From an uncultured Lachnospiraceae bacterium (GTDB lineage Bacteria > Bacillota > Clostridia > Lachnospirales > Lachnospiraceae), in contig CACZJZ010000006.1 in assembly GCA_902781655.1 (NCBI GenBank), forward strand, positions 124,001-188,000: DNA of 64,000 nt. Reading direction: 5' to 3'. The position numbers and the translations under genes were made by a program. Below are positions 1-64,000 of this stretch, one piece after another (the stretch's first letter is position 1; each line of letters starts with the position of its first letter). The notes under the pieces were generated by a model. That model ran no database searches. It was not told the DNA's origin and saw nothing but the letters and a program-made list of their open reading frames with translations.

Positions 1-1
1 G

Positions 2-697
2 CCGAATTCGGATTACCAGGCGGATGCAAAATTCGCAACTGGAATTGTTCGGGACTGTCTCACGGAAATTCTTCCTTATATGAATATTCCAATGACGGAG
101 GAACTTTCCGACGAGGAAAAACAGGAGCTGCAGGAGCTGCAGTCCTCCGGGACGCTGGCCATGAGCGCCTCGGAAATGGCGGCGCTGGGAAGCAGTGATA
201 CCGCGTCGGGGCAGGATGGGACGGACAGCCAGGGCGATGATGGTCAGGCGCAGACGGCGGATGGCCAGAACACGGAGAACGGATCCTCCGCAGCATCCGG
301 AGAGGGAACTTCCGGAACGGGTACAGCGCAGACAGACTGGAGAAATTTCCCGAAGGATGAGGTGACAGGGTATTACATCAATCCGACGACAGGGCACTAT
401 GTCGATGCCCAGACGGGACAGGAACTGGACACCGGACCCGAAGGGTTCACAGGTACAGGGACCGGGGCAAGCACAGGAACGAATGGAGATGCTTCTGCGG
501 AGGACTCTGCTGGCACTGCTTCGGGCACACAGAATAATGACTCCCAGGTGAATGTCACGGAAGACAGCGGAATCGGCGTCGGAACGTTGAATCTGACCGG
601 AGCGGATACGACAGATCAGACGTCGCAGAACAGCGGAACTGCGGGCGGCGCGGCGGAGGACAACAATGCTGGCACTGCGGGCGGAGATGCAAACTGA
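2..697 (+). CDS. Penicillin-binding protein (SpoVD/FtsI-type), C-terminal end only
   Basis: The reading frame is open from the first bases of the window, so the true start lies upstream. The first visible residues (about 30, ending near ILPYMNIP) resemble the end of the transpeptidase domain of class B penicillin-binding proteins, which cross-link peptidoglycan outside the membrane. The catalytic SxxK, SxN and KTG motifs would lie upstream and cannot be checked. A tail of more than 180 residues follows, rich in Gly, Thr, Ser, Asp, Asn and Gln and without predicted fold, holding one aromatic patch (GYYINPTTGHYVDAQTG). Family assignment rests on the short C-terminal match and on the position directly upstream of mraY, where spoVD or ftsI is normally found. 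Confidence 0.7.
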   Translation, partial: PNSDYQADAKFATGIVRDCLTEILPYMNIPMTEELSDEEKQELQELQSSGTLAMSASEMAALGSSDTASGQDGTDSQGDDGQAQTADGQNTENGSSAASGEGTSGTGTAQTDWRNFPKDEVTGYYINPTTGHYVDAQTGQELDTGPEGFTGTGTGASTGTNGDASAEDSAGTASGTQNNDSQVNVTEDSGIGVGTLNLTGADTTDQTSQNSGTAGGAAEDNNAGTAGGDAN

Positions 698-771
698 GAC
701 GGCGGGATGCATCAAAGGCAGACCGCTGTATGAAGAATATATAGGGAACAAATGGAAGAGGGAGAGCAGAC

Positions 772-1752
772 ATGACTGGAATGGCAAAATTTGGAAGCGT
801 CGTGCTTCCGATGTTCATCGCGTTTGCGGTGGTGTGGCTCATCGGGCCGTATATGATACGCTTTCTGAGGGCGAGGAAAGCACAGCAGACGGAACGGGAT
901 GACGGGCCGAAATCTCATCTCGGGAAGACCGGAACACCCAACATGGGCGGACTGATGATTCTGGCTGGATTGCTTGCCGGCAGTCTCGTCATGGCGCCGA
1001 CGCACCCGGAGGTCATCCCGGTGCTGATTCTGACTGTGGGGTTCGGCATTGTCGGATTTGCCGATGACTTCATCAAGTCGGCAAAGAAGCGTTCCGATGG
1101 ACTGTCAGTGAAGCAGAAAATGGCGTTTCAGGTGGTCATTGCCCTGATTTACGCATGGTATGTCACGCACATTCATCAGATCCCGCTCTCCATGAAGGTG
1201 CCGTTTGCATCCGGCATGATACTTGACCTCGGCAGGGTGGGCAATGTCCTGCTTTTTCTGTTCGTCGCAGTTGCAACGGTGAACGGGACGAATTTTACGG
1301 ACGGTGTGGATGGTCTGTCCTCGAGTGTGACCACGGCGGTGGCACTTTTCTTCACAGTGGCAGCCCTGCTCACCGGTTCCGGTACGGCGGGCGCGGGCGC
1401 TGCCATGATCGGCGCGCTGCTCGGATTTCTGCTATATAATTGTCACCCGGCCCAGATCTTTATGGGCGATACCGGCTCTCTCGCACTCGGCGGCTTTGTG
1501 GTCGGGATGGCATATATGATGCAGTTGCCGCTTTTCATTCCTATTGTTGGATTTATTTACATGCTGGAGGTGATATCCGTCATCATCCAGGTGCTGTATT
1601 TCAAAAAGACACATGGAAAGCGCTTTTTCAGGATGGCGCCGATTCACCACCATTTTGAACTGGGAGGCTGGTCGGAAACCAGAGTGACCACCACATTCAC
1701 AGTCATCACGATGATTCTGTGTGCAGCCGGGCTGGCAGCTCTCTGGTGGTGA
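772..1752 (+). CDS. mraY: Phospho-N-acetylmuramoyl-pentapeptide transferase
   Basis: MraY transfers phospho-MurNAc-pentapeptide from UDP to undecaprenyl phosphate on the inner membrane face, making lipid I. The protein has 326 residues, normal for the family, and is polytopic. Diagnostic motifs are present: FADDF at 96-100 with the paired aspartates, NFTDGVDGL at 174-182, MGDTGS at 231-236 and the HHHFE motif at 292-296. The ATG is preceded by GGGAGAG. It lies between the penicillin-binding protein gene and ftsW, the usual dcw position. The gene normally found next, murD, is absent: only about 75 bp separate mraY from ftsW. Confidence 0.97.
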   Translation: MTGMAKFGSVVLPMFIAFAVVWLIGPYMIRFLRARKAQQTERDDGPKSHLGKTGTPNMGGLMILAGLLAGSLVMAPTHPEVIPVLILTVGFGIVGFADDFIKSAKKRSDGLSVKQKMAFQVVIALIYAWYVTHIHQIPLSMKVPFASGMILDLGRVGNVLLFLFVAVATVNGTNFTDGVDGLSSSVTTAVALFFTVAALLTGSGTAGAGAAMIGALLGFLLYNCHPAQIFMGDTGSLALGGFVVGMAYMMQLPLFIPIVGFIYMLEVISVIIQVLYFKKTHGKRFFRMAPIHHHFELGGWSETRVTTTFTVITMILCAAGLAALWW

Positions 1753-1827
1753 TCGCATTTCCAGGCAGAACATGGAGCAGAACGGGAGAGGGAAGCCGTT
1801 TTGCCGCGCAGTTTGAGGAACTGAAAC

Positions 1828-3087
1828 TTGAAAACTGGGAGTCGAAGCAGACAACTTAACCGGGAGGATTACCGCTGGGAGGATGCCAGGCATAGCTCCT
1901 CCCGCGCGGGTGCGCATCCGCTTCCGGCGAGACGGAAGGCATCCAGCCGGAAGCGGAGCAGGGCATCCTGGATACAGATGGACTATTCCCTGGTTGTCAT
2001 TATTTTCTTTCTGATGGCAATCGGTCTGATCATGCTGTATTCTGCGAGCTATTATGAGGCCTCCATGAAAGCTTCCTGCAACTATGATCCGGCGTTTTAT
2101 CTCAAGAAGCAGCTGATCTGGATGGTTGCAGGCACTGTGCTGATGTTTCTCGTTGCCGCGGTCGATTATCATCACTATATCGGCAAGCTCTCCGTGCTGG
2201 CATACCGGGTTTCCCTGATCCTGGTCGCGGCCTGTCTCTTTTTTGATCCGGTAAACGGCGCAAGACGATGGATCCGACTGGGTGGGTTCTCCTTTCAGCC
2301 TGCCGAATTCTCCAAAATTGCCATTATTTTGTTTATGACGACGCTGATTGTCCGGGAGGGTACCGGACTGTACCGGAAAGGAGCGGCAATCAGGCTTCTG
2401 GCCTTTCCGCTTCTGGCCAGCGCGGAGATCTATTTCATTACCGAAAACCTGAGTTCGGCCATCATCGTTTTTGCCGTTGCGTTTGGCATGTTTTTTGTGG
2501 CCAGACCGGATTATGGAAAGTTTATTCTGCTGGCGCTGGCAGGAACGGCGTTTGCAGCGGCTGTGGTGTGGTTCATTGTGCACTATGCCGCTGGAGAGAG
2601 CGGCAATTTCCGTTTCCGCCGTGTCATCGCCTGGCTGGATCCGGAGGGGGAGGCGAGTTCAAAGGCCTTCCAGACAATTCAGGCGCTTTATGCCATCGGT
2701 TCAGGCGGTCTGTTCGGCAAGGGACTTGGCAGAGGAATGCAGAAGCTGGGATATATTCCTGAGGTGCAGAACGACATGATATTCTCTGTTATCTGCGAAG
2801 AACTCGGTATTTTCGGCGCTGTCTGCGTGATTCTTATGTTCGTGCTGCTGTGCTGGAGACTTCTGCGGATCGCTTTCACTGCCAGGGACGTCGCCGGTTC
2901 CTATCTGTCGGTGGGAGTATTCTGCCATATCGCGATTCAGGTGTTCTTAAATATCGCTGTTGCGACAAACACGATTCCGAATACCGGCGTCACACTGCCA
3001 TTTATCAGTTATGGCGGAACCTCCATATTGTTCACTCTGGCGGAGATGGGGATCGTGCTGAATGTATCCAGGCAGGCGGGAGAGTAG
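1828..3087 (+). CDS. ftsW: FtsW/SpoVE-type lipid II polymerase (SEDS family)
   Basis: This is a SEDS-family multi-spanning membrane protein that polymerises glycan strands with a partner class B PBP at the septum. SEDS motifs are clear: NGARRWIRLG at 143-152, PAEFSKIAIILF at 158-169, PEVQNDMIFSVICEELG at 311-327 and, near the C terminus, the TLPFISYGG loop. The chosen TTG start follows a GAGGAA element and gives a basic cytoplasmic extension of about 50 residues before the first membrane helix. An internal ATG at codon 51 would give a more typical N terminus and remains possible. ENLSS replaces the acidic EPDLGT-type motif, a substitution I believe occurs in other clostridial homologues. FtsW and SpoVE cannot be separated by sequence alone; the dcw context is used. 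Confidence 0.93.
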   Translation: MKTGSRSRQLNREDYRWEDARHSSSRAGAHPLPARRKASSRKRSRASWIQMDYSLVVIIFFLMAIGLIMLYSASYYEASMKASCNYDPAFYLKKQLIWMVAGTVLMFLVAAVDYHHYIGKLSVLAYRVSLILVAACLFFDPVNGARRWIRLGGFSFQPAEFSKIAIILFMTTLIVREGTGLYRKGAAIRLLAFPLLASAEIYFITENLSSAIIVFAVAFGMFFVARPDYGKFILLALAGTAFAAAVVWFIVHYAAGESGNFRFRRVIAWLDPEGEASSKAFQTIQALYAIGSGGLFGKGLGRGMQKLGYIPEVQNDMIFSVICEELGIFGAVCVILMFVLLCWRLLRIAFTARDVAGSYLSVGVFCHIAIQVFLNIAVATNTIPNTGVTLPFISYGGTSILFTLAEMGIVLNVSRQAGE

Positions 3088-3095
3088 GCCGCATC

Positions 3096-4277
3096 ATGTT
3101 TCAATTTCGAGGACGGCAGTCTGACAACCGGCAGGAGTCGGAATATCTGGATGACAGCAGATATTTTGACGACGATGAAAGTCAGGAGAAGGGCGCAGAA
3201 ACTCCATATGGCAGCGAGGATCCCAGGGACTGGCAGCGCGCGGTGGAGGAAAACCGGAGACTGCGCGCACAGCAACTTCGTCTCGAGGAAGAGAGGGAGA
3301 GACAGGAGGAGAAAAGAAGAAGCAGGGACAGAAGACGCGAGCTGAGGCGCAGGGCCAGGAAACGCTTTCTGCAGAAACACCACAGAACTATTATTGTGCT
3401 CGGTATCACAGCGGGAATATTGGCGGCGCTTGCTGTCACGGCACTTCTCCTGTATGTGACACATACCGTGACGGAGGTGAAGGTGACCGGGAATACACTT
3501 CATTCCCAGGAAGAAATCACCGATATTGTATGTCAGGGCCCGCTGGGGCTTGGGAGGAATTCTCTGTATCTGGCCTGGAAGTATCACGACCGCACGGTGG
3601 AGGGGGTGCCATTTGTGGAGAAGATGACGGTCAAAATCACATCTCCGCATGCAATTGAAATCAGGGTGGTAGAAAAAGTACTGGCAGGATATGTCGATTA
3701 TCTCGGTGATTATATGTATTTCACCAGGGACGGGACTGTCGTGGAGGCATCGACGCAGAAGGTGGACGGCGTGCCGGAGGTGACAGGGCTGAAATTCAGC
3801 CATATCATTCTGGGCCAGAAGCTGCCTGTAGCGGATGCGGGCGTGTTTGACCGGATTCTGGATATCACGCAGCTGCTCAGCAAATACAGCCTTACGATTG
3901 AAAAGATTTATTTTGACGCCTCGAGCAACATGACCCTGTTCTATGGTAAAGTCCGCATCAATTTCGGACAGGATGTTTACACAGAGGAAAAAGTGGCAAA
4001 CCTTTCCCAGATACTGCCGGATTTGGCAGGGAAGAGTGGAAGCATCGACATGTCGGATTTTACGCCGGATACGACAAGCATTTCCTTCCAGGAGGCGGGA
4101 GTCAGAGAAAGCACAGCCGCGAATCAGACATCGGCGGGGCCGCAAACAAATGTGAGTGCCGATGCCAGCGCAGAAGCAGACCCCGGGCAGCAGGCGCAGG
4201 ATACCCGGGAAGAACCCGGGCAGCAGACACAGGGCACTCAGGAGAATCCAGCACCGCAGGCGCAGGGCACGCCATAA
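3096..4277 (+). CDS. ftsQ: Cell division protein FtsQ/DivIB
   Basis: The 393-residue protein belongs to the FtsQ/DivIB divisome family, which bridges FtsB/FtsL and the septal synthase outside the membrane. It has a long, highly charged cytoplasmic N terminus (1-95, rich in Arg and Glu and likely helical), one membrane helix at about 99-120, a POTRA domain at about 122-195 (starting VTEVKVTGN), a beta domain to about 330, and a low-complexity tail rich in Gln, Ala and Pro with imperfect GQQ/QGT repeats. The start ATG lies 8 bp after the ftsW stop, behind AGGCGGGAGAG. Upstream in-frame starts inside ftsW were rejected. Together with mraY and ftsW it forms a tight operon. Confidence 0.9.
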   Translation: MFQFRGRQSDNRQESEYLDDSRYFDDDESQEKGAETPYGSEDPRDWQRAVEENRRLRAQQLRLEEERERQEEKRRSRDRRRELRRRARKRFLQKHHRTIIVLGITAGILAALAVTALLLYVTHTVTEVKVTGNTLHSQEEITDIVCQGPLGLGRNSLYLAWKYHDRTVEGVPFVEKMTVKITSPHAIEIRVVEKVLAGYVDYLGDYMYFTRDGTVVEASTQKVDGVPEVTGLKFSHIILGQKLPVADAGVFDRILDITQLLSKYSLTIEKIYFDASSNMTLFYGKVRINFGQDVYTEEKVANLSQILPDLAGKSGSIDMSDFTPDTTSISFQEAGVRESTAANQTSAGPQTNVSADASAEADPGQQAQDTREEPGQQTQGTQENPAPQAQGTP

Positions 4278-4325
4278 GGAGGACCTGAGTATGGACTGAC
4301 AGGTGACAAGTCATGTAAAATTCAG

Positions 4326-4354
4326 TTGAATAATTGCAGGTTCAATTGTAAGAT
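4326..4354 (+). promoter_or_regulatory. Predicted sigma-A promoter of ftsZ
   Basis: TTGAAT (4326-4331) and TAAGAT (4349-4354) are separated by 17 bp in the ftsQ-ftsZ gap. Transcription would start near 4361, about 30 bases before the GTG of ftsZ, letting ftsZ be expressed independently of the upstream dcw genes. Predicted from consensus only. Confidence 0.5.
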
Positions 4355-4391
4355 GAAAAGGACGAATTTTAGCTAAGGAGGAGCCATTACC

Positions 4392-5828
4392 GTGATTGAA
4401 GTGAAGGAAGATAATACGGAAGCGGCTGCAAAGATCGTAGTCATCGGTGTTGGCGGCGGCGGTGGAAACGCGGTCAACCGGATGGTTGAGGAAGATATTA
4501 CGGGCGTCAAGTTCATTGGCGTGAATACGGATAAACAGGCTCTGGATCTGTGCAAGGCACCGAAGGTGATTCAGATTGGCGAGAAGACGACGCACGGCCT
4601 TGGGGCAGGGGCCATTCCGGAGGTCGGCGAGAAGGCCGCGGAGGAGAGCCAGGAGGAGATCGCGGAGGCGGTCAAGGGCGCTGATATGGTCTTCGTCACC
4701 TGTGGCGAGGGAGGCGGAACCGGAACGGGTGCCGCTCCGGTTGTTGCCAAGGTCGCCAAGGACCAGGGAATTCTGACTGTCGCAGTGGTTACAAAGCCGT
4801 TCCGGTTTGAAGGAACGTCCCGGATGAAGAAGGCACTGGCCGGCATCGAAAAGCTTCGTCCGAATGTGGACACACTGATTGTTATTCCCAATGACAAGTT
4901 GTATGAGATCATGGACCGCAAGACGTCCATGCCGGATGCGCTCCGCAAGGCGGATGAGGTTCTTCAGCAGGCGGTCGCCGGGATCACAGATCTGATCAAC
5001 AAGCCGGCGATCATCAACCTTGACTTTGCGGATGTTCAGACAACGATGCGGGACAAGGGTATTGCGCATATCGGCATGGGATTCGGCAAGGGCGAGAAGA
5101 AAGCGCAGGATGCGGTCAAGATGGCTGTGGACAGTCCACTTCTCGAAACTTCCATCGATGGCGCTACAGATGTCATTATCAATATCACGGGAGATGTGTC
5201 TCTGGATGACGCCTATGAGTCTGCCGGGTATGTACAGCAGCTTGCAGGGGCGGATGTCAATATTATCTTCGGCGTGATGTATGACGATTCCAAGAAAGAT
5301 ACTTGCAGCATTACGGTCATCGCGACAGGAATCGGTCAGCAGCAGCCTGCAGGTCCCAGGGCGGTGGAACGGCCGAAGGCAGCACAGCCTGCACACACAG
5401 CATCGCCTCAGACAACAGGAATGGTGAGGCCGGCTTTTATGAGCGCAGGGAATCCGGTGCAGCAGAACATGGCTCCGCAGCAGACAGCCGCGCAGCCGGT
5501 TCCTCAGCAGGCAGCTGCACAGCAGGAGATGCAGGCGCAGGCACCGGTATTTGATACCTCCAGCCTGACAGATACCATTCCGCAGACAAACGCGCAGACG
5601 CTTTATCAGAACGGCGCCTATTCGCAGCCGCGGACCCAGGCGAGACCGCAGGGAGCATTCGGCCAGGCACCGCAGGCGCCCCGTCCGAGCAAAAATCTGA
5701 TCAAGATTGATGTCCCCGGGTTTATGAATAGCAATAGCCGGGGCGGCGCAGCCGCGGATGAGGATGCCTTTGACGAGGAAGATGAACCGGGCGACGGGCA
5801 GAACCACAGTCTCTTCCGCAGACGCTGA
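4392..5828 (+). CDS. ftsZ: Cell division GTPase FtsZ
   Basis: FtsZ is the tubulin homologue that polymerises into the Z ring. The 478-residue protein has the nucleotide-binding N terminus ([12 protein letters not shown] near 19-30), the tubulin signature [12 protein letters not shown] at 105-116 and the T7 catalytic loop NLDFAD at 209-214. A Gln/Ala/Pro-rich linker runs from about 316 to 432. The conserved C-terminal peptide that binds FtsA/SepF-type partners appears as [10 protein letters not shown] at 436-445 and is followed by about 33 unusual acidic residues ending LFRRR. The GTG start sits 8 bases after a strong AAGGAGGAG ribosome binding site. It ends the dcw cluster here and has its own predicted promoter. 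Confidence 0.98.
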
Positions 5829-5915
5829 GCTGTCCTGCCATTCAGCGTCATATAACGATCCTGTCAAACAAGGTCACCCGAACAACGTAATGGCCAAAAG
5901 CGCTGAAAATAATTC

Positions 5916-5943
5916 TTGCAATTTTTAAAAAAAAAGATACAAT
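5916..5943 (+). promoter_or_regulatory. Predicted promoter of tRNA-Ala
   Basis: TTGCAA (5916-5921) and TACAAT (5938-5943) have a 16-bp A/T-rich spacer. The predicted start near 5950 precedes the tRNA by about 28 bases. The rest of the ftsZ-tRNA gap (5829-5915) shows no clear gene or terminator. Confidence 0.6.
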
Positions 5944-5946
5944 GAA

Positions 5947-5970
5947 GAAGTCGGTTATTTGACCGACTTC
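5947..5970 (+). other. 10-bp hairpin in the pre-tRNA-Ala leader
   Basis: The arms 5947-5956 and 5961-5970 pair over 10 bp (one G-U) around a 4-base loop, ending 7 bases before the mature tRNA. No T-run follows, so it does not look like an intrinsic terminator. It could affect 5' end stability or RNase P access. Confidence 0.4.
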
Positions 5971-5977
5971 CTCAAAT

Positions 5978-6050
5978 GGGGATATAGCTCAGCTGGGAGA
6001 GCGCTGCGTTCGCAACGCAGAGGTCAGGGGTTCGAATCCCCCTATCTCCA
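5978..6050 (+). tRNA. tRNA-Ala (anticodon CGC)
   Basis: The 73-base gene folds as a cloverleaf: 7-bp acceptor, 4-bp D stem, 5-bp anticodon stem (CTGCG/CGCAG) with loop TTCGCAA, 5-base variable loop and TTCGAAT T loop. The anticodon CGC reads GCG, an alanine codon, and the acceptor stem carries the G3-U70 wobble pair that is the alanine identity element. The 3' CCA is not encoded. A49-C65 is a mismatch. It is a single-gene unit with its own promoter and terminator. Confidence 0.97.
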
Positions 6051-6059
6051 CTTTTTGTT

Positions 6060-6097
6060 CCCGTCATTACACACTTCAGTGTAATAACGGGATTTTT
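6060..6097 (+). terminator. Rho-independent terminator after tRNA-Ala
   Basis: The arms 6060-6072 and 6079-6091 form a 13-bp stem (one C-A mismatch) with a 6-base loop, followed by ATTTTTG. It lies 10 bases after the tRNA. Confidence 0.85.
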
Positions 6098-6098
6098 G

Positions 6099-6127
6099 TT
6101 TACAAAGGATCTTTTTGCGGCTATAAT
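6099..6127 (+). promoter_or_regulatory. Predicted strong promoter of the opp operon
   Basis: TTTACA (6099-6104) and TATAAT (6122-6127) have exactly 17 bp between them, directly after the tRNA terminator. The predicted start near 6134 leaves a leader of about 100 bases before oppB. Confidence 0.75.
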
Positions 6128-6142
6128 AGCGACAATTCCCGC

Positions 6143-6185
6143 AAGGAGGCGGATGGCAGGGATGCTGTCTGCCTTTTTTATTTAG
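6143..6185 (+). promoter_or_regulatory. opp leader: ribosome-binding-site-like element, 10-codon mini-ORF and terminator-like hairpin
   Basis: AAGGAGG (6143-6149) is followed after three bases by ATG and a 10-codon frame (MAGMLSAFFI) ending TAG at 6183-6185. Inside it, GGCAG (6155-6159) and CTGCC (6169-6173) can pair, directly followed by six T residues (6174-6179). This has the architecture of a translation-coupled attenuator. The SD spacing of 3 is short and the stem only 5-6 bp, so the call is tentative. Confidence 0.35.
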
Positions 6186-6230
6186 GAACTGTATCAGAAC
6201 TGAAATTATGTCTGCCAATGGGGAAATCGT

Positions 6231-7148
6231 ATGTTCCGCTATTTTATCAAACGTCTGGTGATGATGCTTGTCGCTATATTTTTCATCATTTTGCTCACTT
6301 TTCTGATGATGCATGCCGTTCCAGGAGGACCGTTTACGAACGACAAGAAGCTTTCTCCGCAGATCGAGGAAGCGATGAACGAGAAATATCATCTGAATGA
6401 TCCGCTCCCGGTGCAGTTCAAGGATTACCTGGTAAACGTTCTGCATGGTGATTTCGGGCCGTCCTATAAATACCCGGGAAAGACGGTCAACGGATTTATC
6501 GGGCAGGGATTTCCTGTATCCGCGAGGCTTGGCTTTATCACCATTCTGTTTGTTCTGTTGGCCGCCATTCCAATGGGAATCGTGGCAGCAGTCAGGAATG
6601 GAAAGTGGCAGGATATGCTGCTCATGGCGCTCGCAACCATTGGCGTCACGATTCCTTCCTTTGTCATCGCTTCCCTGCTTATTTATTTCTTCGCCTTCCG
6701 TCTGAATTGGCTGCCGACTTACGGCATTGATTCCTGGAAGGGGTACGTTCTCCCTGTGATTGCGCTTGGCGGTTATTCTGTCAGTTATATCGCACGTCTG
6801 ATGCGCTCGAGCTTGCTTGAAGTCATGGGGCAGGATTACATCCGTACGGCGCGGGCAAAGGGCCTGTCGGAATTCCATGTCATCACCAGACATGCACTTC
6901 GAAACGCGCTGATTCCGGTGATCACAGTGCTCGGACCGACCATCGCCAATCTGATGACTGGCAGTTTTGTGATTGAGAAAATCTTTGCGATCCCCGGGCT
7001 GGGCGTTTACTTTGTGAACAGTGTAAGCCAGCGGGATTACACCACGATCATGGGCGTCACGATTTTCTATGCGGCATTTCTGATGGTCATGGTGCTGATC
7101 GTGGATTTGTTCTACTGTATGATCGATCCGAGAATCAAATATGACTGA
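6231..7148 (+). CDS. oppB: Oligopeptide ABC transporter permease OppB
   Basis: A 305-residue polytopic permease of the DppB/OppB family. It starts with the typical FRYFIKRL amphipathic segment and first membrane helix, an HAVPGGPF segment, an external loop with HGDFGPSYKY, and a conserved cytoplasmic EAA-type loop (DYIRTARAKGLSEFHVI near 200-220) that contacts the ATPases. The C terminus DLFYCMIDPRIKYD is family-typical. With OppC it forms the membrane channel for peptides. It is the first structural gene of oppBCDFA. Confidence 0.93.
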   Translation: MFRYFIKRLVMMLVAIFFIILLTFLMMHAVPGGPFTNDKKLSPQIEEAMNEKYHLNDPLPVQFKDYLVNVLHGDFGPSYKYPGKTVNGFIGQGFPVSARLGFITILFVLLAAIPMGIVAAVRNGKWQDMLLMALATIGVTIPSFVIASLLIYFFAFRLNWLPTYGIDSWKGYVLPVIALGGYSVSYIARLMRSSLLEVMGQDYIRTARAKGLSEFHVITRHALRNALIPVITVLGPTIANLMTGSFVIEKIFAIPGLGVYFVNSVSQRDYTTIMGVTIFYAAFLMVMVLIVDLFYCMIDPRIKYD

Positions 7149-7285
7149 TGTTCTGGTTGATATCACGACATACGGACGCGGAAGAGGTCTCCTGCAGGTA
7201 TTTCCTCTGCGGATAAGATGAGTACAGGCAATCACAGCGCGGGAATATAAGCACAGGTGCAGGGTGCGTGGCAAGGGGAAATAAA

Positions 7286-8437
7286 ATGGAACAAAAATGG
7301 GAAATGCTGTCGTCTTCGAACGAGGACCGCGAGAAAATCTGGAGCAGAAGCAGAACGTTCGCAGGTGACGTGTGGTTTCGTTTCCGGCATAAGCCGACAG
7401 CTCTCGCCGGTCTTGTCCTGATCGCAGTTCTGATGGCCTTTGCTTTCTTCGGCCCGTTATTTACAAAATACGATTACGCTGAGCAAAATTTAACGGTAGT
7501 GAATATTCCACCGCGCATGACCGTCTATGATGCGCCGGATGGAAACGGTTATCTGACGATCACGCAGAATCTGAAGCTCCTTCGGGTGGATCAGGACGGC
7601 AGACTGGGAGAACAGCTTTCCAGAGTGCGGGACGATGACGCCAGATCGATGACGATCTTTGACTGCGGCGGGACAGAAGTGGGACTTTATTACGGGAAGA
7701 CACCGTATAAGGTCTGTAATCCGGATAAGCTGACCGTCTATCACCATCGCACAATCTGGAATCGCTCCTACCTGCTGGGCACAGACGCGCTGGGAAGAGA
7801 CATTCTGACACGCCTGATGTATGGAACGCGCGTCTCCCTCATGGTCGCCTTTGTCGCCGCATTCGTCAATATGATTGTCGGCATTGTTTATGGAGGAATC
7901 TCCGGCTATGTCGGCGGCATGACGGACCAGATCATGATGCGTATCGTGGATGTTATCAGCACAATCCCTCTGACGCTGTATGTCATTCTGATCATGGTCA
8001 TCATGGGGTCCGGCCTTCAGAGCATCATTGTCGCGCTTGGCAGTGTCTACTGGGTGGATATGGCCAGAGTGGTGCGCGGGCAGGTTTTGTCTCTCAAGAA
8101 TCAGGAATTTGTGGTCGCTGCCAGGACGATCGGATCTTCCACAAGGACGATTCTGTTTCAGCACTTGATCCCCAATGCAATGGGTTCCATTCTTGTCACA
8201 GTTACCATGCTGATTCCCTCTGCGATTTTTATGGAGGCATTTCTGGGATTCCTTGGCATTGGCCTGCAGCCACCGCTCGCAAGCCTCGGCACCATGTGCA
8301 ATGACGCGACAGAGAACCTCCGCACTAGTCCATATCAGCTCTTTATCCCGGCACTTGTTATTGTGTTGATCATGTTCGGCTTTAACTTTGTCGGAGACGG
8401 CCTGCGCGACGCGCTGGATCCGAAGCTGAAGAAGTGA
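7286..8437 (+). CDS. oppC: Oligopeptide ABC transporter permease OppC, with extended external loop
   Basis: Second permease of the importer. The chosen ATG has AAGGGG seven bases upstream and gives 383 residues; an in-frame GTG at 7268 is less well placed. A cytoplasmic N terminus and first helix (about 39-59) are followed by an unusually long extracytoplasmic segment of about 105 residues before the conserved GTDALGRD (165-172), where about 30 are usual. The EAA loop (EFVVAARTIGSSTRTILFQH) and the C-terminal DGLRDALDPKLKK are typical. About 137 bp separate it from oppB, with no clear regulatory signal in the gap. Confidence 0.92.
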   Translation: MEQKWEMLSSSNEDREKIWSRSRTFAGDVWFRFRHKPTALAGLVLIAVLMAFAFFGPLFTKYDYAEQNLTVVNIPPRMTVYDAPDGNGYLTITQNLKLLRVDQDGRLGEQLSRVRDDDARSMTIFDCGGTEVGLYYGKTPYKVCNPDKLTVYHHRTIWNRSYLLGTDALGRDILTRLMYGTRVSLMVAFVAAFVNMIVGIVYGGISGYVGGMTDQIMMRIVDVISTIPLTLYVILIMVIMGSGLQSIIVALGSVYWVDMARVVRGQVLSLKNQEFVVAARTIGSSTRTILFQHLIPNAMGSILVTVTMLIPSAIFMEAFLGFLGIGLQPPLASLGTMCNDATENLRTSPYQLFIPALVIVLIMFGFNFVGDGLRDALDPKLKK

Positions 8438-8477
8438 TGGCATTGGTGCCGCAGAGGACGGGCATGTGGAGATAGAT

Positions 8478-9518
8478 ATGAGCGAAGATACCATTTTGCA
8501 GGTGAAGAATCTGAGGACAACCTTTCACACGAGCCGCGGGGATGTGCAGGCTGTGCGCGGAGTATCCTTCCATGTGAACAAGGGAGAGATCGTCGGTCTG
8601 GTCGGGGAATCGGGAAGCGGGAAATCCGTGACCTGTATGTCCATGCTCCGGCTTGTTCCGGATACCGCCGAAGTTGACAAGGACTCCTCGGTATTGTTTG
8701 AAGGCAGCGACCTGACGAGAATCCGGGGCAGACAGATGCGGGATATCCGGGGGGAGAAGATCGCGATGATCTTTCAGGATCCTATGTCATCCCTGAATCC
8801 GCTGATTCCGGTAGGAAAACAGGTCTCGGAGATGATCGCGATTCATCATCCGGAGAAGAGCAAGGAGGAAAGGAAACAGGAGACGCTGTCTCTGTTCGAG
8901 GCGGTTCGGATTCCGGAGCCGGAAAAGCGGTACAGCAGCTATCCGCACGAATTTTCAGGCGGAATGCGCCAGCGCATCATGATTGCCATGGCGCTCGCAA
9001 ATCACCCGGATCTGCTTATTGCGGACGAGCCGACAACGGCTCTGGATGTGACGATCCAGGACCAGATTTTGAAGCAGCTCCGGGGATTGCGGCGGGATTA
9101 TCAGACCAGCATTATCTTTATCACGCACGATCTCGGCGTTGTCGCGGAGCTCTGCGACAGGGTCGAGGTGCTGTACGGCGGGCTGATCATGGAGGAGGCG
9201 CGTATCGACGATCTTTTTGATTCACCGCGCCATCCGTATACGCTGGGGCTGCTGAGCTCGATTCCCAGCGTGACACAGGACAGGACAAGAAGGCTGAAAC
9301 CGATACCGGGTTCTCCGCCTGATATGACCAACCCGCCCAGGGGCTGTCCGTTCGCGCCGCGGTGCCCGTATGCGCGCAGGATCTGCGCCGTGGCGCTTCC
9401 GGAATTTACCACGATCGGGGCAGAACACAGATCCCGATGCTGGCTGCTCGACCCGGAGGCACCGGCTTCAAACAATCCATTCAGGCCGGAGAGCGAGGGG
9501 CAGACACAGGAGATGTGA
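8478..9518 (+). CDS. oppD: Oligopeptide ABC transporter ATP-binding protein OppD
   Basis: ATPase subunit of 346 residues from the ATG preceded by GGAG at six bases; an in-frame GTG at 8466 is an alternative. It shows Walker A (GESGSGKS), Q loop (FQDPMSSLNPL), the signature SGGMRQR, Walker B (LLIADEPT) and the switch histidine (ITHDLGVV). The C-terminal oligopeptide-transporter extension has the cysteine-rich CPFAPRCPYARRIC segment seen in OppD/DppD proteins. It pairs with OppF to energise uptake. Confidence 0.95.
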   Translation: MSEDTILQVKNLRTTFHTSRGDVQAVRGVSFHVNKGEIVGLVGESGSGKSVTCMSMLRLVPDTAEVDKDSSVLFEGSDLTRIRGRQMRDIRGEKIAMIFQDPMSSLNPLIPVGKQVSEMIAIHHPEKSKEERKQETLSLFEAVRIPEPEKRYSSYPHEFSGGMRQRIMIAMALANHPDLLIADEPTTALDVTIQDQILKQLRGLRRDYQTSIIFITHDLGVVAELCDRVEVLYGGLIMEEARIDDLFDSPRHPYTLGLLSSIPSVTQDRTRRLKPIPGSPPDMTNPPRGCPFAPRCPYARRICAVALPEFTTIGAEHRSRCWLLDPEAPASNNPFRPESEGQTQEM

Positions 9519-9599
9519 AAGTTAGGGAATGGCTGCGGGACAGAAATGGAAAGGACGAAATCCGGGCTTCCGGACAGAGATTCCCGACAGGAGAAACGA

Positions 9600-10574
9600 A
9601 TGGATAGTTCCACAAGGATCCAGCACCTGCTGGAAGTCAGTAATCTGACAAAATATTTTGATGCAGGAAGAGGCCGGAAGGTCCATGCGGTCGAACATGT
9701 CAGCTTTGCTGTTGACGAGGGTATGACTTTTGGGCTGGTCGGAGAGTCCGGCTGCGGAAAATCAAGCTGTGCCCGCACCATCATCCGGATCTATGAACCA
9801 ACAGAGGGAACGATTCTTTTTGAGGGTAAGGATGTCTCCCATCTTTCGCAGAGGATTCTGCAGCCTCTCCGAAGGGACATGCAGATGATCTTCCAGGACC
9901 CATACGCCTCTCTGAATGCCAGAATGACAGTAAGAGATATCATTGCGGAGCCACTTCTTGCCCATCATGTTGTGAAGAAGCGGGAGGAGGCAAATGAGAT
10001 TGTCTTCCGGATGCTCGAGCGGGTAGGACTCACCAGGGAGCATGCGAATCGCTACGCACATGAATTTTCCGGAGGCCAGCGGCAGCGGGTCGGCATCGCG
10101 CGCGCCCTGGTTCTGCAGCCTAAACTCGTGATCTGCGATGAGCCGATCTCTGCGCTGGATGTCTCCATCCAGGCACAGGTGGTCAATCTGCTGCGGGAAT
10201 ATCAGGACGAGAGCGGCATAGCGTATCTGTTCATAGCACATGACCTGTCGATGGTGCGATATGTCTCCGATGCTGTTGGGGTCATGTATCTAGGAGAACT
10301 CGTGGAGACCGCGGAGACCGACGAGCTTTACCGCAATCCGCTGCATCCGTACACCAGGGGACTGCTGAACAGCATTCCAGTGGCAAACCCGAAGCTGGCG
10401 AGGCAGCGGAACCAGAGCGGAATAGAGGGCGACATTCCAAGCCCGATCGATCCGCCGGCCGGCTGCCGGTTCCATACCAGATGTCCGTATGCAAAACCGA
10501 TCTGTGCAGAGGAGACGCCGTTACTGAAAAATCAGGGAAACGGCCATCTGTGTGCCTGCCATCTCTATGATTGA
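9600..10574 (+). CDS. oppF: Oligopeptide ABC transporter ATP-binding protein OppF
   Basis: Second ATPase, 324 residues from the ATG that has AGGAG six bases upstream; an earlier in-frame ATG at 9546 lacks such a site. Walker A GESGCGKS, Q loop FQDPYASLNARM, signature SGGQRQR, Walker B LVICDEPISALD and IAHDLSMVRYVSD are all intact. The C-terminal domain ends with a Cys-containing segment (CRFHTRCPYAKPIC) typical of OppF. About 80 bp separate it from oppD. Confidence 0.95.
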   Translation: MDSSTRIQHLLEVSNLTKYFDAGRGRKVHAVEHVSFAVDEGMTFGLVGESGCGKSSCARTIIRIYEPTEGTILFEGKDVSHLSQRILQPLRRDMQMIFQDPYASLNARMTVRDIIAEPLLAHHVVKKREEANEIVFRMLERVGLTREHANRYAHEFSGGQRQRVGIARALVLQPKLVICDEPISALDVSIQAQVVNLLREYQDESGIAYLFIAHDLSMVRYVSDAVGVMYLGELVETAETDELYRNPLHPYTRGLLNSIPVANPKLARQRNQSGIEGDIPSPIDPPAGCRFHTRCPYAKPICAEETPLLKNQGNGHLCACHLYD

Positions 10575-10849
10575 GAGCAATGGAGTGGCAGGAAAGCCGG
10601 GTGACAGTGGGAAACCTGTCTCGAATGAAATTCTCGAACAGGGACAAAGTGCTGGTACCCGCAGACAAGGCAAACAGCGGCAATTCTGCCGTTGGGAGAT
10701 AGAACCCTGACCTGCAGGCAGTATGGTTCAGGGCGAACGTCCGGCAGTCCGGAAGGAATGCCGGGGAGATATTCCGCAGGGAGACAATGCTCTGCGGGAC
10801 AAGTTTCCCACCGGAGCGCCGTCTCCGGCGGGCAGAGGAGGAGTGAATT
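10575..10849 (+). other. oppF-oppA intergenic region with hairpin before the oppA ribosome binding site
   Basis: No gene is seen in these 275 bp. A perfect 6-bp hairpin (10811-10816 with 10823-10828) sits just before the AGGAGGAG ribosome binding site of oppA and has no T-run. Such hairpins often mark mRNA processing or stabilisation upstream of highly expressed binding-protein genes. No convincing promoter was found, so oppA may be read from the upstream promoter. Confidence 0.4.
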
Positions 10850-12571
10850 ATGAAAAAGAACGTCAGTGCAGTGCTCACTGCCGCGCTCGCCGCATCGATG
10901 CTGATCACCGGATGCGGGAGCACATCGTCATCCGGCGCGGCGGGGTCTTCCGAGGAAACCATCGATCTGTCGGAATCCGCAGCGTCAGCGTCCACAGAGG
11001 CTGCAGCAAGCGAAACCGCCTCGTCTTCTGCTGCACCTGCAGCGTCGGGTGCGGCGCAGGAAATGACCTTCGTACTCAGCAACACACCGGATTCCATTGA
11101 TCCCAGCTATACGAACAACTCGTTCGCAGCGCCGATTCTCGCGAACTGCTTTGAAGGGCTGGTCACGCGGGATGACAAGGGAGAGACGGTCCCGGGACTT
11201 GCGGAGAGCTGGGATGTCAATGATGACATGACGGTTTACACCTTCCATCTCCGGGACGGACTCAAGTGGTCGGATGGTTCTGATCTAACGGCAAATGATT
11301 TTGTCTATGCGGCAAAGCATGTCTGCACGCCGGAGACGACAGCGCAGTATGCAAACATGATGACAGATTACATCGTTGGAGCCGAGGACTACTATAAGGG
11401 CGACACCAGCGCCGATTTTGGCGTCAAAGCCATTGACGACAAGACGGTGGAATATGATCTGGTGGATACCTGTTCTTATTTTGTTGACCTTGCCAGCATG
11501 TGGGTCTATTCTCCGCTGCAGGAGAAGACGGTGGAAGCAAACGGCGACAAGTGGACGCTTTCGCCTGACACCTACGTATGCGATGGCCCGTTCAAGCTCA
11601 GCGAAATCAATGAGAATGAGAGCTATGTTCTCGTCAAAAACGATAATTATTATGATGCCGACAAGGTTTCTCTCGAAAAGCTGACCTTCCGCTTCATCAC
11701 CGATACTTCCACGGCGCTCACCGCCTATGAGAACAATGAAGTGGACGGCATCCGCAGCGTGCCGACCGGAGACCTGGCCCGCCTGAAGGCGGAGAATGCG
11801 GGACTGCAGGTGGCGTCCAGCTACGGCACTGTCTATTATGACATTAACTGCGCGAAGGAACCGTACAACAATCCGGATGTCAGAAAGGCACTCTGCCTCG
11901 CCATCGACCGCACGGAACTCATCAACAACGTTGTGCAGCTGGATGCGCAGCCGGCGTACAGCTTCCTCGCTCCCGGCTATGTCGTGGATGGAAAGGACAT
12001 CACGGAGGGACGCTCCACCTTTGATCTGTCGGAGAAAGCCGATCCGGATGCGGCAAAGGCGGCCCTGGCGAAGGCCGGCTACTCGGATCCGTCCACATTC
12101 CCGACACTGCAGCTTTCCTATTATTCGGATGATACTGCAAAGAAGGTGGCTGAGGCCATCGCGCAGATGTTAGAAACGAATCTTGGCATCAAGGTTGAGG
12201 TTTCGTCCGCTGACTGGGCAGTGTTTTATGATGCGGTGCAGAACGGCAATTATGATGTCGCAGCCATGGGCTGGTCTGCTGATTACAACAACCCGATGAG
12301 CTTCCTTCCGCTGCTGTACACGGACGATGTCTCCAACAATGTTTTCTACAGCAACAAGGAGTATGACAAGCTTGTCGACGAGGCGAGGAAGGAGTCGGAT
12401 TCTGCGAAATTCGCAGATCTGGTGGAGCAGGCGGACGCGACAGCTTCCGCGGAGTATCCGGTTCTTCCGCTGTACTACAAGTCAAACACATATCTCATGC
12501 ATGACAATATTACGGGATACTTCATGACCAGTGACGGCAGTCTGTACTTCAAAAATGTGGTGGTGAAGTAA
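10850..12571 (+). CDS. oppA: Oligopeptide-binding lipoprotein OppA
   Basis: A 573-residue family-5 solute-binding protein. The signal peptide ends in a lipobox (LITGC, Cys22), followed by a Ser/Ala-rich tether to about residue 65. The mature part matches the peptide-binding fold: [17 protein letters not shown] at the start, the [21 protein letters not shown] segment, [20 protein letters not shown], and [19 protein letters not shown]. It captures peptides outside the membrane and delivers them to OppBC. The ribosome binding site is AGGAGGAG. A very strong terminator follows, closing the oppBCDFA unit. Confidence 0.95.
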
Positions 12572-12626
12572 TGCATAAACTGATCTGACGGTCGGTTGTG
12601 TTTTATCTCTTCATCCCCTATGATGA

Positions 12627-12695
12627 CAGTATCAGCAGAACCGTTTTTCCGCGATATTCCGCGGAAAAACGTGAAGCTGGTACTGTTTTTGTTTT
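12627..12695 (+). terminator. Strong bipartite Rho-independent terminator after oppA
   Basis: An inner perfect 12-bp stem (cgtttttccgcg with its complement) sits on an outer 10-bp stem (CAGTATCAGC with GCTGGTACTG, one G-U). It is followed by TTTTTGTTTT. Confidence 0.9.
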
Positions 12696-12781
12696 CTTGC
12701 TGCGTTTTCTTCTAGATCGGACTGCATGAGGGCGCATAGAAGAAGGGGGGGCCGCAGCATATCCGGCAGGGGAGGTGAATC

Positions 12782-13891
12782 ATGAGAAAGAAGGGGAGAA
12801 GAGGATGGAAAATCATTGCGCTGCTGGCCGCGCTGTGTATTCTGGCGGGCTGCGGCGCGCGGTCTGCAGGCAGCGATCCGGAGACGGCGAATTTTGCCGC
12901 TGAGCCGGAGGCGGAGGAGCGCAGCGGAACAGACGAAGAGATGGCTTCTTTGTCAAATCCATCTGCATTGTCTGCATCGGAGAAGGATATGAAGGATTCT
13001 TCCTATACCGGATCGGATGAGGAGGACAGCGCGGAGGGAGAGACTGAGAACACGGCAGTGGATTTCTCCGGAGAGGAGAGCGCTGCGGAGCTCAGCAGAA
13101 AAATCGTATACACAGGGAGTGCGCAGATTCAGACGAGGCATTACGACAGGGCAAAGGCCCAGATGCAGAAGCTGATCAAGGATTGCGGCGGATTTATCTC
13201 AGACCAGAGCGAAAGCACAAATAACGGGTGGGGCTATTCCTATGAAACGGAGTCGGATTTTGACCAGAATGAGGCGGAACGGGTCTGGAGTCTGACCGCC
13301 CGGATTCCATCCGGAAATTTCGACAAATTCTTCGACGGCGCGGATCGGATCGATGGAAAGGTCATTGACAAATCCAGCAGCTCCCAGGACATGACGAGGT
13401 CCTATTCGGACAACCAGGACAGACTCAGGGCACTGAGGACCGAGCAGGACCGGCTTCTGGAGCTGCTTGAGAAAGCAGACAATGTTGCGGACATGATCAC
13501 CATTGAGGACAAGCTTGCGGATGTGCGGGCGGAGATCGCATCACTGACACGCAGCAACCAGAAGATCGATTACGATGTCTCCTACTCGACAGTGACGGTG
13601 ACAATGGACGAGGTGAAGTTCTACAGTCCTGACAAAGTTACATTTGCGGAAAGAATACGCAGTGCGCTCTCTGACAGCGGAAGGCGGTTCGTATCGTTCA
13701 TGCAGAATCTGCTGATTGCTCTCGTCTATCTTCTGCCTTATCTTGCAATTGCCGCCGCGGTGATTTCTGCCGCGGTCAAAATCCGAGGGACTGTTCGAAA
13801 AAAGAAGAAGGAGAAGGAAAACGCCGCGGATACCAGGGGTGAGAAGAAGGCCGGGGTAAAGGAACAGGGAGCAAAGCAAAGCCCGCAGTGA
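12782..13891 (+). CDS. DUF4349-domain membrane lipoprotein
   Basis: A 369-residue lipoprotein with lipobox LAGC (Cys24), an acidic Ser/Glu-rich linker to about residue 100, then a DUF4349 domain (starting KIVYTGSAQIQTRHYDRAK) with a central helical segment likely to be coiled coil (DNQDRLRALRTEQDRLLELL). A membrane helix near 305-330 and a Lys/Glu-rich cytoplasmic tail follow. The function of DUF4349 proteins is not known to me; the topology suggests an envelope protein anchored at both ends. The ribosome binding site is GGGGAGGTG. It appears monocistronic, between the oppA terminator and the convergent araC-type gene. Confidence 0.85.
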   Translation: MRKKGRRGWKIIALLAALCILAGCGARSAGSDPETANFAAEPEAEERSGTDEEMASLSNPSALSASEKDMKDSSYTGSDEEDSAEGETENTAVDFSGEESAAELSRKIVYTGSAQIQTRHYDRAKAQMQKLIKDCGGFISDQSESTNNGWGYSYETESDFDQNEAERVWSLTARIPSGNFDKFFDGADRIDGKVIDKSSSSQDMTRSYSDNQDRLRALRTEQDRLLELLEKADNVADMITIEDKLADVRAEIASLTRSNQKIDYDVSYSTVTVTMDEVKFYSPDKVTFAERIRSALSDSGRRFVSFMQNLLIALVYLLPYLAIAAAVISAAVKIRGTVRKKKKEKENAADTRGEKKAGVKEQGAKQSPQ

Positions 13892-13904
13892 GAGCCGGCG
13901 GTGA

Positions 13905-14840
13905 TTATCGTTCTGCAGCAGATTCCGATCTTTCTGAAAGTGCCTTGATGGACTGCGCGTACTCGGAGGGCGACATGCCGGATAGCATGCGGAACTGTCT
14001 GGAGAAATAGCCGACGGAGGCGTAGCCCAGTTCTCTGGCGATCTGCGAGAACTGTTTGTCGCTTTGCCGGATCAGGGTTTTGGCATGATCGATCTTCATT
14101 TGATTGAAGAATCGGATCACGCCAAGCCCTGTTTTTTTATGAAATAAAGACAGAAGCTGGGAGCGCCCGATGAGGTTGTCGCGGCAGATTTTGTCCAGCG
14201 TAATCGTTTCGCCAAGATGGTCCTCCAGATAGCCGCAGATTTGCCGGTATTGTTCATTTGCACTGTTGATCGTGGTGGATTTTGACGGGAGAAATCCGCG
14301 CTGTGTCTGACGTTCTTCGTCGTGCATAGTTCTGCGCATCAGATGCAGAAGAAACGAAACCAGGGAAAGAAGAAGCATTTGCTGGGAACCTTTTTTCTGA
14401 TTTTGCCGCAGTTCCAGATGGTCGAGATAGGGATCGTCAAGCCGGCTTGCAAAACAATTTCCTGCTTCCCGCAGGACGGAAGCTAGGAGGAGCCTCTCCT
14501 CCTGATTGATCTTCAGGATTTTCTTCCGGAAAAAATCCATGGCGGGAGACTGGCAATCGAAGGCGATCACGACGAGATTCGGCGCGGAATGCGGTGAAGT
14601 ATGGACGTCGTGAAATTCCATCGGCTCATGAAAAGCAATCTCATCCTTGTGCAGCACCAGCTTCCGGTCTCCCGCAGTGATGTTTACATCGCCGCGGTCT
14701 ACACAGATGAATTCCCAGAAGTTGTGGATCTCCCCGTCAAAGGAGAAATTGCGCTGATATTCATAGTAGTGGATGGTGTAGATTGTGTGGATTTCGATCG
14801 TATCGGTGAGGTCTGTTCCGGCATAATTTAAATGTACCAT
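13905..14840 (-). CDS. AraC-family transcriptional regulator
   Basis: A 311-residue regulator with an N-terminal cupin-like sensor domain (ending near FHEPMEFHDVHT) and a C-terminal pair of helix-turn-helix motifs (IGRSQLLSLFHKKTG and FSQIARELGYASVGYFSRQF). The upstream TTG at 14879 overlaps the predicted -10 box, so the ATG at 14840 is chosen; AAGGAG lies 12 bases before it, a long spacing. It is divergent from the phosphohexomutase operon and is probably its sugar-responsive activator. The ligand is unknown. Confidence 0.9.
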   Translation of the reverse strand: MVHLNYAGTDLTDTIEIHTIYTIHYYEYQRNFSFDGEIHNFWEFICVDRGDVNITAGDRKLVLHKDEIAFHEPMEFHDVHTSPHSAPNLVVIAFDCQSPAMDFFRKKILKINQEERLLLASVLREAGNCFASRLDDPYLDHLELRQNQKKGSQQMLLLSLVSFLLHLMRRTMHDEERQTQRGFLPSKSTTINSANEQYRQICGYLEDHLGETITLDKICRDNLIGRSQLLSLFHKKTGLGVIRFFNQMKIDHAKTLIRQSDKQFSQIARELGYASVGYFSRQFRMLSGMSPSEYAQSIKALSERSESAAER

Positions 14841-14878
14841 GAGAATTTCACGCTCCTTGCTTTTGTACTTTTGTGCCA

Positions 14879-14907
14879 ATAATACGAATTTATGTGCAAA
14901 TACGCAA
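14879..14907 (-). promoter_or_regulatory. Predicted promoter of the AraC-type regulator
   Basis: Reading the minus strand, TTGCGT (14907-14902) and TATTAT (14884-14879) have a 17-bp spacer, giving a start near 14872 and a leader of about 32 bases. On the plus strand the phosphohexomutase side has a TAAAAT box (14921-14926) but no good -35, consistent with a promoter that needs an activator. Confidence 0.5.
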
Positions 14908-15004
14908 GACGCAGAGCGGATAAAATGAAATCAGTCAGAACCCGTCCGACAATGGATTCACAGAGCAAATGGTGAATTGAAAAAGACTGGAGAAGGAGGC
15001 GGCG

Positions 15005-16459
15005 ATGATTCGGTTTGGCACAGGCGGATGGCGCGCAGTCATTGGGGATGGATTTACAAAATATAATCTTCAGCTTCTCGCAGCGGCGATGGCCGATAAG
15101 ATGAGAGAGGAAAAAAAGGCGGGTCAGGGAATTGTCATCGGCTACGACCGCCGGTTCCTCTCCAAGGAATCGATGCAATGGATGGCAGAGGTATTTGCCG
15201 CGGCGGATATCAGGACATTCCTGATCAACCGCTCGGCCCCCACCCCTCTTGCCATGTTCTATACCATGAAGCATGGCCTGCCGTACGGCATGATGGTGAC
15301 TGCCAGTCATAACCCGGCCATTTACAACGGCGTGAAGGTCTTCACCGAGGGTGGCAGGGATGCCGACATGAGTGTGACACAGGACATTGAGCGGCATGCA
15401 CAGTGCATCGAGAATCAAAAACTGGATGCGGAGAAGCAAGGCAGATCCTTTGCCATACCAGCCATGCCCTATGCGGATGGGATCAGGGCTGGACTGATCC
15501 AGGAGATTTATCCGATCAATGAATACCTTGACAGCATCCTGTCGGATATTAACGTGGAGGCAATTCGGAAATCAGGATTGCGGGTTGCCCTTGATCCGAT
15601 GTACGGCGTATCAGAAACCTCGATCAAGACGATACTGATCACCGCACGGTGTGACGTTTACACGATCCATGGAAATCACGATACGCTGTTTGGCGGCAAG
15701 CTTCCTGCGCCCAATGAGCAGGCCATGGGGCCGCTCAGCCAGGTCGTGGTGGACGGCGGATTTGATATTGGCATCGCGACAGACGGAGATGCCGACCGGA
15801 TCGGTGTGATTGATAACAATGGGCGGTACTTATCTCCGAACGATATTCTGGTCGTCCTCTATTATTACCTGGAGAAGTATAAGGGGAAGAGAGGACCCGC
15901 TGTCAGAAATCTCTGTACAACCCATATTTTGGATCGGCTGGCAGAAAAATTCGGCGAACAGTGCTATGAGGTTCCGGTCGGCTTTAAGTGGATATCTTCA
16001 AAAATGACGGAGACGAATGCGCTCATCGGCGGAGAGTCCTCAGGCGGCCTGTCCATCCGGGGACATATTCATGGGAAGGATGGCGTATATGCGGCGGCGC
16101 TTCTGGTGGAAATGCTCGCGGTGACCGGAAAGAAGATGAGCCAGATCTTTGACGACATCGCTTCCGAGGTCGGCAGAACAAGCTTTGTCGAAAATAATTA
16201 TCGCTTCCGCCCGGAGAACAAGCAGAAGCTTATCCATGTCATGATGGAGGAACGGGCTGTTCCGGAGCTGCCTTATCCGATTCGGCGGGTATCGTATCTG
16301 GACGGCTGTAAGGTTTATTTTGAGAATGGCGGCTGGGTTTCCATCCGATTCTCCGGCACCGAGCCACTCCTCCGGGTCTTTGCGGAAATGCCGGAAAGAG
16401 CGCAGGCGGAGGAAGTCTGTCAGATCTACAGAAAATTTCTGCATCTGGATGAGCAGTAA
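15005..16459 (+). CDS. Alpha-D-phosphohexomutase (phosphoglucomutase/phosphomannomutase family)
   Basis: The 484-residue enzyme interconverts sugar 1- and 6-phosphates. It has the phosphoserine loop TASHNP with Ser101, the Mg-binding DGDAD at 260-264, the sugar-binding GGESSGG segment and the C-terminal phosphate-binding loop RFSGTEP. Its N terminus FGTGGWRAVIGDGF matches a subfamily annotated as phosphoglucomutase/phosphomannomutase. AGGAGG lies five bases before the ATG. It is followed closely by a NahK-like sugar 1-kinase, so a role converting a hexose or N-acetylhexosamine 1-phosphate to the 6-phosphate is likely. The exact substrate cannot be read from sequence. Confidence 0.92.
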   Translation: MIRFGTGGWRAVIGDGFTKYNLQLLAAAMADKMREEKKAGQGIVIGYDRRFLSKESMQWMAEVFAAADIRTFLINRSAPTPLAMFYTMKHGLPYGMMVTASHNPAIYNGVKVFTEGGRDADMSVTQDIERHAQCIENQKLDAEKQGRSFAIPAMPYADGIRAGLIQEIYPINEYLDSILSDINVEAIRKSGLRVALDPMYGVSETSIKTILITARCDVYTIHGNHDTLFGGKLPAPNEQAMGPLSQVVVDGGFDIGIATDGDADRIGVIDNNGRYLSPNDILVVLYYYLEKYKGKRGPAVRNLCTTHILDRLAEKFGEQCYEVPVGFKWISSKMTETNALIGGESSGGLSIRGHIHGKDGVYAAALLVEMLAVTGKKMSQIFDDIASEVGRTSFVENNYRFRPENKQKLIHVMMEERAVPELPYPIRRVSYLDGCKVYFENGGWVSIRFSGTEPLLRVFAEMPERAQAEEVCQIYRKFLHLDEQ

Positions 16460-16498
16460 CGGAAAAGTCTGACTGCGTATAGAGAGGGGAAAAGATCG

Positions 16499-17563
16499 GT
16501 GAGAGAGACCACGCAGAAAAATATCCAGGAGGCAGCGGATCACTTCGATCTCGGCGGAAAAACGGTGTCCGTACAAATCAATCACAGTGGACACATCAAT
16601 GACACGGCGATTGTTACAGCAGAAAAGGACGGATTCCGCCGGAGATATATCCTGCAGAGAATCAATACGGATGTATTCTCCCGTCCGGACGAGTTGATGG
16701 AGAATATCGTCCGTGTGACCTCCTTTCTAAAGAAAAAAATCCGTTCTGCCGGCGGCGATCCGGAGCGGGAGACGCTGACCGTCGTACCCGCAAGGGACGG
16801 AGCGCCTTTTTACCGGGACGGTGAAGGCAGCTGCTGGAGAGCTTATCTTTATCTTGAGAATACCGTCTGCTATGACAGGCCGGATCTGCCGGAGCGGTTC
16901 GGACAAAGCGGAGCAATTTTCGGCAGATTTCAGCGGATGCTGTCGGATTATCCTGCGGAGACGTTGTACGAAACCATTGCTGATTTTCATAACACGAAGG
17001 TGCGCTATCAGAATTTTCTGAGCGCGGTTTCGGAAGATTGTATGCGCAGGGCCGGCGAAGTGGAGAGAGAAATTCGATTTCTGGAAGACCGCAGGGATTA
17101 CACCCGGATTTTGCAGGAAACCTCCATGCCGCTCCGGGTACTGCACAATGACACGAAGCTCAGCAATGTCCTGTTCGATCAGAAAACGGGGAAACCTCTG
17201 TGCGTGATCGATCTGGATACCATCATGCCAGGATATGTGATCACGGATTTTGGCGATGCTATCCGGTTTGGAGCTTCCACCTCGGCAGAAGACGAGAGGG
17301 ATCTGACAAAGGTCCATTTTGACAGAAATCTTTACGGTCTGTTCAGAGATTCTTTCCTGCAGGAGGCGGGCCACGCACTGACAGATGAGGAAGTGCGGAT
17401 GCTGCCGGATGGAGCGAAGCTGATCACCTACGAGCAGGCGCTGCGCTTTCTGACGGATTATCTGGTGGGAGATGTGTATTATCACACGGAGCGGACGGGA
17501 CAGAATCTGGACCGGGCGAGAACGCAGATACGTCTGCTGGAAGAGATGGAGAGAATGCTTTGA
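16499..17563 (+). CDS. APH-fold sugar kinase resembling N-acetylhexosamine 1-kinase (NahK)
   Basis: A 354-residue phosphotransferase of the aminoglycoside-phosphotransferase fold. Catalytic motifs are HNDTKLSN (216-223, the Brenner motif with Asp218) and DLDT (238-241, metal ligand), followed by GYVITDFGDAIR. The N-terminal lobe segment INHSGHINDTA and the whole layout resemble NahK, which makes N-acetylhexosamine 1-phosphate. The GTG start has GAGGGGA upstream. It lies 39 bp after the phosphohexomutase gene and before a sugar importer, supporting a sugar-activating rather than resistance role. The substrate is inferred. Confidence 0.8.
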   Translation: MRETTQKNIQEAADHFDLGGKTVSVQINHSGHINDTAIVTAEKDGFRRRYILQRINTDVFSRPDELMENIVRVTSFLKKKIRSAGGDPERETLTVVPARDGAPFYRDGEGSCWRAYLYLENTVCYDRPDLPERFGQSGAIFGRFQRMLSDYPAETLYETIADFHNTKVRYQNFLSAVSEDCMRRAGEVEREIRFLEDRRDYTRILQETSMPLRVLHNDTKLSNVLFDQKTGKPLCVIDLDTIMPGYVITDFGDAIRFGASTSAEDERDLTKVHFDRNLYGLFRDSFLQEAGHALTDEEVRMLPDGAKLITYEQALRFLTDYLVGDVYYHTERTGQNLDRARTQIRLLEEMERML

Positions 17564-17566
17564 GGC

Positions 17567-17597
17567 TTGCATCTGAAGCCCAGGAGTATAGTATACT
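17567..17597 (+). promoter_or_regulatory. Possible promoter before the sugar-binding protein gene
   Basis: TTGCAT (17567-17572) lies 16 bp before TAGTAT (17589-17594), with overlapping TATAGT and TATACT hexamers. The 164-bp gap may therefore start a separate transcript for the importer. Weak evidence. Confidence 0.3.
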
Positions 17598-17727
17598 GAA
17601 ACATAAATGGGATGCCGGCAGACGGGATATTTCATGCAACGCCGGAAAATGGCGCTCAGATTGACGTATACTGGTATCCAAAATCGGGCCGCAGCAGCTC
17701 TGCGGCAGAGAGGAAGAGAGGAATTCA

Positions 17728-19065
17728 ATGAAAAAGTTTTCGAAATGTTTGACATTAGGGCTGGCAGCCATGATGGGCGGGTCATTGCTTGCCGGATGCG
17801 GCAGCTCATCCGCGCCTGCGTCATCTTCTGCGGCGGACAGCGCAGCTTCTTCCACAGAGCAGAGTGCCGGGACAACTGCGGCAGACAGCCCGGCAGCTTC
17901 CGGCGACGCGGCAAAGCTTACGCTTTGGCTCCCTCCTTTCGCGGGAACAGATGGAGATATCACGGATCTTGACTTCTGGACAGAGAAGCTGAAGCCCTTT
18001 GAGGAAGAGAACAACTGCACTGTTTCCGTGGAGATCACTCCCTGGGACGGCTACGAGGAAAAATATCTGACCGGTTCCACATCGGATGACGGCCCAGATG
18101 TAGGATACCTTTACATGGAAATGTTCTATGACTACATCAACAATGGCCTTCTGACGGATATAGACTCCTATTTTACGGATGAGGAGAAGAAAAATTATAC
18201 TTACTATAATCTGGGCAGTATTCTCGGAGGACAGTACGGCCTTCCGATCGTTGTCGGCAACCCGCGCGTTCTGATCTGCAATATGGATCTGCTGAAGCAG
18301 GCAGGCGTGGAAAAGGTTCCTTCTACATGGGATGAGCTGGAGAGCACGGGACTTGCCCTGAAGAAGGCGCTGCCGGATGTCGCGCCGCTTATGCAGGACT
18401 GGGGAAATCCTCACTACGGTTCGCTGAATGAGATTTACTGGCCCTTCTTCTGGGGAGCGGGCGGAGAGATTGTGGATGCGGATGGCAATCTGACGATTGA
18501 CACGGACGCGGGCAAGACAGCTACAGAGTACCTGAAGAAGCTGAAGGATGAGGGCGTGATCCCTGATTCCGCGACATCGAACGATGATACCATCACATCC
18601 TTCAAAAATGGAGAAGCTGCGATGATTTATGTGGCGACCTCCAATGCGCTAAAGATCACGGATGTCAACTGGGATTATGCGCCGATCGTGCAGGGACCTG
18701 CAGGCGATCAGTCCAAGACATTTGTTGCGGCCGACAGCCTTGTCATGTTCAATAAATGCAAGAATAAAGATCTGGCGGCAAAACTGATGAAATATCTCAC
18801 CAGTGCCGAGGTTATGTCAGATTTTCACAAGCGGGTATCTCAGCAGCCTGCAATCACGGCAGATGATACTTATGTGAGTGAGGATAAATTCACCAATCTT
18901 TTCGCGGATTACAGTGATCATTTCCAGACGCTTCCTGTATTTGCCAATGCAGCGGGAATGTATGACACGCTGTTTAAGAATCTGCAGTCGATGATGCTCG
19001 GCGATATGCAGCCGGATGAGGTGCTTTCAGAGACAACGGACTATTATAATAACAATTTGAAGTAA
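17728..19065 (+). CDS. Sugar ABC transporter substrate-binding lipoprotein
   Basis: A 445-residue family-1 solute-binding protein with lipobox LAGC (Cys24) and a Ser/Ala-rich tether. The mature part starts KLTLWLPPFAG and contains typical elements (YEEKYLTGSTSDDGPDVGYL, an acidic tyrosine-rich region, NGEAAMIYVATSNALK). It captures an oligosaccharide outside the membrane for the two MalF/MalG-type permeases downstream. No ATPase gene is present in the locus; a shared MsmX-type ATPase encoded elsewhere is expected. The ligand is inferred from neighbours to be an amino-sugar glycan. Confidence 0.9.
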   Translation: MKKFSKCLTLGLAAMMGGSLLAGCGSSSAPASSSAADSAASSTEQSAGTTAADSPAASGDAAKLTLWLPPFAGTDGDITDLDFWTEKLKPFEEENNCTVSVEITPWDGYEEKYLTGSTSDDGPDVGYLYMEMFYDYINNGLLTDIDSYFTDEEKKNYTYYNLGSILGGQYGLPIVVGNPRVLICNMDLLKQAGVEKVPSTWDELESTGLALKKALPDVAPLMQDWGNPHYGSLNEIYWPFFWGAGGEIVDADGNLTIDTDAGKTATEYLKKLKDEGVIPDSATSNDDTITSFKNGEAAMIYVATSNALKITDVNWDYAPIVQGPAGDQSKTFVAADSLVMFNKCKNKDLAAKLMKYLTSAEVMSDFHKRVSQQPAITADDTYVSEDKFTNLFADYSDHFQTLPVFANAAGMYDTLFKNLQSMMLGDMQPDEVLSETTDYYNNNLK

Positions 19066-19084
19066 TTCAGAAAAACAGAAGTTG

Positions 19085-19122
19085 CGGATCGAAATGGCTC
19101 GTTCCAAGGCCATTTCGATTTG
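19085..19122 (+). other. Hairpin between binding-protein and permease genes
   Basis: The arms 19088-19098 and 19109-19119 form a perfect 11-bp stem, extendable by three pairs including two G-U, around a 10-base loop. No T-run follows. It probably acts as an mRNA 3' stabiliser or partial terminator raising binding protein over permease. Confidence 0.55.
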
Positions 19123-19198
19123 CTGTATTCTGGAAAAAGCGATTTCGCTGAGAAAGGGCGCACGGATGCCGGCGCTGTTTTGAATCTCGAGGTGGCAT

Positions 19199-20080
19199 AT
19201 GACAAGAAAGAAGAGACAGGCGGTACAAGGATTTCTTTATATACTTCCCAGCTTTGTCCTGCTGGCTTTTTTTGCAGTGGTTCCGATCTTCATGACCGGC
19301 TATTTCAGCCTGACCGATTACAATATGATGAAGGCGCCGTCTTTCGTCGGCCTGCAGAACTACGCGAAGGTGTTTCGTGACAGCTATATGAAAGCGGCGG
19401 CCATGAACACTCTGATTTATACGGTTGTCACTGTGCCGGTTCAGACAATCTGCGCTTTGGGCTTCGCCGCTTTCTTCGCGGTCAAGCTGCAGAATCACGC
19501 AGGCGGTTTCCTCAGAAGCGTCATGTTTATTCCTGTGATTGCTTCTGCGATCACCGCCGCGACAATCTGGAGGATCATCTTCGCGACGGACGGCGGCGTG
19601 CTGAATTCTATTCTGGGTGTTTTTGGCGCTCCGAAGGTGAACTGGCTCGGAGGAACATCGACAGCGCTGATTTCAATCTGCATCGTTGCAATCTGGAAGA
19701 ATATCGGCTATTTCATGGTGATCTATTACGCGGGCATCATGGCGATTCCGAAAGAGCTGTATGAAGCAGCGACCATTGACGGCGCGACGATCATGCAGCA
19801 GTTCAGCATGATTACGCTGCCGCTTCTCAAGCCGATCACGTATCTTGTGGTTACCCTGGGGATTATCTGGTCATTTCAGGTATTTGACCTGTCGTATCAG
19901 ATGACCGGAGGCGGTCCGGGCAAAGCAACCGTTACGCTGGTGATGGGTATCTACAATACCGCGTTTAAGCAGCATAAGATGGGCTATGCCTGCTCAATCG
20001 CGATTCTGCTCCTGTTGCTTGTCCTTGTTGTCAATTTCATTGAGAACCTGTTTTTCCGGGAGAAGAGGGGGCAGAAATGA
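19199..20080 (+). CDS. Sugar ABC transporter permease (MalF/UgpA type)
   Basis: A 293-residue polytopic permease. It opens with RQAVQGFLYILPSFVLL, has the FVGLQNYAKVF motif after the first helix and the cytoplasmic EAA loop YEAATIDGATIMQQFSMITL that contacts the ATPase. The ATG is preceded by GAGGTG, and the stop overlaps the next gene by 4 bp (ATGA), indicating translational coupling. It forms the channel with the next permease. Confidence 0.93.
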   Translation: MTRKKRQAVQGFLYILPSFVLLAFFAVVPIFMTGYFSLTDYNMMKAPSFVGLQNYAKVFRDSYMKAAAMNTLIYTVVTVPVQTICALGFAAFFAVKLQNHAGGFLRSVMFIPVIASAITAATIWRIIFATDGGVLNSILGVFGAPKVNWLGGTSTALISICIVAIWKNIGYFMVIYYAGIMAIPKELYEAATIDGATIMQQFSMITLPLLKPITYLVVTLGIIWSFQVFDLSYQMTGGGPGKATVTLVMGIYNTAFKQHKMGYACSIAILLLLLVLVVNFIENLFFREKRGQK

Positions 20081-20931
20081 ATTCGCAGGATCTGCGCTAT
20101 GGAGCGCTTCACAAAAAAAGAAAATGGACAGTAGTGTCCATGTTCGGGATGGCACTTGCCATTTTATTTGCAGTGATCTGCATTGCGCCGTTTATTTATA
20201 TGATGCTGATGTCGTTTACGCAGTCGACAACAGCGATGTTTCGGCTCAATGAAATCCATTTTCAGGATCTTTCCAACTATCAGTATGTGTTTCACAACAA
20301 TGGCTTTTTCCGGTCTCTGCTCAATAGTATTCTTGTGACAGGCTGCTCCTGTTTCTTTAACTGCGTGATTGCCTCTATGGCCGCGTATGGTTTTGAAAAG
20401 AAGGAATTCCCGGGCAAAGAAAAACTGTATCAGCTCTATCTTGCAACCATGATGATTCCGGGGCAGGTGACGATGATTCCGATTTTCCTGATCATGAAGA
20501 GCATGCATCTGCTCAACACTTATTTTGCCCTGATTGTTCTGATTCTGAATGCGTTTGGCGTCATTCTGATCCGTCAGTTCATGAAGGGTGTTCCGGATGA
20601 TCTGCTCGAGGCAGCACAGGTGGACGGCTGCCCGGAATTTCAGATTTATCTGAAGGTTGTTCTTCCGCTCATTCGGCCTGTGCTGGTTTCGCTGGTCATC
20701 TTTACGTTTGTGACGAGCTGGAATGATTTCATGTGGCCTCTGATCTCCACATCAAAATCCAGTATGTACACGCTGACGGTCGCTCTGTCCCTTCTGAAGA
20801 CGCAGTATGCGACCAACTACGGTCTGCTGATGGCAGGCTCGGCAGTTTCCTTTGTGTTCCCGTTTGTTTTGTATATTTTCCTGCAGAAGCAGTTCGTGGA
20901 GGGAATTGCGCTCAGCGGAATCAAGGGGTGA
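20077..20931 (+). CDS. Sugar ABC transporter permease (MalG/UgpE type)
   Basis: A 284-residue permease, partner of the preceding MalF-type protein. Features are the long first external loop, YEFEKKEF-like helix end (YGFEKKEFPGKEKLY), TMMIPGQVTMIPIFLIMK, and the EAA loop LEAAQVDGCPEFQIYLKVVL. The C terminus FLQKQFVEGIALSGIKG is typical of the MalG group. It overlaps the upstream gene by 4 bp. Confidence 0.93.
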   Translation: MNSQDLRYGALHKKRKWTVVSMFGMALAILFAVICIAPFIYMMLMSFTQSTTAMFRLNEIHFQDLSNYQYVFHNNGFFRSLLNSILVTGCSCFFNCVIASMAAYGFEKKEFPGKEKLYQLYLATMMIPGQVTMIPIFLIMKSMHLLNTYFALIVLILNAFGVILIRQFMKGVPDDLLEAAQVDGCPEFQIYLKVVLPLIRPVLVSLVIFTFVTSWNDFMWPLISTSKSSMYTLTVALSLLKTQYATNYGLLMAGSAVSFVFPFVLYIFLQKQFVEGIALSGIKG

Positions 20932-20965
20932 GATCTGTCTGACCATAGCCGGAATGGAGGTATTT

Positions 20966-22630
20966 ATGTTTGAGATTAAGCCAATATCCCCGATGGAAAA
21001 AGTATTACCGACGCGGGAACCGTCCGGAGAAGGGTTCACCGGACATCTGACGGCTCTGCGGGGAGAGACGGTGTCCTTTCAAATTGCGTGCCGTCAGAAC
21101 GGCAGCAGGAAGGAACGGCTGCACGCTGCTTACAATTCGCCGGTGCGGGTGAGGTCCGTGGATCTGGTTCCCTGCGAATATCCCTGCCACACCGGCGGGA
21201 GAAGGGATGACGACTACCTTGCTGATGAGCCCGGCTTATATCCGGATATCCTGAGAGAGGAGCCGGACTGCGGATTTCCGCTCATTTCCTGCCAGTGGAG
21301 AGCGCTGTGGGTGGATATTGCGATCGCGGAGGAAGCAGAACCTGGGGAGTATGCATTTGAAGTGGCGCTGTATCGTATTCCCGGTCCTGAGGAGAAGGGC
21401 GGACAGGAACGCATTGCCACTGTGTCAGTCACCGTTGAAGTTCTCGACTGGGAACTCCCGGAACTGGCCATTCCCCATACGGAATGGTTTCATTGTGACT
21501 GTCTTGCCAATTACTATGGCGTTGAGGTCTTTTCTGAACAGCATTGGGAGATAATCCGTCAGTTTCTGCAGACGGCAGCATCCCACCACTGCAACATGAT
21601 TCTTACCCCGCTGTTCACTCCGCCGCTCGATACAGCGATCGGAGGGGAACGGAGGACAGTCCAGCTGGTCGGCGTCACAAAAACGGATGAGGGGCGCTAC
21701 ACTTTTGACTTTTCCAGACTGGAGCGCTGGATCCGTCTTTGCCGGGAAACGGGGTTCCGATATTTTGAAATGTCGCATCTGTTCTCGCAGTGGGGCGCTG
21801 TCGCGGCGCCGAAGATTATGGGAACGGTGCATGGGAAGGAGGAACGGCTGTTCGGATGGGAGACCGACGCATCCGGAACAGAATATCGGACATTTCTGCA
21901 TGCTTTTCTGCCGGAGCTGAAAAAAACGCTGGCAGATCTCGGCGTACTCGACAGAACCTGGTTTCATATTTCCGATGAGCCGACAGTGGATCAACTGGAT
22001 TCGTACCGCAGGGCGAGGGAAGCAGTGATCGAGGATCTGGGAGGATGTCACATGATGGACGCGCTGTCTGATTTTGACTTCTATCGGCAGGGACTGGTGG
22101 AGACACCGGTCTGCGCCACGAATCATATCAGACCATTTCTGGAAAACCGCCCACCACGTCTGTTTGCCTACTATTGCACGGCGCAGTATGCGGATGTTTC
22201 CAACCGTTTCATCGCACAGCCCGGCTATCGGACACGGGTGCTTGGCATGCAGCTCTACCGGGAGAGGATCGACGGATTCCTGCACTGGGGCTATAATTTC
22301 TACAATTCCGAATACAGCCTGTATCCGATCAACCCCTTTACCTGTACCGATGCGGGCGGTGCATTCCCGTCCGGGGATCCCTTTCTGGTTTATCCGGGGG
22401 AAGATGGAAGACCGGTCGAATCCATGCGGCTGATGTTGATGGATGAGGCGTTCCAGGATTACTGCGCTCTTCAGCTTCTGGAATCGCTCGTTGGAAGAGA
22501 AGAGACAGAACGGGTGCTGGATCCGGATCGCACGCTCACTTTGGATCGATACCCGAAGTCCTGTGCAGGGGTATCGGAGCTGAGGGAAAGGGTAAATCAG
22601 AAGCTTTGTTCTCTTCAGAGAGGAAAGTGA
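20966..22630 (+). CDS. GH123-like protein (DUF4091 catalytic domain)
   Basis: A 554-residue protein without signal peptide, from the ATG five bases after GGAGG. The C-terminal half reads as the DUF4091 domain, now described as the catalytic domain of glycoside hydrolase family 123 (beta-N-acetylgalactosaminidases). The Asp-Glu pair expected for substrate-assisted catalysis is in HISDEPTVDQ (Asp337, Glu338). The ending region LHWGYNFYNSEYSLYPINPF and YPGEDG is also typical. The N-terminal half would be the accessory beta domain. It starts 34 bp after the permease gene, so it probably hydrolyses the imported glycan in the cytoplasm. Activity on GalNAc is inferred, and many DUF4091 proteins are uncharacterised. 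Confidence 0.75.
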   Translation: MFEIKPISPMEKVLPTREPSGEGFTGHLTALRGETVSFQIACRQNGSRKERLHAAYNSPVRVRSVDLVPCEYPCHTGGRRDDDYLADEPGLYPDILREEPDCGFPLISCQWRALWVDIAIAEEAEPGEYAFEVALYRIPGPEEKGGQERIATVSVTVEVLDWELPELAIPHTEWFHCDCLANYYGVEVFSEQHWEIIRQFLQTAASHHCNMILTPLFTPPLDTAIGGERRTVQLVGVTKTDEGRYTFDFSRLERWIRLCRETGFRYFEMSHLFSQWGAVAAPKIMGTVHGKEERLFGWETDASGTEYRTFLHAFLPELKKTLADLGVLDRTWFHISDEPTVDQLDSYRRAREAVIEDLGGCHMMDALSDFDFYRQGLVETPVCATNHIRPFLENRPPRLFAYYCTAQYADVSNRFIAQPGYRTRVLGMQLYRERIDGFLHWGYNFYNSEYSLYPINPFTCTDAGGAFPSGDPFLVYPGEDGRPVESMRLMLMDEAFQDYCALQLLESLVGREETERVLDPDRTLTLDRYPKSCAGVSELRERVNQKLCSLQRGK

Positions 22631-22675
22631 TGTCTTCCGGATGCTGCTATTGGAGGTTCAGGATAGGAATCGCAT

Positions 22676-23545
22676 ATGATCACAATCAGGCAAGATGCTA
22701 TAGCGGCATCCTTCGAGGAGGAGGGCGCCGAGCTGGTTTCTCTGCAAAAGGATGGAACAGAGTATCTCTGGAATGGAGATCCGGTTTATTGGGACCGGCA
22801 TGCGCCGATTCTGTTTCCGTTTGTCGGACGGTTGGAGCGTAAGAAGTATTTTCTGCGCGGCAGGGAATATCCGATGGGACTGCACGGCTTCGCTAGTCGA
22901 AGCCGCTTTTCTGTGCGCAGGGAGTCGGACAGTGGGGTAACCTTTTCTCTCTCTGACACGGAGGAGACGAGACGGTGTTACCCCTTTCAGTTCCGGCTGG
23001 AGGTACACTATGTACTTCAGGCAGACGGACTCTGCGTCACTTTTCTGGTTCAGAACCTTTCTGAGTCGGAAATGTACTTCGGTATCGGAGGGCATCCCGG
23101 CTTTCGGGTTCCATTGGAGGCGGGGCTGCGGCTTGAGGATTATTCTCTGGTGTGGGACGAACCTGGAGAACCGGAGCGAATCCTGTTTTCTGAGCGTTGC
23201 CTGACGACAGGCAGGGAAGAATTTAAATTTCCGGGCAAAATCGGAACGCTGCCGCTCAGGAGAAATCTGTTTGACCATGATGCGATTGTCCTCACCGGCA
23301 CCGGAAAGAGGGTGCGGCTCTGCTCTGAGTCCGGAACACGGGCAGTAGAGGTCATCTTCCCTGATATGCCATATATTGGATTCTGGCAGCCGGCTTTTCA
23401 GGATGCGCCATTTCTCTGCATCGAGCCATGGGCAACGCTCCCGGGCAGAGACGGCGTGGAGGAGCATCTCGAGACATTTCCCGGGATGATTGGCCTTGCG
23501 CCGGGCAAAGCGTACCGGAATACATGGGGGATTCGGCTGCTGTAA
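22676..23545 (+). CDS. Aldose 1-epimerase family protein
   Basis: A 289-residue galactose-mutarotase-fold protein of the LacX-like group. The two expected active-site histidines are seen in GLHGF (His70) and GIGGHPGF (His140), and the Glu-containing CIEPWATLPGRDG segment near the end may carry the base. It equilibrates anomers of free sugars, which would feed an anomer-specific 1-kinase such as the NahK-like enzyme upstream. It lies 45 bp after the GH123-like gene and is the last gene of the sugar locus; sbcD follows after 10 bp. Confidence 0.88.
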   Translation: MITIRQDAIAASFEEEGAELVSLQKDGTEYLWNGDPVYWDRHAPILFPFVGRLERKKYFLRGREYPMGLHGFASRSRFSVRRESDSGVTFSLSDTEETRRCYPFQFRLEVHYVLQADGLCVTFLVQNLSESEMYFGIGGHPGFRVPLEAGLRLEDYSLVWDEPGEPERILFSERCLTTGREEFKFPGKIGTLPLRRNLFDHDAIVLTGTGKRVRLCSESGTRAVEVIFPDMPYIGFWQPAFQDAPFLCIEPWATLPGRDGVEEHLETFPGMIGLAPGKAYRNTWGIRLL

Positions 23546-23555
23546 CGGGAACAGT

Positions 23556-24725
23556 ATGAAATTTTTTCACTTATCCGATCTTCATATCGGCTTACACCTT
23601 CTGAATCAGGATCTTCAGGAGGATCAGGAGTATATTCTAGGGAAAATCACGGATTTTGCCGCGCAGGAGCAGCCGGACGCAGTCGTGATCGCAGGGGATA
23701 TTTATGACCGGGCGGTTCCGTCAGCGGAAGCGGTGGAGGTATTTGACCGGTTTCTCACCGGACTTTGCGCGGCGGTGCCGCATGCCGCAGTCATGCTGAT
23801 CAGCGGCAATCATGACAGCGGGCCAAGACTGAACTGCTTCCGATCACTGCTGCAGAAACAGAATGTGTATATGGTCGGGATGCCGCCGCAGGGACCGGAG
23901 GAGCATATCGCGAGAGTCACGCTGTGCGACGCGGATGGACCTGTGCATTTCTGGCTGCTGCCTTTTGTCAAGCCTTCGATGGTGAAACAGATTGTCGGGA
24001 CGGATGAGAATGGGAACAATCTGTCCTACGATGAGTCGCTGAGGAGACTTCTGGAACGGGAGAAAATCCCGGAGGCAGAGCGGAACGTGCTTGTCAGCCA
24101 TCAGTTTTATGTGCCGGCGGGGCAGGATGCCGCCATGGTCGAGCGCGCAGAGTCAGAGATTATCACGGTCGGAAACATCGATGCGGTCCGCGCCGATGTA
24201 CTGGCACCATTCGACTATGGGGCGCTCGGTCATATTCATAAACCGATGCGGGTTGGAAATGACCGCTATCGCTACTGCGGAACGCCAATGGCCTATTCGC
24301 TCAGCGAGGCGGGCCAGGCGAAGGGAATCATCGAGGTGGAAATGGGAAAGAAGGGCCAGATCCACACAAAGGTTCTTCCGCTTGTCCCGCTTCACGCCGT
24401 ACGTGTGATCCGCGGGCTGCGGGAAGAGGTTCTTCCGCAGGCGTGCGGAGATTATGTCTCGGTCGTTCTGACGGACCCGGTCGACTTCGACGCGCTTGAT
24501 CTGCGGGATGAACTGACCCGGGCGTTCCCACGTCTGCTGGAAATCCGGCGGGAATATGTGCGGCAGGTGGATTACGGCACAGCGGGCATGCCGGAGGAGG
24601 GAGAAAAGCAGGATCCCTATGAATTGATTTTGTCCTTTCTTGGGGAGACAGACGAGGAGGAGCGCGCGATTCTGGCAGATGTCGTCAATACCGTACTTGC
24701 CCGCGGAGAGGGGAGGTCGTCATGA
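23556..24725 (+). CDS. sbcD: Exonuclease subunit SbcD (Mre11 homologue)
   Basis: A 389-residue metallophosphoesterase that with SbcC forms the nuclease that opens hairpins and protein-blocked DNA ends. Phosphoesterase motifs are in order: HLSDLHIG at 5-12, IAGDIYDR near 46, SGNHDS near 80, VSHQFYV and GHIHKP. The start at MKFFHLSD is family-typical; longer in-frame forms overlapping the epimerase gene were rejected. It overlaps sbcC by 4 bp. Confidence 0.95.
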   Translation: MKFFHLSDLHIGLHLLNQDLQEDQEYILGKITDFAAQEQPDAVVIAGDIYDRAVPSAEAVEVFDRFLTGLCAAVPHAAVMLISGNHDSGPRLNCFRSLLQKQNVYMVGMPPQGPEEHIARVTLCDADGPVHFWLLPFVKPSMVKQIVGTDENGNNLSYDESLRRLLEREKIPEAERNVLVSHQFYVPAGQDAAMVERAESEIITVGNIDAVRADVLAPFDYGALGHIHKPMRVGNDRYRYCGTPMAYSLSEAGQAKGIIEVEMGKKGQIHTKVLPLVPLHAVRVIRGLREEVLPQACGDYVSVVLTDPVDFDALDLRDELTRAFPRLLEIRREYVRQVDYGTAGMPEEGEKQDPYELILSFLGETDEEERAILADVVNTVLARGEGRSS

Positions 24726-27700
24726 AGCCGCGTTTACTTATCCTGCAGGCGTTCGGCTCATACGGGGAGCGGACGGCAATCGACTTCACGAAACCAAATC
24801 AGAATTTATTTCTCATCACCGGCGATACCGGGGCGGGAAAATCAACCATATTTGACGCCATGGTCTTTGCGCTCTACGGAGAGACAGGATCAAAATTTGA
24901 CAGCAGAAGCGGGGAGGAGCTGCAGAGCCAGTTCTGCGATGTGAATCAGGAGCCGTTTGTAGAATTCACGTTCACGGAAATGGAGGGCGGCAGGGAGGAG
25001 CAGTATACGGTCAACCGCGTGCCGAGGCACATACGCGCCAAAAAGAAGGGAAGCGGTTTTCTGGAGGTGAGCGGACAGGTGTCGCTCACGATGCCGGATG
25101 GTTCTGTCTATCCTCCGAAAGAGACGAATGAGAAGCTGATACAGATCGTCGGCCTCACCAGAGATCAGTTCATGCAGGTCGGCATGATCGCGCAGGGCGA
25201 ATTCATGGAACTGCTGCGGGCAAAGTCGGATGAAAAGAAGGTGATCTTCCGGAAGCTGTTTCAAACGCAGATTTATCAGGAAGCTGTCGAAGAGCTGGCT
25301 GGAAGGAGAAGAGCCGTGCAGGCGGAACTCGACGCTCTGTACGCGGCACTCCGGGCGGAAACAGGGCACGTGGTCATTCCGGATGACTACGGAAGAGCGA
25401 AAGAGCTGGCGGAGCTGACCGCAAAACTTTCTGCCGCGGCGCGGCCTGCTGCGGATGAAGTGGAACGGTTTCTGGAGGGACTTGCGGATCTGACGTCATG
25501 GCTGGAAGAAACAGCCGGGCAGCTGCGCAGGGAGGAAGAGCGCGCCCGTGTGCAGGCGGAGCAGGCAAGAGATGCGCTTGTGCGCGGCACCGGAGTGCAC
25601 GCACGGTATGAGACGCTGCGGCGGGCGAGAGAGACGTATGAGGCGCTTGCGGCAGAAAGGGAGCAGGCAGAGGAAGATGCCCGCACCGCAGATGCCGTGC
25701 AGAAGGCATTCGAGGTGCGAAATGTGTATCTGCGGTTTGAGGATTCGCAGAGAACGCTGATGGCACTCCGAAATGAAAAAGCGCGTCTTCAGAAGGCTGT
25801 CCCGGAGCTGACACTGCGTTCCCGGGAAGCGGGACAGAAAGCAGAGAACGCGGCGGCTGATCGGGAAAAGGCTGCGGCAGGGCTGACGCAGGTGCAGCAG
25901 CGGACAGAGCAGGCGCTTCGTATTTTCTCACAAATAAAAGAACTGCGTGAAAAAGAGGAAATAGCTGGAAAGAAAGAACGGGAAGCGGCAGGCCGGCTCG
26001 CGGAAGCCGTCAGAAAGCGAAAGGATTTTGAAAAAAAGACTGCAGCCTGGCGCAGGGAGGAAGCTTCTCTTCAGGGGGCAGATGCAGCTTATATTGCTCT
26101 TCGCGCGTCGCTGCAGGGGATCGGTGGGCTGCTGGAGGAAACGAAACAGGCGTACGGCGCTGATATGGAGGCAGCCAGGCAGAAGGAACAGGCGGAGCAG
26201 GCGGCTTCGGCATATCGGAGGGCTGAGCTGGCCTACAGGGATGCCCGTTCCCGCTATGATGCGGAGAGACACACTTTTCTCGCGGGTCAGGCCGGAATCC
26301 TTGCGATGGAGCTGAGGGAGGGGGAACCCTGTCCGGTCTGCGGCTCGAGGGAACATCCGTCGCCCTGTCGGCCCGTGGATGGGCAGGAACCTGTCACAAG
26401 GGAAGAACTCGATGCGCTGCAGAAGGACGCGGATCGGCTTGCCAGGGAGCAGGAGAATGCCTCCTCGCGCTGCCGCGCGGCGATGGATTTGCTGACGGAG
26501 AAGGAGCGCACTGCGGATGCAGCGATCTCCGCCCTGACGGAGCATCTCCGGCAGCAGAATGAGGTTTGCGGTCTGTCTGAGCATCCCGCCTCTTTCGCAT
26601 CCCGCAGAGAGGCGGCAAGAAAGGCGGAAGAAGCGCTGCTGGATAGGCAGAAAACACTTCAGCTGCGCGCCAAAGACAGAGAAAAGGAGATGAAGCGTCT
26701 GACCATTTTGCGGGAAGCGCTGACCGGTGCCGATGCCGCATTGCAGAAGCTGCGGGAGGAGGAAAGCACTGCGGCGGAGGAGAGACAACAGGAAAGCCTC
26801 GCGCTTGCACATGCAAAATCCGCGCTGGAAGCATTACAGGGGCAGACAGCGTTTGACTCCGAAGAGTCAGCGGTCAGGGCCAGACAGCAGGCGGAAAAGG
26901 TGGCAAACAGCACAGAAGCTGCTTACAGAGACGCAGACCTTGAAAAAACGTCTGCGCTGACAGAGCTGGAGAAGACCAGATCGCTCCTGGAGCGGAACAG
27001 TTTGCAGGAACCGGAGCAGGAGAGAGTGTGTGACAGCAGGAGAAGCGAATATGAAGCTTCGCTGGAGCATCTTCACATAACAGAGGCGGAATGGCAGAAG
27101 CTTACCTCACGTCATACGCCGCAGGATGCAGACAGACTCCGCAGTCAGACAGCGGCGTACGAGCGGTCGCTGGCAGCCGCGGATGGAAGCCTGCGCGCCG
27201 CAGAGCAGGCTGTCAGGGGTACGGAGCGCCCGGACCTGGAAGCCCTGCGCAGCGCGTCCGGGGAGGCGGCTTCCCGGTGGGAGGCACTGCAGGAGAGTCG
27301 AACCGGCCGGAATGCAGCATGGACAGCTGACCGTCAGGTACTCATGAGAGTCAGGGAAAGGTGGGGAGCACGGGAAAAGAAGAGCAGGGAGTATCAGAAG
27401 CTGGACACACTGTATGGTCTGCTTGCGGGAAGGGTTTCAGGCTCGCGCATGGACATTGAGACCTTTGTTCAGCGGTACTATCTGGAACGGATTCTCCGCG
27501 CAGCCAATACAAGATTCTTCGAGTTGTCCGGAGGACAGTTTGCTCTTCGCATGTCCGAGCTGTCGCAGGCCGGGGAGGGTCGGAACAGAGGCCTTGATCT
27601 CATCGTATATTCGTATGTCACAGGTAAAACGAGAGAGATCAGAACTCTGTCAGGAGGCGAATCTTTTATGGCTGCTCTCTCTCTTGCGCTGGGTATGTCA

Positions 27701-27940
27701 GATCAGATTCAGAGCAGCGGCTCATCCATTCACCCGGATGTGATGTTCATCGATGAAGGATTTGGATCACTGGATGAGCATGCAAGGAATGAAGCTGTCC
27801 GTATTCTGCAGCATATGTCTGGCGAGCACCGAATGATCGGCATTATTTCTCATGTCACGGAACTCAGGCAGCAGATCGAAGATCAGCTGGTGGTCACCAA
27901 GGATGAAAGAGGGAGTCATGTCCACTGGGAGATCAGTTGA
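24722..27940 (+). CDS. sbcC: Exonuclease subunit SbcC (Rad50 homologue)
   Basis: A 1072-residue SMC-like ATPase. Walker A GDTGAGKS lies at 34-41. Two long coiled-coil arms rich in Ala, Glu, Arg and Gln surround the zinc-hook motif CPVC (Cys537 and Cys540, in GEPCPVCGSREHP). The C-terminal head holds the signature LSGGES and Walker B VMFIDEGFGSLDE. GGGGAGG lies six bases before the ATG. It regulates SbcD nuclease activity and bridges DNA ends. Confidence 0.95.
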   Translation: MKPRLLILQAFGSYGERTAIDFTKPNQNLFLITGDTGAGKSTIFDAMVFALYGETGSKFDSRSGEELQSQFCDVNQEPFVEFTFTEMEGGREEQYTVNRVPRHIRAKKKGSGFLEVSGQVSLTMPDGSVYPPKETNEKLIQIVGLTRDQFMQVGMIAQGEFMELLRAKSDEKKVIFRKLFQTQIYQEAVEELAGRRRAVQAELDALYAALRAETGHVVIPDDYGRAKELAELTAKLSAAARPAADEVERFLEGLADLTSWLEETAGQLRREEERARVQAEQARDALVRGTGVHARYETLRRARETYEALAAEREQAEEDARTADAVQKAFEVRNVYLRFEDSQRTLMALRNEKARLQKAVPELTLRSREAGQKAENAAADREKAAAGLTQVQQRTEQALRIFSQIKELREKEEIAGKKEREAAGRLAEAVRKRKDFEKKTAAWRREEASLQGADAAYIALRASLQGIGGLLEETKQAYGADMEAARQKEQAEQAASAYRRAELAYRDARSRYDAERHTFLAGQAGILAMELREGEPCPVCGSREHPSPCRPVDGQEPVTREELDALQKDADRLAREQENASSRCRAAMDLLTEKERTADAAISALTEHLRQQNEVCGLSEHPASFASRREAARKAEEALLDRQKTLQLRAKDREKEMKRLTILREALTGADAALQKLREEESTAAEERQQESLALAHAKSALEALQGQTAFDSEESAVRARQQAEKVANSTEAAYRDADLEKTSALTELEKTRSLLERNSLQEPEQERVCDSRRSEYEASLEHLHITEAEWQKLTSRHTPQDADRLRSQTAAYERSLAAADGSLRAAEQAVRGTERPDLEALRSASGEAASRWEALQESRTGRNAAWTADRQVLMRVRERWGAREKKSREYQKLDTLYGLLAGRVSGSRMDIETFVQRYYLERILRAANTRFFELSGGQFALRMSELSQAGEGRNRGLDLIVYSYVTGKTREIRTLSGGESFMAALSLALGMSDQIQSSGSSIHPDVMFIDEGFGSLDEHARNEAVRILQHMSGEHRMIGIISHVTELRQQIEDQLVVTKDERGSHVHWEIS

Positions 27941-28037
27941 ACACCAGAGAACGGTTTTGGTTATAATGCTGAAAATTCCATGGCATTTTGGTATGAAATA
28001 CCGAAGAACACGATGAATACGTGCTCTTTACGTGTCA

Positions 28038-28093
28038 AACTCCGCTCCAGGAAAAGGAATGGTTTTCCTTGCTCCGGAGCGGGGTTGTTTTTA
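28038..28093 (+). terminator. Rho-independent terminator after sbcDC
   Basis: The outer arms 28038-28048 and 28076-28086 pair over 11 bp (one G-U). An inner 7-bp stem (AGGAAAA with TTTTCCT) extends the hairpin, and GTTTTTATAA follows. Confidence 0.8.
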
Positions 28094-28399
28094 TAATCAA
28101 TGCATGCCGGAATGTCAGACGTCCGGAAGTCTGGCGTTTCCGTTTGAAGATCGGAATTATCTACCATCAAAAATCGCTTATTTTTCTCTATAAGGCAGAG
28201 CTCTTCTGCCGCAGTCTTCCGATCAGACTGGGATATCACAAAACTGCAACGCATGGTAAACAAAGAACGGTGCGCGGGAAAGGATCAGCCAGCCTGGCCT
28301 TTGTAAGCGCACAGGCAGTCCGCATCAGAGAAAGAGGAAGGGCCGCGTATGCCAGGATGGCCGGTCCCTGTTTCTTTCTGTGCGGAAAAGGAGGCAGGG
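28094..28399 (+). other. Intergenic region before the coiled-coil protein gene
   Basis: No convincing gene is visible in these 300 bp. Two short hairpins are possible (CAGAC/GTCTG near 28117-28134 and GGCAGA/TCTGCC near 28193-28210). No clear sigma-A promoter with correct spacing was found. The sequence ends at the AAGGAGG ribosome binding site of the next gene (28388-28394). Confidence 0.4.
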
Positions 28400-29995
28400 A
28401 TGATAGAGTTTACGCCGGAGCGGGATCAGAGCAATTGGAGAACAGCAGAGAGCGCAGCAGAAGGACATGACGTGAGCGCTGGCAGCGATGGAAACGGGAG
28501 AAGGCTGACCGCAGTCATTCTGTGCTGTATTGCCGCCTTGTCTGTCGGCATCGGATGCTGGTCCGTTTTCAGGACAACCGGAGCCGGAGAGAGCGCTGCG
28601 GCAGAGGCAAATCTGAATCTGGGAGGAAGAATCACAGACCGGATTGATGATGTCAATGATGCGCTGGAGGATCAGGACAAGCTTCTGAGGGAGACACAGC
28701 AGCTGGTTCAAAACTCGGAGAGCCATTACGAGGAGATCGGGCGTGTCCTTGAGGAGATACAGAGTCAGATTGACGCGTTTGAGCAAGTGTCCGGCCTCGA
28801 AACGTCCGGAACGTCGGGCGGGAATGGACGGGAAGTCAGCGCAGAGCTGACCACGCCGGTGAGCGGGGAAATTGATTCTGAGGCGCGCGCAGAGCTGTCC
28901 GGAGCAGTGGACCGCCTGAATACGCAGATCAGGGGTTTGATTCAGAAAACAAACCAGGCAAAAGAATCGTCGGCAGTACTCGAAGCGGAGCTTCAGGAGG
29001 CACAGCGGACGGCTTCCGCGGAACGGAAGGATTTTGCAGGGGCCAGCCAGAACCAGGCGAAAGAGCTGGACAGCAGTCTGAGCACCATGCGGGAGAGTCT
29101 CAACAGTCGATATCAGACCTACCGGCGGGATTATGAGGCTTTGAATCAGGCGCTGACCGGATTCAAAACGTCACTTGTCGGCATGATTGAGGAATTTGAG
29201 GCGAAGGATGGAGCGCAATATCAAAGTCTGACAGCACTGCTGAGCAGCACGGGCGCTGCGGTGACCGATTCTGTGGATACACATCAGAGGGAGATCAGCG
29301 CCCTGCTCGGGCGGGAACAGGAACAACTTGCGGATGTTCTGAGGGATGGCACCAGGGAGATCGTGGAGACGCAGCAGGAATCTTTTTCTGTGTTGGAAGA
29401 GCATCTTGCCAGCCTGACGCAGATGGAGGAAGAGCTGGGAGAAAAATACAGTTCGGACCATACGGAGCACACGCAATATCTTGAACAGATTTTGTCAAAA
29501 TCCAATTATACAGCGGAGCAGACGGATGCCCTCTTAGCTGCTTTTCAGACCTATCAGGAAACAGAGGAGGGAAGGAATGATGCATGGATTCAATTGACTG
29601 ACCGGATTACTCAACTGACAGACCTGGTCGGTAAAATGGAACAGGGCATGGAATCTGTTCTTCTCGTGGAGAGCGACAGCAGGAAAATGCTGATTGCCGC
29701 GCTACGCGAAAAGCAGGTCGTTCTGGATGACAGTGCTACGTTCGAGGACATTCGGGATGGCATATTATCCATCGCGTCGGCAGATCCTACTCTGTCTGAA
29801 GAAAGCGGGGAACATCCGGAAGGCCGGCGGAACGCAACAGGTCAGCAAGCGGCGGAGAAGATGGATGCTGAAGGAGGGGATCACGCTGCGAAGGACGATT
29901 CCTCAGACATCCGGGCTTCGGAATATTCAGGAAAAGCGAAGGGATACCTGGAGCAGGGCAATGTCAGCGCACTCCTCTCCCGCGGCAGCAGGTGA
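28400..29995 (+). CDS. Membrane-anchored coiled-coil protein of unknown function
   Basis: I do not recognise a characterised family. The ATG at 28400 has a perfect AAGGAGG five bases upstream, giving 531 residues; an in-frame ATG at 28349 lacks a site. A short polar N terminus, one membrane helix (about 36-57) and a long extracytoplasmic segment with heptad-like Gln/Glu/Leu-rich helices (75-420) are visible. Near 427-458 a segment with the pattern LIAALREKQV ... TFEDIRDGILSI resembles short motifs I associate with phage tail-fibre-like and clostridial surface proteins. A charged tail ends the protein. Its neighbours, sbcC and a DUF815 ATPase, give no functional clue. Confidence 0.75.
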   Translation: MIEFTPERDQSNWRTAESAAEGHDVSAGSDGNGRRLTAVILCCIAALSVGIGCWSVFRTTGAGESAAAEANLNLGGRITDRIDDVNDALEDQDKLLRETQQLVQNSESHYEEIGRVLEEIQSQIDAFEQVSGLETSGTSGGNGREVSAELTTPVSGEIDSEARAELSGAVDRLNTQIRGLIQKTNQAKESSAVLEAELQEAQRTASAERKDFAGASQNQAKELDSSLSTMRESLNSRYQTYRRDYEALNQALTGFKTSLVGMIEEFEAKDGAQYQSLTALLSSTGAAVTDSVDTHQREISALLGREQEQLADVLRDGTREIVETQQESFSVLEEHLASLTQMEEELGEKYSSDHTEHTQYLEQILSKSNYTAEQTDALLAAFQTYQETEEGRNDAWIQLTDRITQLTDLVGKMEQGMESVLLVESDSRKMLIAALREKQVVLDDSATFEDIRDGILSIASADPTLSEESGEHPEGRRNATGQQAAEKMDAEGGDHAAKDDSSDIRASEYSGKAKGYLEQGNVSALLSRGSR

Positions 29996-30125
29996 AGGTG
30001 CTATAAAGCTACACATTTGGACAATATAGGCGATTTCTTTGGGCAGAAGCTGGTGAGATTTGCCCCTTCTGATGCGTTTATCATGTTATACTGGCGGAGT
30101 GATATAAAACATCAGGAGGATAACT

Positions 30126-31472
30126 ATGTACCGTCTGACTTCCAAGCTGATCATTTACCGCTGTATCAAAGACGACGCCGGATCAGGCTGCGACAGCATC
30201 CTTTTCCGGCTTTCCGATATATGTCGGCGTTTCCGCACAGGGGAATATGAAAAGGAAGCGCTGATCACAGAGATTCTGACACAGATCAATTATCTGCTGG
30301 ACATGGCGACCAGATACGGGTTTGATGACAATCTGTGGCACAATTATCTGGCATATCTGCTCGCCATGACAGAAACACCGTTTACTCTGGTCTCTGAAAA
30401 GGTCGGGGCGAACGAGGGCTCGGTCAACCAGTTTGCCATGAATGACCTGGATATTTTCAGACAGTTGTTCGATTATGACTTTTCGGATATAGAGCGGGAA
30501 CTGGGAATTACCTGCTTTTCTGTCATTGAGCATTACACGGCTGTGGCAAAGAGGGAACGATTTTACAATAAAAGCGTCAGCGACAAGGTGAAGGAACTAA
30601 GCCGCGCCATTGAACAGTCCAGCTCCACGGAAGCCGTCTATCAGGCGGTGACGGAATTCTACCGCAGGTATGGAGTCGGCAAATTCGGCCTCAATAAGGC
30701 GTTTCGCGTCAACCCGGACAGCCCGGACCTTCTCGAGCCAATTACTGCCACGGGCGATACAGTGCTTGACGACCTGGTCGGATATGAGCCGCAGAAGGAG
30801 AAGCTGGTGCGGAATACTGAGGCTTTTGTTGACGGGAGAAAGGCCAACAATGTCCTGCTGTACGGAGATGCCGGGACGGGAAAGTCCACCAGCATCAAGG
30901 CAATTCTGAACCAATATTATGGGCGCGGGCTGCGGATGATCGAGATATACAAGCATGAATTTGAGTATCTGGCAAGGATTATCTCTGAGGTTAAGAATCG
31001 CAATTACCGCTTTATTATCTATATGGATGACCTTTCCTTTGAAGAATTTGAGGTGGAGTACAAATATCTGAAAGCGGTAATTGAGGGCGGACTGGAACCG
31101 AGACCGGAAAATGTACTGATTTATGCCACAAGCAACCGCAGACATCTGATCCGGGAGACCTGGAATGACCGAAGCGACCAGGACGAGGATCTGCACCGGT
31201 CCGATACGGTTCAGGAAAAGCTCTCTCTTGCAGATCGGTTTGGCGTGACCATCGGCTTTTTCCGTCCGACGCCAAAGGAATATATGGATATTGTGGAACA
31301 GCTGGCATCCAGATATCCGCAGATTACGCTGTCCGGAGAGGCACTCCGGGCGGAGGCGAATCGCTGGGAACTTCATCATGGGGGATATTCAGGACGGACT
31401 GCCCAGCAGTTTATCGCCTATCTGCTGGGACAAATGCCGGATGGGCAGGAGACACCCAATGGCCGGGTGTAA
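30126..31472 (+). CDS. DUF815-family AAA+ ATPase
   Basis: A 448-residue protein with a helical N-terminal region and a C-terminal AAA module of the DUF815 family. Walker A is GDAGTGKS at 247-254, Walker B is [14 protein letters not shown], and sensor elements follow ([18 protein letters not shown], then the [20 protein letters not shown] segment). DUF815 proteins are widespread but uncharacterised to my knowledge. AGGAGG lies six bases before the ATG. It is probably transcribed alone or from the upstream coiled-coil gene; a good promoter in the 130-bp gap was not found. Confidence 0.9.
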
Positions 31473-31498
31473 ATTAAGAAACTGAGTGTTAATTTTTT

Positions 31499-31518
31499 AT
31501 CAGGATGTACCTGATTTA
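31499..31518 (+). terminator. Weak terminator-like hairpin after the DUF815 gene
   Basis: ATCAGG and CCTGAT (31499-31504, 31510-31515) form a 6-bp stem with a 5-base loop followed by only TTT. A T-rich stretch precedes it. Confidence 0.35.
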
Positions 31519-31542
31519 GTACGTTTTTACGCGGCTTTTTTC

Positions 31543-31571
31543 TTGTATACAATTGCTGTTTTCCCTATAAT
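31543..31571 (+). promoter_or_regulatory. Predicted strong promoter of pta
   Basis: TTGTAT (31543-31548) and TATAAT (31566-31571) have a 17-bp spacer. The start near 31578 is followed by a perfect 6-bp hairpin (CCGGGC/GCCCGG, about 31585-31602) in the leader. Confidence 0.75.
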
Positions 31572-31628
31572 TAATTTGAATTCAGCCGGGCACGGCAGCC
31601 CGGAATTATATAAGAAAAGGGGAACATC

Positions 31629-32636
31629 ATGGCATTTATCGATGGAATCAAGGAAAAAGCAAAGAAGGACCGGAAGACAATTGTGCTGCCGGAGACCAAC
31701 GACAAGCGGACCCTGCAGGCGGCGAATGAAATCATCCGGGATGGCATCGCAGATTTGATCCTTGTCGGCGACGAGGAAAAAATTCTTGATGGTGCGAAAT
31801 GGCTGGATCTGGACTATCTGCAGCGTGTCAGGGTCATCAATCCGCAGACTACGCCGAAGCTGGATGAGTATGTCAATCTTCTTTATGAGACACGGAAGGC
31901 CAAGGGGATGACACCAGAAAAGGCGCGTGAGACACTCCTCTCGGATTATCTGACCTTTGGCGTTGTCATGGTTAAAAACAATGATGCGGACGGTATGGTG
32001 GCCGGGGCCTGCCATGCAACAGCTGACACGCTCCGCCCGGCACTGCAGATCCTGAGGACCGCGCCTGGCTGCAAACTGGTTTCCGGTTTCTTTATTCTGG
32101 ACGTGCCGAACTGTGAATATGGAGAGCATGGTACTTTTATTTTTGCAGATGCCGGCCTGAACCAGGATCCGGATTCGGAGCAGCTTGCGGCGATCGCCAA
32201 CAGTTCTGCGGAGAGTTTTCAGGAGCTGGTCGGTGCAAAACCGATTGTGGCGATGCTTTCTCATTCCACAAAGGGGTCGGCGAAGCATCCACTGGTGGAT
32301 AAGGTGGTCAATGCAACGAAGATCGCTCACGAACAGTATCCGAATCTTCTGGTAGACGGTGAACTGCAGGCGGATGCAGCGATTGTCCCCGAGGTGGCAA
32401 AGAGCAAGGCTCCGGGCAGCCCTGTGGCAGGGCGGGCTAATGTCCTGATTTTTCCGAATCTGGATGCCGGCAACAACTGCTACAAGCTGGTGCAGAGACT
32501 GGCCAAGGCAGACGCTTATGGACCGATGCTTCAGGGTATTGCAAAGCCGGTAAACGATCTCTCCAGAGGATGCAGCTGGCAGGACATCGTCGGCGTTGTT
32601 GCGCTGACCTGCGTACAGGCGCAGATGATTCATTGA
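31629..32636 (+). CDS. pta: Phosphate acetyltransferase
   Basis: A 335-residue Pta that interconverts acetyl-CoA and acetyl phosphate, the first step of acetate fermentation. The sequence is typical throughout: IVLPETNDKRTLQAA at the start, DGMVAGACHATADTLRPALQ, the FADAGLNQDPDSEQL segment, AMLSHSTKGSAKHPLVDKV and GELQADAAIVPEVA. Its length matches short-form bacterial Pta. It has its own promoter and AAGGGGA ribosome binding site. The acetate kinase gene often found next to it is not here. Confidence 0.97.
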   Translation: MAFIDGIKEKAKKDRKTIVLPETNDKRTLQAANEIIRDGIADLILVGDEEKILDGAKWLDLDYLQRVRVINPQTTPKLDEYVNLLYETRKAKGMTPEKARETLLSDYLTFGVVMVKNNDADGMVAGACHATADTLRPALQILRTAPGCKLVSGFFILDVPNCEYGEHGTFIFADAGLNQDPDSEQLAAIANSSAESFQELVGAKPIVAMLSHSTKGSAKHPLVDKVVNATKIAHEQYPNLLVDGELQADAAIVPEVAKSKAPGSPVAGRANVLIFPNLDAGNNCYKLVQRLAKADAYGPMLQGIAKPVNDLSRGCSWQDIVGVVALTCVQAQMIH

Positions 32637-32718
32637 GTGAGGCGACTGCACATTGGGCGGATTCCGGCAGAAATTACCACCGGATTAACACGGATGGTCA
32701 GATTCCAGAAGAATTTTA

Positions 32719-32747
32719 TTGACAGAGAATTATGGTGCCGTTATAAT
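32719..32747 (+). promoter_or_regulatory. Consensus sigma-A promoter of rpmF
   Basis: TTGACA (32719-32724) and TATAAT (32742-32747), both perfect, are separated by 17 bp. The start near 32754 leaves a leader of about 95 bases with a few short inverted repeats (TCCC/GGGA type) but no terminator-like signal. The pta-rpmF gap holds no other gene. Confidence 0.85.
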
Positions 32748-32848
32748 ACAATTTGTTTGTGACCATGTGACCCGTGGCCCTCGCTTTTCCCGGTTGGGAA
32801 CAGCATTAATCCCGATTTCGTGGGAATAGCTAAGGAGGTGTAAACGAG

Positions 32849-33031
32849 ATGTCCATCTGCCCTAAGAATAAATCTTCCAGAAGCCACAGAGACAAGAGAA
32901 GAGCAAATTGGAAAATGACTGCTCCGACTCTTGTGAAGTGCAGCAAGTGCGGCGAGCTGACGATGCCGCACAGAGTCTGCAAGAATTGCGGCACTTACAA
33001 TAAGAGAGAGGTTGTCAAGGTCGGCGATTGA
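32849..33031 (+). CDS. rpmF: 50S ribosomal protein L32
   Basis: A 60-residue L32. It has the basic N terminus (SICPKNKSSRSHRDKRRANW) and the zinc ribbon with two Cys pairs (CSKCGE and CKNCGT). AAGGAGGTG precedes the ATG. It is controlled by a consensus promoter and followed by a perfect terminator, so it is likely monocistronic even though plsX follows, as in many Bacillota. The usual partner gene for a DUF177/YceD protein is missing upstream. Confidence 0.98.
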   Translation: MSICPKNKSSRSHRDKRRANWKMTAPTLVKCSKCGELTMPHRVCKNCGTYNKREVVKVGD

Positions 33032-33119
33032 ACCCATTCCTGGCATATTCTGTAATTTCCGTTCCGGGAGAGCGAATCATCGTACTATCCTCAACGGAAG
33101 ATGAATTTTGGAAGAACAG

Positions 33120-33148
33120 CCGGTGCAGAGTACTCTGCACCGGTTTTT
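33120..33148 (+). terminator. Perfect palindromic terminator after rpmF
   Basis: A 24-bp perfect palindrome (33120-33143) able to form a hairpin of up to about 10 bp is followed directly by TTTTT. Confidence 0.9.
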
Positions 33149-33206
33149 ATATGTGCGGAGCGGGGCTGCTTTTGATTCCTGCAAATGGGAGCCGCTTTCT
33201 GATTTC

Positions 33207-33235
33207 TTGCAATCAGGGCACTGTTCTAGTATCAT
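33207..33235 (+). promoter_or_regulatory. Predicted promoter of the plsX operon
   Basis: TTGCAA (33207-33212) and TATCAT (33230-33235) have a 17-bp spacer. The predicted start is near 33242, so the in-frame ATG at 33239 cannot be the plsX start. Confidence 0.6.
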
Positions 33236-33258
33236 AGGATGACAATAGTGCCAATGGT

Positions 33259-33301
33259 CGGCGCCCACTTCTGCATATGCGCACCGTGGGCGCTGATTTT
33301 T
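33259..33301 (+). terminator. Terminator-like hairpin (candidate attenuator) in the plsX leader
   Basis: The arms 33259-33268 and 33286-33295 pair over 10 bp (one G-U) around a 17-base loop and are followed by ATTTTTG. It lies between the predicted promoter and the plsX ribosome binding site, so any terminator function would be regulatory. It lies downstream of the plsX promoter and is separate from the rpmF terminator. Confidence 0.55.
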
Positions 33302-33325
33302 GACATATCGAACGGAGGAAAATGG

Positions 33326-34378
33326 ATGGCAGAGATGATACGGGTCGCAGTTGATGCCATGGGCGGGGACAATGCACCGGGAGAAATCATCCGGGGTACG
33401 GCGGAGGCGCTGCGCAGGCAGGACCGCCTTGACATCACACTTGTGGGGCAGGAAGAAGTGATCCGGAGGGAGCTGTCTGCTCTTCCGGATTTGCCTCAGG
33501 AGAGGCTTCATGTTCATCCGGCCTCGGAAGTGATCGCCATGGCCGAGCCGCCCGTGCAGGCAATCACGAAGAAGAAAGACAGTTCCATCGTGCAGGGAAT
33601 GATGCTGGTCCGGCACGGAGAGTGCGATGCATTTGTTACCGCAGGAAGCTCCGGGGCTACCCTGGTGGGGGGCCAGCTTCTGATCGGCCGGATCAAGGGA
33701 ATTGAACGGGCGCCTTTTGCGCCGGTGCTGCCGACAAAACGCGGACCGGTCCTGCTCATTGACTGCGGCGCCAATGTGGATGCGCGGGCAAGCGAACTGG
33801 TGCAGTGGGGGCAGATGGGTTCCATTTATATGGAGAGTATTCTGGGCATCAGGAATCCGAGAGTTGCTCTTGCCAATATCGGAGCTGAAGATGACAAGGG
33901 AAATGCTCTCGTGAAGGAAACGATGCCGCTGATGAAGGCACTGAAGGACATTAATTTCACGGGGAGCGTCGAGGCGCGGGATGTTCCATACGGCGGCGCA
34001 GATGTCGTGGTCTGCGATGCCTTTACAGGGAACATGCTTCTCAAGATGTATGAAGGAACGGCGCATATGCTGCAGGAAGAGATCTCAGATGCGATCCGCC
34101 ACGGCGGTCCCCTGGCTCTGCTGGGAGGTCTGATGGTGAAGCCTGCGCTCAGGAAAACCCTGACAAAATTCAGTGTGCGGACTTACGGCGGAGCACCGAT
34201 GCTCGGATTAAACGGCCTGGTGGTGAAGGCGCATGGCAATGCAGACGCTGTCGTCTTTGCCCATGCGGTCGAGCAGTGCGTGGAATGGAAGGATAAGAAG
34301 ATCAACGATCAGTTCCGGGAGAAAATGAAGCTTGTGGACCGCACCAGGAAAAACACGGAGACGACATCGGCAGGTTGA
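33326..34378 (+). CDS. plsX: Phosphate acyltransferase PlsX
   Basis: PlsX converts acyl-ACP to acyl phosphate for phospholipid synthesis. The protein has 350 residues from the ATG that lies seven bases after GGAGG. Family features are RVAVDAMGGDNAPGEIIRG at the start, ITKKKDSSIVQGM, the FVTAGSSGATLVGG segment, VLLIDCGANVDARASEL and VVCDAFTGNMLLK. It heads a unit with acpP, rnc and smc and cooperates with the PlsY encoded at 52.6 kb. Confidence 0.95.
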   Translation: MAEMIRVAVDAMGGDNAPGEIIRGTAEALRRQDRLDITLVGQEEVIRRELSALPDLPQERLHVHPASEVIAMAEPPVQAITKKKDSSIVQGMMLVRHGECDAFVTAGSSGATLVGGQLLIGRIKGIERAPFAPVLPTKRGPVLLIDCGANVDARASELVQWGQMGSIYMESILGIRNPRVALANIGAEDDKGNALVKETMPLMKALKDINFTGSVEARDVPYGGADVVVCDAFTGNMLLKMYEGTAHMLQEEISDAIRHGGPLALLGGLMVKPALRKTLTKFSVRTYGGAPMLGLNGLVVKAHGNADAVVFAHAVEQCVEWKDKKINDQFREKMKLVDRTRKNTETTSAG

Positions 34379-34468
34379 TCGGAAGATTACCCTGGCATGA
34401 TGGACGGGTCGGCAGCGTTTCTGATTCACTGCCGGTATATGCAGCAGAGACTGCGGTGGGAGGAAATG

Positions 34469-34699
34469 ATGGAATTTGATAAACTGAAACACATTATTGC
34501 AGATGTTCTGAATGTAGATCCGGATGAGATTACGGAGGAGACGACGTTTACCGATGATCTTGGTGCGGATTCTCTCGACCTTTATCAGATTAAAATGGGA
34601 ATTGAGGAAGAATTTGCTCTGACCATTCCGGATGATAAGGTTGCAGGTGTCAAGACGGTTGGCGATGCACTGGCCATGATCAAAGAGGCGGTTGCATGA
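34469..34699 (+). CDS. acpP: Acyl carrier protein
   Basis: A 76-residue acidic carrier protein. The phosphopantetheine attachment serine is Ser35 in LGADSLDLYQIK. The ATG at 34469 is five bases from GGGAGG; an adjacent ATG three bases earlier is too close to the site. It shuttles acyl chains between fatty acid synthase, PlsX and other enzymes. The stop overlaps the rnc start. Confidence 0.97.
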   Translation: MEFDKLKHIIADVLNVDPDEITEETTFTDDLGADSLDLYQIKMGIEEEFALTIPDDKVAGVKTVGDALAMIKEAVA

Positions 34700-35451
34700 T
34701 GAGCCCGGTTCAGCCGGATATTCAGATTCTGGAGGATCGCATCGGCTATCAATTTCGCAACACCTATCTCCTGCAATGCGCTCTTACGCACACCAGCTTC
34801 GCCCATGAGCAGAAGATTCATACCTATGATGATTATGAGAGACTGGAGTTCCTCGGCGACGCAGTACTGGAGATGGTCTCAAGTGCTTTTCTGTACCGCT
34901 CTTATCCGGAGATGCGGGAAGGGGAGATGACCAAGCTGCGCTCCTCGCTGGTCTGCGAGCCTGCGCTGGCCTATTGCGCCAGGGATCTCCGGCTTGAGGA
35001 CTTTATTCGTCTTGGCAAGGGGGAAGAACTGTGCGGGGGGCGAAGCAAGGATTCGATTATTTCCGATGTCTGTGAGGCCTTGATCGGAGCTATGTATCTG
35101 GATTCCGGATCTGCGGAAGAACCAGAAAAATTTATTATGAAATATATTCTCTCAGATCTGGAGGGAAAGCTTCTGTTTTACGATGCAAAATCCATTCTGC
35201 AGGAAAAGGCGCAGGAGAAGGGCAGCCGGGTGCGGTATGAACTCCTGGATGAGCAGGGACCGGGACATGAGAAGACCTTTCGCGTCGCTGTCTTTCTGGA
35301 CGATACGAAGCTTGCGGAGGGAACAGGCAAATCCAAGAAACACGCGGAACAGCAGGCGGCCTATGAGGCGCTGAAAACGATGACGCCGGAATCAGGGACA
35401 CAGCCGGGCAATTCGGGAACAAGAGAAAAACGTGTATCTAAAATCAATTGA
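34696..35451 (+). CDS. rnc: Ribonuclease III
   Basis: A 251-residue double-strand-specific RNase. The signature ERLEFLGDAVLE at 48-59 holds catalytic acidic residues, with the second acidic cluster in SDVCEALIGAMYLD. The C-terminal double-stranded RNA-binding domain contains AKSILQEKAQEKG and GTGKSKKHAEQQAAYEAL. It processes rRNA and structured mRNAs. It overlaps acpP by 4 bp and smc by 20 bp, indicating coupling. Confidence 0.96.
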   Translation: MMSPVQPDIQILEDRIGYQFRNTYLLQCALTHTSFAHEQKIHTYDDYERLEFLGDAVLEMVSSAFLYRSYPEMREGEMTKLRSSLVCEPALAYCARDLRLEDFIRLGKGEELCGGRSKDSIISDVCEALIGAMYLDSGSAEEPEKFIMKYILSDLEGKLLFYDAKSILQEKAQEKGSRVRYELLDEQGPGHEKTFRVAVFLDDTKLAEGTGKSKKHAEQQAAYEALKTMTPESGTQPGNSGTREKRVSKIN

Positions 35452-38400
35452 AATCCACGGCTTTAAATCATTCGCCAATAAAATCAATTTTCAGTTTCAT
35501 AATGGAATCACTGCCATTGTAGGACCGAACGGGAGCGGCAAGAGCAATGTCGCGGATGCAGTGCGCTGGGTGCTGGGAGAACAGCGCATCCGGCAGCTTC
35601 GCGGTTCCTCCATGCAGGATGTCATCTTTGCCGGAACAGAGTCCAGAAAACCGATGGGCTTCGCCTATGTTGCCATCACGCTGGACAATTCTGACCACAA
35701 ACTGGACACTCCTTATGAGGAGGTGACTGTCGCGAGACGGCTGTACCGCTCAGGGGAGAGCGAATATCTGATCAATGGCACGACATGCCGACTGAAGGAT
35801 GTATCGGAGCTGTTTTACGACACTGGAATCGGCAAGGAAGGGTATTCCATTATCGGGCAGGGCCAGATCGATAAAATTTTGTCGGATAAGCCGGAGGACC
35901 GGAGAGAGCTGTTCGATGAAGCAGCTGGCATCGTGAAATTTAAGCGCCGTAAGGAGACGACGGAAAAAAAGCTTGCCAGCGAGCAGGACAATCTGGTCCG
36001 CGTGAACGATATTCTCTCGGAGCTGGAAAAGCAGGTCAGCCCGCTGGAAAAGCAGTCAGAAAAGGCACAGATCTATCTGAAGACACATGAGAGTCTCCGG
36101 AAGCTCGATGTCAATGTGTTCCTGCTTGAGGGGGCGGAGCTGCAGAACCGTTTGAATGAGGCGGTCCGGCAGCTCGAAATCGCCGCGGCGGATCTCGATG
36201 CAGCGCGGGAAGAATCTGAGAAGAACCGTTCTGATTATGAGGCAGTACAGAAGGAACTGGAGGAGCTTGACCGAACCATAGGTGAAACCCGGGATCGGAT
36301 TACAAAGGCCAGTCTCGTGCGCAAGGAGCTGGAGGGTCAGGTCAATGTATACCGGGAGCAGATCCATGCCGCGCAGCAGAATGCGGAGCATTTCGCCTCC
36401 CGGCAGGATGCGCTCAGGGCAGAGGTCGCACGGGCTTCCGGGGAACGGGATCGTGCTGCAGCGCAGCATGCCGCACAGCAGGCGAAGGCGGAGGAGGCCG
36501 AGGCTTCCCTTCAGAAACTTCGCGCTGCACTCGCTGCGATACAGCAGAAGACCGCCGGGATTCAGGACAAAATCGAGAGGGCCAAGAGCGGCATTCTGAC
36601 AGAGCTGGATGCGCGGGCCAATATTAAATCCCGTCTGGCCAGTATCACGACAAAGGAGGAGCAGATTTCGATCCGCAGGGCGGAACTGACCAGCAGGCTT
36701 GTGTCGGTGGAATCTGCGGAATCTGTTCAGGACAAAGCGATCGGGGAGGCAGAGCAGAAATTTGCGGACATCAGTCAGCAGGTGGCTCTCCTTCAGAAGA
36801 AGAAGGAAGAACTGGAAGCTGAGATCGCCGGCATCCGTCCCGCGCTGCAGAAAGAGGATGAGCTTTTATCCAACGCCAATGTCCGCTATCATCAGGAGGA
36901 GGGGCGTCTCTCCACGCTCCGCGCGATGACAGAACGGTATGAAGGGTTCGGCGGAAGCGTCCGGCGCGTGATGGAGCAGAAATCCCGTGAAAAGGGCCTG
37001 CTCGGCGTGGTGGCGGATCTTTTGAAGACCGATGCGCGCTACGAAACGGCAGTAGAGGTGGCCCTTGGGGGAAATATACAAAATATTGTCACGGAGGATA
37101 CGGAAACGGCGCGCCGCTGCATCGATATGCTCAAGAGGGACCGGGCCGGCCGCGCGACCTTCCTGCCGCTGACCAGTGTGACGAGTCCGCAGAATTTTGC
37201 CTATCCGGAAGCGCTCCGGGAGCACGGTGTGATCGGACTTGCCAGCAGTCTTGTCCGCTGCGAGCCTCGGTTTGAAAACGTGGCCAGAAGTCTGATTGGA
37301 CGGACTGTGGTGACAGATACCTTTGAAACCGCACGGGGACTACAGCAGAAATATCATCATAAGCTTCGCGTCGTCACACTCGACGGAGAATTGTTTACGC
37401 CGGGCGGCGCGATCTCGGGCGGCGCATTCCGCGATTCCACGAATCTGCTCGGCCGCCGCCGCGAAATTGCCGATCTGGAGCGTTCCGCCGCAAAATATAA
37501 GCAGCAGCAGGAAGAGGCATCACAGCGGATCGAGGCACTCAAGACCAGACGGAATGCACTGCGGGCCGAGAATGACACAGCCGGCATGGAGATACAGAAG
37601 CTGCTGATTGCGCAGAATACAGCCCGCATCCAGGTAACCCGGGAGAAGGAGAAGGCGGCGGAAGCTGCCGGAAGCTACGAACAGCTAAAGGAAGAGGATC
37701 GTGCGATCCGCAGGCAGACGGAGGAGCTGGCCGGGGAAAAACAGGAAATGGGCGAGAGACTGAACGCCTCCACGCAGACAGAGCAGATGCTCACAGAAGA
37801 GATCGCTTCTCTGCAGAAAGAGCTGGAAACACACCGGGCAGAAGAAGAACAGGCTGCCGCGGCAGTCAGCCGAATGGAAGTGGAGACCGGGAAGATCCGG
37901 CAGCGGGCGGATTTTGAGCAGCAGAATCTGGACAGGACCCAGGAGGACGTGAAGCGGTATACGGACAGTCTGGATGAGATTCTGAGGGAAATCGAGGAAG
38001 GCCGGGACGAGATCGGGGAGAAGCAGCAGAACATTGCGGAAATTGAGAAAACGATCCTCGCCTCCGAAAAGGCTGGGACAGAGCTCTCAACACTTTTATC
38101 AAAGAGCACAGAACGGAAAGAGGAGCTGACCGGGAAGCAGAAGCAATTCTTTGACCAGAGGGACGCGCTGAACCAGAAGGTGAGCGGACTGGATAAGGAA
38201 ACGTACCGCCTTGGTGCACAGCGTGACAAGCTGCAGGAAACGATCGACGCCAGAATCAACTATCTGTGGGATGAGTATCAGATCACGCCCTCTGACGCGG
38301 CGTCCATGCGGGACGAGTCTCTGACAGATCTTGTCGGCATGAAGCGTGAGGCATCCGCCCTCAAGGGCAAAATCCGTGAGCTGGGGCCGGTCAATGTCAA

Positions 38401-38992
38401 TGCGATCGAGGAGTACAGGTCCCTGATGGAGCGGTATACGTTCCTCAGAACGCAGCACGACGATCTGGAAAAGGCGGCGGAGGATCTCAGAAAAATCATC
38501 GGCGATCTCGACGAGAATATGCGAAAGCAGTTCCGGGAACAGTTCGCCCGGATCAATGCCGAATTTGACAAGGTGTTCCGCGAGATGTTCGGCGGCGGGC
38601 ACGGCACGCTGGAACTCATGGAGGGGGAGGATATTCTGGAGGCGGGTGTGCGCGTGATCGCGCAGCCTCCGGGGAAAAAGCTCGTCAATATGATGCAGAT
38701 GTCAGGCGGAGAGAAGGCGCTCACCGCGATTTCCCTTCTGTTTGCTATTCAGAATCTCAAGCCGTCCCCGTTCTGTCTCCTCGATGAAATAGAGGCGGCA
38801 TTGGACGAAAGTAATGTAGGCAGGTTTGCGGATTATCTTCATAAGCTGACAAAGCATACACAGTTCATCGTGATCACGCACCGTCGGGGGACCATGGAGC
38901 GGGCGGACCGGCTGTATGGTATCACGATGCAGGAGAAGGGCGTCTCCGCGTTGGTCAGCGTCAGTCTGATCGACAAGGACCTGAGTAACTGA
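35432..38992 (+). CDS. smc: Chromosome segregation ATPase SMC
   Basis: A 1186-residue SMC that with ScpAB compacts and segregates the chromosome. The N terminus YLKSIEIHGFKSFANK and Walker A GPNGSGKS (31-38) are typical. Two coiled-coil arms flank the hinge (about 510-670, including VALGGNIQNIVTEDTETAR and TPGGAISGGAF). The C-terminal head holds the signature MSGGEKALTA (about 1090) and Walker B FCLLDEIEAALDE. The GTG start lies inside rnc. The ribosome binding site is weak, so coupling with rnc is likely. Confidence 0.97.
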   Translation: MYLKSIEIHGFKSFANKINFQFHNGITAIVGPNGSGKSNVADAVRWVLGEQRIRQLRGSSMQDVIFAGTESRKPMGFAYVAITLDNSDHKLDTPYEEVTVARRLYRSGESEYLINGTTCRLKDVSELFYDTGIGKEGYSIIGQGQIDKILSDKPEDRRELFDEAAGIVKFKRRKETTEKKLASEQDNLVRVNDILSELEKQVSPLEKQSEKAQIYLKTHESLRKLDVNVFLLEGAELQNRLNEAVRQLEIAAADLDAAREESEKNRSDYEAVQKELEELDRTIGETRDRITKASLVRKELEGQVNVYREQIHAAQQNAEHFASRQDALRAEVARASGERDRAAAQHAAQQAKAEEAEASLQKLRAALAAIQQKTAGIQDKIERAKSGILTELDARANIKSRLASITTKEEQISIRRAELTSRLVSVESAESVQDKAIGEAEQKFADISQQVALLQKKKEELEAEIAGIRPALQKEDELLSNANVRYHQEEGRLSTLRAMTERYEGFGGSVRRVMEQKSREKGLLGVVADLLKTDARYETAVEVALGGNIQNIVTEDTETARRCIDMLKRDRAGRATFLPLTSVTSPQNFAYPEALREHGVIGLASSLVRCEPRFENVARSLIGRTVVTDTFETARGLQQKYHHKLRVVTLDGELFTPGGAISGGAFRDSTNLLGRRREIADLERSAAKYKQQQEEASQRIEALKTRRNALRAENDTAGMEIQKLLIAQNTARIQVTREKEKAAEAAGSYEQLKEEDRAIRRQTEELAGEKQEMGERLNASTQTEQMLTEEIASLQKELETHRAEEEQAAAAVSRMEVETGKIRQRADFEQQNLDRTQEDVKRYTDSLDEILREIEEGRDEIGEKQQNIAEIEKTILASEKAGTELSTLLSKSTERKEELTGKQKQFFDQRDALNQKVSGLDKETYRLGAQRDKLQETIDARINYLWDEYQITPSDAASMRDESLTDLVGMKREASALKGKIRELGPVNVNAIEEYRSLMERYTFLRTQHDDLEKAAEDLRKIIGDLDENMRKQFREQFARINAEFDKVFREMFGGGHGTLELMEGEDILEAGVRVIAQPPGKKLVNMMQMSGGEKALTAISLLFAIQNLKPSPFCLLDEIEAALDESNVGRFADYLHKLTKHTQFIVITHRRGTMERADRLYGITMQEKGVSALVSVSLIDKDLSN

Positions 38993-39032
38993 AGAGGCGG
39001 TGCCGCAGGGGGCGCGGCGCGGAGGTATTAAA

Positions 39033-39992
39033 ATGCCGGAGGAAGGCACGGAAAAATCCAGGAAGAAGGGCTTTTTTTCCAGACTGTTCAGCGGTCTGAC
39101 AAAATCCCGGAATAGCATAGGAAGCGGAATCGAAAGAGCCTTCACATCCTATGACAGAATTGATGAGGATTTCTACGAAGATCTCGAGGAAACCATGATT
39201 ATGGGAGACATCGGGATCAAGGCCACGGACCAGATCATGGAGAAGCTCCGGGCGCAGGTGAAGGAACAGAAGATCAAGGATCCTGGCTTGTGCAAGGGGC
39301 TGCTGATTCACAATATCAAAGAACAAATGGCTGTCGATGCGCATGCCTACGATTTTGAACATGGGCCATCTGTGGTCCTGGTGATCGGTGTCAATGGTGT
39401 CGGAAAGACGACTTCTGTCGGAAAACTCGCCGGAATATACCGGGACGAGGGGAAAAAGGTGATCATTGCGGCGGCGGACACGTTCCGGGCAGCGGCGAAT
39501 GAACAGCTGTCAGCCTGGGCGCAGCGGGCAGGAGTCGATATGATCGGAGCGCCGGAGGGTTCGGATCCGGCCAGCGTATTGTTTGATGCGGTACAGGCCG
39601 CGAAGGCAAGGCACGCGGACATTTTGCTGGTAGACACCGCGGGACGCCTGCATAACAAGAAAAATCTGATGGCGGAGCTGGGCAAAATTGATCGGGTCAT
39701 CAGCCGGGAATGGCCGGAATGCATGCGGGAAAATCTGATTGTGCTGGATGGCACCACTGGGCAGAACGCCCTGGCGCAGGCGAGAGAATTTAACGGGGCT
39801 GCGCATCTGACCGGAATTATTCTGACTAAAATGGACGGCACCGCGAAGGGCGGCATTGCCATCGCCATTCAGTCGGAACTGGGAATTCCGGTAAAATTTA
39901 TCGGGGTCGGGGAGAAAATGGACGATCTCCAGCGCTTCCAGCCAGATGACTATGTGGACGCCCTGTTTGGCGTCGGAGAAACGCAGACATGA
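39033..39992 (+). CDS. ftsY: Signal recognition particle receptor FtsY
   Basis: A 319-residue SRP receptor GTPase. The short basic N terminus (KSRKKGFFSRLFSGLTKSRN) would bind the membrane. The NG domain has G1 GVNGVGKTTS from residue 119, DTFRAAANEQL, VDTAGR and TKMDGTAKGG. The ATG lies seven bases after GGAGG. It pairs with Ffh, encoded 2 kb downstream, to target membrane proteins. It overlaps the next gene by 4 bp. Confidence 0.97.
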   Translation: MPEEGTEKSRKKGFFSRLFSGLTKSRNSIGSGIERAFTSYDRIDEDFYEDLEETMIMGDIGIKATDQIMEKLRAQVKEQKIKDPGLCKGLLIHNIKEQMAVDAHAYDFEHGPSVVLVIGVNGVGKTTSVGKLAGIYRDEGKKVIIAAADTFRAAANEQLSAWAQRAGVDMIGAPEGSDPASVLFDAVQAAKARHADILLVDTAGRLHNKKNLMAELGKIDRVISREWPECMRENLIVLDGTTGQNALAQAREFNGAAHLTGIILTKMDGTAKGGIAIAIQSELGIPVKFIGVGEKMDDLQRFQPDDYVDALFGVGETQT

Positions 39993-41080
39993 GCGAGGAA
40001 AGAAAGGAAAGAAGGTCAAATCCGAATCATCTCCGCACGGTATATCTGATCAATGTGATTTTTCTATGTCTGCTTACGCTGGCGGTGCTGACGGGCGCTG
40101 TGTTTCTTTTTCTCCGGTATCGGGAGACAAGGAAGGAAATTTCCCTCATTCATCAGGAGATGACGGCGACAGCAGAGCATGCCAAGACGCTATTTACAGA
40201 TCAGGAAGTCGAGCGTCTCGTACAGAACGCTTCGAAGGAATCCTCCGGAGAGGCGCGTCGTAAGCTCCTACAGGAAATACAGTCCTCGCTGGAGACGGGA
40301 AAATCTGTGCTGACAACACTGCGGACTCTGTATCCGGACAATTTTGTCGTCAGTGCCGACGATAAATATTATTTTTATCCAATTCTGAAAAACGTGCGGA
40401 CCAATCCGTTTGACAGCGCAGATTTTGCGCTGGGCGATGACGGAAGAATGGAATACCGCGGCGATAACGGGGATGTGAAGACCCAGTTCGGTATCGACAT
40501 CTCCTCTGCAACCGGAGCGATAGACTGGGAGGCTGCCGCGGCGGACGGCGTGCAGTTTGCCATGATCCGGGCTGGCGGTCGTGACCAGGATGGCACACTG
40601 TTCCTCGACGAACGATTCCGGACAAATGTCACGGAAGCACAGAAGGCAGGGATCCGGACGGGGGTGTACATGAGACTGAACTGCATCACGGACGAAGAGG
40701 CGGAGGCAGACGCGGCGTTTCTTCTTGAGGCGTTGAGTGATCTTTCACATCCTGTCGATGGCCCTGTGGCAGCGGTCATCACGGCTCCCTCCAGAGACAG
40801 CCGTGCCTATGGGCAGAGCCGGGCCTCATGGACATCCCATGCGAGGGCATTCCTGGACAAACTGGAGGCGGGCGGCCAGAAGGGAATGCTCTACAGCAAT
40901 GCGGCGGGATATGCGATCATGCTTGATCTCGGGCAGCTTGAAGATACGGACAAATGGATCGCGGATCGGAGCGGCTCTCTGTATTTTCCCTATCGCTTTA
41001 CCTGCTGGCAGTACGGAACCGGGAAGGTGAATGGGATAGACGGCAGGGTGAACTGCGATCTGATGGTTCTGCAGGAGTAG
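39989..41080 (+). CDS. Membrane-anchored GH25-like protein, probably catalytically inactive
   Basis: A 363-residue protein with one N-terminal membrane helix (about 18-42), a helical stalk (46-110) and a C-terminal GH25 lysozyme-like domain beginning QFGIDISSATGAIDWEAAA (about 166-184). Family landmarks are visible: Asp170, FAMIRAGGRDQDGTLFLDERF, GIRTGVYM and the end WQYGTGKVNGIDGRVNCDL. Where active GH25 enzymes carry an Asp-x-Glu pair this protein reads PVAAVITAPSRD (about 259-270), so the catalytic acid appears lost. A role in wall binding or sensing is a guess. It is coupled to ftsY by a 4-bp overlap. Confidence 0.75.
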   Translation: MSEERKERRSNPNHLRTVYLINVIFLCLLTLAVLTGAVFLFLRYRETRKEISLIHQEMTATAEHAKTLFTDQEVERLVQNASKESSGEARRKLLQEIQSSLETGKSVLTTLRTLYPDNFVVSADDKYYFYPILKNVRTNPFDSADFALGDDGRMEYRGDNGDVKTQFGIDISSATGAIDWEAAAADGVQFAMIRAGGRDQDGTLFLDERFRTNVTEAQKAGIRTGVYMRLNCITDEEAEADAAFLLEALSDLSHPVDGPVAAVITAPSRDSRAYGQSRASWTSHARAFLDKLEAGGQKGMLYSNAAGYAIMLDLGQLEDTDKWIADRSGSLYFPYRFTCWQYGTGKVNGIDGRVNCDLMVLQE

Positions 41081-41180
41081 GAGGCCGGCCCCGCAGATCG
41101 GACCCGTATAGAAGATCGGGAGACCGGAAGACCGTCTGGGAAACAGAGCGGGATGGTATAGCGGTGTCAAGAAAAAATAC

Positions 41181-41209
41181 TTGACAGCGCTGAAGGGGGA
41201 GCTTATGAT
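41181..41209 (+). promoter_or_regulatory. Predicted strong promoter of the ylxM-ffh operon
   Basis: TTGACA (41181-41186) and TATGAT (41204-41209) have a 17-bp spacer. The predicted start is near 41216. The gap from 41081 to here shows no gene. Confidence 0.8.
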
Positions 41210-41240
41210 AGACGGGTCTGTGGAAGCAGACTCGTCTTTT
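41210..41240 (+). other. Inverted repeat at the ylxM transcription start
   Basis: The arms 41210-41220 and 41227-41237 are an 11-bp inverted repeat (one G-U) around a 6-base centre, starting directly after the -10 box and followed by TTT. Its placement over the predicted start fits an operator or a 5'-terminal mRNA hairpin better than an ordinary terminator. Confidence 0.5.
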
Positions 41241-41266
41241 CAATATTTCAACGGGTATGGCTGGAT

Positions 41267-41617
41267 TTGGAAGAAACGGATAAGTTAGTTGAACAAGGTC
41301 TTCTCTATGATTTCTATGGCGGGCTTCTGACGAAGCATCAGCAGAAAATCTACGAGGAGGCGGTGTACGAGAACCTGTCCCTGAGCGAGATCGCGGACCT
41401 TGAGCAGATCAGCAGGCAGGCAGTTTCTGACTTGCTGCATCGCACGACGGCAGCGCTTCAGCATTACGAGGAAGAGTTGGGACTTATCCGACGGTTTGAG
41501 CATATCCGGCAGCTGACAGGACAGCTCCGGGAACTTGCATCGCAGGAATCGGCGACGGACCAGGTTCGCACCGGGATCCTGCGGGCGGCGGACCGGATTG
41601 AACAGGAACTGCAGTAG
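41267..41617 (+). CDS. ylxM: YlxM/p13-like SRP-associated DNA-binding protein
   Basis: A 116-residue UPF0122 protein with a sigma-factor-like helix-turn-helix (NLSLSEIADLEQISRQAVSDLLHRT). YlxM proteins are encoded next to ffh and are reported to modulate SRP. The TTG start gives the family-typical LLYDFYGGLLTKHQQ beginning at residue 12; the ribosome binding site is poor. The stop is directly followed by the ATG of ffh. Confidence 0.9.
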   Translation: MEETDKLVEQGLLYDFYGGLLTKHQQKIYEEAVYENLSLSEIADLEQISRQAVSDLLHRTTAALQHYEEELGLIRRFEHIRQLTGQLRELASQESATDQVRTGILRAADRIEQELQ

Positions 41618-43009
41618 ATGGCATTCGAAAATCTTTCAGAAAAACTGAATCATATTTTCCGCGGTCTGCGTGGCAAGGGCAAGCTGTCCGAGGCGGATGT
41701 GCGGTCTGCTCTCCGGGAAGTGAAGATGGCGCTGCTGGAGGCGGATGTCAATTTCCGCGTCGTAAAGCAGTTCATCGGCAGCGTACAGGAACGGGCGGTA
41801 GGAAGCGAGGTCATGAACGGCCTCAATCCGGGGCAGCAGGTGATCAAAATTGTCGACGAGGAGCTGACAAAGCTGATGGGCTCCGAGATGACAGAAATTT
41901 CCTTTCAGCCCGGAAAGGCGATCACGGTCATCATGATGTGCGGTCTGCAGGGCGCCGGCAAGACGACGACCGCGGCAAAGATCGCCGCCAAAGTAACCAA
42001 AAAAGGCAAGAAACCGCTGCTCGCCGCGCTGGATGTTTACCGCCCGGCCGCAATCCGGCAGCTGCAGGTCAACGGTGAAAAGGTCGGGGTTTCTGTGTTT
42101 TCCATGGGAGACGACCACCGGCCCGCTGACATCGCAAGGGCGGCGCTGGAGCATGCACAGAAGAACCATTTCGATGTGGTCATTCTGGATACAGCCGGCC
42201 GTCTGCAGATCGACGATGAGATGATGCAGGAACTTGTGGACATCAAGGAAGCGGTGGACGTTCATCAGACTCTGCTGGTTGTGGATGCCATGACGGGACA
42301 GGAGGCGGTGAACGTTGCGGAGAGCTTTGACCAGCGCGTCGGGATTGACGGCGTGATACTGACCAAGCTCGACGGCGATACCAGAGGCGGCGCAGCGCTT
42401 TCCATCAAGGCCGTCACTGGAAAACCGATTCTATTTGTCGGCATGGGAGAGAAGCTGGAAGATCTCGAACCGTTTTATCCGGATCGGATGGCGGGGCGCA
42501 TTCTTGGCATGGGGGATGTACTGACGCTGATCGACAAGGCGCAGGCAAATCTCACGGCGGAGGATGAGGAGAAGTCCAGGGACATGGCTTCCCGGGTCCG
42601 GAAAGGAAAGTTTGATTTCAACGACTATCTGGAGAGCATGAAACAGATGCGCCGCATGGGCGGACTAGGCAGCATTCTTGGCATGATGCCCGGCATGGGT
42701 ATCAGCAGGGAGGAGCTGGAAGGGCAGATCGACGAGAAGAAGATTGCGCATCTGGAAGCCATGGTGTTGTCCATGACACCAGAGGAACGGGCCAATCCGA
42801 AGCTTCTGAATCCGCAGAGAAAATACCGGATCGCCAGAGGATCCGGCAACGATATTGCTTCCGTCAATCGCTTTATCAAACAGTTCGAACAGATGCAGAA
42901 AATGATGAAGCAGATGGGCGGTCTGGGAGGAAGGAAGAAGCACGGGTCTCCGTTCGGGGGATTCGGAGGTTTTGGCGGAGCAGGCAGAAAAGGCGGATTT
43001 CCGTTCTGA
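41618..43009 (+). CDS. ffh: Signal recognition particle protein Ffh
   Basis: A 463-residue SRP54 GTPase. It has the helical N domain (MAFENLSEKLNHIFRGL), G1 GLQGAGKTTT from residue 109, DVYRPAAIRQL, LDTAGRLQIDDEMM and TKLDGDTRGGAAL, then the Met-rich M domain (LGSILGMMPGMG, MQKMMKQMGGLGG) that binds signal peptides and 4.5S RNA. The C-terminal tail is Gly/Phe-rich. It starts directly at the end of ylxM. No 4.5S RNA gene is seen nearby. Confidence 0.98.
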   Translation: MAFENLSEKLNHIFRGLRGKGKLSEADVRSALREVKMALLEADVNFRVVKQFIGSVQERAVGSEVMNGLNPGQQVIKIVDEELTKLMGSEMTEISFQPGKAITVIMMCGLQGAGKTTTAAKIAAKVTKKGKKPLLAALDVYRPAAIRQLQVNGEKVGVSVFSMGDDHRPADIARAALEHAQKNHFDVVILDTAGRLQIDDEMMQELVDIKEAVDVHQTLLVVDAMTGQEAVNVAESFDQRVGIDGVILTKLDGDTRGGAALSIKAVTGKPILFVGMGEKLEDLEPFYPDRMAGRILGMGDVLTLIDKAQANLTAEDEEKSRDMASRVRKGKFDFNDYLESMKQMRRMGGLGSILGMMPGMGISREELEGQIDEKKIAHLEAMVLSMTPEERANPKLLNPQRKYRIARGSGNDIASVNRFIKQFEQMQKMMKQMGGLGGRKKHGSPFGGFGGFGGAGRKGGFPF

Positions 43010-43111
43010 AGGGTATCCGCGTTGTATTAAAGGAAGCAGCCGGTACCGGACATTCCGGACCGTACTTCATATTACTTGTATTCAAAAATATTCAGATGGA
43101 GGAAACAAAAA

Positions 43112-43354
43112 ATGGTAAAGATCAGAATGGCAAGATATGGTGAAAAAAAGGTCCCGATGTATCGCATCGTGGTGGCAGATTCCAAGAATCCCCGCAACGG
43201 CAATGCGATTGAGCAGATCGGTACTTACAATCCGAATGTGAAGCCGCATGATTTGAAGATCAATGCGGAGCTTGCGAAGAAGTGGCTTGATAATGGCGCG
43301 CAGCCGACCACAGTTGTTGCAAAGCTGTTCAGACAGGCAGGAATTACGAAATAA
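43112..43354 (+). CDS. rpsP: 30S ribosomal protein S16
   Basis: An 80-residue S16, starting [20 protein letters not shown] and including [18 protein letters not shown] lies nine bases upstream of the ATG. A longer in-frame form from 43076 is not typical. The 100-bp gap after ffh has CCGG-rich palindromic sequence but no clear promoter. Confidence 0.98.
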
Positions 43355-43387
43355 TCTGCTCCTGCCGTCAACAGGAAGGAGGCAGAG

Positions 43388-43618
43388 ATGAAGGAATTGG
43401 TTGAGACCATTGCCCGTGCGCTGGTGGATCATCCGGAGTCTGTTGTTGTAACGGAGACGCAGGAGGAGGATCATATCCGGCTTTCTCTTCACGTTGCCCC
43501 GGAAGATATGGGAAAAGTAATCGGCAGACAGGGTCGTATCGCCAAGGCAATCCGGGCGGTAGTCAAGGCGGCTTCCACCAGGACAGGCACACATGTGGAA
43601 GTTGACATCGAGGACTGA
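43388..43618 (+). CDS. khpA: KH-domain RNA-binding protein KhpA
   Basis: A 76-residue single KH domain with the GxxG-type loop in GKVIGRQGRIAKAIR. KhpA (YlqC) forms a complex with KhpB/Jag in Gram-positives and affects cell division and RNA metabolism. The conserved position between rpsP and rimM supports the call. AAGGAGG precedes the ATG. A GC-rich hairpin is possible in the 90-bp gap before rimM (about 43620-43653). Confidence 0.95.
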   Translation: MKELVETIARALVDHPESVVVTETQEEDHIRLSLHVAPEDMGKVIGRQGRIAKAIRAVVKAASTRTGTHVEVDIED

Positions 43619-43708
43619 TGCCGGTTCTGCAGGCACAAATGTGTCTGCCGGGGGAGCAGCTTCGGGTGTTCCTTCCGTGATTGCTGAAATAGCAGCATGG
43701 GGAACAAT

Positions 43709-44212
43709 ATGACAAATCGATTTCAGATCGGAGTGGTGATCGGCACGCATGGACTGAGGGGCGAGGTGAAGGTCTATCCCACAACGCAGGATCCGGAACG
43801 GTTTCGCAGGCTGAAGCATGTATTTTTGACCGACCGCGCAGGGGAGCATGAACTCACCGTGGAGTCGGTCAAATTTGTCGGAGCGTTGATTGCACTGAAG
43901 TTCAAAGGATTTGATTCTATTGAGCAGGTGCAGAACTTCCGGCATGCTGAGCTGATGGTGGACAGAAAGGATGCGATTCCGCTGAAGGAAGGCGAATATT
44001 ACATCCCGGATCTCATCGGACTGTCCGTTCTGGACGAGAAAGAGCAGACAGTCGGCAGGCTGACAGATGTCCTGAAGACGGCTGCCAATGATGTTTACGA
44101 GGTGACGAAGCCGGACGGAACTACGGTACTGCTCCCGGCCATCCCGGAGTGCATCCTGGATGTGCAGCCGGAGGAAGGGGTCATGCGTGTATTCATGATG
44201 CCAGGGCTGTGA
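43709..44212 (+). CDS. rimM: 16S rRNA processing protein RimM
   Basis: A 167-residue RimM with the N-terminal beta-barrel domain ([20 protein letters not shown]) and the PRC-barrel domain ([18 protein letters not shown]). It helps mature the 3' domain of the 30S subunit. The ATG six bases after GGGG is chosen; an ATG four codons earlier is possible. It lies between khpA and trmD as in most Bacillota. Confidence 0.95.
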
Positions 44213-44255
44213 AAGGCAGGTCGCAGATTCTGTACAGAAGGAAAGCGGGAATTTC

Positions 44256-45002
44256 ATGCATTTTCATATTCTGACGCTGTTTCCGGAGATGGTTCTCCAG
44301 GGGCTTCACACCAGTATCCTGGCAAGAGCGATGGAACGTGGACTGATCAGCGCGGATGCGGTCAATATACGGGATTATACATTGGACCGGCGGCATGGAC
44401 GTGTGGATGACTACACCTATGGCGGCGGCGCAGGCATGTTGATGCAGGCACAGCCGGTATATGACTGCATAGAGGCGGTACAGAGTTCTCTGCAGAAACG
44501 GGCGCGGGTGGTTTATCTCACTCCGCAGGGACGTGTATTCAATCAGCGTATCGCCGCGGAACTGGCGCAGGAGGAGGAACTGATCCTCCTTTGCGGGCAC
44601 TATGAAGGCATTGACGAGAGGGTGCTGGAGGAATCGGTAGACGACAGCATCTCCATCGGGGATTATGTGCTGACGGGAGGAGAACTCCCCGCGATGATTG
44701 TCGTCGATGCCGTTTCCAGACTGATCCCGGGGGTCCTCGGAAACGGGTCCAGCGCCGAGACAGATTCTTTTCAGGACGGACTGCTGGAGTATCCACAGTA
44801 TTCACGCCCGGAGGTCTGGCATGGCAGGAAAGTGCCTGACATCCTGCTCTCAGGAGATCATGCGAAGGTGGATGCATGGCGCCACAGCCAGGCGCTTGAC
44901 AGAACCAGAGAGCGAAGGCCGGATCTGTATCAGACTTATATACAGAATCACCCGGAGGAAAAGGCCGCCGAACGAAAAAATCCGTCAGACGGTTGTAATT
45001 GA
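44256..45002 (+). CDS. trmD: tRNA (guanine-N1)-methyltransferase
   Basis: A 248-residue SPOUT methyltransferase making m1G37 in tRNAs to prevent frameshifting. The trefoil-knot motifs are [27 protein letters not shown] and [19 protein letters not shown]. Its length and N terminus [12 protein letters not shown] are typical. It follows rimM by 43 bp. Confidence 0.97.
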
Positions 45003-45029
45003 CCGGTCGGTATGATAAAGTAGAAAAGC

Positions 45030-45146
45030 TGTTTAAAAATCGAGATATTCCTCTGTCCGGCGGTTCCAAGGGGACCGCACGAGAGATGTGCATCGACGGC
45101 ATCTCCGCAATCCAACGGATTAAGAATGTCCGGAATAAAGGAGAAC
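45030..45146 (+). promoter_or_regulatory. Structured leader of rplS, candidate L19 autoregulatory leader
   Basis: The trmD-rplS gap holds two good hairpins: 45060-45067 with 45071-45078 (8 bp, one G-U) and 45083-45089 with 45099-45105 (7 bp, one G-U). An L19 leader RNA motif is known from other low-GC Gram-positives. I could not align to it, so identity with that family is only a suggestion. Confidence 0.3.
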
Positions 45147-45149
45147 ATG

Positions 45150-45497
45150 ATGAGCAACATTATTCGTGAGATTGAAGCAGCGGAGCTGAAAAAGGAAGTT
45201 CCGCAGTTCCGTGTCGGCGATACGGTTCGCGTACACAACCGTATCAAGGAGGGCAACCGGGAGAGAGTCCAGATGTTTGAGGGTACTGTCCTGAAGATTC
45301 AGGGCGGCGGCGCGAGAACAACCTTCACAGTCCGGAAGGAATCCAGCGGAATTGGCGTCGAGAAGACGTGGCCGCTTCATTCTCCCAATGTCGAGGCGGT
45401 GGATGTCATCCGCGAAGGCAAGGTCAGAAGAGCCAAGCTGAATTATCTCCGTCAGCGCAGCGGCAAGAAGGCCAAGGTCAAGGAAAAGATCCGCTGA
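45150..45497 (+). CDS. rplS: 50S ribosomal protein L19
   Basis: A 115-residue L19 with the typical [20 protein letters not shown] and [12 protein letters not shown] segments and a basic C terminus. The ATG six bases from AAGGAG is preferred over the ATG immediately before it, which would be only three bases away. A strong hairpin terminator follows. Confidence 0.98.
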
Positions 45498-45513
45498 TCA
45501 GATGGAATGCAGG

Positions 45514-45554
45514 AAGAGCCGTCCTTACTTATCCTGGTAAGGGACGGCTCTTTC
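45514..45554 (+). terminator. Terminator after rplS
   Basis: The arms 45514-45528 and 45537-45552 form a 15-bp stem with one bulged G and an 8-base loop. The 3' side ends CTCTTTCG, a short T-run. Confidence 0.7.
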
Positions 45555-45600
45555 GTCACTATGAACGAATTTTCCGTCATGATAGGAATAGGACAGTGTT

Positions 45601-46188
45601 ATGCGCCGCAGAAACAGAGGCCTCATTTTTTATGAGCGCAGAAAAAGAATCAACCGGGAACTGCTCCGGGAAATCGGATACTACATCCTGACGACTATAC
45701 TGGCCGTGTTCCTGGCGGTATGCGCAGTGGCCTTCTTTGGATTCCGTATCACTGTGATCGGGCCTTCCATGGAGCCGACGCTTTCCGGTGGTCAGGCTGT
45801 CTTTGTCAACCGGATCAGCACCAGAATGGGGTTAATTCGCAGAGGAACCGTCATCGCTTTTTATCCGGGCGGAAATCATTCCGCGCATCCCTATATCAAA
45901 CGTGTGGAGGGACTTCCCGGCGATACCGTGGAGATCAGGGACGGCGTTCTTCTTATCAATGGAGAGCCGTCAGAGGACCGCGCCCGCTTCGACCTGATTG
46001 AGGATCCCGGGGAGGCCGGCTCTGCCATCACGCTGGGAGACCGCGAATATTTTGTCATCGGCGACAATCGGAACAATAGTGAGGACAGCCGCTCCGCTGG
46101 TATTGGCAATGTCACGCAGGATATGATGATCGGCGTGGTATGGCTCGGCCTGCCGGAGGGAAAGCAGGGCTTTTCCCTGGTCCACTGA
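45601..46188 (+). CDS. lepB: Signal peptidase I (first copy)
   Basis: A 195-residue type I signal peptidase with an N-terminal basic stretch, one membrane helix (about 27-49), catalytic Ser56 in GPSMEPTL, catalytic Lys100 in YIKRVEGLPGD, and the conserved GDNRNNSEDSR box. It removes signal peptides outside the membrane. A second, more canonical copy lies on the other side of rbgA. No strong ribosome binding site is visible before the ATG. Confidence 0.93.
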   Translation: MRRRNRGLIFYERRKRINRELLREIGYYILTTILAVFLAVCAVAFFGFRITVIGPSMEPTLSGGQAVFVNRISTRMGLIRRGTVIAFYPGGNHSAHPYIKRVEGLPGDTVEIRDGVLLINGEPSEDRARFDLIEDPGEAGSAITLGDREYFVIGDNRNNSEDSRSAGIGNVTQDMMIGVVWLGLPEGKQGFSLVH

Positions 46189-46209
46189 CATATGTATGGA
46201 GAGAAACGC

Positions 46210-47082
46210 ATGGAATACCAGTGGTATCCCGGTCATATGACCCGGGCCAGACGGATGATGGAGGAGAACTGCAAGCTCGTCGATCTTGTGATCGAGCTGG
46301 CGGATGCACGCATCCCGGTGAGCAGCCGTAATCCTGACATTGATCGGCTCTGTGCCGGAAAATCACGCATTCTGATTCTAAATAAAGCAGATCTGGCAGA
46401 CCCGGAGAGAACAGAGATATATCGCAGGCAGGAGGAGCAGAGAGGCGTTCCGGTGCTTCCTATGGATGCGAGAAAGCGGGCGGAGGTTTCCGGATTGAGA
46501 GCTTCTGTCATCAGGGCGTGTCAGAGCAAAATTGAGCGCGACAGGAAGCGCGGCATTTTGAACCGTCCGCTCCGGGCGATGATTGCCGGCATTCCGAATG
46601 TCGGGAAATCCACGCTGATTAATTCTCTTGTAGGGAAATCTTCTGCCAAAACAGGGAATAAGCCGGGTGTCACCAGGGGAAAGCAGTGGATCACGCTGAA
46701 CGGGAACGGCAGAGTGATTCAGCTGCTGGACACGCCGGGAATTCTCTGGCCGAAATTTGAGGATCCGAAGGTTGGTATCCGGCTCGCACTCGCAGGGGCG
46801 GTGAATGATGATATACTGGACCATGAGGATCTTGCCTGCAGACTTCTTACCTATCTGCAAAACAGGTATCCGGAGATTATCCCGGAACGCTACGGCATCA
46901 CAGTGGAAGAGCGAAATGCTGCGGTTCTGGCGGAGCGGGAACAGGCAGCGGATATGCTTGCCGCAATAGGAAGGCGGCGTGGAATTTTGAAAAAGGGCAG
47001 TGAGGTAGACACAGTGCGCACCGCAGCACTGCTGCTGGATGATTTTCGCAGCGGCAGGCTAGGCAGAATTTCACTGGAATAG
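46210..47082 (+). CDS. rbgA: Ribosome biogenesis GTPase RbgA (YlqF)
   Basis: A 290-residue circularly permuted GTPase needed for late 50S assembly. G motifs appear in the order G4 NKAD (58-61), G1 GIPNVGKS (127-134) and G3 DTPG (174-177). The N terminus YQWYPGHMTRARRMM is diagnostic. GGAGAG lies six bases before the ATG. It is flanked by two signal peptidase genes, 21 bp and 7 bp away. Confidence 0.97.
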   Translation: MEYQWYPGHMTRARRMMEENCKLVDLVIELADARIPVSSRNPDIDRLCAGKSRILILNKADLADPERTEIYRRQEEQRGVPVLPMDARKRAEVSGLRASVIRACQSKIERDRKRGILNRPLRAMIAGIPNVGKSTLINSLVGKSSAKTGNKPGVTRGKQWITLNGNGRVIQLLDTPGILWPKFEDPKVGIRLALAGAVNDDILDHEDLACRLLTYLQNRYPEIIPERYGITVEERNAAVLAEREQAADMLAAIGRRRGILKKGSEVDTVRTAALLLDDFRSGRLGRISLE

Positions 47083-47089
47083 GAATCGT

Positions 47090-47647
47090 ATGGGAGAACA
47101 TCAGAAGGCGAGACAGCAGCTTCGCGGTTTTATTAATTTCATGCTTTACATCGTGATGATTCTGTTCATCACGTTTCTTCTGATTCGTTTTGTGGGACAG
47201 CGGACAGAAGTGGTGGGCTACTCCATGTATCCGACGCTGGACAATGGAGACCAGCTGATCGTGGAAAAGATCAGCTACCGGTTCACGGACCCGAAACGGT
47301 TTGACATCATTGTTTTTCCTTATCGCTACGAGGATAAAACCTATTATGTAAAGCGGATCATCGGGCTTCCCGGAGAGAAAATCCGGATTGATGAGGCGGG
47401 GAATATCTACATCAACGGAGAAATTCTCGAGGAGCATTACGGCAGGGAAGTGATTCAGGATCCGGGTATCGCCGCGACGGAAATCACGCTGGGGAACGAC
47501 GAATATTTTGTCATGGGTGACAACCGGAACGACAGCAAGGACAGCAGGGACCCGTCCGTGGGGCCGATCCACCGGAGAGAGCTGATCGGTAGGGTGTGGC
47601 TGCGGCTCTACCCGTTCTCCAGATTCGGACTGATGAAGGGCAGGTAA
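47090..47647 (+). CDS. lepB: Signal peptidase I (second copy)
   Basis: A 185-residue type I signal peptidase with one membrane helix (about 15-35), Ser45 in GYSMYPTL, Lys88 in [12 protein letters not shown] and [11 protein letters not shown]. It is closer to the standard SipS type than the first copy. It starts 7 bp after rbgA and ends 1 bp before the RNase HII fusion gene, so the four genes from 45.6 to 48.8 kb form one unit. Confidence 0.96.
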
Positions 47648-47648
47648 T

Positions 47649-48800
47649 ATGGCAGAATCAATCCAGAGTATCCGCAGAAGGTATGAGGCAGCATCGGAAG
47701 AAATGCTGCCTTCTTTTATTGAAACCTGGGAGTCGGATCCCCGCGCCGGCGTCAGGGCAATGGTGGCCGGCGCCCGCAAAAGGCTGTCTGCGCTTGCGGC
47801 GGAGCATGAGAGGATCCGGGAACTCCGCGATTTCGAACGGGAGGCGGCTGGAGATTATCTGACCGGCGGATTTCTCTGCGGAATCGATGAGGCGGGACGC
47901 GGCCCGCTCGCCGGCCCGGTTGCGGCCGGCGCCGTCATTCTCCCTCCGGATGAAGAGATCAGTGGCATCAATGATTCGAAGAAACTGACTCCGGCGCGGC
48001 GCGAGAAACTGTACGAGGAGATTACAGCGAAAGCGGTATCGTGGGCAGTTGGACTGGTCAGCCCTGCCAGGATCGATGAGATCAATATTCTTCAGGCAAC
48101 TTATGAGGCAATGCGGCGGGCTGAGACGGAACTCCGGCCGCAGCCCGAGGTACTGATTGTGGACGCAGTGCGCATACCAGGGCTGCATCTGCCTCAGGTG
48201 CCGGTGATAAAGGGAGATGCAAAATGTCTGTCGGTGGGTGCCGCCAGCATCCTGGCAAAGGTGACCAGGGACCGCATCATGGAGGAGTACGACAGGCTGT
48301 ATCCGGAATATGGCTTTGCGGAGAATAAAGGCTATGGCAGTGCCGCCCATATCGCCGCGCTGCGGAAATACGGGCCGTGCCCGATCCACCGCCGGTCATT
48401 TATCGGTCATTTCATTGATCCGGAAACACCGGTCTGCACACGCTCCGCAAGAAGCATAGGGACCATGCAGGAAAACGCGGCAGCAGAATATCTGACAGCG
48501 CGGGGAGTTTGCATTCTGGTTCATTCCTACCGCGGGAGAAGGGGAGAAATCGATCTCATTGGGTGCGATCAGGACGGCACACTTCTTTTCATCGAGGTCA
48601 AATATCGCTCCTCTGCAAAATATGGCGATCCCTCCGAGGCGGTGACGGCCGAAAAACAAAAGACAATCTGCCGTGTCTGCGATGAATACCGCAGAGAGCA
48701 TGGAATTCCGGATACCAGGAAACAGCGGTTTGATATTGTGGCGGTGGATATGACAGGCATCCGGTGGATTCAGAATGCCTTTCCCTACAGACCGGCCTGA
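47649..48800 (+). CDS. rnhB: Ribonuclease HII fused to a YraN (UPF0102) nuclease-like domain
   Basis: A single 383-residue frame. Residues about 75-255 are RNase HII, which cleaves at ribonucleotides in [20 protein letters not shown] gives Asp80 and Glu81, with Asp172 in IVDA and Asp190 in [13 protein letters not shown] completing the DEDD set. Residues about 268-380 match YraN/UPF0102, a PD-(D/E)xK-like fold: [16 protein letters not shown] (Glu300, Asp302) and FIEVKYR (Glu316, Lys318). A helical segment of about 70 residues precedes RNase HII. In many bacteria rnhB and yraN are adjacent separate genes; here no stop separates them. Confidence 0.9.
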
Positions 48801-48848
48801 AGAGAATACGCTTTCGTTTGCCGCAGGGTGTGCGGCATGGGGATAAGC

Positions 48849-49721
48849 ATGAGTAAGGATTTGGAATCGATTCGAACAGAAACGCTGGAAGGACATACCT
48901 TCCGCTATCTTCCTGTCAGCAATATCGATGACACCGGATTTGCCAGGGCTATTTTCACGACCCGTGAGGGAGGCGTGAGCGGCGGACCTTATCGGTCGTT
49001 GGATCTTGGATGGAATAATGACGACAGCCGGGAGAATATTTATGAGAATTATCGGATCGCGGCCATGCATTTTGGTGCATCGCTGGACCAGTGTGTGATG
49101 TCTATGCAGACGCACACCACAAATGTCCGGAGGATCACAGAGAAAGATGCGGGAAGAGGGCTGACCCGGCCGCTTGGATACCGCGATATTGACGGGATGT
49201 GTACAGATGTACCGGGCCTCGTACTGGTGACGCTTCACGCAGACTGCACGCCGCTGTATTTTGCCGATCCTTTGCACAGGGCGGTTGGTCTGGCTCATTC
49301 CGGATGGCGGGGCACCGCAGGGCTGATGGGCGCCTGTATGGTTGACCGGATGAAAGAGTGGTACGGGACAAGGGCGGAGGACCTTGTGGTCTTTATCGGC
49401 CCGACGATACGTTCCTGCTGCTATGAGATCGGTCCGGAGGTAGCGGCACAGTTTGTAAAGCTCTTCGGAGAATCGGTCTGTCGGGAAGAGGAAATCCTGC
49501 TGCCCGGCAGAGAGGACCGTATGATGCTGAATCTGGCGCGCGCGAACCGCAGAATCCTGCTGGATGCAGGGATTCTGCCGGAGCACCTCGAGGACAGCGG
49601 GATCTGCACCTGCTGCGACGGGGAACTCTTTTTTTCGCACCGATATGCCATGCGACACAGCGGTGGGAAAAGAGGAAACTGCGCCGGCATGATTATGATC
49701 AGACAGAACGCATCCGCCTGA
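48849..49721 (+). CDS. pgeF: Peptidoglycan editing factor PgeF / LACC1-type purine nucleoside phosphorylase family
   Basis: A 290-residue YfiH-family protein. The Zn/substrate residues are present: His89 in QTHTTNV, Cys133 in HADCTPL and His150 in HSGWRG, plus CCYEIGPEV. Family members have been described as purine nucleoside phosphorylase/adenosine deaminase enzymes and as peptidoglycan editing factors; which applies here is unknown. The ATG after GGGGAT is chosen over two earlier in-frame starts (48828, 48837). It is the last gene of the rightward block and converges with prs. Confidence 0.9.
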   Translation: MSKDLESIRTETLEGHTFRYLPVSNIDDTGFARAIFTTREGGVSGGPYRSLDLGWNNDDSRENIYENYRIAAMHFGASLDQCVMSMQTHTTNVRRITEKDAGRGLTRPLGYRDIDGMCTDVPGLVLVTLHADCTPLYFADPLHRAVGLAHSGWRGTAGLMGACMVDRMKEWYGTRAEDLVVFIGPTIRSCCYEIGPEVAAQFVKLFGESVCREEEILLPGREDRMMLNLARANRRILLDAGILPEHLEDSGICTCCDGELFFSHRYAMRHSGGKRGNCAGMIMIRQNASA

Positions 49722-49777
49722 ATTGCTGGTGGCAGGATGGGACAGGAGGAGCGAGGCTGGCAGCGATGAAGTCGTTC

Positions 49778-50983
49778 TCAGACGTCGAACGGCTCTGCTT
49801 CCTCCCTCCGGTTATATTTTTCCAGAATCTCATGGATTTTGGCGGTGGGCGTCGTGACATTGCTCACGGATGCGTCGTGGTTGAAATAGTCCAGGATGGA
49901 GGCAAGATACTTGCTCATATCCGCCGCAGCAAACCAGGGGCGGGCCTTCAAATCGGGACTGAGCCAGGTGAGATTGGTGACAATTACCTTGTCCAGGATG
50001 CCCTGTTCATACGCCTTGTCAAAATTGGTCAGCCCGTCGTTAAACAGACCGAACGTGCAGCAGACGAAGACACGCTTTGCACCCATTTCCTTCAGCTGTC
50101 GGGATGTGTCGAGCATGCTTCCGCCGGAAGAGATCATATCGTCGATGACGATGACATCTCTGCCGCGGATGTCGCTTCCAAGAAATTCGTGCGCGACAAT
50201 CGGATTTTTGCCGTTCACGATCCGGGTGTAATCCCGGCGCTTGTAGAACATGCCGGTGTCGGCGCCTATGACGGAGGCAAAGTAAACTGCCCGTTCCATT
50301 GCGCCCTCATCAGGGCTGATGACCGTGATGTGGTCCCGATCGATGGTAAGATCCGGAACGGACAACATGAGAGTGCGGAGAAACTGGTAAGGCGGCAGGA
50401 AATTATCGAAGTTGGTGAGCGGCGCGACGCTCTGAATCCGGGGATCATGGGCGTCAAAGGTAATGAAGTTGTCGATACCCATATCGACCAGTTCGCGAAG
50501 CATCAGCGCACAGTCCAGTGATTCCCGGCCGCTGCGCTTGTGCTGACGGCCTTCATAAAGAAATGGCATTACAACGGTAATGCGGCGGGCCTTGCCGTTG
50601 ATGGCGGCAATCACACGCTTGAGATCCTGGAAATGATCATCCGGGGACATGTGATTCAGAAAGCCATTCATCCGATAAGTCAGGGAATGATTGGTTACGT
50701 CCGTGAGAATCATGATATCATAGCCTCGTACGGATTCTGGCAGCATGGCCTTTCCCTCTCCGGAACCGAAGCGGGGAACCTGAACCGGAATCTGGTAGCT
50801 TTCCTTGACATAATCACGGAATGCGGGATCTTTCTTGGCAATATTATGATCTTTCTGGCGAAACATGATCAACCAGCGATCGACAGCGGTTCCGAGTTCC
50901 TGTGCGGACGGCATGACGATGAGTCCGAGCGGGGCTACCGGAATTTTGCGTTCCAACTGTTCGTGTAATTCCTGTTCTGCCAT
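49778..50983 (-). CDS. prs: Ribose-phosphate pyrophosphokinase (long divergent form)
   Basis: A 401-residue PRPP synthetase, longer than the usual 310-320. The ATP/ribose-phosphate region VVMPFLYEGRQHKR (137-150), FDAHDPRIQS (176-185), the ISPDEGAMERA segment and the PRPP loop VIVIDDMISSGGS (277-289) are recognisable. The extra length is an N-terminal extension and internal insertions. It makes PRPP for nucleotide, His and Trp synthesis. On its strand GAGGAGG lies four bases before the ATG. It is single-gene, with its own promoter. Confidence 0.92.
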   Translation of the reverse strand: MAEQELHEQLERKIPVAPLGLIVMPSAQELGTAVDRWLIMFRQKDHNIAKKDPAFRDYVKESYQIPVQVPRFGSGEGKAMLPESVRGYDIMILTDVTNHSLTYRMNGFLNHMSPDDHFQDLKRVIAAINGKARRITVVMPFLYEGRQHKRSGRESLDCALMLRELVDMGIDNFITFDAHDPRIQSVAPLTNFDNFLPPYQFLRTLMLSVPDLTIDRDHITVISPDEGAMERAVYFASVIGADTGMFYKRRDYTRIVNGKNPIVAHEFLGSDIRGRDVIVIDDMISSGGSMLDTSRQLKEMGAKRVFVCCTFGLFNDGLTNFDKAYEQGILDKVIVTNLTWLSPDLKARPWFAAADMSKYLASILDYFNHDASVSNVTTPTAKIHEILEKYNRREEAEPFDV

Positions 50984-51022
50984 GATGCCTCCTCTGATGT
51001 TTTCTTGTCTTGAGCCGCATCC

Positions 51023-51051
51023 ATTATAAGGGCAATCTGCCGGGGGAACAA
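51023..51051 (-). promoter_or_regulatory. Predicted promoter of prs
   Basis: On the minus strand TTGTTC (51051-51046) and TATAAT (51028-51023) have a 17-bp spacer, giving a start near 51016, about 33 bases before the coding region. Confidence 0.7.
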
Positions 51052-51095
51052 GAGCGTCGTCTTCCAGGCGGGCAAGGGCGGCAGGTGGCGGCAGG

Positions 51096-51124
51096 TTTAC
51101 AGAGACGGAGTATTTTTGTAAAAT
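51096..51124 (+). promoter_or_regulatory. Predicted promoter of der
   Basis: TTTACA (51096-51101) and TAAAAT (51119-51124) have a 17-bp spacer. The start near 51131 leaves a leader of about 120 bases containing GTCA/TGAC, TGCGGC/GCCGCA and GCCGC/GCGGC pairings. Confidence 0.65.
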
Positions 51125-51250
51125 GAAGGACTGAAGTCTGAATGCGGCTTCGATACGTCACTTTAAACTGACATGGATGCCGCAAGGAATACGGCACGGA
51201 GTATCATGCCGAATCAGCGCCGCGAAAAAGCGGCAACCGGGGAAAGGCAT

Positions 51251-52600
51251 ATGAGCAAACATGTATCCCGTCCGCTCGTCGCCATCGTGGGACGACCGAA
51301 TGTAGGAAAATCGACACTGTTTAACAAACTGGCGGGAGAGAATATTTCCATTGTGGAAGACAGGCCGGGAGTTACCCGCGACCGTATCTATGCGGACTGC
51401 TCCTGGCTGAATTATACTTTTACGCTGATTGACACCGGGGGCATTGAACCTGACTCGAGGGATGCGATTCTGTCACAGATGAGGGAACAGGCGCAGATTG
51501 CCATCGACATGGCGGATGTCATTCTGTTCATGACGGATGTGAAGCAGGGCCTTGTCGATGCGGACGGCAAGGTTGCGGATATGCTGCGGCGCGCTGGAAA
51601 ACCGGTGATTCTCGTCGTCAACAAGGTGGATCAGTATAATGACCTTGCTATGGCGGAGGTCTATGAATTTTACAGCCTCGGGCTGGGAGATCCCTTCCCG
51701 GTTTCCGCAGCGAACAAGACGGGTTTCGGCGATCTTCTCGACGAGGTAGTGAAGCATTTTCCGGACCGCCAGGAGGAAGAAGAGGATGATGACCGGGTTC
51801 GCATTGCAATCGTCGGCAAGCCGAATGTCGGCAAGTCCTCCATCATCAACCGGCTGATCGGGGAAAACCGTGTCATCGTCTCTGACATTGCAGGAACTAC
51901 CCGGGATGCGGTTGACACGCTGGTTGCTCATAACGGCAAGGAGTATGTTTTCATCGATACTGCTGGACTGCGCCGGAAGAACAAGATCCATGAGGAACTG
52001 GAGCGATATATGATCATCCGCACCGTGGCAGCAGTGGAACGCGCTGACATTACGGTGGTTGTGATCGATGCGAAGGAAGGCGTATCCGAGCAGGATGCCA
52101 AAATTGCCGGCATCGCGCATGATCGCGGCAAGGCTGTCATTATCGCAGTCAACAAATGGGATCTGATCGAAAAAGATAATGACACGGTCAGGGAGTTCAC
52201 CAGAAAGATCAGACAGACCCTGTCCTTCCTTCCCTATGCGGAGATTCTGTTCATTTCGGCCAGAACAGGTCAGAGGCTGGAACGGCTCTATGACCTGATC
52301 GATATGGTTTCTGCCAATCAGAACATGCGGATTCAGACAGGCGTTCTGAATGAAATTATCGCTGAGGCGGTCATGATGCAGCAGCCGCCGGCAGACAAGG
52401 GGAAGATGCTAAAGATCTATTATGCGACGCAGACCGGTGTAAAACCGCCGACCTTTGTTCTGTTTGTGAACAGCAGGGACCTGTTTCATTTTTCCTATCA
52501 GCGGTATCTGGAAAATCAGCTGCGGGAGACCTTCGGTTTCCGCGGAACGCCGATCAAACTGATTATCCGGGAGCGCAGAGGAGAGGACGCCACCGTCTGA
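51251..52600 (+). CDS. der: Ribosome biogenesis GTPase Der (EngA)
   Basis: A 449-residue tandem GTPase acting in 50S assembly. The first G domain has GRPNVGKS (14-21), DTGG and NKVD; the second has GKPNVGKS (near 190), DTAGLRRK and NKWD; a KH-like domain follows, ending [11 protein letters not shown]. The ATG of MSKHVSRPL is chosen over an in-frame ATG at 51173. Confidence 0.97.
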
Positions 52601-52647
52601 CGGTCGTCTATGGTTCGCCGCAGGCAGCTGCGGAACGGGAGGAAATC

Positions 52648-53376
52648 ATGATCAGAGTGTACAGCTTTCTGATCGGACTGGGGTTCGGACTGTTTCAGAC
52701 AGCTTATTTTCTGGGAAAACGAAAGGGTATCGACATCCGGGACTATGGAAGCGGCAATGCCGGCATGACCAATATGCTCCGGACTCTCGGCACAAAGGCC
52801 GGTCTTACGGTGCTGCTGTTTGACATGTTGAAGGTCATCGCGGCGCTGCTTCTGACTACAGCGATCTTCGGGCAAACGCACCCGGAACTGGTTTATATTC
52901 TGAAGCTTTATACAACACTGGGATGCATTGTGGGACACAATTATCCGTTTTATATGCATTTTCGCGGGGGAAAGGGTGTGGCTGTGACAGCAGGGTTTCT
53001 CTGTGCGTTCAAGCCGGAATACTTCTTTCTGTGTGCCGCTGCCTTTTTTATTCCGTGGCTCACGACGCATTTTGTGAGTCTGGGTTCGCTCTGCATGGTC
53101 ACGACGTTTTTTGTCACCCTCCTTGTGGAGGGCAGGCTGGGGGTTTTCACCCGGCTGGGCATGACGACACAGGGCCTTATCGAGATGTACCTGCTCGGCG
53201 GAATCATTACTGGACTCTGCTGGTTCCAGCATCGCGGCAATCTTGTCCGACTGGCACATGGGTGTGAGCGGAAGACCTATCTCGGCAAAAGAAATCATGC
53301 GGCTCTCTCCGAGGGAGATCTGGAGAAAATCCGCGAGGAGGAGCAAAAGAGAAAGCAGCATCAAAAAGAGTGCTGA
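52648..53376 (+). CDS. plsY: Acyl-phosphate glycerol-3-phosphate acyltransferase PlsY
   Basis: A 242-residue polytopic acyltransferase that uses PlsX-made acyl phosphate to acylate glycerol 3-phosphate. Motifs are GSGNAG (34-39) and GHNYPFYMHFRGGKGVA (near 93-109). A charged C-terminal tail extends beyond the usual end. GGGAGG lies upstream of the ATG. The next gene, gpsA, makes its glycerol 3-phosphate substrate. Confidence 0.95.
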   Translation: MIRVYSFLIGLGFGLFQTAYFLGKRKGIDIRDYGSGNAGMTNMLRTLGTKAGLTVLLFDMLKVIAALLLTTAIFGQTHPELVYILKLYTTLGCIVGHNYPFYMHFRGGKGVAVTAGFLCAFKPEYFFLCAAAFFIPWLTTHFVSLGSLCMVTTFFVTLLVEGRLGVFTRLGMTTQGLIEMYLLGGIITGLCWFQHRGNLVRLAHGCERKTYLGKRNHAALSEGDLEKIREEEQKRKQHQKEC

Positions 53377-53439
53377 TAAACCTGAAGTCAGTCTGCAGCG
53401 GGAAGAAAAGATCCGCTTCTATGAGGAGGAACAGATACT

Positions 53440-54456
53440 ATGGCAGATATAGGTATGATCGGTGCGGGCAGCTGGGGGACCGCCCTCAGCTGGCGTCTCG
53501 CCAGGAACGGCCATCATGTGGAGATCTGGTCTATCGGACAGGACGAGGTGGATATGATCAATACCCGTCATGAGCAGTCGGTGAAGCTTCCGGGAAGCAT
53601 ACTCCCGGACGATGTCACGGCCTCCACCGACCTCTCTCAGGTGATGCTGGGAAAGGATATGCTCGTGCTGGCGGTTCCCTCGCCTTTTACCCGCTCTACG
53701 GCGCAGAAGATGGCACCATACTGCAAGTATGGACAGCTGATCGTATCGGTGGCAAAGGGGATTGAGGAGAAGACACTGAAGACACTGTCAGAAGTGATTG
53801 AGGAAGAAATTCCGCAGGCCAATGTCGCAGTGCTCAGCGGCCCCACCCACGCGGAGGAGGTCGGAAAAGGAATGCCGACAGCCATCGTTGCGGGTGCCGC
53901 GGACGAGAAGACGGCAAAATATGTGCAGGACGTTTTTATGAATGAGGTGTTCCGGGTTTACACCAGTCCGGACAGGAGAGGCATGCAGATCGGCGCCGCT
54001 CTGAAGAATGTGGTTGCACTGGGAGCCGGCATCGCGGACGGACTCGGTTATGGAGACAATGCGAAGGCAGCGCTGATCACACGGGGGATCCATGAAATCA
54101 GCCAGCTCGGCACCGCGATGGGCGGGCGGGCAGAGACCTTCAGCGGGCTGACGGGAATCGGAGACCTGATTGTAACCTGCGCCTCGATGCATTCCAGAAA
54201 CCGCCGCGCGGGGATCCTGATCGGACAGGGCAAAACCTATGAGGAGGCCATGGCTGAGGTGAAGCAGGTGGTGGAGGGCGTATACAGTGCAAAAGCTGCC
54301 GTTGCGCTTGGAAAACAGTATCATGTGGAACTTCCTATCATCACGGAAGTCAGCAGGATCCTGTTTGAGGGAAAGCCGGCCGCCGACGGCGTGCGGGATT
54401 TGATGCTGCGCGACCGCAAAGTGGAAATCAACGATCTTGATTGGAGTCATACATAA
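53440..54456 (+). CDS. gpsA: Glycerol-3-phosphate dehydrogenase [NAD(P)+]
   Basis: A 338-residue GpsA with the Rossmann motif GAGSWGTAL (8-16), SVAKGIEE, LSGPTHAEEV, the catalytic lysine region ALKNVVALGAGIADGLGYGDN and LTGIGDLIVTC. It supplies glycerol 3-phosphate for PlsY, encoded just upstream. Its TAA stop shares a base with an ATG that opens a 44-codon frame. Confidence 0.97.
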   Translation: MADIGMIGAGSWGTALSWRLARNGHHVEIWSIGQDEVDMINTRHEQSVKLPGSILPDDVTASTDLSQVMLGKDMLVLAVPSPFTRSTAQKMAPYCKYGQLIVSVAKGIEEKTLKTLSEVIEEEIPQANVAVLSGPTHAEEVGKGMPTAIVAGAADEKTAKYVQDVFMNEVFRVYTSPDRRGMQIGAALKNVVALGAGIADGLGYGDNAKAALITRGIHEISQLGTAMGGRAETFSGLTGIGDLIVTCASMHSRNRRAGILIGQGKTYEEAMAEVKQVVEGVYSAKAAVALGKQYHVELPIITEVSRILFEGKPAADGVRDLMLRDRKVEINDLDWSHT

Positions 54457-54590
54457 TGGGTATTGTCACGACACCGGAAATATGGAGGTTTCGATACTGG
54501 CTTGTCAGGGAGAAAAAAGCAGTCATTTCAGAATATGACAACCTTCATATGTATTTTGACAAGGAGATAATGGAAAATGCAGATTTTTGA
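54456..54590 (+). CDS. Possible small protein coupled to gpsA
   Basis: A 44-codon frame starts at the ATG that overlaps the gpsA stop (TAATG) with TGGAG nine bases upstream, and ends 14 bp inside tyrS. It encodes a Trp/Tyr-containing basic and acidic peptide (EIWRFRYWLVREKK, then EYDNLHMYFDKE) with three tyrosine codons. Nothing like it is known to me. It may be a real small protein, a coupling leader or chance. Confidence 0.3.
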   Translation: MGIVTTPEIWRFRYWLVREKKAVISEYDNLHMYFDKEIMENADF

Positions 54591-55809
54591 GGAGCTGCAG
54601 GCGAGAGGCCTTCTTGCCCAGCTGACGGACGAGGCAGAAATCAGGGAATTGATCAACAACGGAAAAGCGACATTCTATATCGGGTTTGATCCGACGGCTG
54701 ACAGCCTGCATGTGGGCCACTTCATGGCGCTCTGTCTGATGAAACGTCTGCAGATGGCCGGGAACAGACCGATCGCGCTTGTGGGCGGCGGAACGGCGAT
54801 GATCGGAGACCCGTCCGGGCGTGCGGATATGCGTCCGATGATGACCACGGAACAGATTGACCACAATTGTGAGTGCTTCTACCGGCAAATGAGCCGTTTC
54901 ATTGATTTTGGACCGGGAAAGGCACAGATGGTCAATAACGGGGACTGGCTCCGCAACCTGAATTTCATGGATTTTATGCGGGATATTGGCCCCTGCTTCT
55001 CGGTCAATGATATGCTGCGTGCCCGCTGTTATGTAAACCGGCTGGAAAAGGGGCTGTCCTTTCTGGAATTCAGCTACATGCTGATGCAGAGCTATGATTT
55101 TTACATGCTGTACAAAAATTATGGCTGCAATATGCAGTTCGGTGGGGATGATCAGTGGAGCAACATGCTGGGCGGCACGGAGCTGATCCGCAAGAAGCTC
55201 GGCAAGGATGCCTATGCCATGACGATCACCCTTCTGCTCAAGCATGACGGCACCAAAATGGGAAAGACGAGCGGCGGTGCGGTCTGGCTGGACCCGGACA
55301 AGACGAAGCCGTATGATTTTTATCAGTACTGGAGAAATATCGATGATGCGGATGTCGCGAAATGCCTGCGCATGCTGACATTTCTGCCGCTCGAGCAAAT
55401 CGAGGAAATGGAGAAATGGGATGACAGCCGGATTAATGAGGCAAAGACCATCCTTGCCACGGAACTGACGAGCATGGTTCATGGCGAGGAGGAGGCAGCA
55501 AAGGCAAAGGCGGGGGCTGAGGCACTGTTTTCCGGCGCGTCCGTGGACGCCGAAAGTGCGCAGCTTCCTACGGAAACACTGAGCGAGAGTGACTTTGGCG
55601 AAGACGGCACCATAGATATCCTTCAGCTGCTGGTCAGGGCTGGACTGGCAGCAACCCGCTCCGAGGCGAGGCGCAATGTACAACAGGGCGGTGTTACGGT
55701 GGACGGAGAGAAGGTGACAGACTTCAAAAAGACCTTCACGAAGGAAGAACTTCAGAAGGGAATGCTGATCAGGAGAGGAAAGAAGGCGTTCAAAAAAGTG
55801 ATTCTTTGA
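54577..55809 (+). CDS. tyrS: Tyrosyl-tRNA synthetase
   Basis: A 410-residue class I synthetase. The HIGH-type motif is HVGH (45-48), the KMSKS-type motif is KMGKT (227-231), and FGGDDQWSNMLGG binds tyrosine/AMP. The C-terminal S4 domain (about 345-405, LLVRAGLAATRSEARRNVQQ) binds tRNA. CAAGGAG lies upstream of the ATG. There is no T-box leader before it, unlike many Bacillota tyrS genes. Confidence 0.97.
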   Translation: MQIFEELQARGLLAQLTDEAEIRELINNGKATFYIGFDPTADSLHVGHFMALCLMKRLQMAGNRPIALVGGGTAMIGDPSGRADMRPMMTTEQIDHNCECFYRQMSRFIDFGPGKAQMVNNGDWLRNLNFMDFMRDIGPCFSVNDMLRARCYVNRLEKGLSFLEFSYMLMQSYDFYMLYKNYGCNMQFGGDDQWSNMLGGTELIRKKLGKDAYAMTITLLLKHDGTKMGKTSGGAVWLDPDKTKPYDFYQYWRNIDDADVAKCLRMLTFLPLEQIEEMEKWDDSRINEAKTILATELTSMVHGEEEAAKAKAGAEALFSGASVDAESAQLPTETLSESDFGEDGTIDILQLLVRAGLAATRSEARRNVQQGGVTVDGEKVTDFKKTFTKEELQKGMLIRRGKKAFKKVIL

Positions 55810-55816
55810 CGCAGGG

Positions 55817-55852
55817 AGGCGCCGCATTCCGGCTTCGGAATGCGGCGCCTTC
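55817..55852 (+). terminator. Hairpin terminator after tyrS
   Basis: A perfect 14-bp GC-rich stem (55818-55831 with 55836-55849) has loop GCTT and is flanked by A-T and G-U pairs. The T-run is minimal (TTCT). Confidence 0.6.
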
Positions 55853-55943
55853 TGCAGTGCGCCTGGCGCGAACGTTTTTATAAAAAGGAGTTCTTTGTCA
55901 TAGAATTTCCGCAAGATGTACTGAGTTCATCAGGAAAAGGGTG

Positions 55944-55972
55944 TTTACTTTTGGAGGAGAGAGCGGTACAAT
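55944..55972 (+). promoter_or_regulatory. Predicted promoter of the atp operon
   Basis: TTTACT (55944-55949) and TACAAT (55967-55972) have a 17-bp spacer. The start near 55979 gives a leader of about 48 bases. The sequence from the tyrS terminator to here (55853-55943) shows nothing else. Confidence 0.6.
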
Positions 55973-56026
55973 CCCCTCTTGTTAAATGATTGACAAAGAA
56001 TCATCCGGCGGAAGGAGGTGAAATTG

Positions 56027-56725
56027 ATGAACAGTATGGCAGATGCGCTGAACAAGGAGCTGAATGTCGATACCGCCTTTACTCTGCATCTAGGTCCGGT
56101 CAGTCTCCCATTTGCAGAATCTACGGTGATCAGCTGGGTTGTCATGGGAATTCTGGTTGCTCTGGTCCTGCTATTAACGCACGATCTCAAAGTCGAGAAC
56201 CCGGGCAAAGGACAGCTTGCGCTGGAATCCTTTGTGTGCTGGCTGGAAAGGGCGATCAAGAACATTCTGGGACCGGGAGCGGAGGAATACTGGATGTATC
56301 TCTTTACGGTCTGTCTGTTCATCGGCATGTCGAATATCATCGGTCTGCTTGGCATGAAACCACCCACAAAGGATCTGGATGTCACCGTGGCCCTTGCGGT
56401 CATGAGCATCGTTCTTGTGGAGGCGGCGGGTATCCGGGCAAAACATGTAAAGGGATGGCTTCACAGCTTCGCCCAGCCTATTCCGATCATCACGCCGATC
56501 AATATTCTGGAGATCGCGATCCGTCCTCTGTCTCTTTGCATGCGGCTGTTTGGCAATGTTCTTGGATCCTTCATCATCATGGAGCTGATCAAACATTTGG
56601 TTCCTGTGGTACTGCCGACCATATTCAGCCTGTACTTTGACATATTCGACGGATTTATCCAGGCTTACGTGTTTATCTTCCTGACAGGGCTGTATATCAA
56701 GGATGCTGTCGGAACGGAAGCATAA
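56027..56725 (+). CDS. atpB: ATP synthase subunit a
   Basis: A 232-residue Fo subunit a. The essential arginine of the ion path is Arg173 in SLCMRLFGN, and AQPIPIITPINILE and the last helices (FIQAYVFIFLTGLYIKDA) are typical. The ATG eight bases after AAGGAGG is chosen; an in-frame GTG at 56018 overlaps the ribosome binding site. It is the first gene of the operon; no atpI is seen before it. Confidence 0.96.
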   Translation: MNSMADALNKELNVDTAFTLHLGPVSLPFAESTVISWVVMGILVALVLLLTHDLKVENPGKGQLALESFVCWLERAIKNILGPGAEEYWMYLFTVCLFIGMSNIIGLLGMKPPTKDLDVTVALAVMSIVLVEAAGIRAKHVKGWLHSFAQPIPIITPINILEIAIRPLSLCMRLFGNVLGSFIIMELIKHLVPVVLPTIFSLYFDIFDGFIQAYVFIFLTGLYIKDAVGTEA

Positions 56726-56729
56726 GCAT

Positions 56730-56813
56730 AGGAGGAAAGCATTTTTGTTCAGAAGGGAAGGCGATGCCTTCCGCGCGGGCCGCAGCAGGATTGCGGCGGA
56801 AAGGAAATTATGA
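56730..56813 (+). promoter_or_regulatory. Orphan Shine-Dalgarno and coupled mini-ORF before atpE
   Basis: AGGAGG (56730-56735) is followed after nine bases by TTG (56745) opening a 22-codon frame whose TGA overlaps the atpE ATG (ATGA). The frame encodes an Arg-rich peptide. Hairpins GAAGGC/GCCTTC and GCCGC/GCGGC lie inside. It may tune the high translation needed for subunit c. Confidence 0.35.
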
Positions 56814-57031
56814 GCTTAACAGCACTTGGAGCAGGTATCTGTGCACTGTCCGGCATCGGTGCCGGTCTTGGAATTGGAAACGCTACGGCAAAGGCCTGTG
56901 AGGCCACTGCGAGACAGCCGGAAGCGTCCAGCAAAATTATGACGCAGCTGCTGCTTGGCGCGGCGCTTGCAGAGGCAACTGCCATCTACGGCTTTGTTCT
57001 TGGCATTCTGATCATCTTTATGGTCAAGTGA
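56810..57031 (+). CDS. atpE: ATP synthase subunit c
   Basis: A 73-residue two-helix proteolipid forming the rotor ring. The glycine-rich first helix (GAGLGIGNATAKA), the polar loop ARQPEA and the ion-carrying Glu55 in LAEATAIYG are clear. The Na+-type ligands Gln (helix 1) and Ser after Glu are replaced by Asn and Ala, so proton coupling is more likely. AAAGGA lies upstream of the ATG. Confidence 0.97.
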   Translation: MSLTALGAGICALSGIGAGLGIGNATAKACEATARQPEASSKIMTQLLLGAALAEATAIYGFVLGILIIFMVK

Positions 57032-57077
57032 GCATCGGCAGACCCTGACCAGTTCAGATAGCGCGGAGGATGCAACG

Positions 57078-57569
57078 GTGTTAAGGATTGATATCGATGT
57101 TTTATATACAGTTATCAACCTTCTGGTTCTGTATTTCCTGATGAAGAAATTTTTATTCGGCCGTATCGACAGAGTGCTGAAGGAGCGGGAGAAACTGATC
57201 CGGAAGAATTTTGACGACGCGGACGCTGCGAAGGCGGATGCGGAAAAAGAAAAGGCGGCCATCGAAGCACAGCGGGCAGGCATAGAGGAAGAACGTACCA
57301 GAATGCTGGAGGAATCCAGAAAGAAAGCTGCCGCGGAGTATGACCGCATCGTGGGAGATGCCGGTCGGAAGGCTGCTTCGATTGTAGAGCAGGCGAAAAC
57401 AAGAGCCGCCAGAGATGCAGAGGATCAGAAAAAGGATACGATGGATCACATGGCGGATCTGGTTGTGGATGCCACCTGGAAACTCTCCGCGAAGGAGGGC
57501 ACGCCAGACAGCCGCCTGTATGATACCTTCACGGAGCAGCTTCAAAAGGAAGCTGCATCTGCAGGCTGA
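57078..57569 (+). CDS. atpF: ATP synthase subunit b
   Basis: A 163-residue stalk subunit with one N-terminal membrane helix (about 8-25) and a long Ala/Glu/Lys/Arg-rich helix for dimerisation. The GTG start is eight bases after GGAGG. It ends 20 bp before the alpha gene. Its normal length shows it has not absorbed delta, unlike the mycobacterial b-delta fusion. Confidence 0.95.
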
Positions 57570-57589
57570 GAAAGAGGAGAAGTTATTCT

Positions 57590-59365
57590 ATGACGAGTAA
57601 GGAGCAGATCGGACGGAAGGCAGAGCTTGTTTATGCCACCGCGCCGACTCCCGAACAACTGTCCTCTCTCCAGGAAGCGGTCAGACGGCGCTACGGGCTT
57701 AAGCCAGGAGAGCTGGAACTTGCCACGAGGGAGGACAAGTCTCTCGGAGACGGTTTTATCCTGCATGTCGGAAACGATGTGTACGACTGGAGCCGGGCCG
57801 GGAGGCAGCAGCAGTTTCGGGATTTTATTGAAAAAACCAGACAGGATGAGGCTCTGAAGAATCAGGAGATCATCTCGATTCTGAAGACAAGAGTCGAAAA
57901 TTTTGAGCTTCAGGCCAAAAAAGAACAGGTCGGAACAGTCGTGCGGGTCGGTGACGGTATTGCACGTGTCACAGGACTTGATCTTGCGATGTACGGAGAG
58001 GTAGTTGTCTTCGATTCCGGCGTCAAGGGAATGGTTCAGGACCTGCGCGTAGATTCTGTCGGTGTCATTCTGTTCGGTCACGAGGATGAGGTCGGAGAAG
58101 GAAGCCGCGTGGTCCGCACGGGAAAGCGTGCCGGCGTACCGGTCGGAGAAAAATTTCTCGGCAGAGTGATCAATGCGCTGGGGGAGCCGATCGATGGGCA
58201 GGGAGAGATCCGCGAGGACGAATACCGTCCGATCGAGGAACCGGCGCCTGGCATTGTGGACCGCAAGCCGGTGACAGAGCCCCTGCAGACGGGTATCCTG
58301 GCAATCGATTCCATGTTTCCGATCGGAAGAGGTCAGCGGGAGTTAATTATCGGAGACCGGCAGACGGGCAAGACCAGTATCGCAGTCGATGCGATCATCA
58401 ATCAAAAGGGAAAGAACTGCACCTGTATTTACTGTGCGATCGGACAGAAGGCGTCCTCCGTGGCGCACCTTGTACAGACCCTGACAGAGACGGGAGCCAT
58501 GGCCTATACCACCGTCTGCTGCACCACAGCTGCCGAATCCGCTGCGCTTCAGTATATCGCCCCTTATGCGGCCACTTCTCTGGCGGAGTATTTCATGCAC
58601 CGCGGACAGGATGTGCTGATAGTCTATGACGATCTTTCCAAGCATGCGGTGGCATATCGGGCGCTTTCCCTGCTACTCGGCAGAAGTCCGGGACGTGAGG
58701 CGTATCCCGGCGATGTTTTCTATCTCCACAGTCGCCTCCTGGAGCGTTCCAGTCACCTCTCCGATGCACTGGGCGGCGGATCCATTACGGCGCTTCCGAT
58801 CATAGAGACGCAGGACGGAGATGTGTCAGCCTATATTCCGACTAACGTGATTTCCATCACAGATGGTCAGATCTTCCTTGAGAGCGACCTGTTCTTCGCC
58901 GGTCAGCGGCCGGCGATTAATGTGGGACTCTCTGTCTCCCGTGTCGGAGGCGCCGCACAGAAGAAGGCGATGAAGAAGGCCAGCGGTTCTCTGCGAATTG
59001 ACCTTGCGCAGTATCGGGAAATGCAGGTCTTCACGCAATTTTCCTCGGATCTCGATGAGACCACGCAGAACCAGCTCGCCAACGGAAGAGCCCTGATGGA
59101 GGTACTGAAGCAGCCTCAGGCGCATCCGCTCACGATGGCCGATCAGGTTATCACTTTGATCGCCGGAACAGGCAGAGTCATGATGGATGTGCCTGTGAAG
59201 TCAGTGAAAAAATTCCAGTCAGATCTGCTGAACGATATGCATGTGCACCACGCGGATGTGATGGAAAACCTGGAGAAAACCGGAACTATGGATGACGCGC
59301 TGCAGAATAGAATTCTGCAGTATGCGAAAGACTTCCATGATGAGTGGATGAAACAGGTATCGTAA
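57590..59365 (+). CDS. atpA: ATP synthase subunit alpha with N-terminal delta-like domain
   Basis: A 591-residue alpha subunit, about 85 longer than usual. Residues about 90-591 are ordinary alpha: [27 protein letters not shown], Walker A GDRQTGKT (255-262) and the C-terminal helical domain. Residues about 13-82 match the C-terminal domain of subunit delta/[22 protein letters not shown], then the [17 protein letters not shown] core (52-68) with a following Gly-Arg. No separate atpH gene lies between atpF and atpA (20 bp) or elsewhere in the operon. The ATG follows AGAGGAG. The delta-like assignment is by motif reading and should be tested. Confidence 0.95.
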
Positions 59366-60264
59366 TGGCGACAACCAGAGAAATCAGAGAGCGGATCAGC
59401 TCCATCGACGACACCCTTAAAATTACCAACGCGATGTATCTGATTTCCTCAACAAAGCTGCGCAAGGCAAGAAAGGCGCTCGCAGACACAGAGCCGTATT
59501 TTGACATGCTACAGCTGCAGATGGAGCGGATTATGCGCCATCTGCCGGAGGATTTCACACATCCCTACCTGGATTCCCGGGCGCATGTGGCCGATGAGAA
59601 CCTGAGGCGGGCTGTGATCGTCGTGACGGCGGACAAAGGCCTTGCCGGTGCATACAATCACAATGTCCTGAAGATGGCGGAGAGAGATATCCGTCCAGAT
59701 GCGGATGACATGCTCTTTGTGATCGGGGAGACGGGGCGTGTGTATTTTCAGTCAAAGGGAATTCATATAGACGAGCAGTTCCATTATACGGCACAAAATC
59801 CGACGATCCATCGCGCAAGGAGCATTGCGTTCCGGATGCTGGACCTCTATGAACAGAAGAAGATCGATGAGGTTTTTATCCTCTACACCCGGATGATGAG
59901 CAGCATCGAGGCGGAGCCGCGCATTATGCAGCTTCTTCCGCTCAGTAAGCTGGTATTGAACCGGCCGGAGGCCGCCGGAGTGGCTGATGTGTATCAGGAA
60001 GCGTTTGAACTGATTCCCTCTCCCCGGGAAATCATCGAAAATCTCGTGCCCAACTATCTGACCGGTTATATTTTCGGCGCGCTTGTGGAATCCTACTGCT
60101 GCGAGCATAACGCCCGCATGATGGCGATGGATGCCGCCGGGAAGAATGGCAGAGAGATGAAGCAGAAGCTCAGCATTGAATACAACCGGCTGCGGCAGGC
60201 GAAGATCACACAGGAAATCACAGAGGTCTGTGCCGGCGCAAGGGCACAGGAGAGACAAAATTGA
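59365..60264 (+). CDS. atpG: ATP synthase subunit gamma
   Basis: A 299-residue central shaft subunit. The N-terminal helix (TREIRERISSIDDTLKITNAM) and C-terminal helix (EYNRLRQAKITQEITEVCAGA) that form the coiled-coil axle are conserved, as is VTADKGLAGAYNHN. The ATG overlaps the alpha stop by one base (TAATG), so translation is probably coupled; no strong ribosome binding site is seen. Confidence 0.96.
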   Translation: MATTREIRERISSIDDTLKITNAMYLISSTKLRKARKALADTEPYFDMLQLQMERIMRHLPEDFTHPYLDSRAHVADENLRRAVIVVTADKGLAGAYNHNVLKMAERDIRPDADDMLFVIGETGRVYFQSKGIHIDEQFHYTAQNPTIHRARSIAFRMLDLYEQKKIDEVFILYTRMMSSIEAEPRIMQLLPLSKLVLNRPEAAGVADVYQEAFELIPSPREIIENLVPNYLTGYIFGALVESYCCEHNARMMAMDAAGKNGREMKQKLSIEYNRLRQAKITQEITEVCAGARAQERQN

Positions 60265-60284
60265 CGCGGCATGGAGAGCATTGA

Positions 60285-61685
<1,401 letters not shown>

Positions 61686-61703
61686 ATGTGGGAGGAGCAG
61701 ACA

Positions 61704-62129
61704 ATGGCAGAGGCAGCAAAGACGTTCCGGCTTGACATTTTGTCTGCGGAACACGATATTTACCGCGGCAGGGCGGTTGAGCTGATTTTTCCTGCCATGG
61801 ATGGCGGTCAGGTCGGAATTCTGCCGGGACATGCGGCTTTTATCGGAGTGCTCAGTCCCGGCGAGCTTGCCTATAAGACGCCGGATGGAGGCTGGCACCG
61901 CTACGCGGTGAGCACCGGATCGATTTCGATGGCCAATAATCGCTGCATCATCCTTCCGCAGGCAGCGGAGACGCCCGGGGAAATTGACGAGGTCAGGGCG
62001 AAAGAGGCAAGGGATCGTGCCCTCGAAGCGCTGCGCCAGAAGCAGAGTATCATGGAATATAAGCGCACGCAGGCTTCCCTGGCGCGGGCGCTCACCAGAT
62101 TGAAGATCAAGGGCGGGCATTATATCTGA
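61704..62129 (+). CDS. atpC: ATP synthase subunit epsilon
   Basis: A 141-residue epsilon subunit with the N-terminal beta sandwich (FRLDILSAEHDIYRG, VGILPGHAAFIGVLSPG) and two C-terminal helices that can inhibit hydrolysis. The ATG eight bases after GGAGG is chosen. It is the last gene of the operon and is followed by a 30-bp inverted repeat. Confidence 0.95.
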   Translation: MAEAAKTFRLDILSAEHDIYRGRAVELIFPAMDGGQVGILPGHAAFIGVLSPGELAYKTPDGGWHRYAVSTGSISMANNRCIILPQAAETPGEIDEVRAKEARDRALEALRQKQSIMEYKRTQASLARALTRLKIKGGHYI

Positions 62130-62181
62130 AGGAATACGCAGCGGTCAATCGCCGTTCCTGCGTGTCTGAATAGCAGCGTTC

Positions 62182-62247
62182 CATTGCAAAGCGCCGCAGA
62201 ACCGTCGGTTGTCATGCCAGCCGACGGTTCTGCGGCGCTTTGCAATG
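62182..62247. terminator. 30-bp inverted repeat closing the atp operon
   Basis: The arms 62182-62211 and 62218-62247 pair over 30 bp with a single G-U and a 6-base loop. It lies between convergent genes. No clean T-run follows on either strand, so it may act as a bidirectional block and RNase III target rather than a classic intrinsic terminator. Confidence 0.65.
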
Positions 62248-62272
62248 TCCGGATGATCTTCCGGAAGGGTGG

Positions 62273-62806
62273 CTACGGTACATTTTCCCGCATGCTGCGT
62301 GCCATCTCTCCGATCTTCCCGCAGGCATCTTCATAGGAGGCGAGAGCAGAGGAGAACGCGTCTGCATTAAAGTCATTGTCCAGCGCCTGATGGAACAGAC
62401 TGTCTGTCGTCTGCATGGAGGCCGCTGCGACCTGAGCGAGTTTCTGGACTTCTGAAAACTGGCTGGGTGCGTCTGTCTCCGATGCGCGCTGCACTGCCGC
62501 TGTCATCTGGTCCATCGCGCGGAGCAACTGGCCGGAGGCATTGCTCTGTCCTGCATCCAACGCATTGATTTCTTTTTCGCAGTCGGAAAGTGAGGTGAAG
62601 AGCGCGTTCATGGTATCCCGGTAGGCGATAACATTGCTCAGCTCCTGCTCTGTCTGGCCGCAGCCGGCAGTCATAGTGATGACAATACATAGCAGCGGAG
62701 GAAGAACGGCAGCTTGAAAGCGGCGTCGAAACGCCGCTATCGAACATCGCCTCCTGGTTCCCCTGTCATTTCGTATCTCATGAAGAAATCTGCCCCAAAT
62801 CTGCAC
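62273..62806 (-). CDS. Small lipoprotein of unknown function
   Basis: A predicted lipoprotein of 177 residues: hydrophobic segment AAVLPPLLCIVITM and lipobox TAGC (Cys49), then an Ala/Gln/Ser/Asp-rich helical domain. No family is recognised. The start is unsure: the GTG at 62806 has GGAGG upstream, the ATG at 62851 does not and overlaps promoter-like sequence. Either start leaves an oddly long N-region before the hydrophobic core. AGGAGG near 62750 precedes an out-of-frame ATG (62747), hinting at a frameshift in the signal sequence. Confidence 0.65.
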   Translation of the reverse strand: MQIWGRFLHEIRNDRGTRRRCSIAAFRRRFQAAVLPPLLCIVITMTAGCGQTEQELSNVIAYRDTMNALFTSLSDCEKEINALDAGQSNASGQLLRAMDQMTAAVQRASETDAPSQFSEVQKLAQVAAASMQTTDSLFHQALDNDFNADAFSSALASYEDACGKIGEMARSMRENVP

Positions 62807-62953
62807 GCTGTCTTTCTCCTCCGCTTCTCTCAGTCTGCTTAACCTTATCATAAGGGATGCGCTTCAGCAATAAAGTGTGCTACGATAGGAACATTACAGC
62901 GATCCATGCAGAGACAGGTTCTTCCCGCTCTCTGTGTTGTTACAGGAGGTGCC

Positions 62954-64000
62954 ATGAACGGAGCAGATGCAGCAGTCAAATGTCTGGAGGCAGAGGGAGT
63001 ACAGTATGTGTTCGGATATCCGGGCGTGGCGATCTGTCCCTTCTTTAACAGCATTCTGAACACGGACATACGGACGATATTGGTCCGCCAGGAACAAAAT
63101 GCGGCACATGAGGCGAGCGGATATGCCCGGATTTCCGGCAGAACCGGCGTGGCAGCGGTGACCAGCGGACCGGGGGCGGAAAATCTGATCACGGGAATTG
63201 CCACGGCGTTTGCGGACAGTATCCCGATGGTTCTGATCACCGGGCAGGTAGACTCCGGGCAGATGGGGTCGGATGTGTTTCAGGAGGCGGATATCTCCGG
63301 CGCCTGTGAATCCTTTGTCAAGTACAGCTATATTGTCCGCAGCGTGCAGGATATTCCAAGAATTTTCCGCGAAGCATTCTACATCGCAGGGACCGGAAGA
63401 AAAGGACCGGTGCTGATTGATTTTCCCTGCGACGTGCAGAAGGAGACGCTGCGGAGTTTTGCCATTCCAGATGCGGTCTCCATGAGGACGTACCGCCCCA
63501 CGGTGAAGGGAAACACGGTTCAGATCCGTAAGGTACAGAAGGAGCTTGCGCATGCAAGAAGGCCGCTGCTCTGTCTGGGCGGCGGGGTGCATCTGTCCGG
63601 AGCGTGCCATCAGGTGCGGGAATTTGTGGAGAAAAATCACATACCTGCTGTCTGCACCATGATGGGGCTGTCCGCGCTGCCCACGGATCACCCGCTGTTC
63701 TATGGAATGGTCGGCAATAATGGTCAGTCCACTGCGAATCATGCGATGAATGACGCCGATGTGGTGATCATGGTCGGCGCGAGAGTCGCCGATCGTTCCA
63801 TCAACAGGCCTGCAGTGATCACGGAGAACAAGACACTCATTCACATCGATGTGGATCCCGCTGAGATCGGGAAAAATGCCGGACCAAACATCCCACTGGT
63901 CGGGGATATTGCCGCTGTGTTTGATGAGCTTCTGAAAGAACCCGCCGCTGCGGATTATTCTGCATGGCTGGATACGCTGGAGCTTTACCGCCGCAGAGCA
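62954..64000 (+). CDS. ilvB: Acetolactate synthase large subunit, 5' part
   Basis: The first 349 codons of a TPP-dependent acetolactate synthase-type enzyme; the frame runs off the window. The TPP-activating glutamate is Glu47 in RQEQNAAHEASGYAR, followed by AAVTSGPGAENLITGIATAF, FQEADISG and the central FAD/ADP-type domain with GARVADRS. It would join two pyruvates, or pyruvate and 2-oxobutyrate, for branched amino acids. AGGAGG lies four bases before the ATG. An extended -10 (TG-C-TACGAT, 62878-62886) is a possible promoter. Other TPP enzymes of the family cannot be fully excluded without the C terminus. Confidence 0.9.
   Translation, partial: MNGADAAVKCLEAEGVQYVFGYPGVAICPFFNSILNTDIRTILVRQEQNAAHEASGYARISGRTGVAAVTSGPGAENLITGIATAFADSIPMVLITGQVDSGQMGSDVFQEADISGACESFVKYSYIVRSVQDIPRIFREAFYIAGTGRKGPVLIDFPCDVQKETLRSFAIPDAVSMRTYRPTVKGNTVQIRKVQKELAHARRPLLCLGGGVHLSGACHQVREFVEKNHIPAVCTMMGLSALPTDHPLFYGMVGNNGQSTANHAMNDADVVIMVGARVADRSINRPAVITENKTLIHIDVDPAEIGKNAGPNIPLVGDIAAVFDELLKEPAAADYSAWLDTLELYRRRA

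Follow-up and report, generated by a model that had tools for sequence, protein, structure and literature searches.

A delta C-terminal domain fused to the alpha subunit of an F-type ATP synthase in a Lachnospiraceae genome and its relatives

The window analysed in this study, a stretch of 64,000 nt from an uncultured Lachnospiraceae bacterium, revealed a complete F-type ATP synthase operon with the order a-c-b-[deltaC-alpha]-gamma-beta-epsilon, in which the N terminus of the alpha subunit is a delta C-terminal domain without the delta N-terminal domain. Based on the analogy to an enzyme engineered in the same way, each alpha subunit would supply a docking domain for b, and b2 stalks and a-subunits are most likely present in more than one copy, three at most, a reading that we regard as probable rather than certain. 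The operon consists of the following genes:

56018..56725, + strand: atpB, subunit a, 235 aa, GTG start (PF00119, E 3.2e-42)
56810..57031, + strand: atpE, subunit c, 73 aa (PF00137, E 1.3e-19)
57078..57569, + strand: atpF, subunit b, 163 aa, GTG start (PF00430 over residues 9–133, E 1.1e-12)
57590..59365, + strand: atpA, deltaC-alpha fusion gene, 591 aa, ATG start (ORF reading, PF00213, TIGR00962)
59365..60264, + strand: atpG, gamma (PF00231, E 3.2e-89; the listed ORF begins at GTG 59344)
60288..61685, + strand: atpD, beta, 465 aa (PF00006, PF02874, PF22919)
61686..62129, + strand: atpC, epsilon, 147 aa, C-terminal helical domain present (PF02823, PF00401)

For gamma, translation more likely begins at ATG 59365 than at GTG 59344. 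As stated in the first-pass annotation of this DNA, the operon holds no delta gene, and only 20 nt separate the stop of atpF (57569) from the start of the fusion gene (57590), whose ATG is preceded by AGGAG 4–16 nt upstream. Within the fusion protein, the following regions were distinguished:

57617..57820, + strand: delta/OSCP C-terminal domain, residues 10–77 (PF00213 positions 104–169 of 172; AF2 model and Foldseek)
57821..57859, + strand: linker, residues 78–90, comprising the end of the last delta helix and a connector (pLDDT 58–71)
57854..59344, + strand: alpha subunit proper, residues 89–585 (TIGR00962; PF02874, PF00006, PF00306)
57860..57898, + strand: putatively retained alpha N-terminal helix, residues 91–103 (alignment; AF2 at low confidence, pLDDT ~56–58)

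The match to TIGR00962 covered the full core (residues 89–585) with 756.6 bits against a cut-off of 484.45, and since it begins at residue 89, the window alpha carries about 88 extra N-terminal residues. About 85 such residues had been read as a delta/OSCP C-domain from the letters alone, and this assignment was borne out by sequence profile and fold. PF00213 matched the whole protein with 25.3 bits (cut-off 22.3) at C-domain positions only, and the N-terminal 102 residues, searched alone against this delta/OSCP family as had been suggested, gave a significant match of 28.7 bits (E 1.6e-6). Positions 1–103 of the model, representing the helical delta N-domain, were without a match in the window protein, and none of five unfused control alphas matched PF00213 at E <= 0.1. 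A small custom delta HMM of 11 sequences missed the window domain and L043-like rows at E < 0.01, both of which are detected by PF00213, and neither a fused model nor a delta model appeared among the 25 of 36 NCBIfam matches listed for the window protein.

An AF2 model of residues 1–106 displayed the order beta-alpha-beta-beta-beta-alpha, with pLDDT values of 80–89 over residues 11–70 and a mean of 71.5. Foldseek against the PDB resulted in 26 matches at E <= 0.001, every one a chain from ATP synthase entries, and the chains named by sequence search were delta, OSCP (subunit O/5), b-delta and, once, a 'multifunctional fusion protein'. Given this mean pLDDT and query TM-scores of 0.44–0.54 in the top 26 matches, the fold match is clear, not tight. 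The N-terminal helix of alpha seems to be kept behind the linker, judging from the alignment and a part of the model with low confidence.

The source genome (2.76 Mb, 99.5% complete, 53 contigs) was searched as a whole with PF00213 at E <= 0.1, which resulted in two matches only, both to the C-domain and both inside alpha ORFs, while no separate delta and no delta N-domain was found. The earlier statement that a stand-alone atpH is missing was thus supported by the whole-genome search. The second of these matches lies in a second operon:

C9:4730-11317 (locus L210): second complete F-type operon with deltaC-alpha, each subunit matching its Pfam family

Its products are a (293 aa), c (131 aa), b (172 aa), deltaC-alpha (583 aa), gamma (300 aa), beta (529 aa) and epsilon (137 aa). 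The ORF for c shows about 64 residues ahead of the c domain, resembling a signal peptide and spacer. PF00119 matched twice in the genome, namely window atpB and the a gene of the C9 operon. A search with a fused-alpha profile (3 of the 11 initial candidates scored) revealed only the window and C9 alphas at E <= 1e-100, both of them fused. The remaining PF00006 matches comprised the two betas, V/A-type A and B (C14), a FliI-like (C7), a Rho-like (C10) and a weak one (C4), the ORFs on C7, C10 and C14 being named by reading or size. On C14 (locus L211:2015-9818), three ORFs (710, 592 and 460 aa) resemble, when read by eye, V/A-type ATPase subunits I, A and B; the cell may therefore have three rotary ATPases. 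The genome also harbors an Rnf/NQR-type gene (PF03116), which fits an anaerobe possibly running on a small ion gradient and is only suggestive.

Profile A3, built from 34 fused N-termini with that of the window protein among them, was compared with the PDB sequences, and the best match was chain 9jc1_I, a delta plus alpha subunit (E 2.4e-11); since 96 profile positions align to 95 residues, the linker lengths of the natural fusions and of this chain are nearly equal. It belongs to a Bacillus PS3 FoF1 engineered by Ueno et al. 2025 (PMC12229609), in which delta residues 2–104 were removed and residues 105–178 fused to alpha. The resulting delta-deltaN-alpha enzyme is described there as carrying up to three stalks and a-subunits, on average about two by SDS-PAGE, with triple-stalk particles being very rare in cryo-EM; its H+/ATP was 5.8 compared to 3.0, and it synthesizes ATP at lower membrane voltage. 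The authors argue that the delta N-domain, located on the three-fold axis, restricts the stalk number to one, and section 6 states that every ATP synthase so far has one a-subunit. Engineered enzyme and window protein thus share the delta C-domain on the alpha N terminus, the missing delta N-domain and a near-equal linker. They differ in that the engineered one had its epsilon C-domain deleted and its multi-stalk structure shown, whereas the window enzyme is natural, has an intact epsilon and is only proposed to be multi-stalked.

The Discussion of the same paper also names natural cases, namely in Acidaminococcus fermentans and UniProt G4Q3K6 and A0A1I2C5T3, so that the first-pass annotation was mistaken in knowing of no described example. 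By this description, they likewise have delta on alpha with the delta N-domain missing, and natural multi-stalk enzymes are predicted there, awaiting verification. These are other organisms, whereas the window genome carries the fusion in two separate F-ATPases. No further paper on a delta-alpha fusion was found by searches of the open-access full-text literature, judging from titles, the beginnings of abstracts and, in two cases, passages, and the passages considered of PMC4154653 (2014, evolution of the ATP synthase complex) contained nothing on it. The window is a further case of an architecture already in print in 2025; new compared with the literature searched are its breadth, the full-length delta-alpha fusions with apparently repeated loss of the delta N-domain, the purifying selection on the extension, and the finding that 34 of 55 fused genomes checked were without another delta.

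Two other known arrangements were compared. As in the mycobacterial b-delta protein (PDB 7jg5, 'ATP synthase subunit b-delta'), delta is merged into a neighbouring subunit, but its partner there is b, whereas the partner of delta-C in the window is alpha, with b forming a protein of its own (163 aa). A b-delta fusion was rejected for the window, as atpF is an ORF of its own whose product gave no PF00213 match. N-type ATPases, which are F-type relatives, are likewise not known to have a separate delta gene, and their gene order starts with beta-epsilon and includes atpQ/atpR. The window operon shares with them the absence of this gene; its assignment to the N-type was rejected based on a score of 608.5 bits to the alternate F1Fo alpha model TIGR03324, below the cut-off of 750.5, and on its ordinary F-type order.

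We propose that a delta-C domain on each alpha N terminus replaces the separate delta and grasps the b2 stalk at its C-terminal ends as delta ordinarily does, while the peptide bond would substitute for the grip of the delta N-domain on the alpha N termini. That a covalent link would make the delta N-domain unnecessary had already been suggested in the first-pass annotation and is a reasonable inference. If all alphas from the operon are fused, each F1 would present three equivalent docking domains for b, and its three-fold axis would be free of a delta N-domain; the earlier suggestion of three delta-C domains on each F1 therefore stands provided that all three alphas are fused ones. Since nothing would then restrict the enzyme to one stalk, more than one is most likely, and extra stalks would raise H+/ATP and permit ATP synthesis at low proton-motive force. 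The natural enzyme would thus be multi-stalked with a raised H+/ATP, as is its engineered relative. Apart from the engineered enzyme, this reading is supported by the domain assignment, by a genome search that revealed no other delta and two alphas that are both fused, and by the purifying selection on the extension and the repeated origin of the architecture in relatives (see below).

The earlier annotation had added that perhaps only one of the three domains docks to b. In such an enzyme, two delta-C domains would be free or cap the F1 crown and H+/ATP would be ordinary. The genes for a and b are single-copy in each of the two operons, which speaks for one stalk; the engineered enzyme, though, probably derives from a single-copy operon as well. 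To our knowledge, no stoichiometry has been measured for any natural fused enzyme, which counts against a reading with several stalks, as do the C-domain retained by the window epsilon, which the engineered enzyme lacked, the rarity of triple-stalk particles in the published cryo-EM, a candidate internal start in the C9 gene and a patchy distribution within the genus (see below). Docking of a single domain is possible, but the same architecture took two stalks on average, and up to three, when engineered, and the proposed limiter of stalk number, the delta N-domain, was apparently lost repeatedly following fusion. Taken together, we consider a single stalk in the window enzyme the less likely arrangement, though one to be taken seriously.

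In regard to distribution, genes were counted as fused if they matched a junction profile (A4) from position 40 or earlier, without a stop and with a frame of at least 500 aa. Of 391 genomes sampled from the class of the window genome, 218 gave an alpha match at E <= 1e-100. Among the junction-profile matches listed (E to ~7e-22), 42 genes were fused, spread over 41 genomes and 18 families; since G118 surfaced as an additional fused genome, the class total is at least 42 of 391. Two fused genes, L149 (G139) and L101, were counted though their frames end early on the alpha side. Among 398 genomes of the phylum, 13 outside the class were fused, in 6 families (leaving out G636, a 246-aa edge piece); ten of these 13 loci were fetched and read, and all 13 gave a PF00213 match there. 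Overall, PF00213 matched 100 of 100 fused N-termini from the class, the phylum and other loci, near copies included, at E <= 0.01. Comparison with atp operons of related genomes, as proposed earlier, thus yielded fused frames in dozens of them, and the same 591-aa ORF in the nearest named record, the 98%-identical MAG RUG554 (L041, uncultured Lachnospiraceae).

Whole-genome searches were performed for 55 fused genomes (35 + 20; G301, searched alongside, is not fused). No other PF00213 match above the cut-off was found in 34 of them, including the single-contig genomes G084, G131, G207, G335 and G468, while the remaining 21 additionally contain a full-length delta, which presumably belongs to a second, ordinary operon. 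A read-through PF00213 match (29–170) in G207 was considered as a split delta N-domain and rejected, since its upstream portion is the b subunit. In the genus of the window genome (37 genomes including its own, many of them incomplete; E <= 0.001), 9 genomes contained a fused frame and 23 a full delta; 3 genomes had both and 8 had neither, so that the fusion is patchy even inside the genus. This pattern, with the fusion only in some, a separate full delta in most and both in few, hints at two ancestral operons or at transfer.

Two forms of the fusion were detected. The C-only fusions comprised 575–654 aa (two with shortened frames), while 20 loci harbored a full-length delta ahead of alpha, with 669–690 aa counted from the first possible start:

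Full-length delta-alpha fusions: L042, L045, L051, L052, L054, L055, L057–L060, L082, L084, L121, L122, L139–L144

Several fusions showed features of their own. In L133 (G163, fusion ORF start 1564), NEMSDNEFRSRVASATNG occurs three times in tandem at the N terminus, ahead of delta-C. L148, L151, L152 and L153 carry an insertion of about a dozen residues within delta-C, directly before the YDW motif. In L166, L167, L168 and L170, the distance from start to Walker motif exceeds that of most other C-only fusions by about 20–50 residues, the extra length apparently sitting between delta-C and the alpha barrel.

Phylogenetic trees were built on the alpha part only, with the delta trait excluded. 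The 76-row tree leaves out L041 (the window twin), L062 (N gap), L148, L150, L151 and L153, which escaped the selection pattern, and near copies (88% identity cut), whereas near copies were removed at 85% identity in a 98-row tree. In the former, C-only L043 was sister to the full fusions L054 and L058 (support 100/100) and C-only L125 to full L051 (100/99), while C-only L050, L061 and L056 were placed within an eight-row clade holding five full fusions (100/99). A constraint uniting the 51 fused rows to the exclusion of 25 unfused ones, as a single fusion event would demand, was rejected (p-AU 1.1e-44), and so was one uniting 10 full fusions to the exclusion of 12 C-only rows (p 8.5e-51); both p-values flatter, because the tree was already known when the groups were defined. 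Fused versus unfused required 9 changes on the 98-row tree (bootstrap 8–10), 6 of them forced by well-supported branches, and fusion therefore arose, or was reversed, several times. Locus L106 (3727-3945, G831) harbors a free delta-C of 72 aa, flanked by b and alpha, which gave the sole PF00213 match of that genome. The locus is nested among fused relatives; it was scored as 'separate' and therefore raises the change count. A second candidate for a free delta-C, L162 (G115, ~228-705), was rejected as a full delta with a frameshift, probably an assembly error, and stands as 'separate' in the trees.

The simplest reading of these topologies is that the delta N-domain was lost after fusion, several separate times; alternatively, gene-end exchange between lineages may explain the mixed clades. 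Full-length fusions are predicted to be single-stalked, because only one of three delta N-domains fits the axis, and their existence indicates that fusion alone need not imply many stalks. Under the model of Ueno et al., the retained N-domain would fill the axis once and allow one stalk, so that a one-stalk fused enzyme is likely in these relatives. Loss of the N-domain would lift this limit. Its recurrent loss fits selection for more stalks, but also a relaxed need for the domain once the covalent link makes it redundant.

The extension itself is under purifying selection in the relatives. Its median dN/dS was 0.10 (alpha: 0.04), and all 31 usable pairs gave a ratio below 1. The ratios came from 35 hand-chosen, non-independent pairs, of which 4 were saturated; for pairs of full fusions, the delta N-domain counted as part of the extension. 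A decaying relic or an assembly error without function could be suspected from the modest PF00213 score of the window protein (25–29 bits), but the same ORF in the 98%-identical RUG554, the fused frames in dozens of other genomes, five of them single-contig, the complete operons and dN/dS values well under 1 make such an origin very improbable.

Another arrangement would arise if plain alpha were also made, by an internal start or by cleavage of the linker, as one delta-C-alpha together with two plain alphas would bring back the usual 1:3 ratio. Within 36 codons around the old alpha start, at least one ATG, GTG or TTG was present in 32 of 51 fused genes (19 with ATG), but none in the other 19, and an internal start with a Shine-Dalgarno match of at least 5 was detected in only three (L052, L056 and the C9 gene), whereas 13 of 25 separate alphas showed such a match across codons 1–25. 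In the C9 fusion gene, an internal GTG in the delta motif lies 10 nt behind GGAGGT, and translation from it could yield an alpha almost free of the extension. The only candidate in the window gene is a GTG in the equivalent position, likewise within the delta domain, which is not preceded by a Shine-Dalgarno match. Thus, a candidate downstream start for normal-length alpha, raised earlier as a possibility, was found with a Shine-Dalgarno match in the C9 gene and not in the window gene. Internal starts were rejected as a general explanation based on these counts, and we regard a mixed complex in the window enzyme as improbable, although the C9 start raises its odds slightly. In 49 of 51 fused operons, no more than 40 nt lie between the end of the upstream ORF (not b in L121) and the first possible start, leaving no room for a delta-N ORF; the gaps in L068 and L091 are larger.

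For annotation, these results mean that genomes seemingly without atpH may hide delta inside atpA, where it can be missed. Full fusions, C-only fusions, one free delta-C and unfused relatives provide natural matched comparisons for the limit on stalk number. If the fused enzymes are multi-stalked, c-ring size would not be the sole determinant of H+/ATP in nature, and ATP synthesis may be open to many anaerobes at membrane voltages so far considered insufficient. More broadly, and tentatively, multi-stalk, multi-a ATP synthases may be common in Clostridia of gut and rumen, having evolved several times, often via full-length fusion and subsequent loss of the delta N-domain, for ATP synthesis at low proton-motive force. 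If this holds true, stalk number would set H+/ATP alongside c-ring size.
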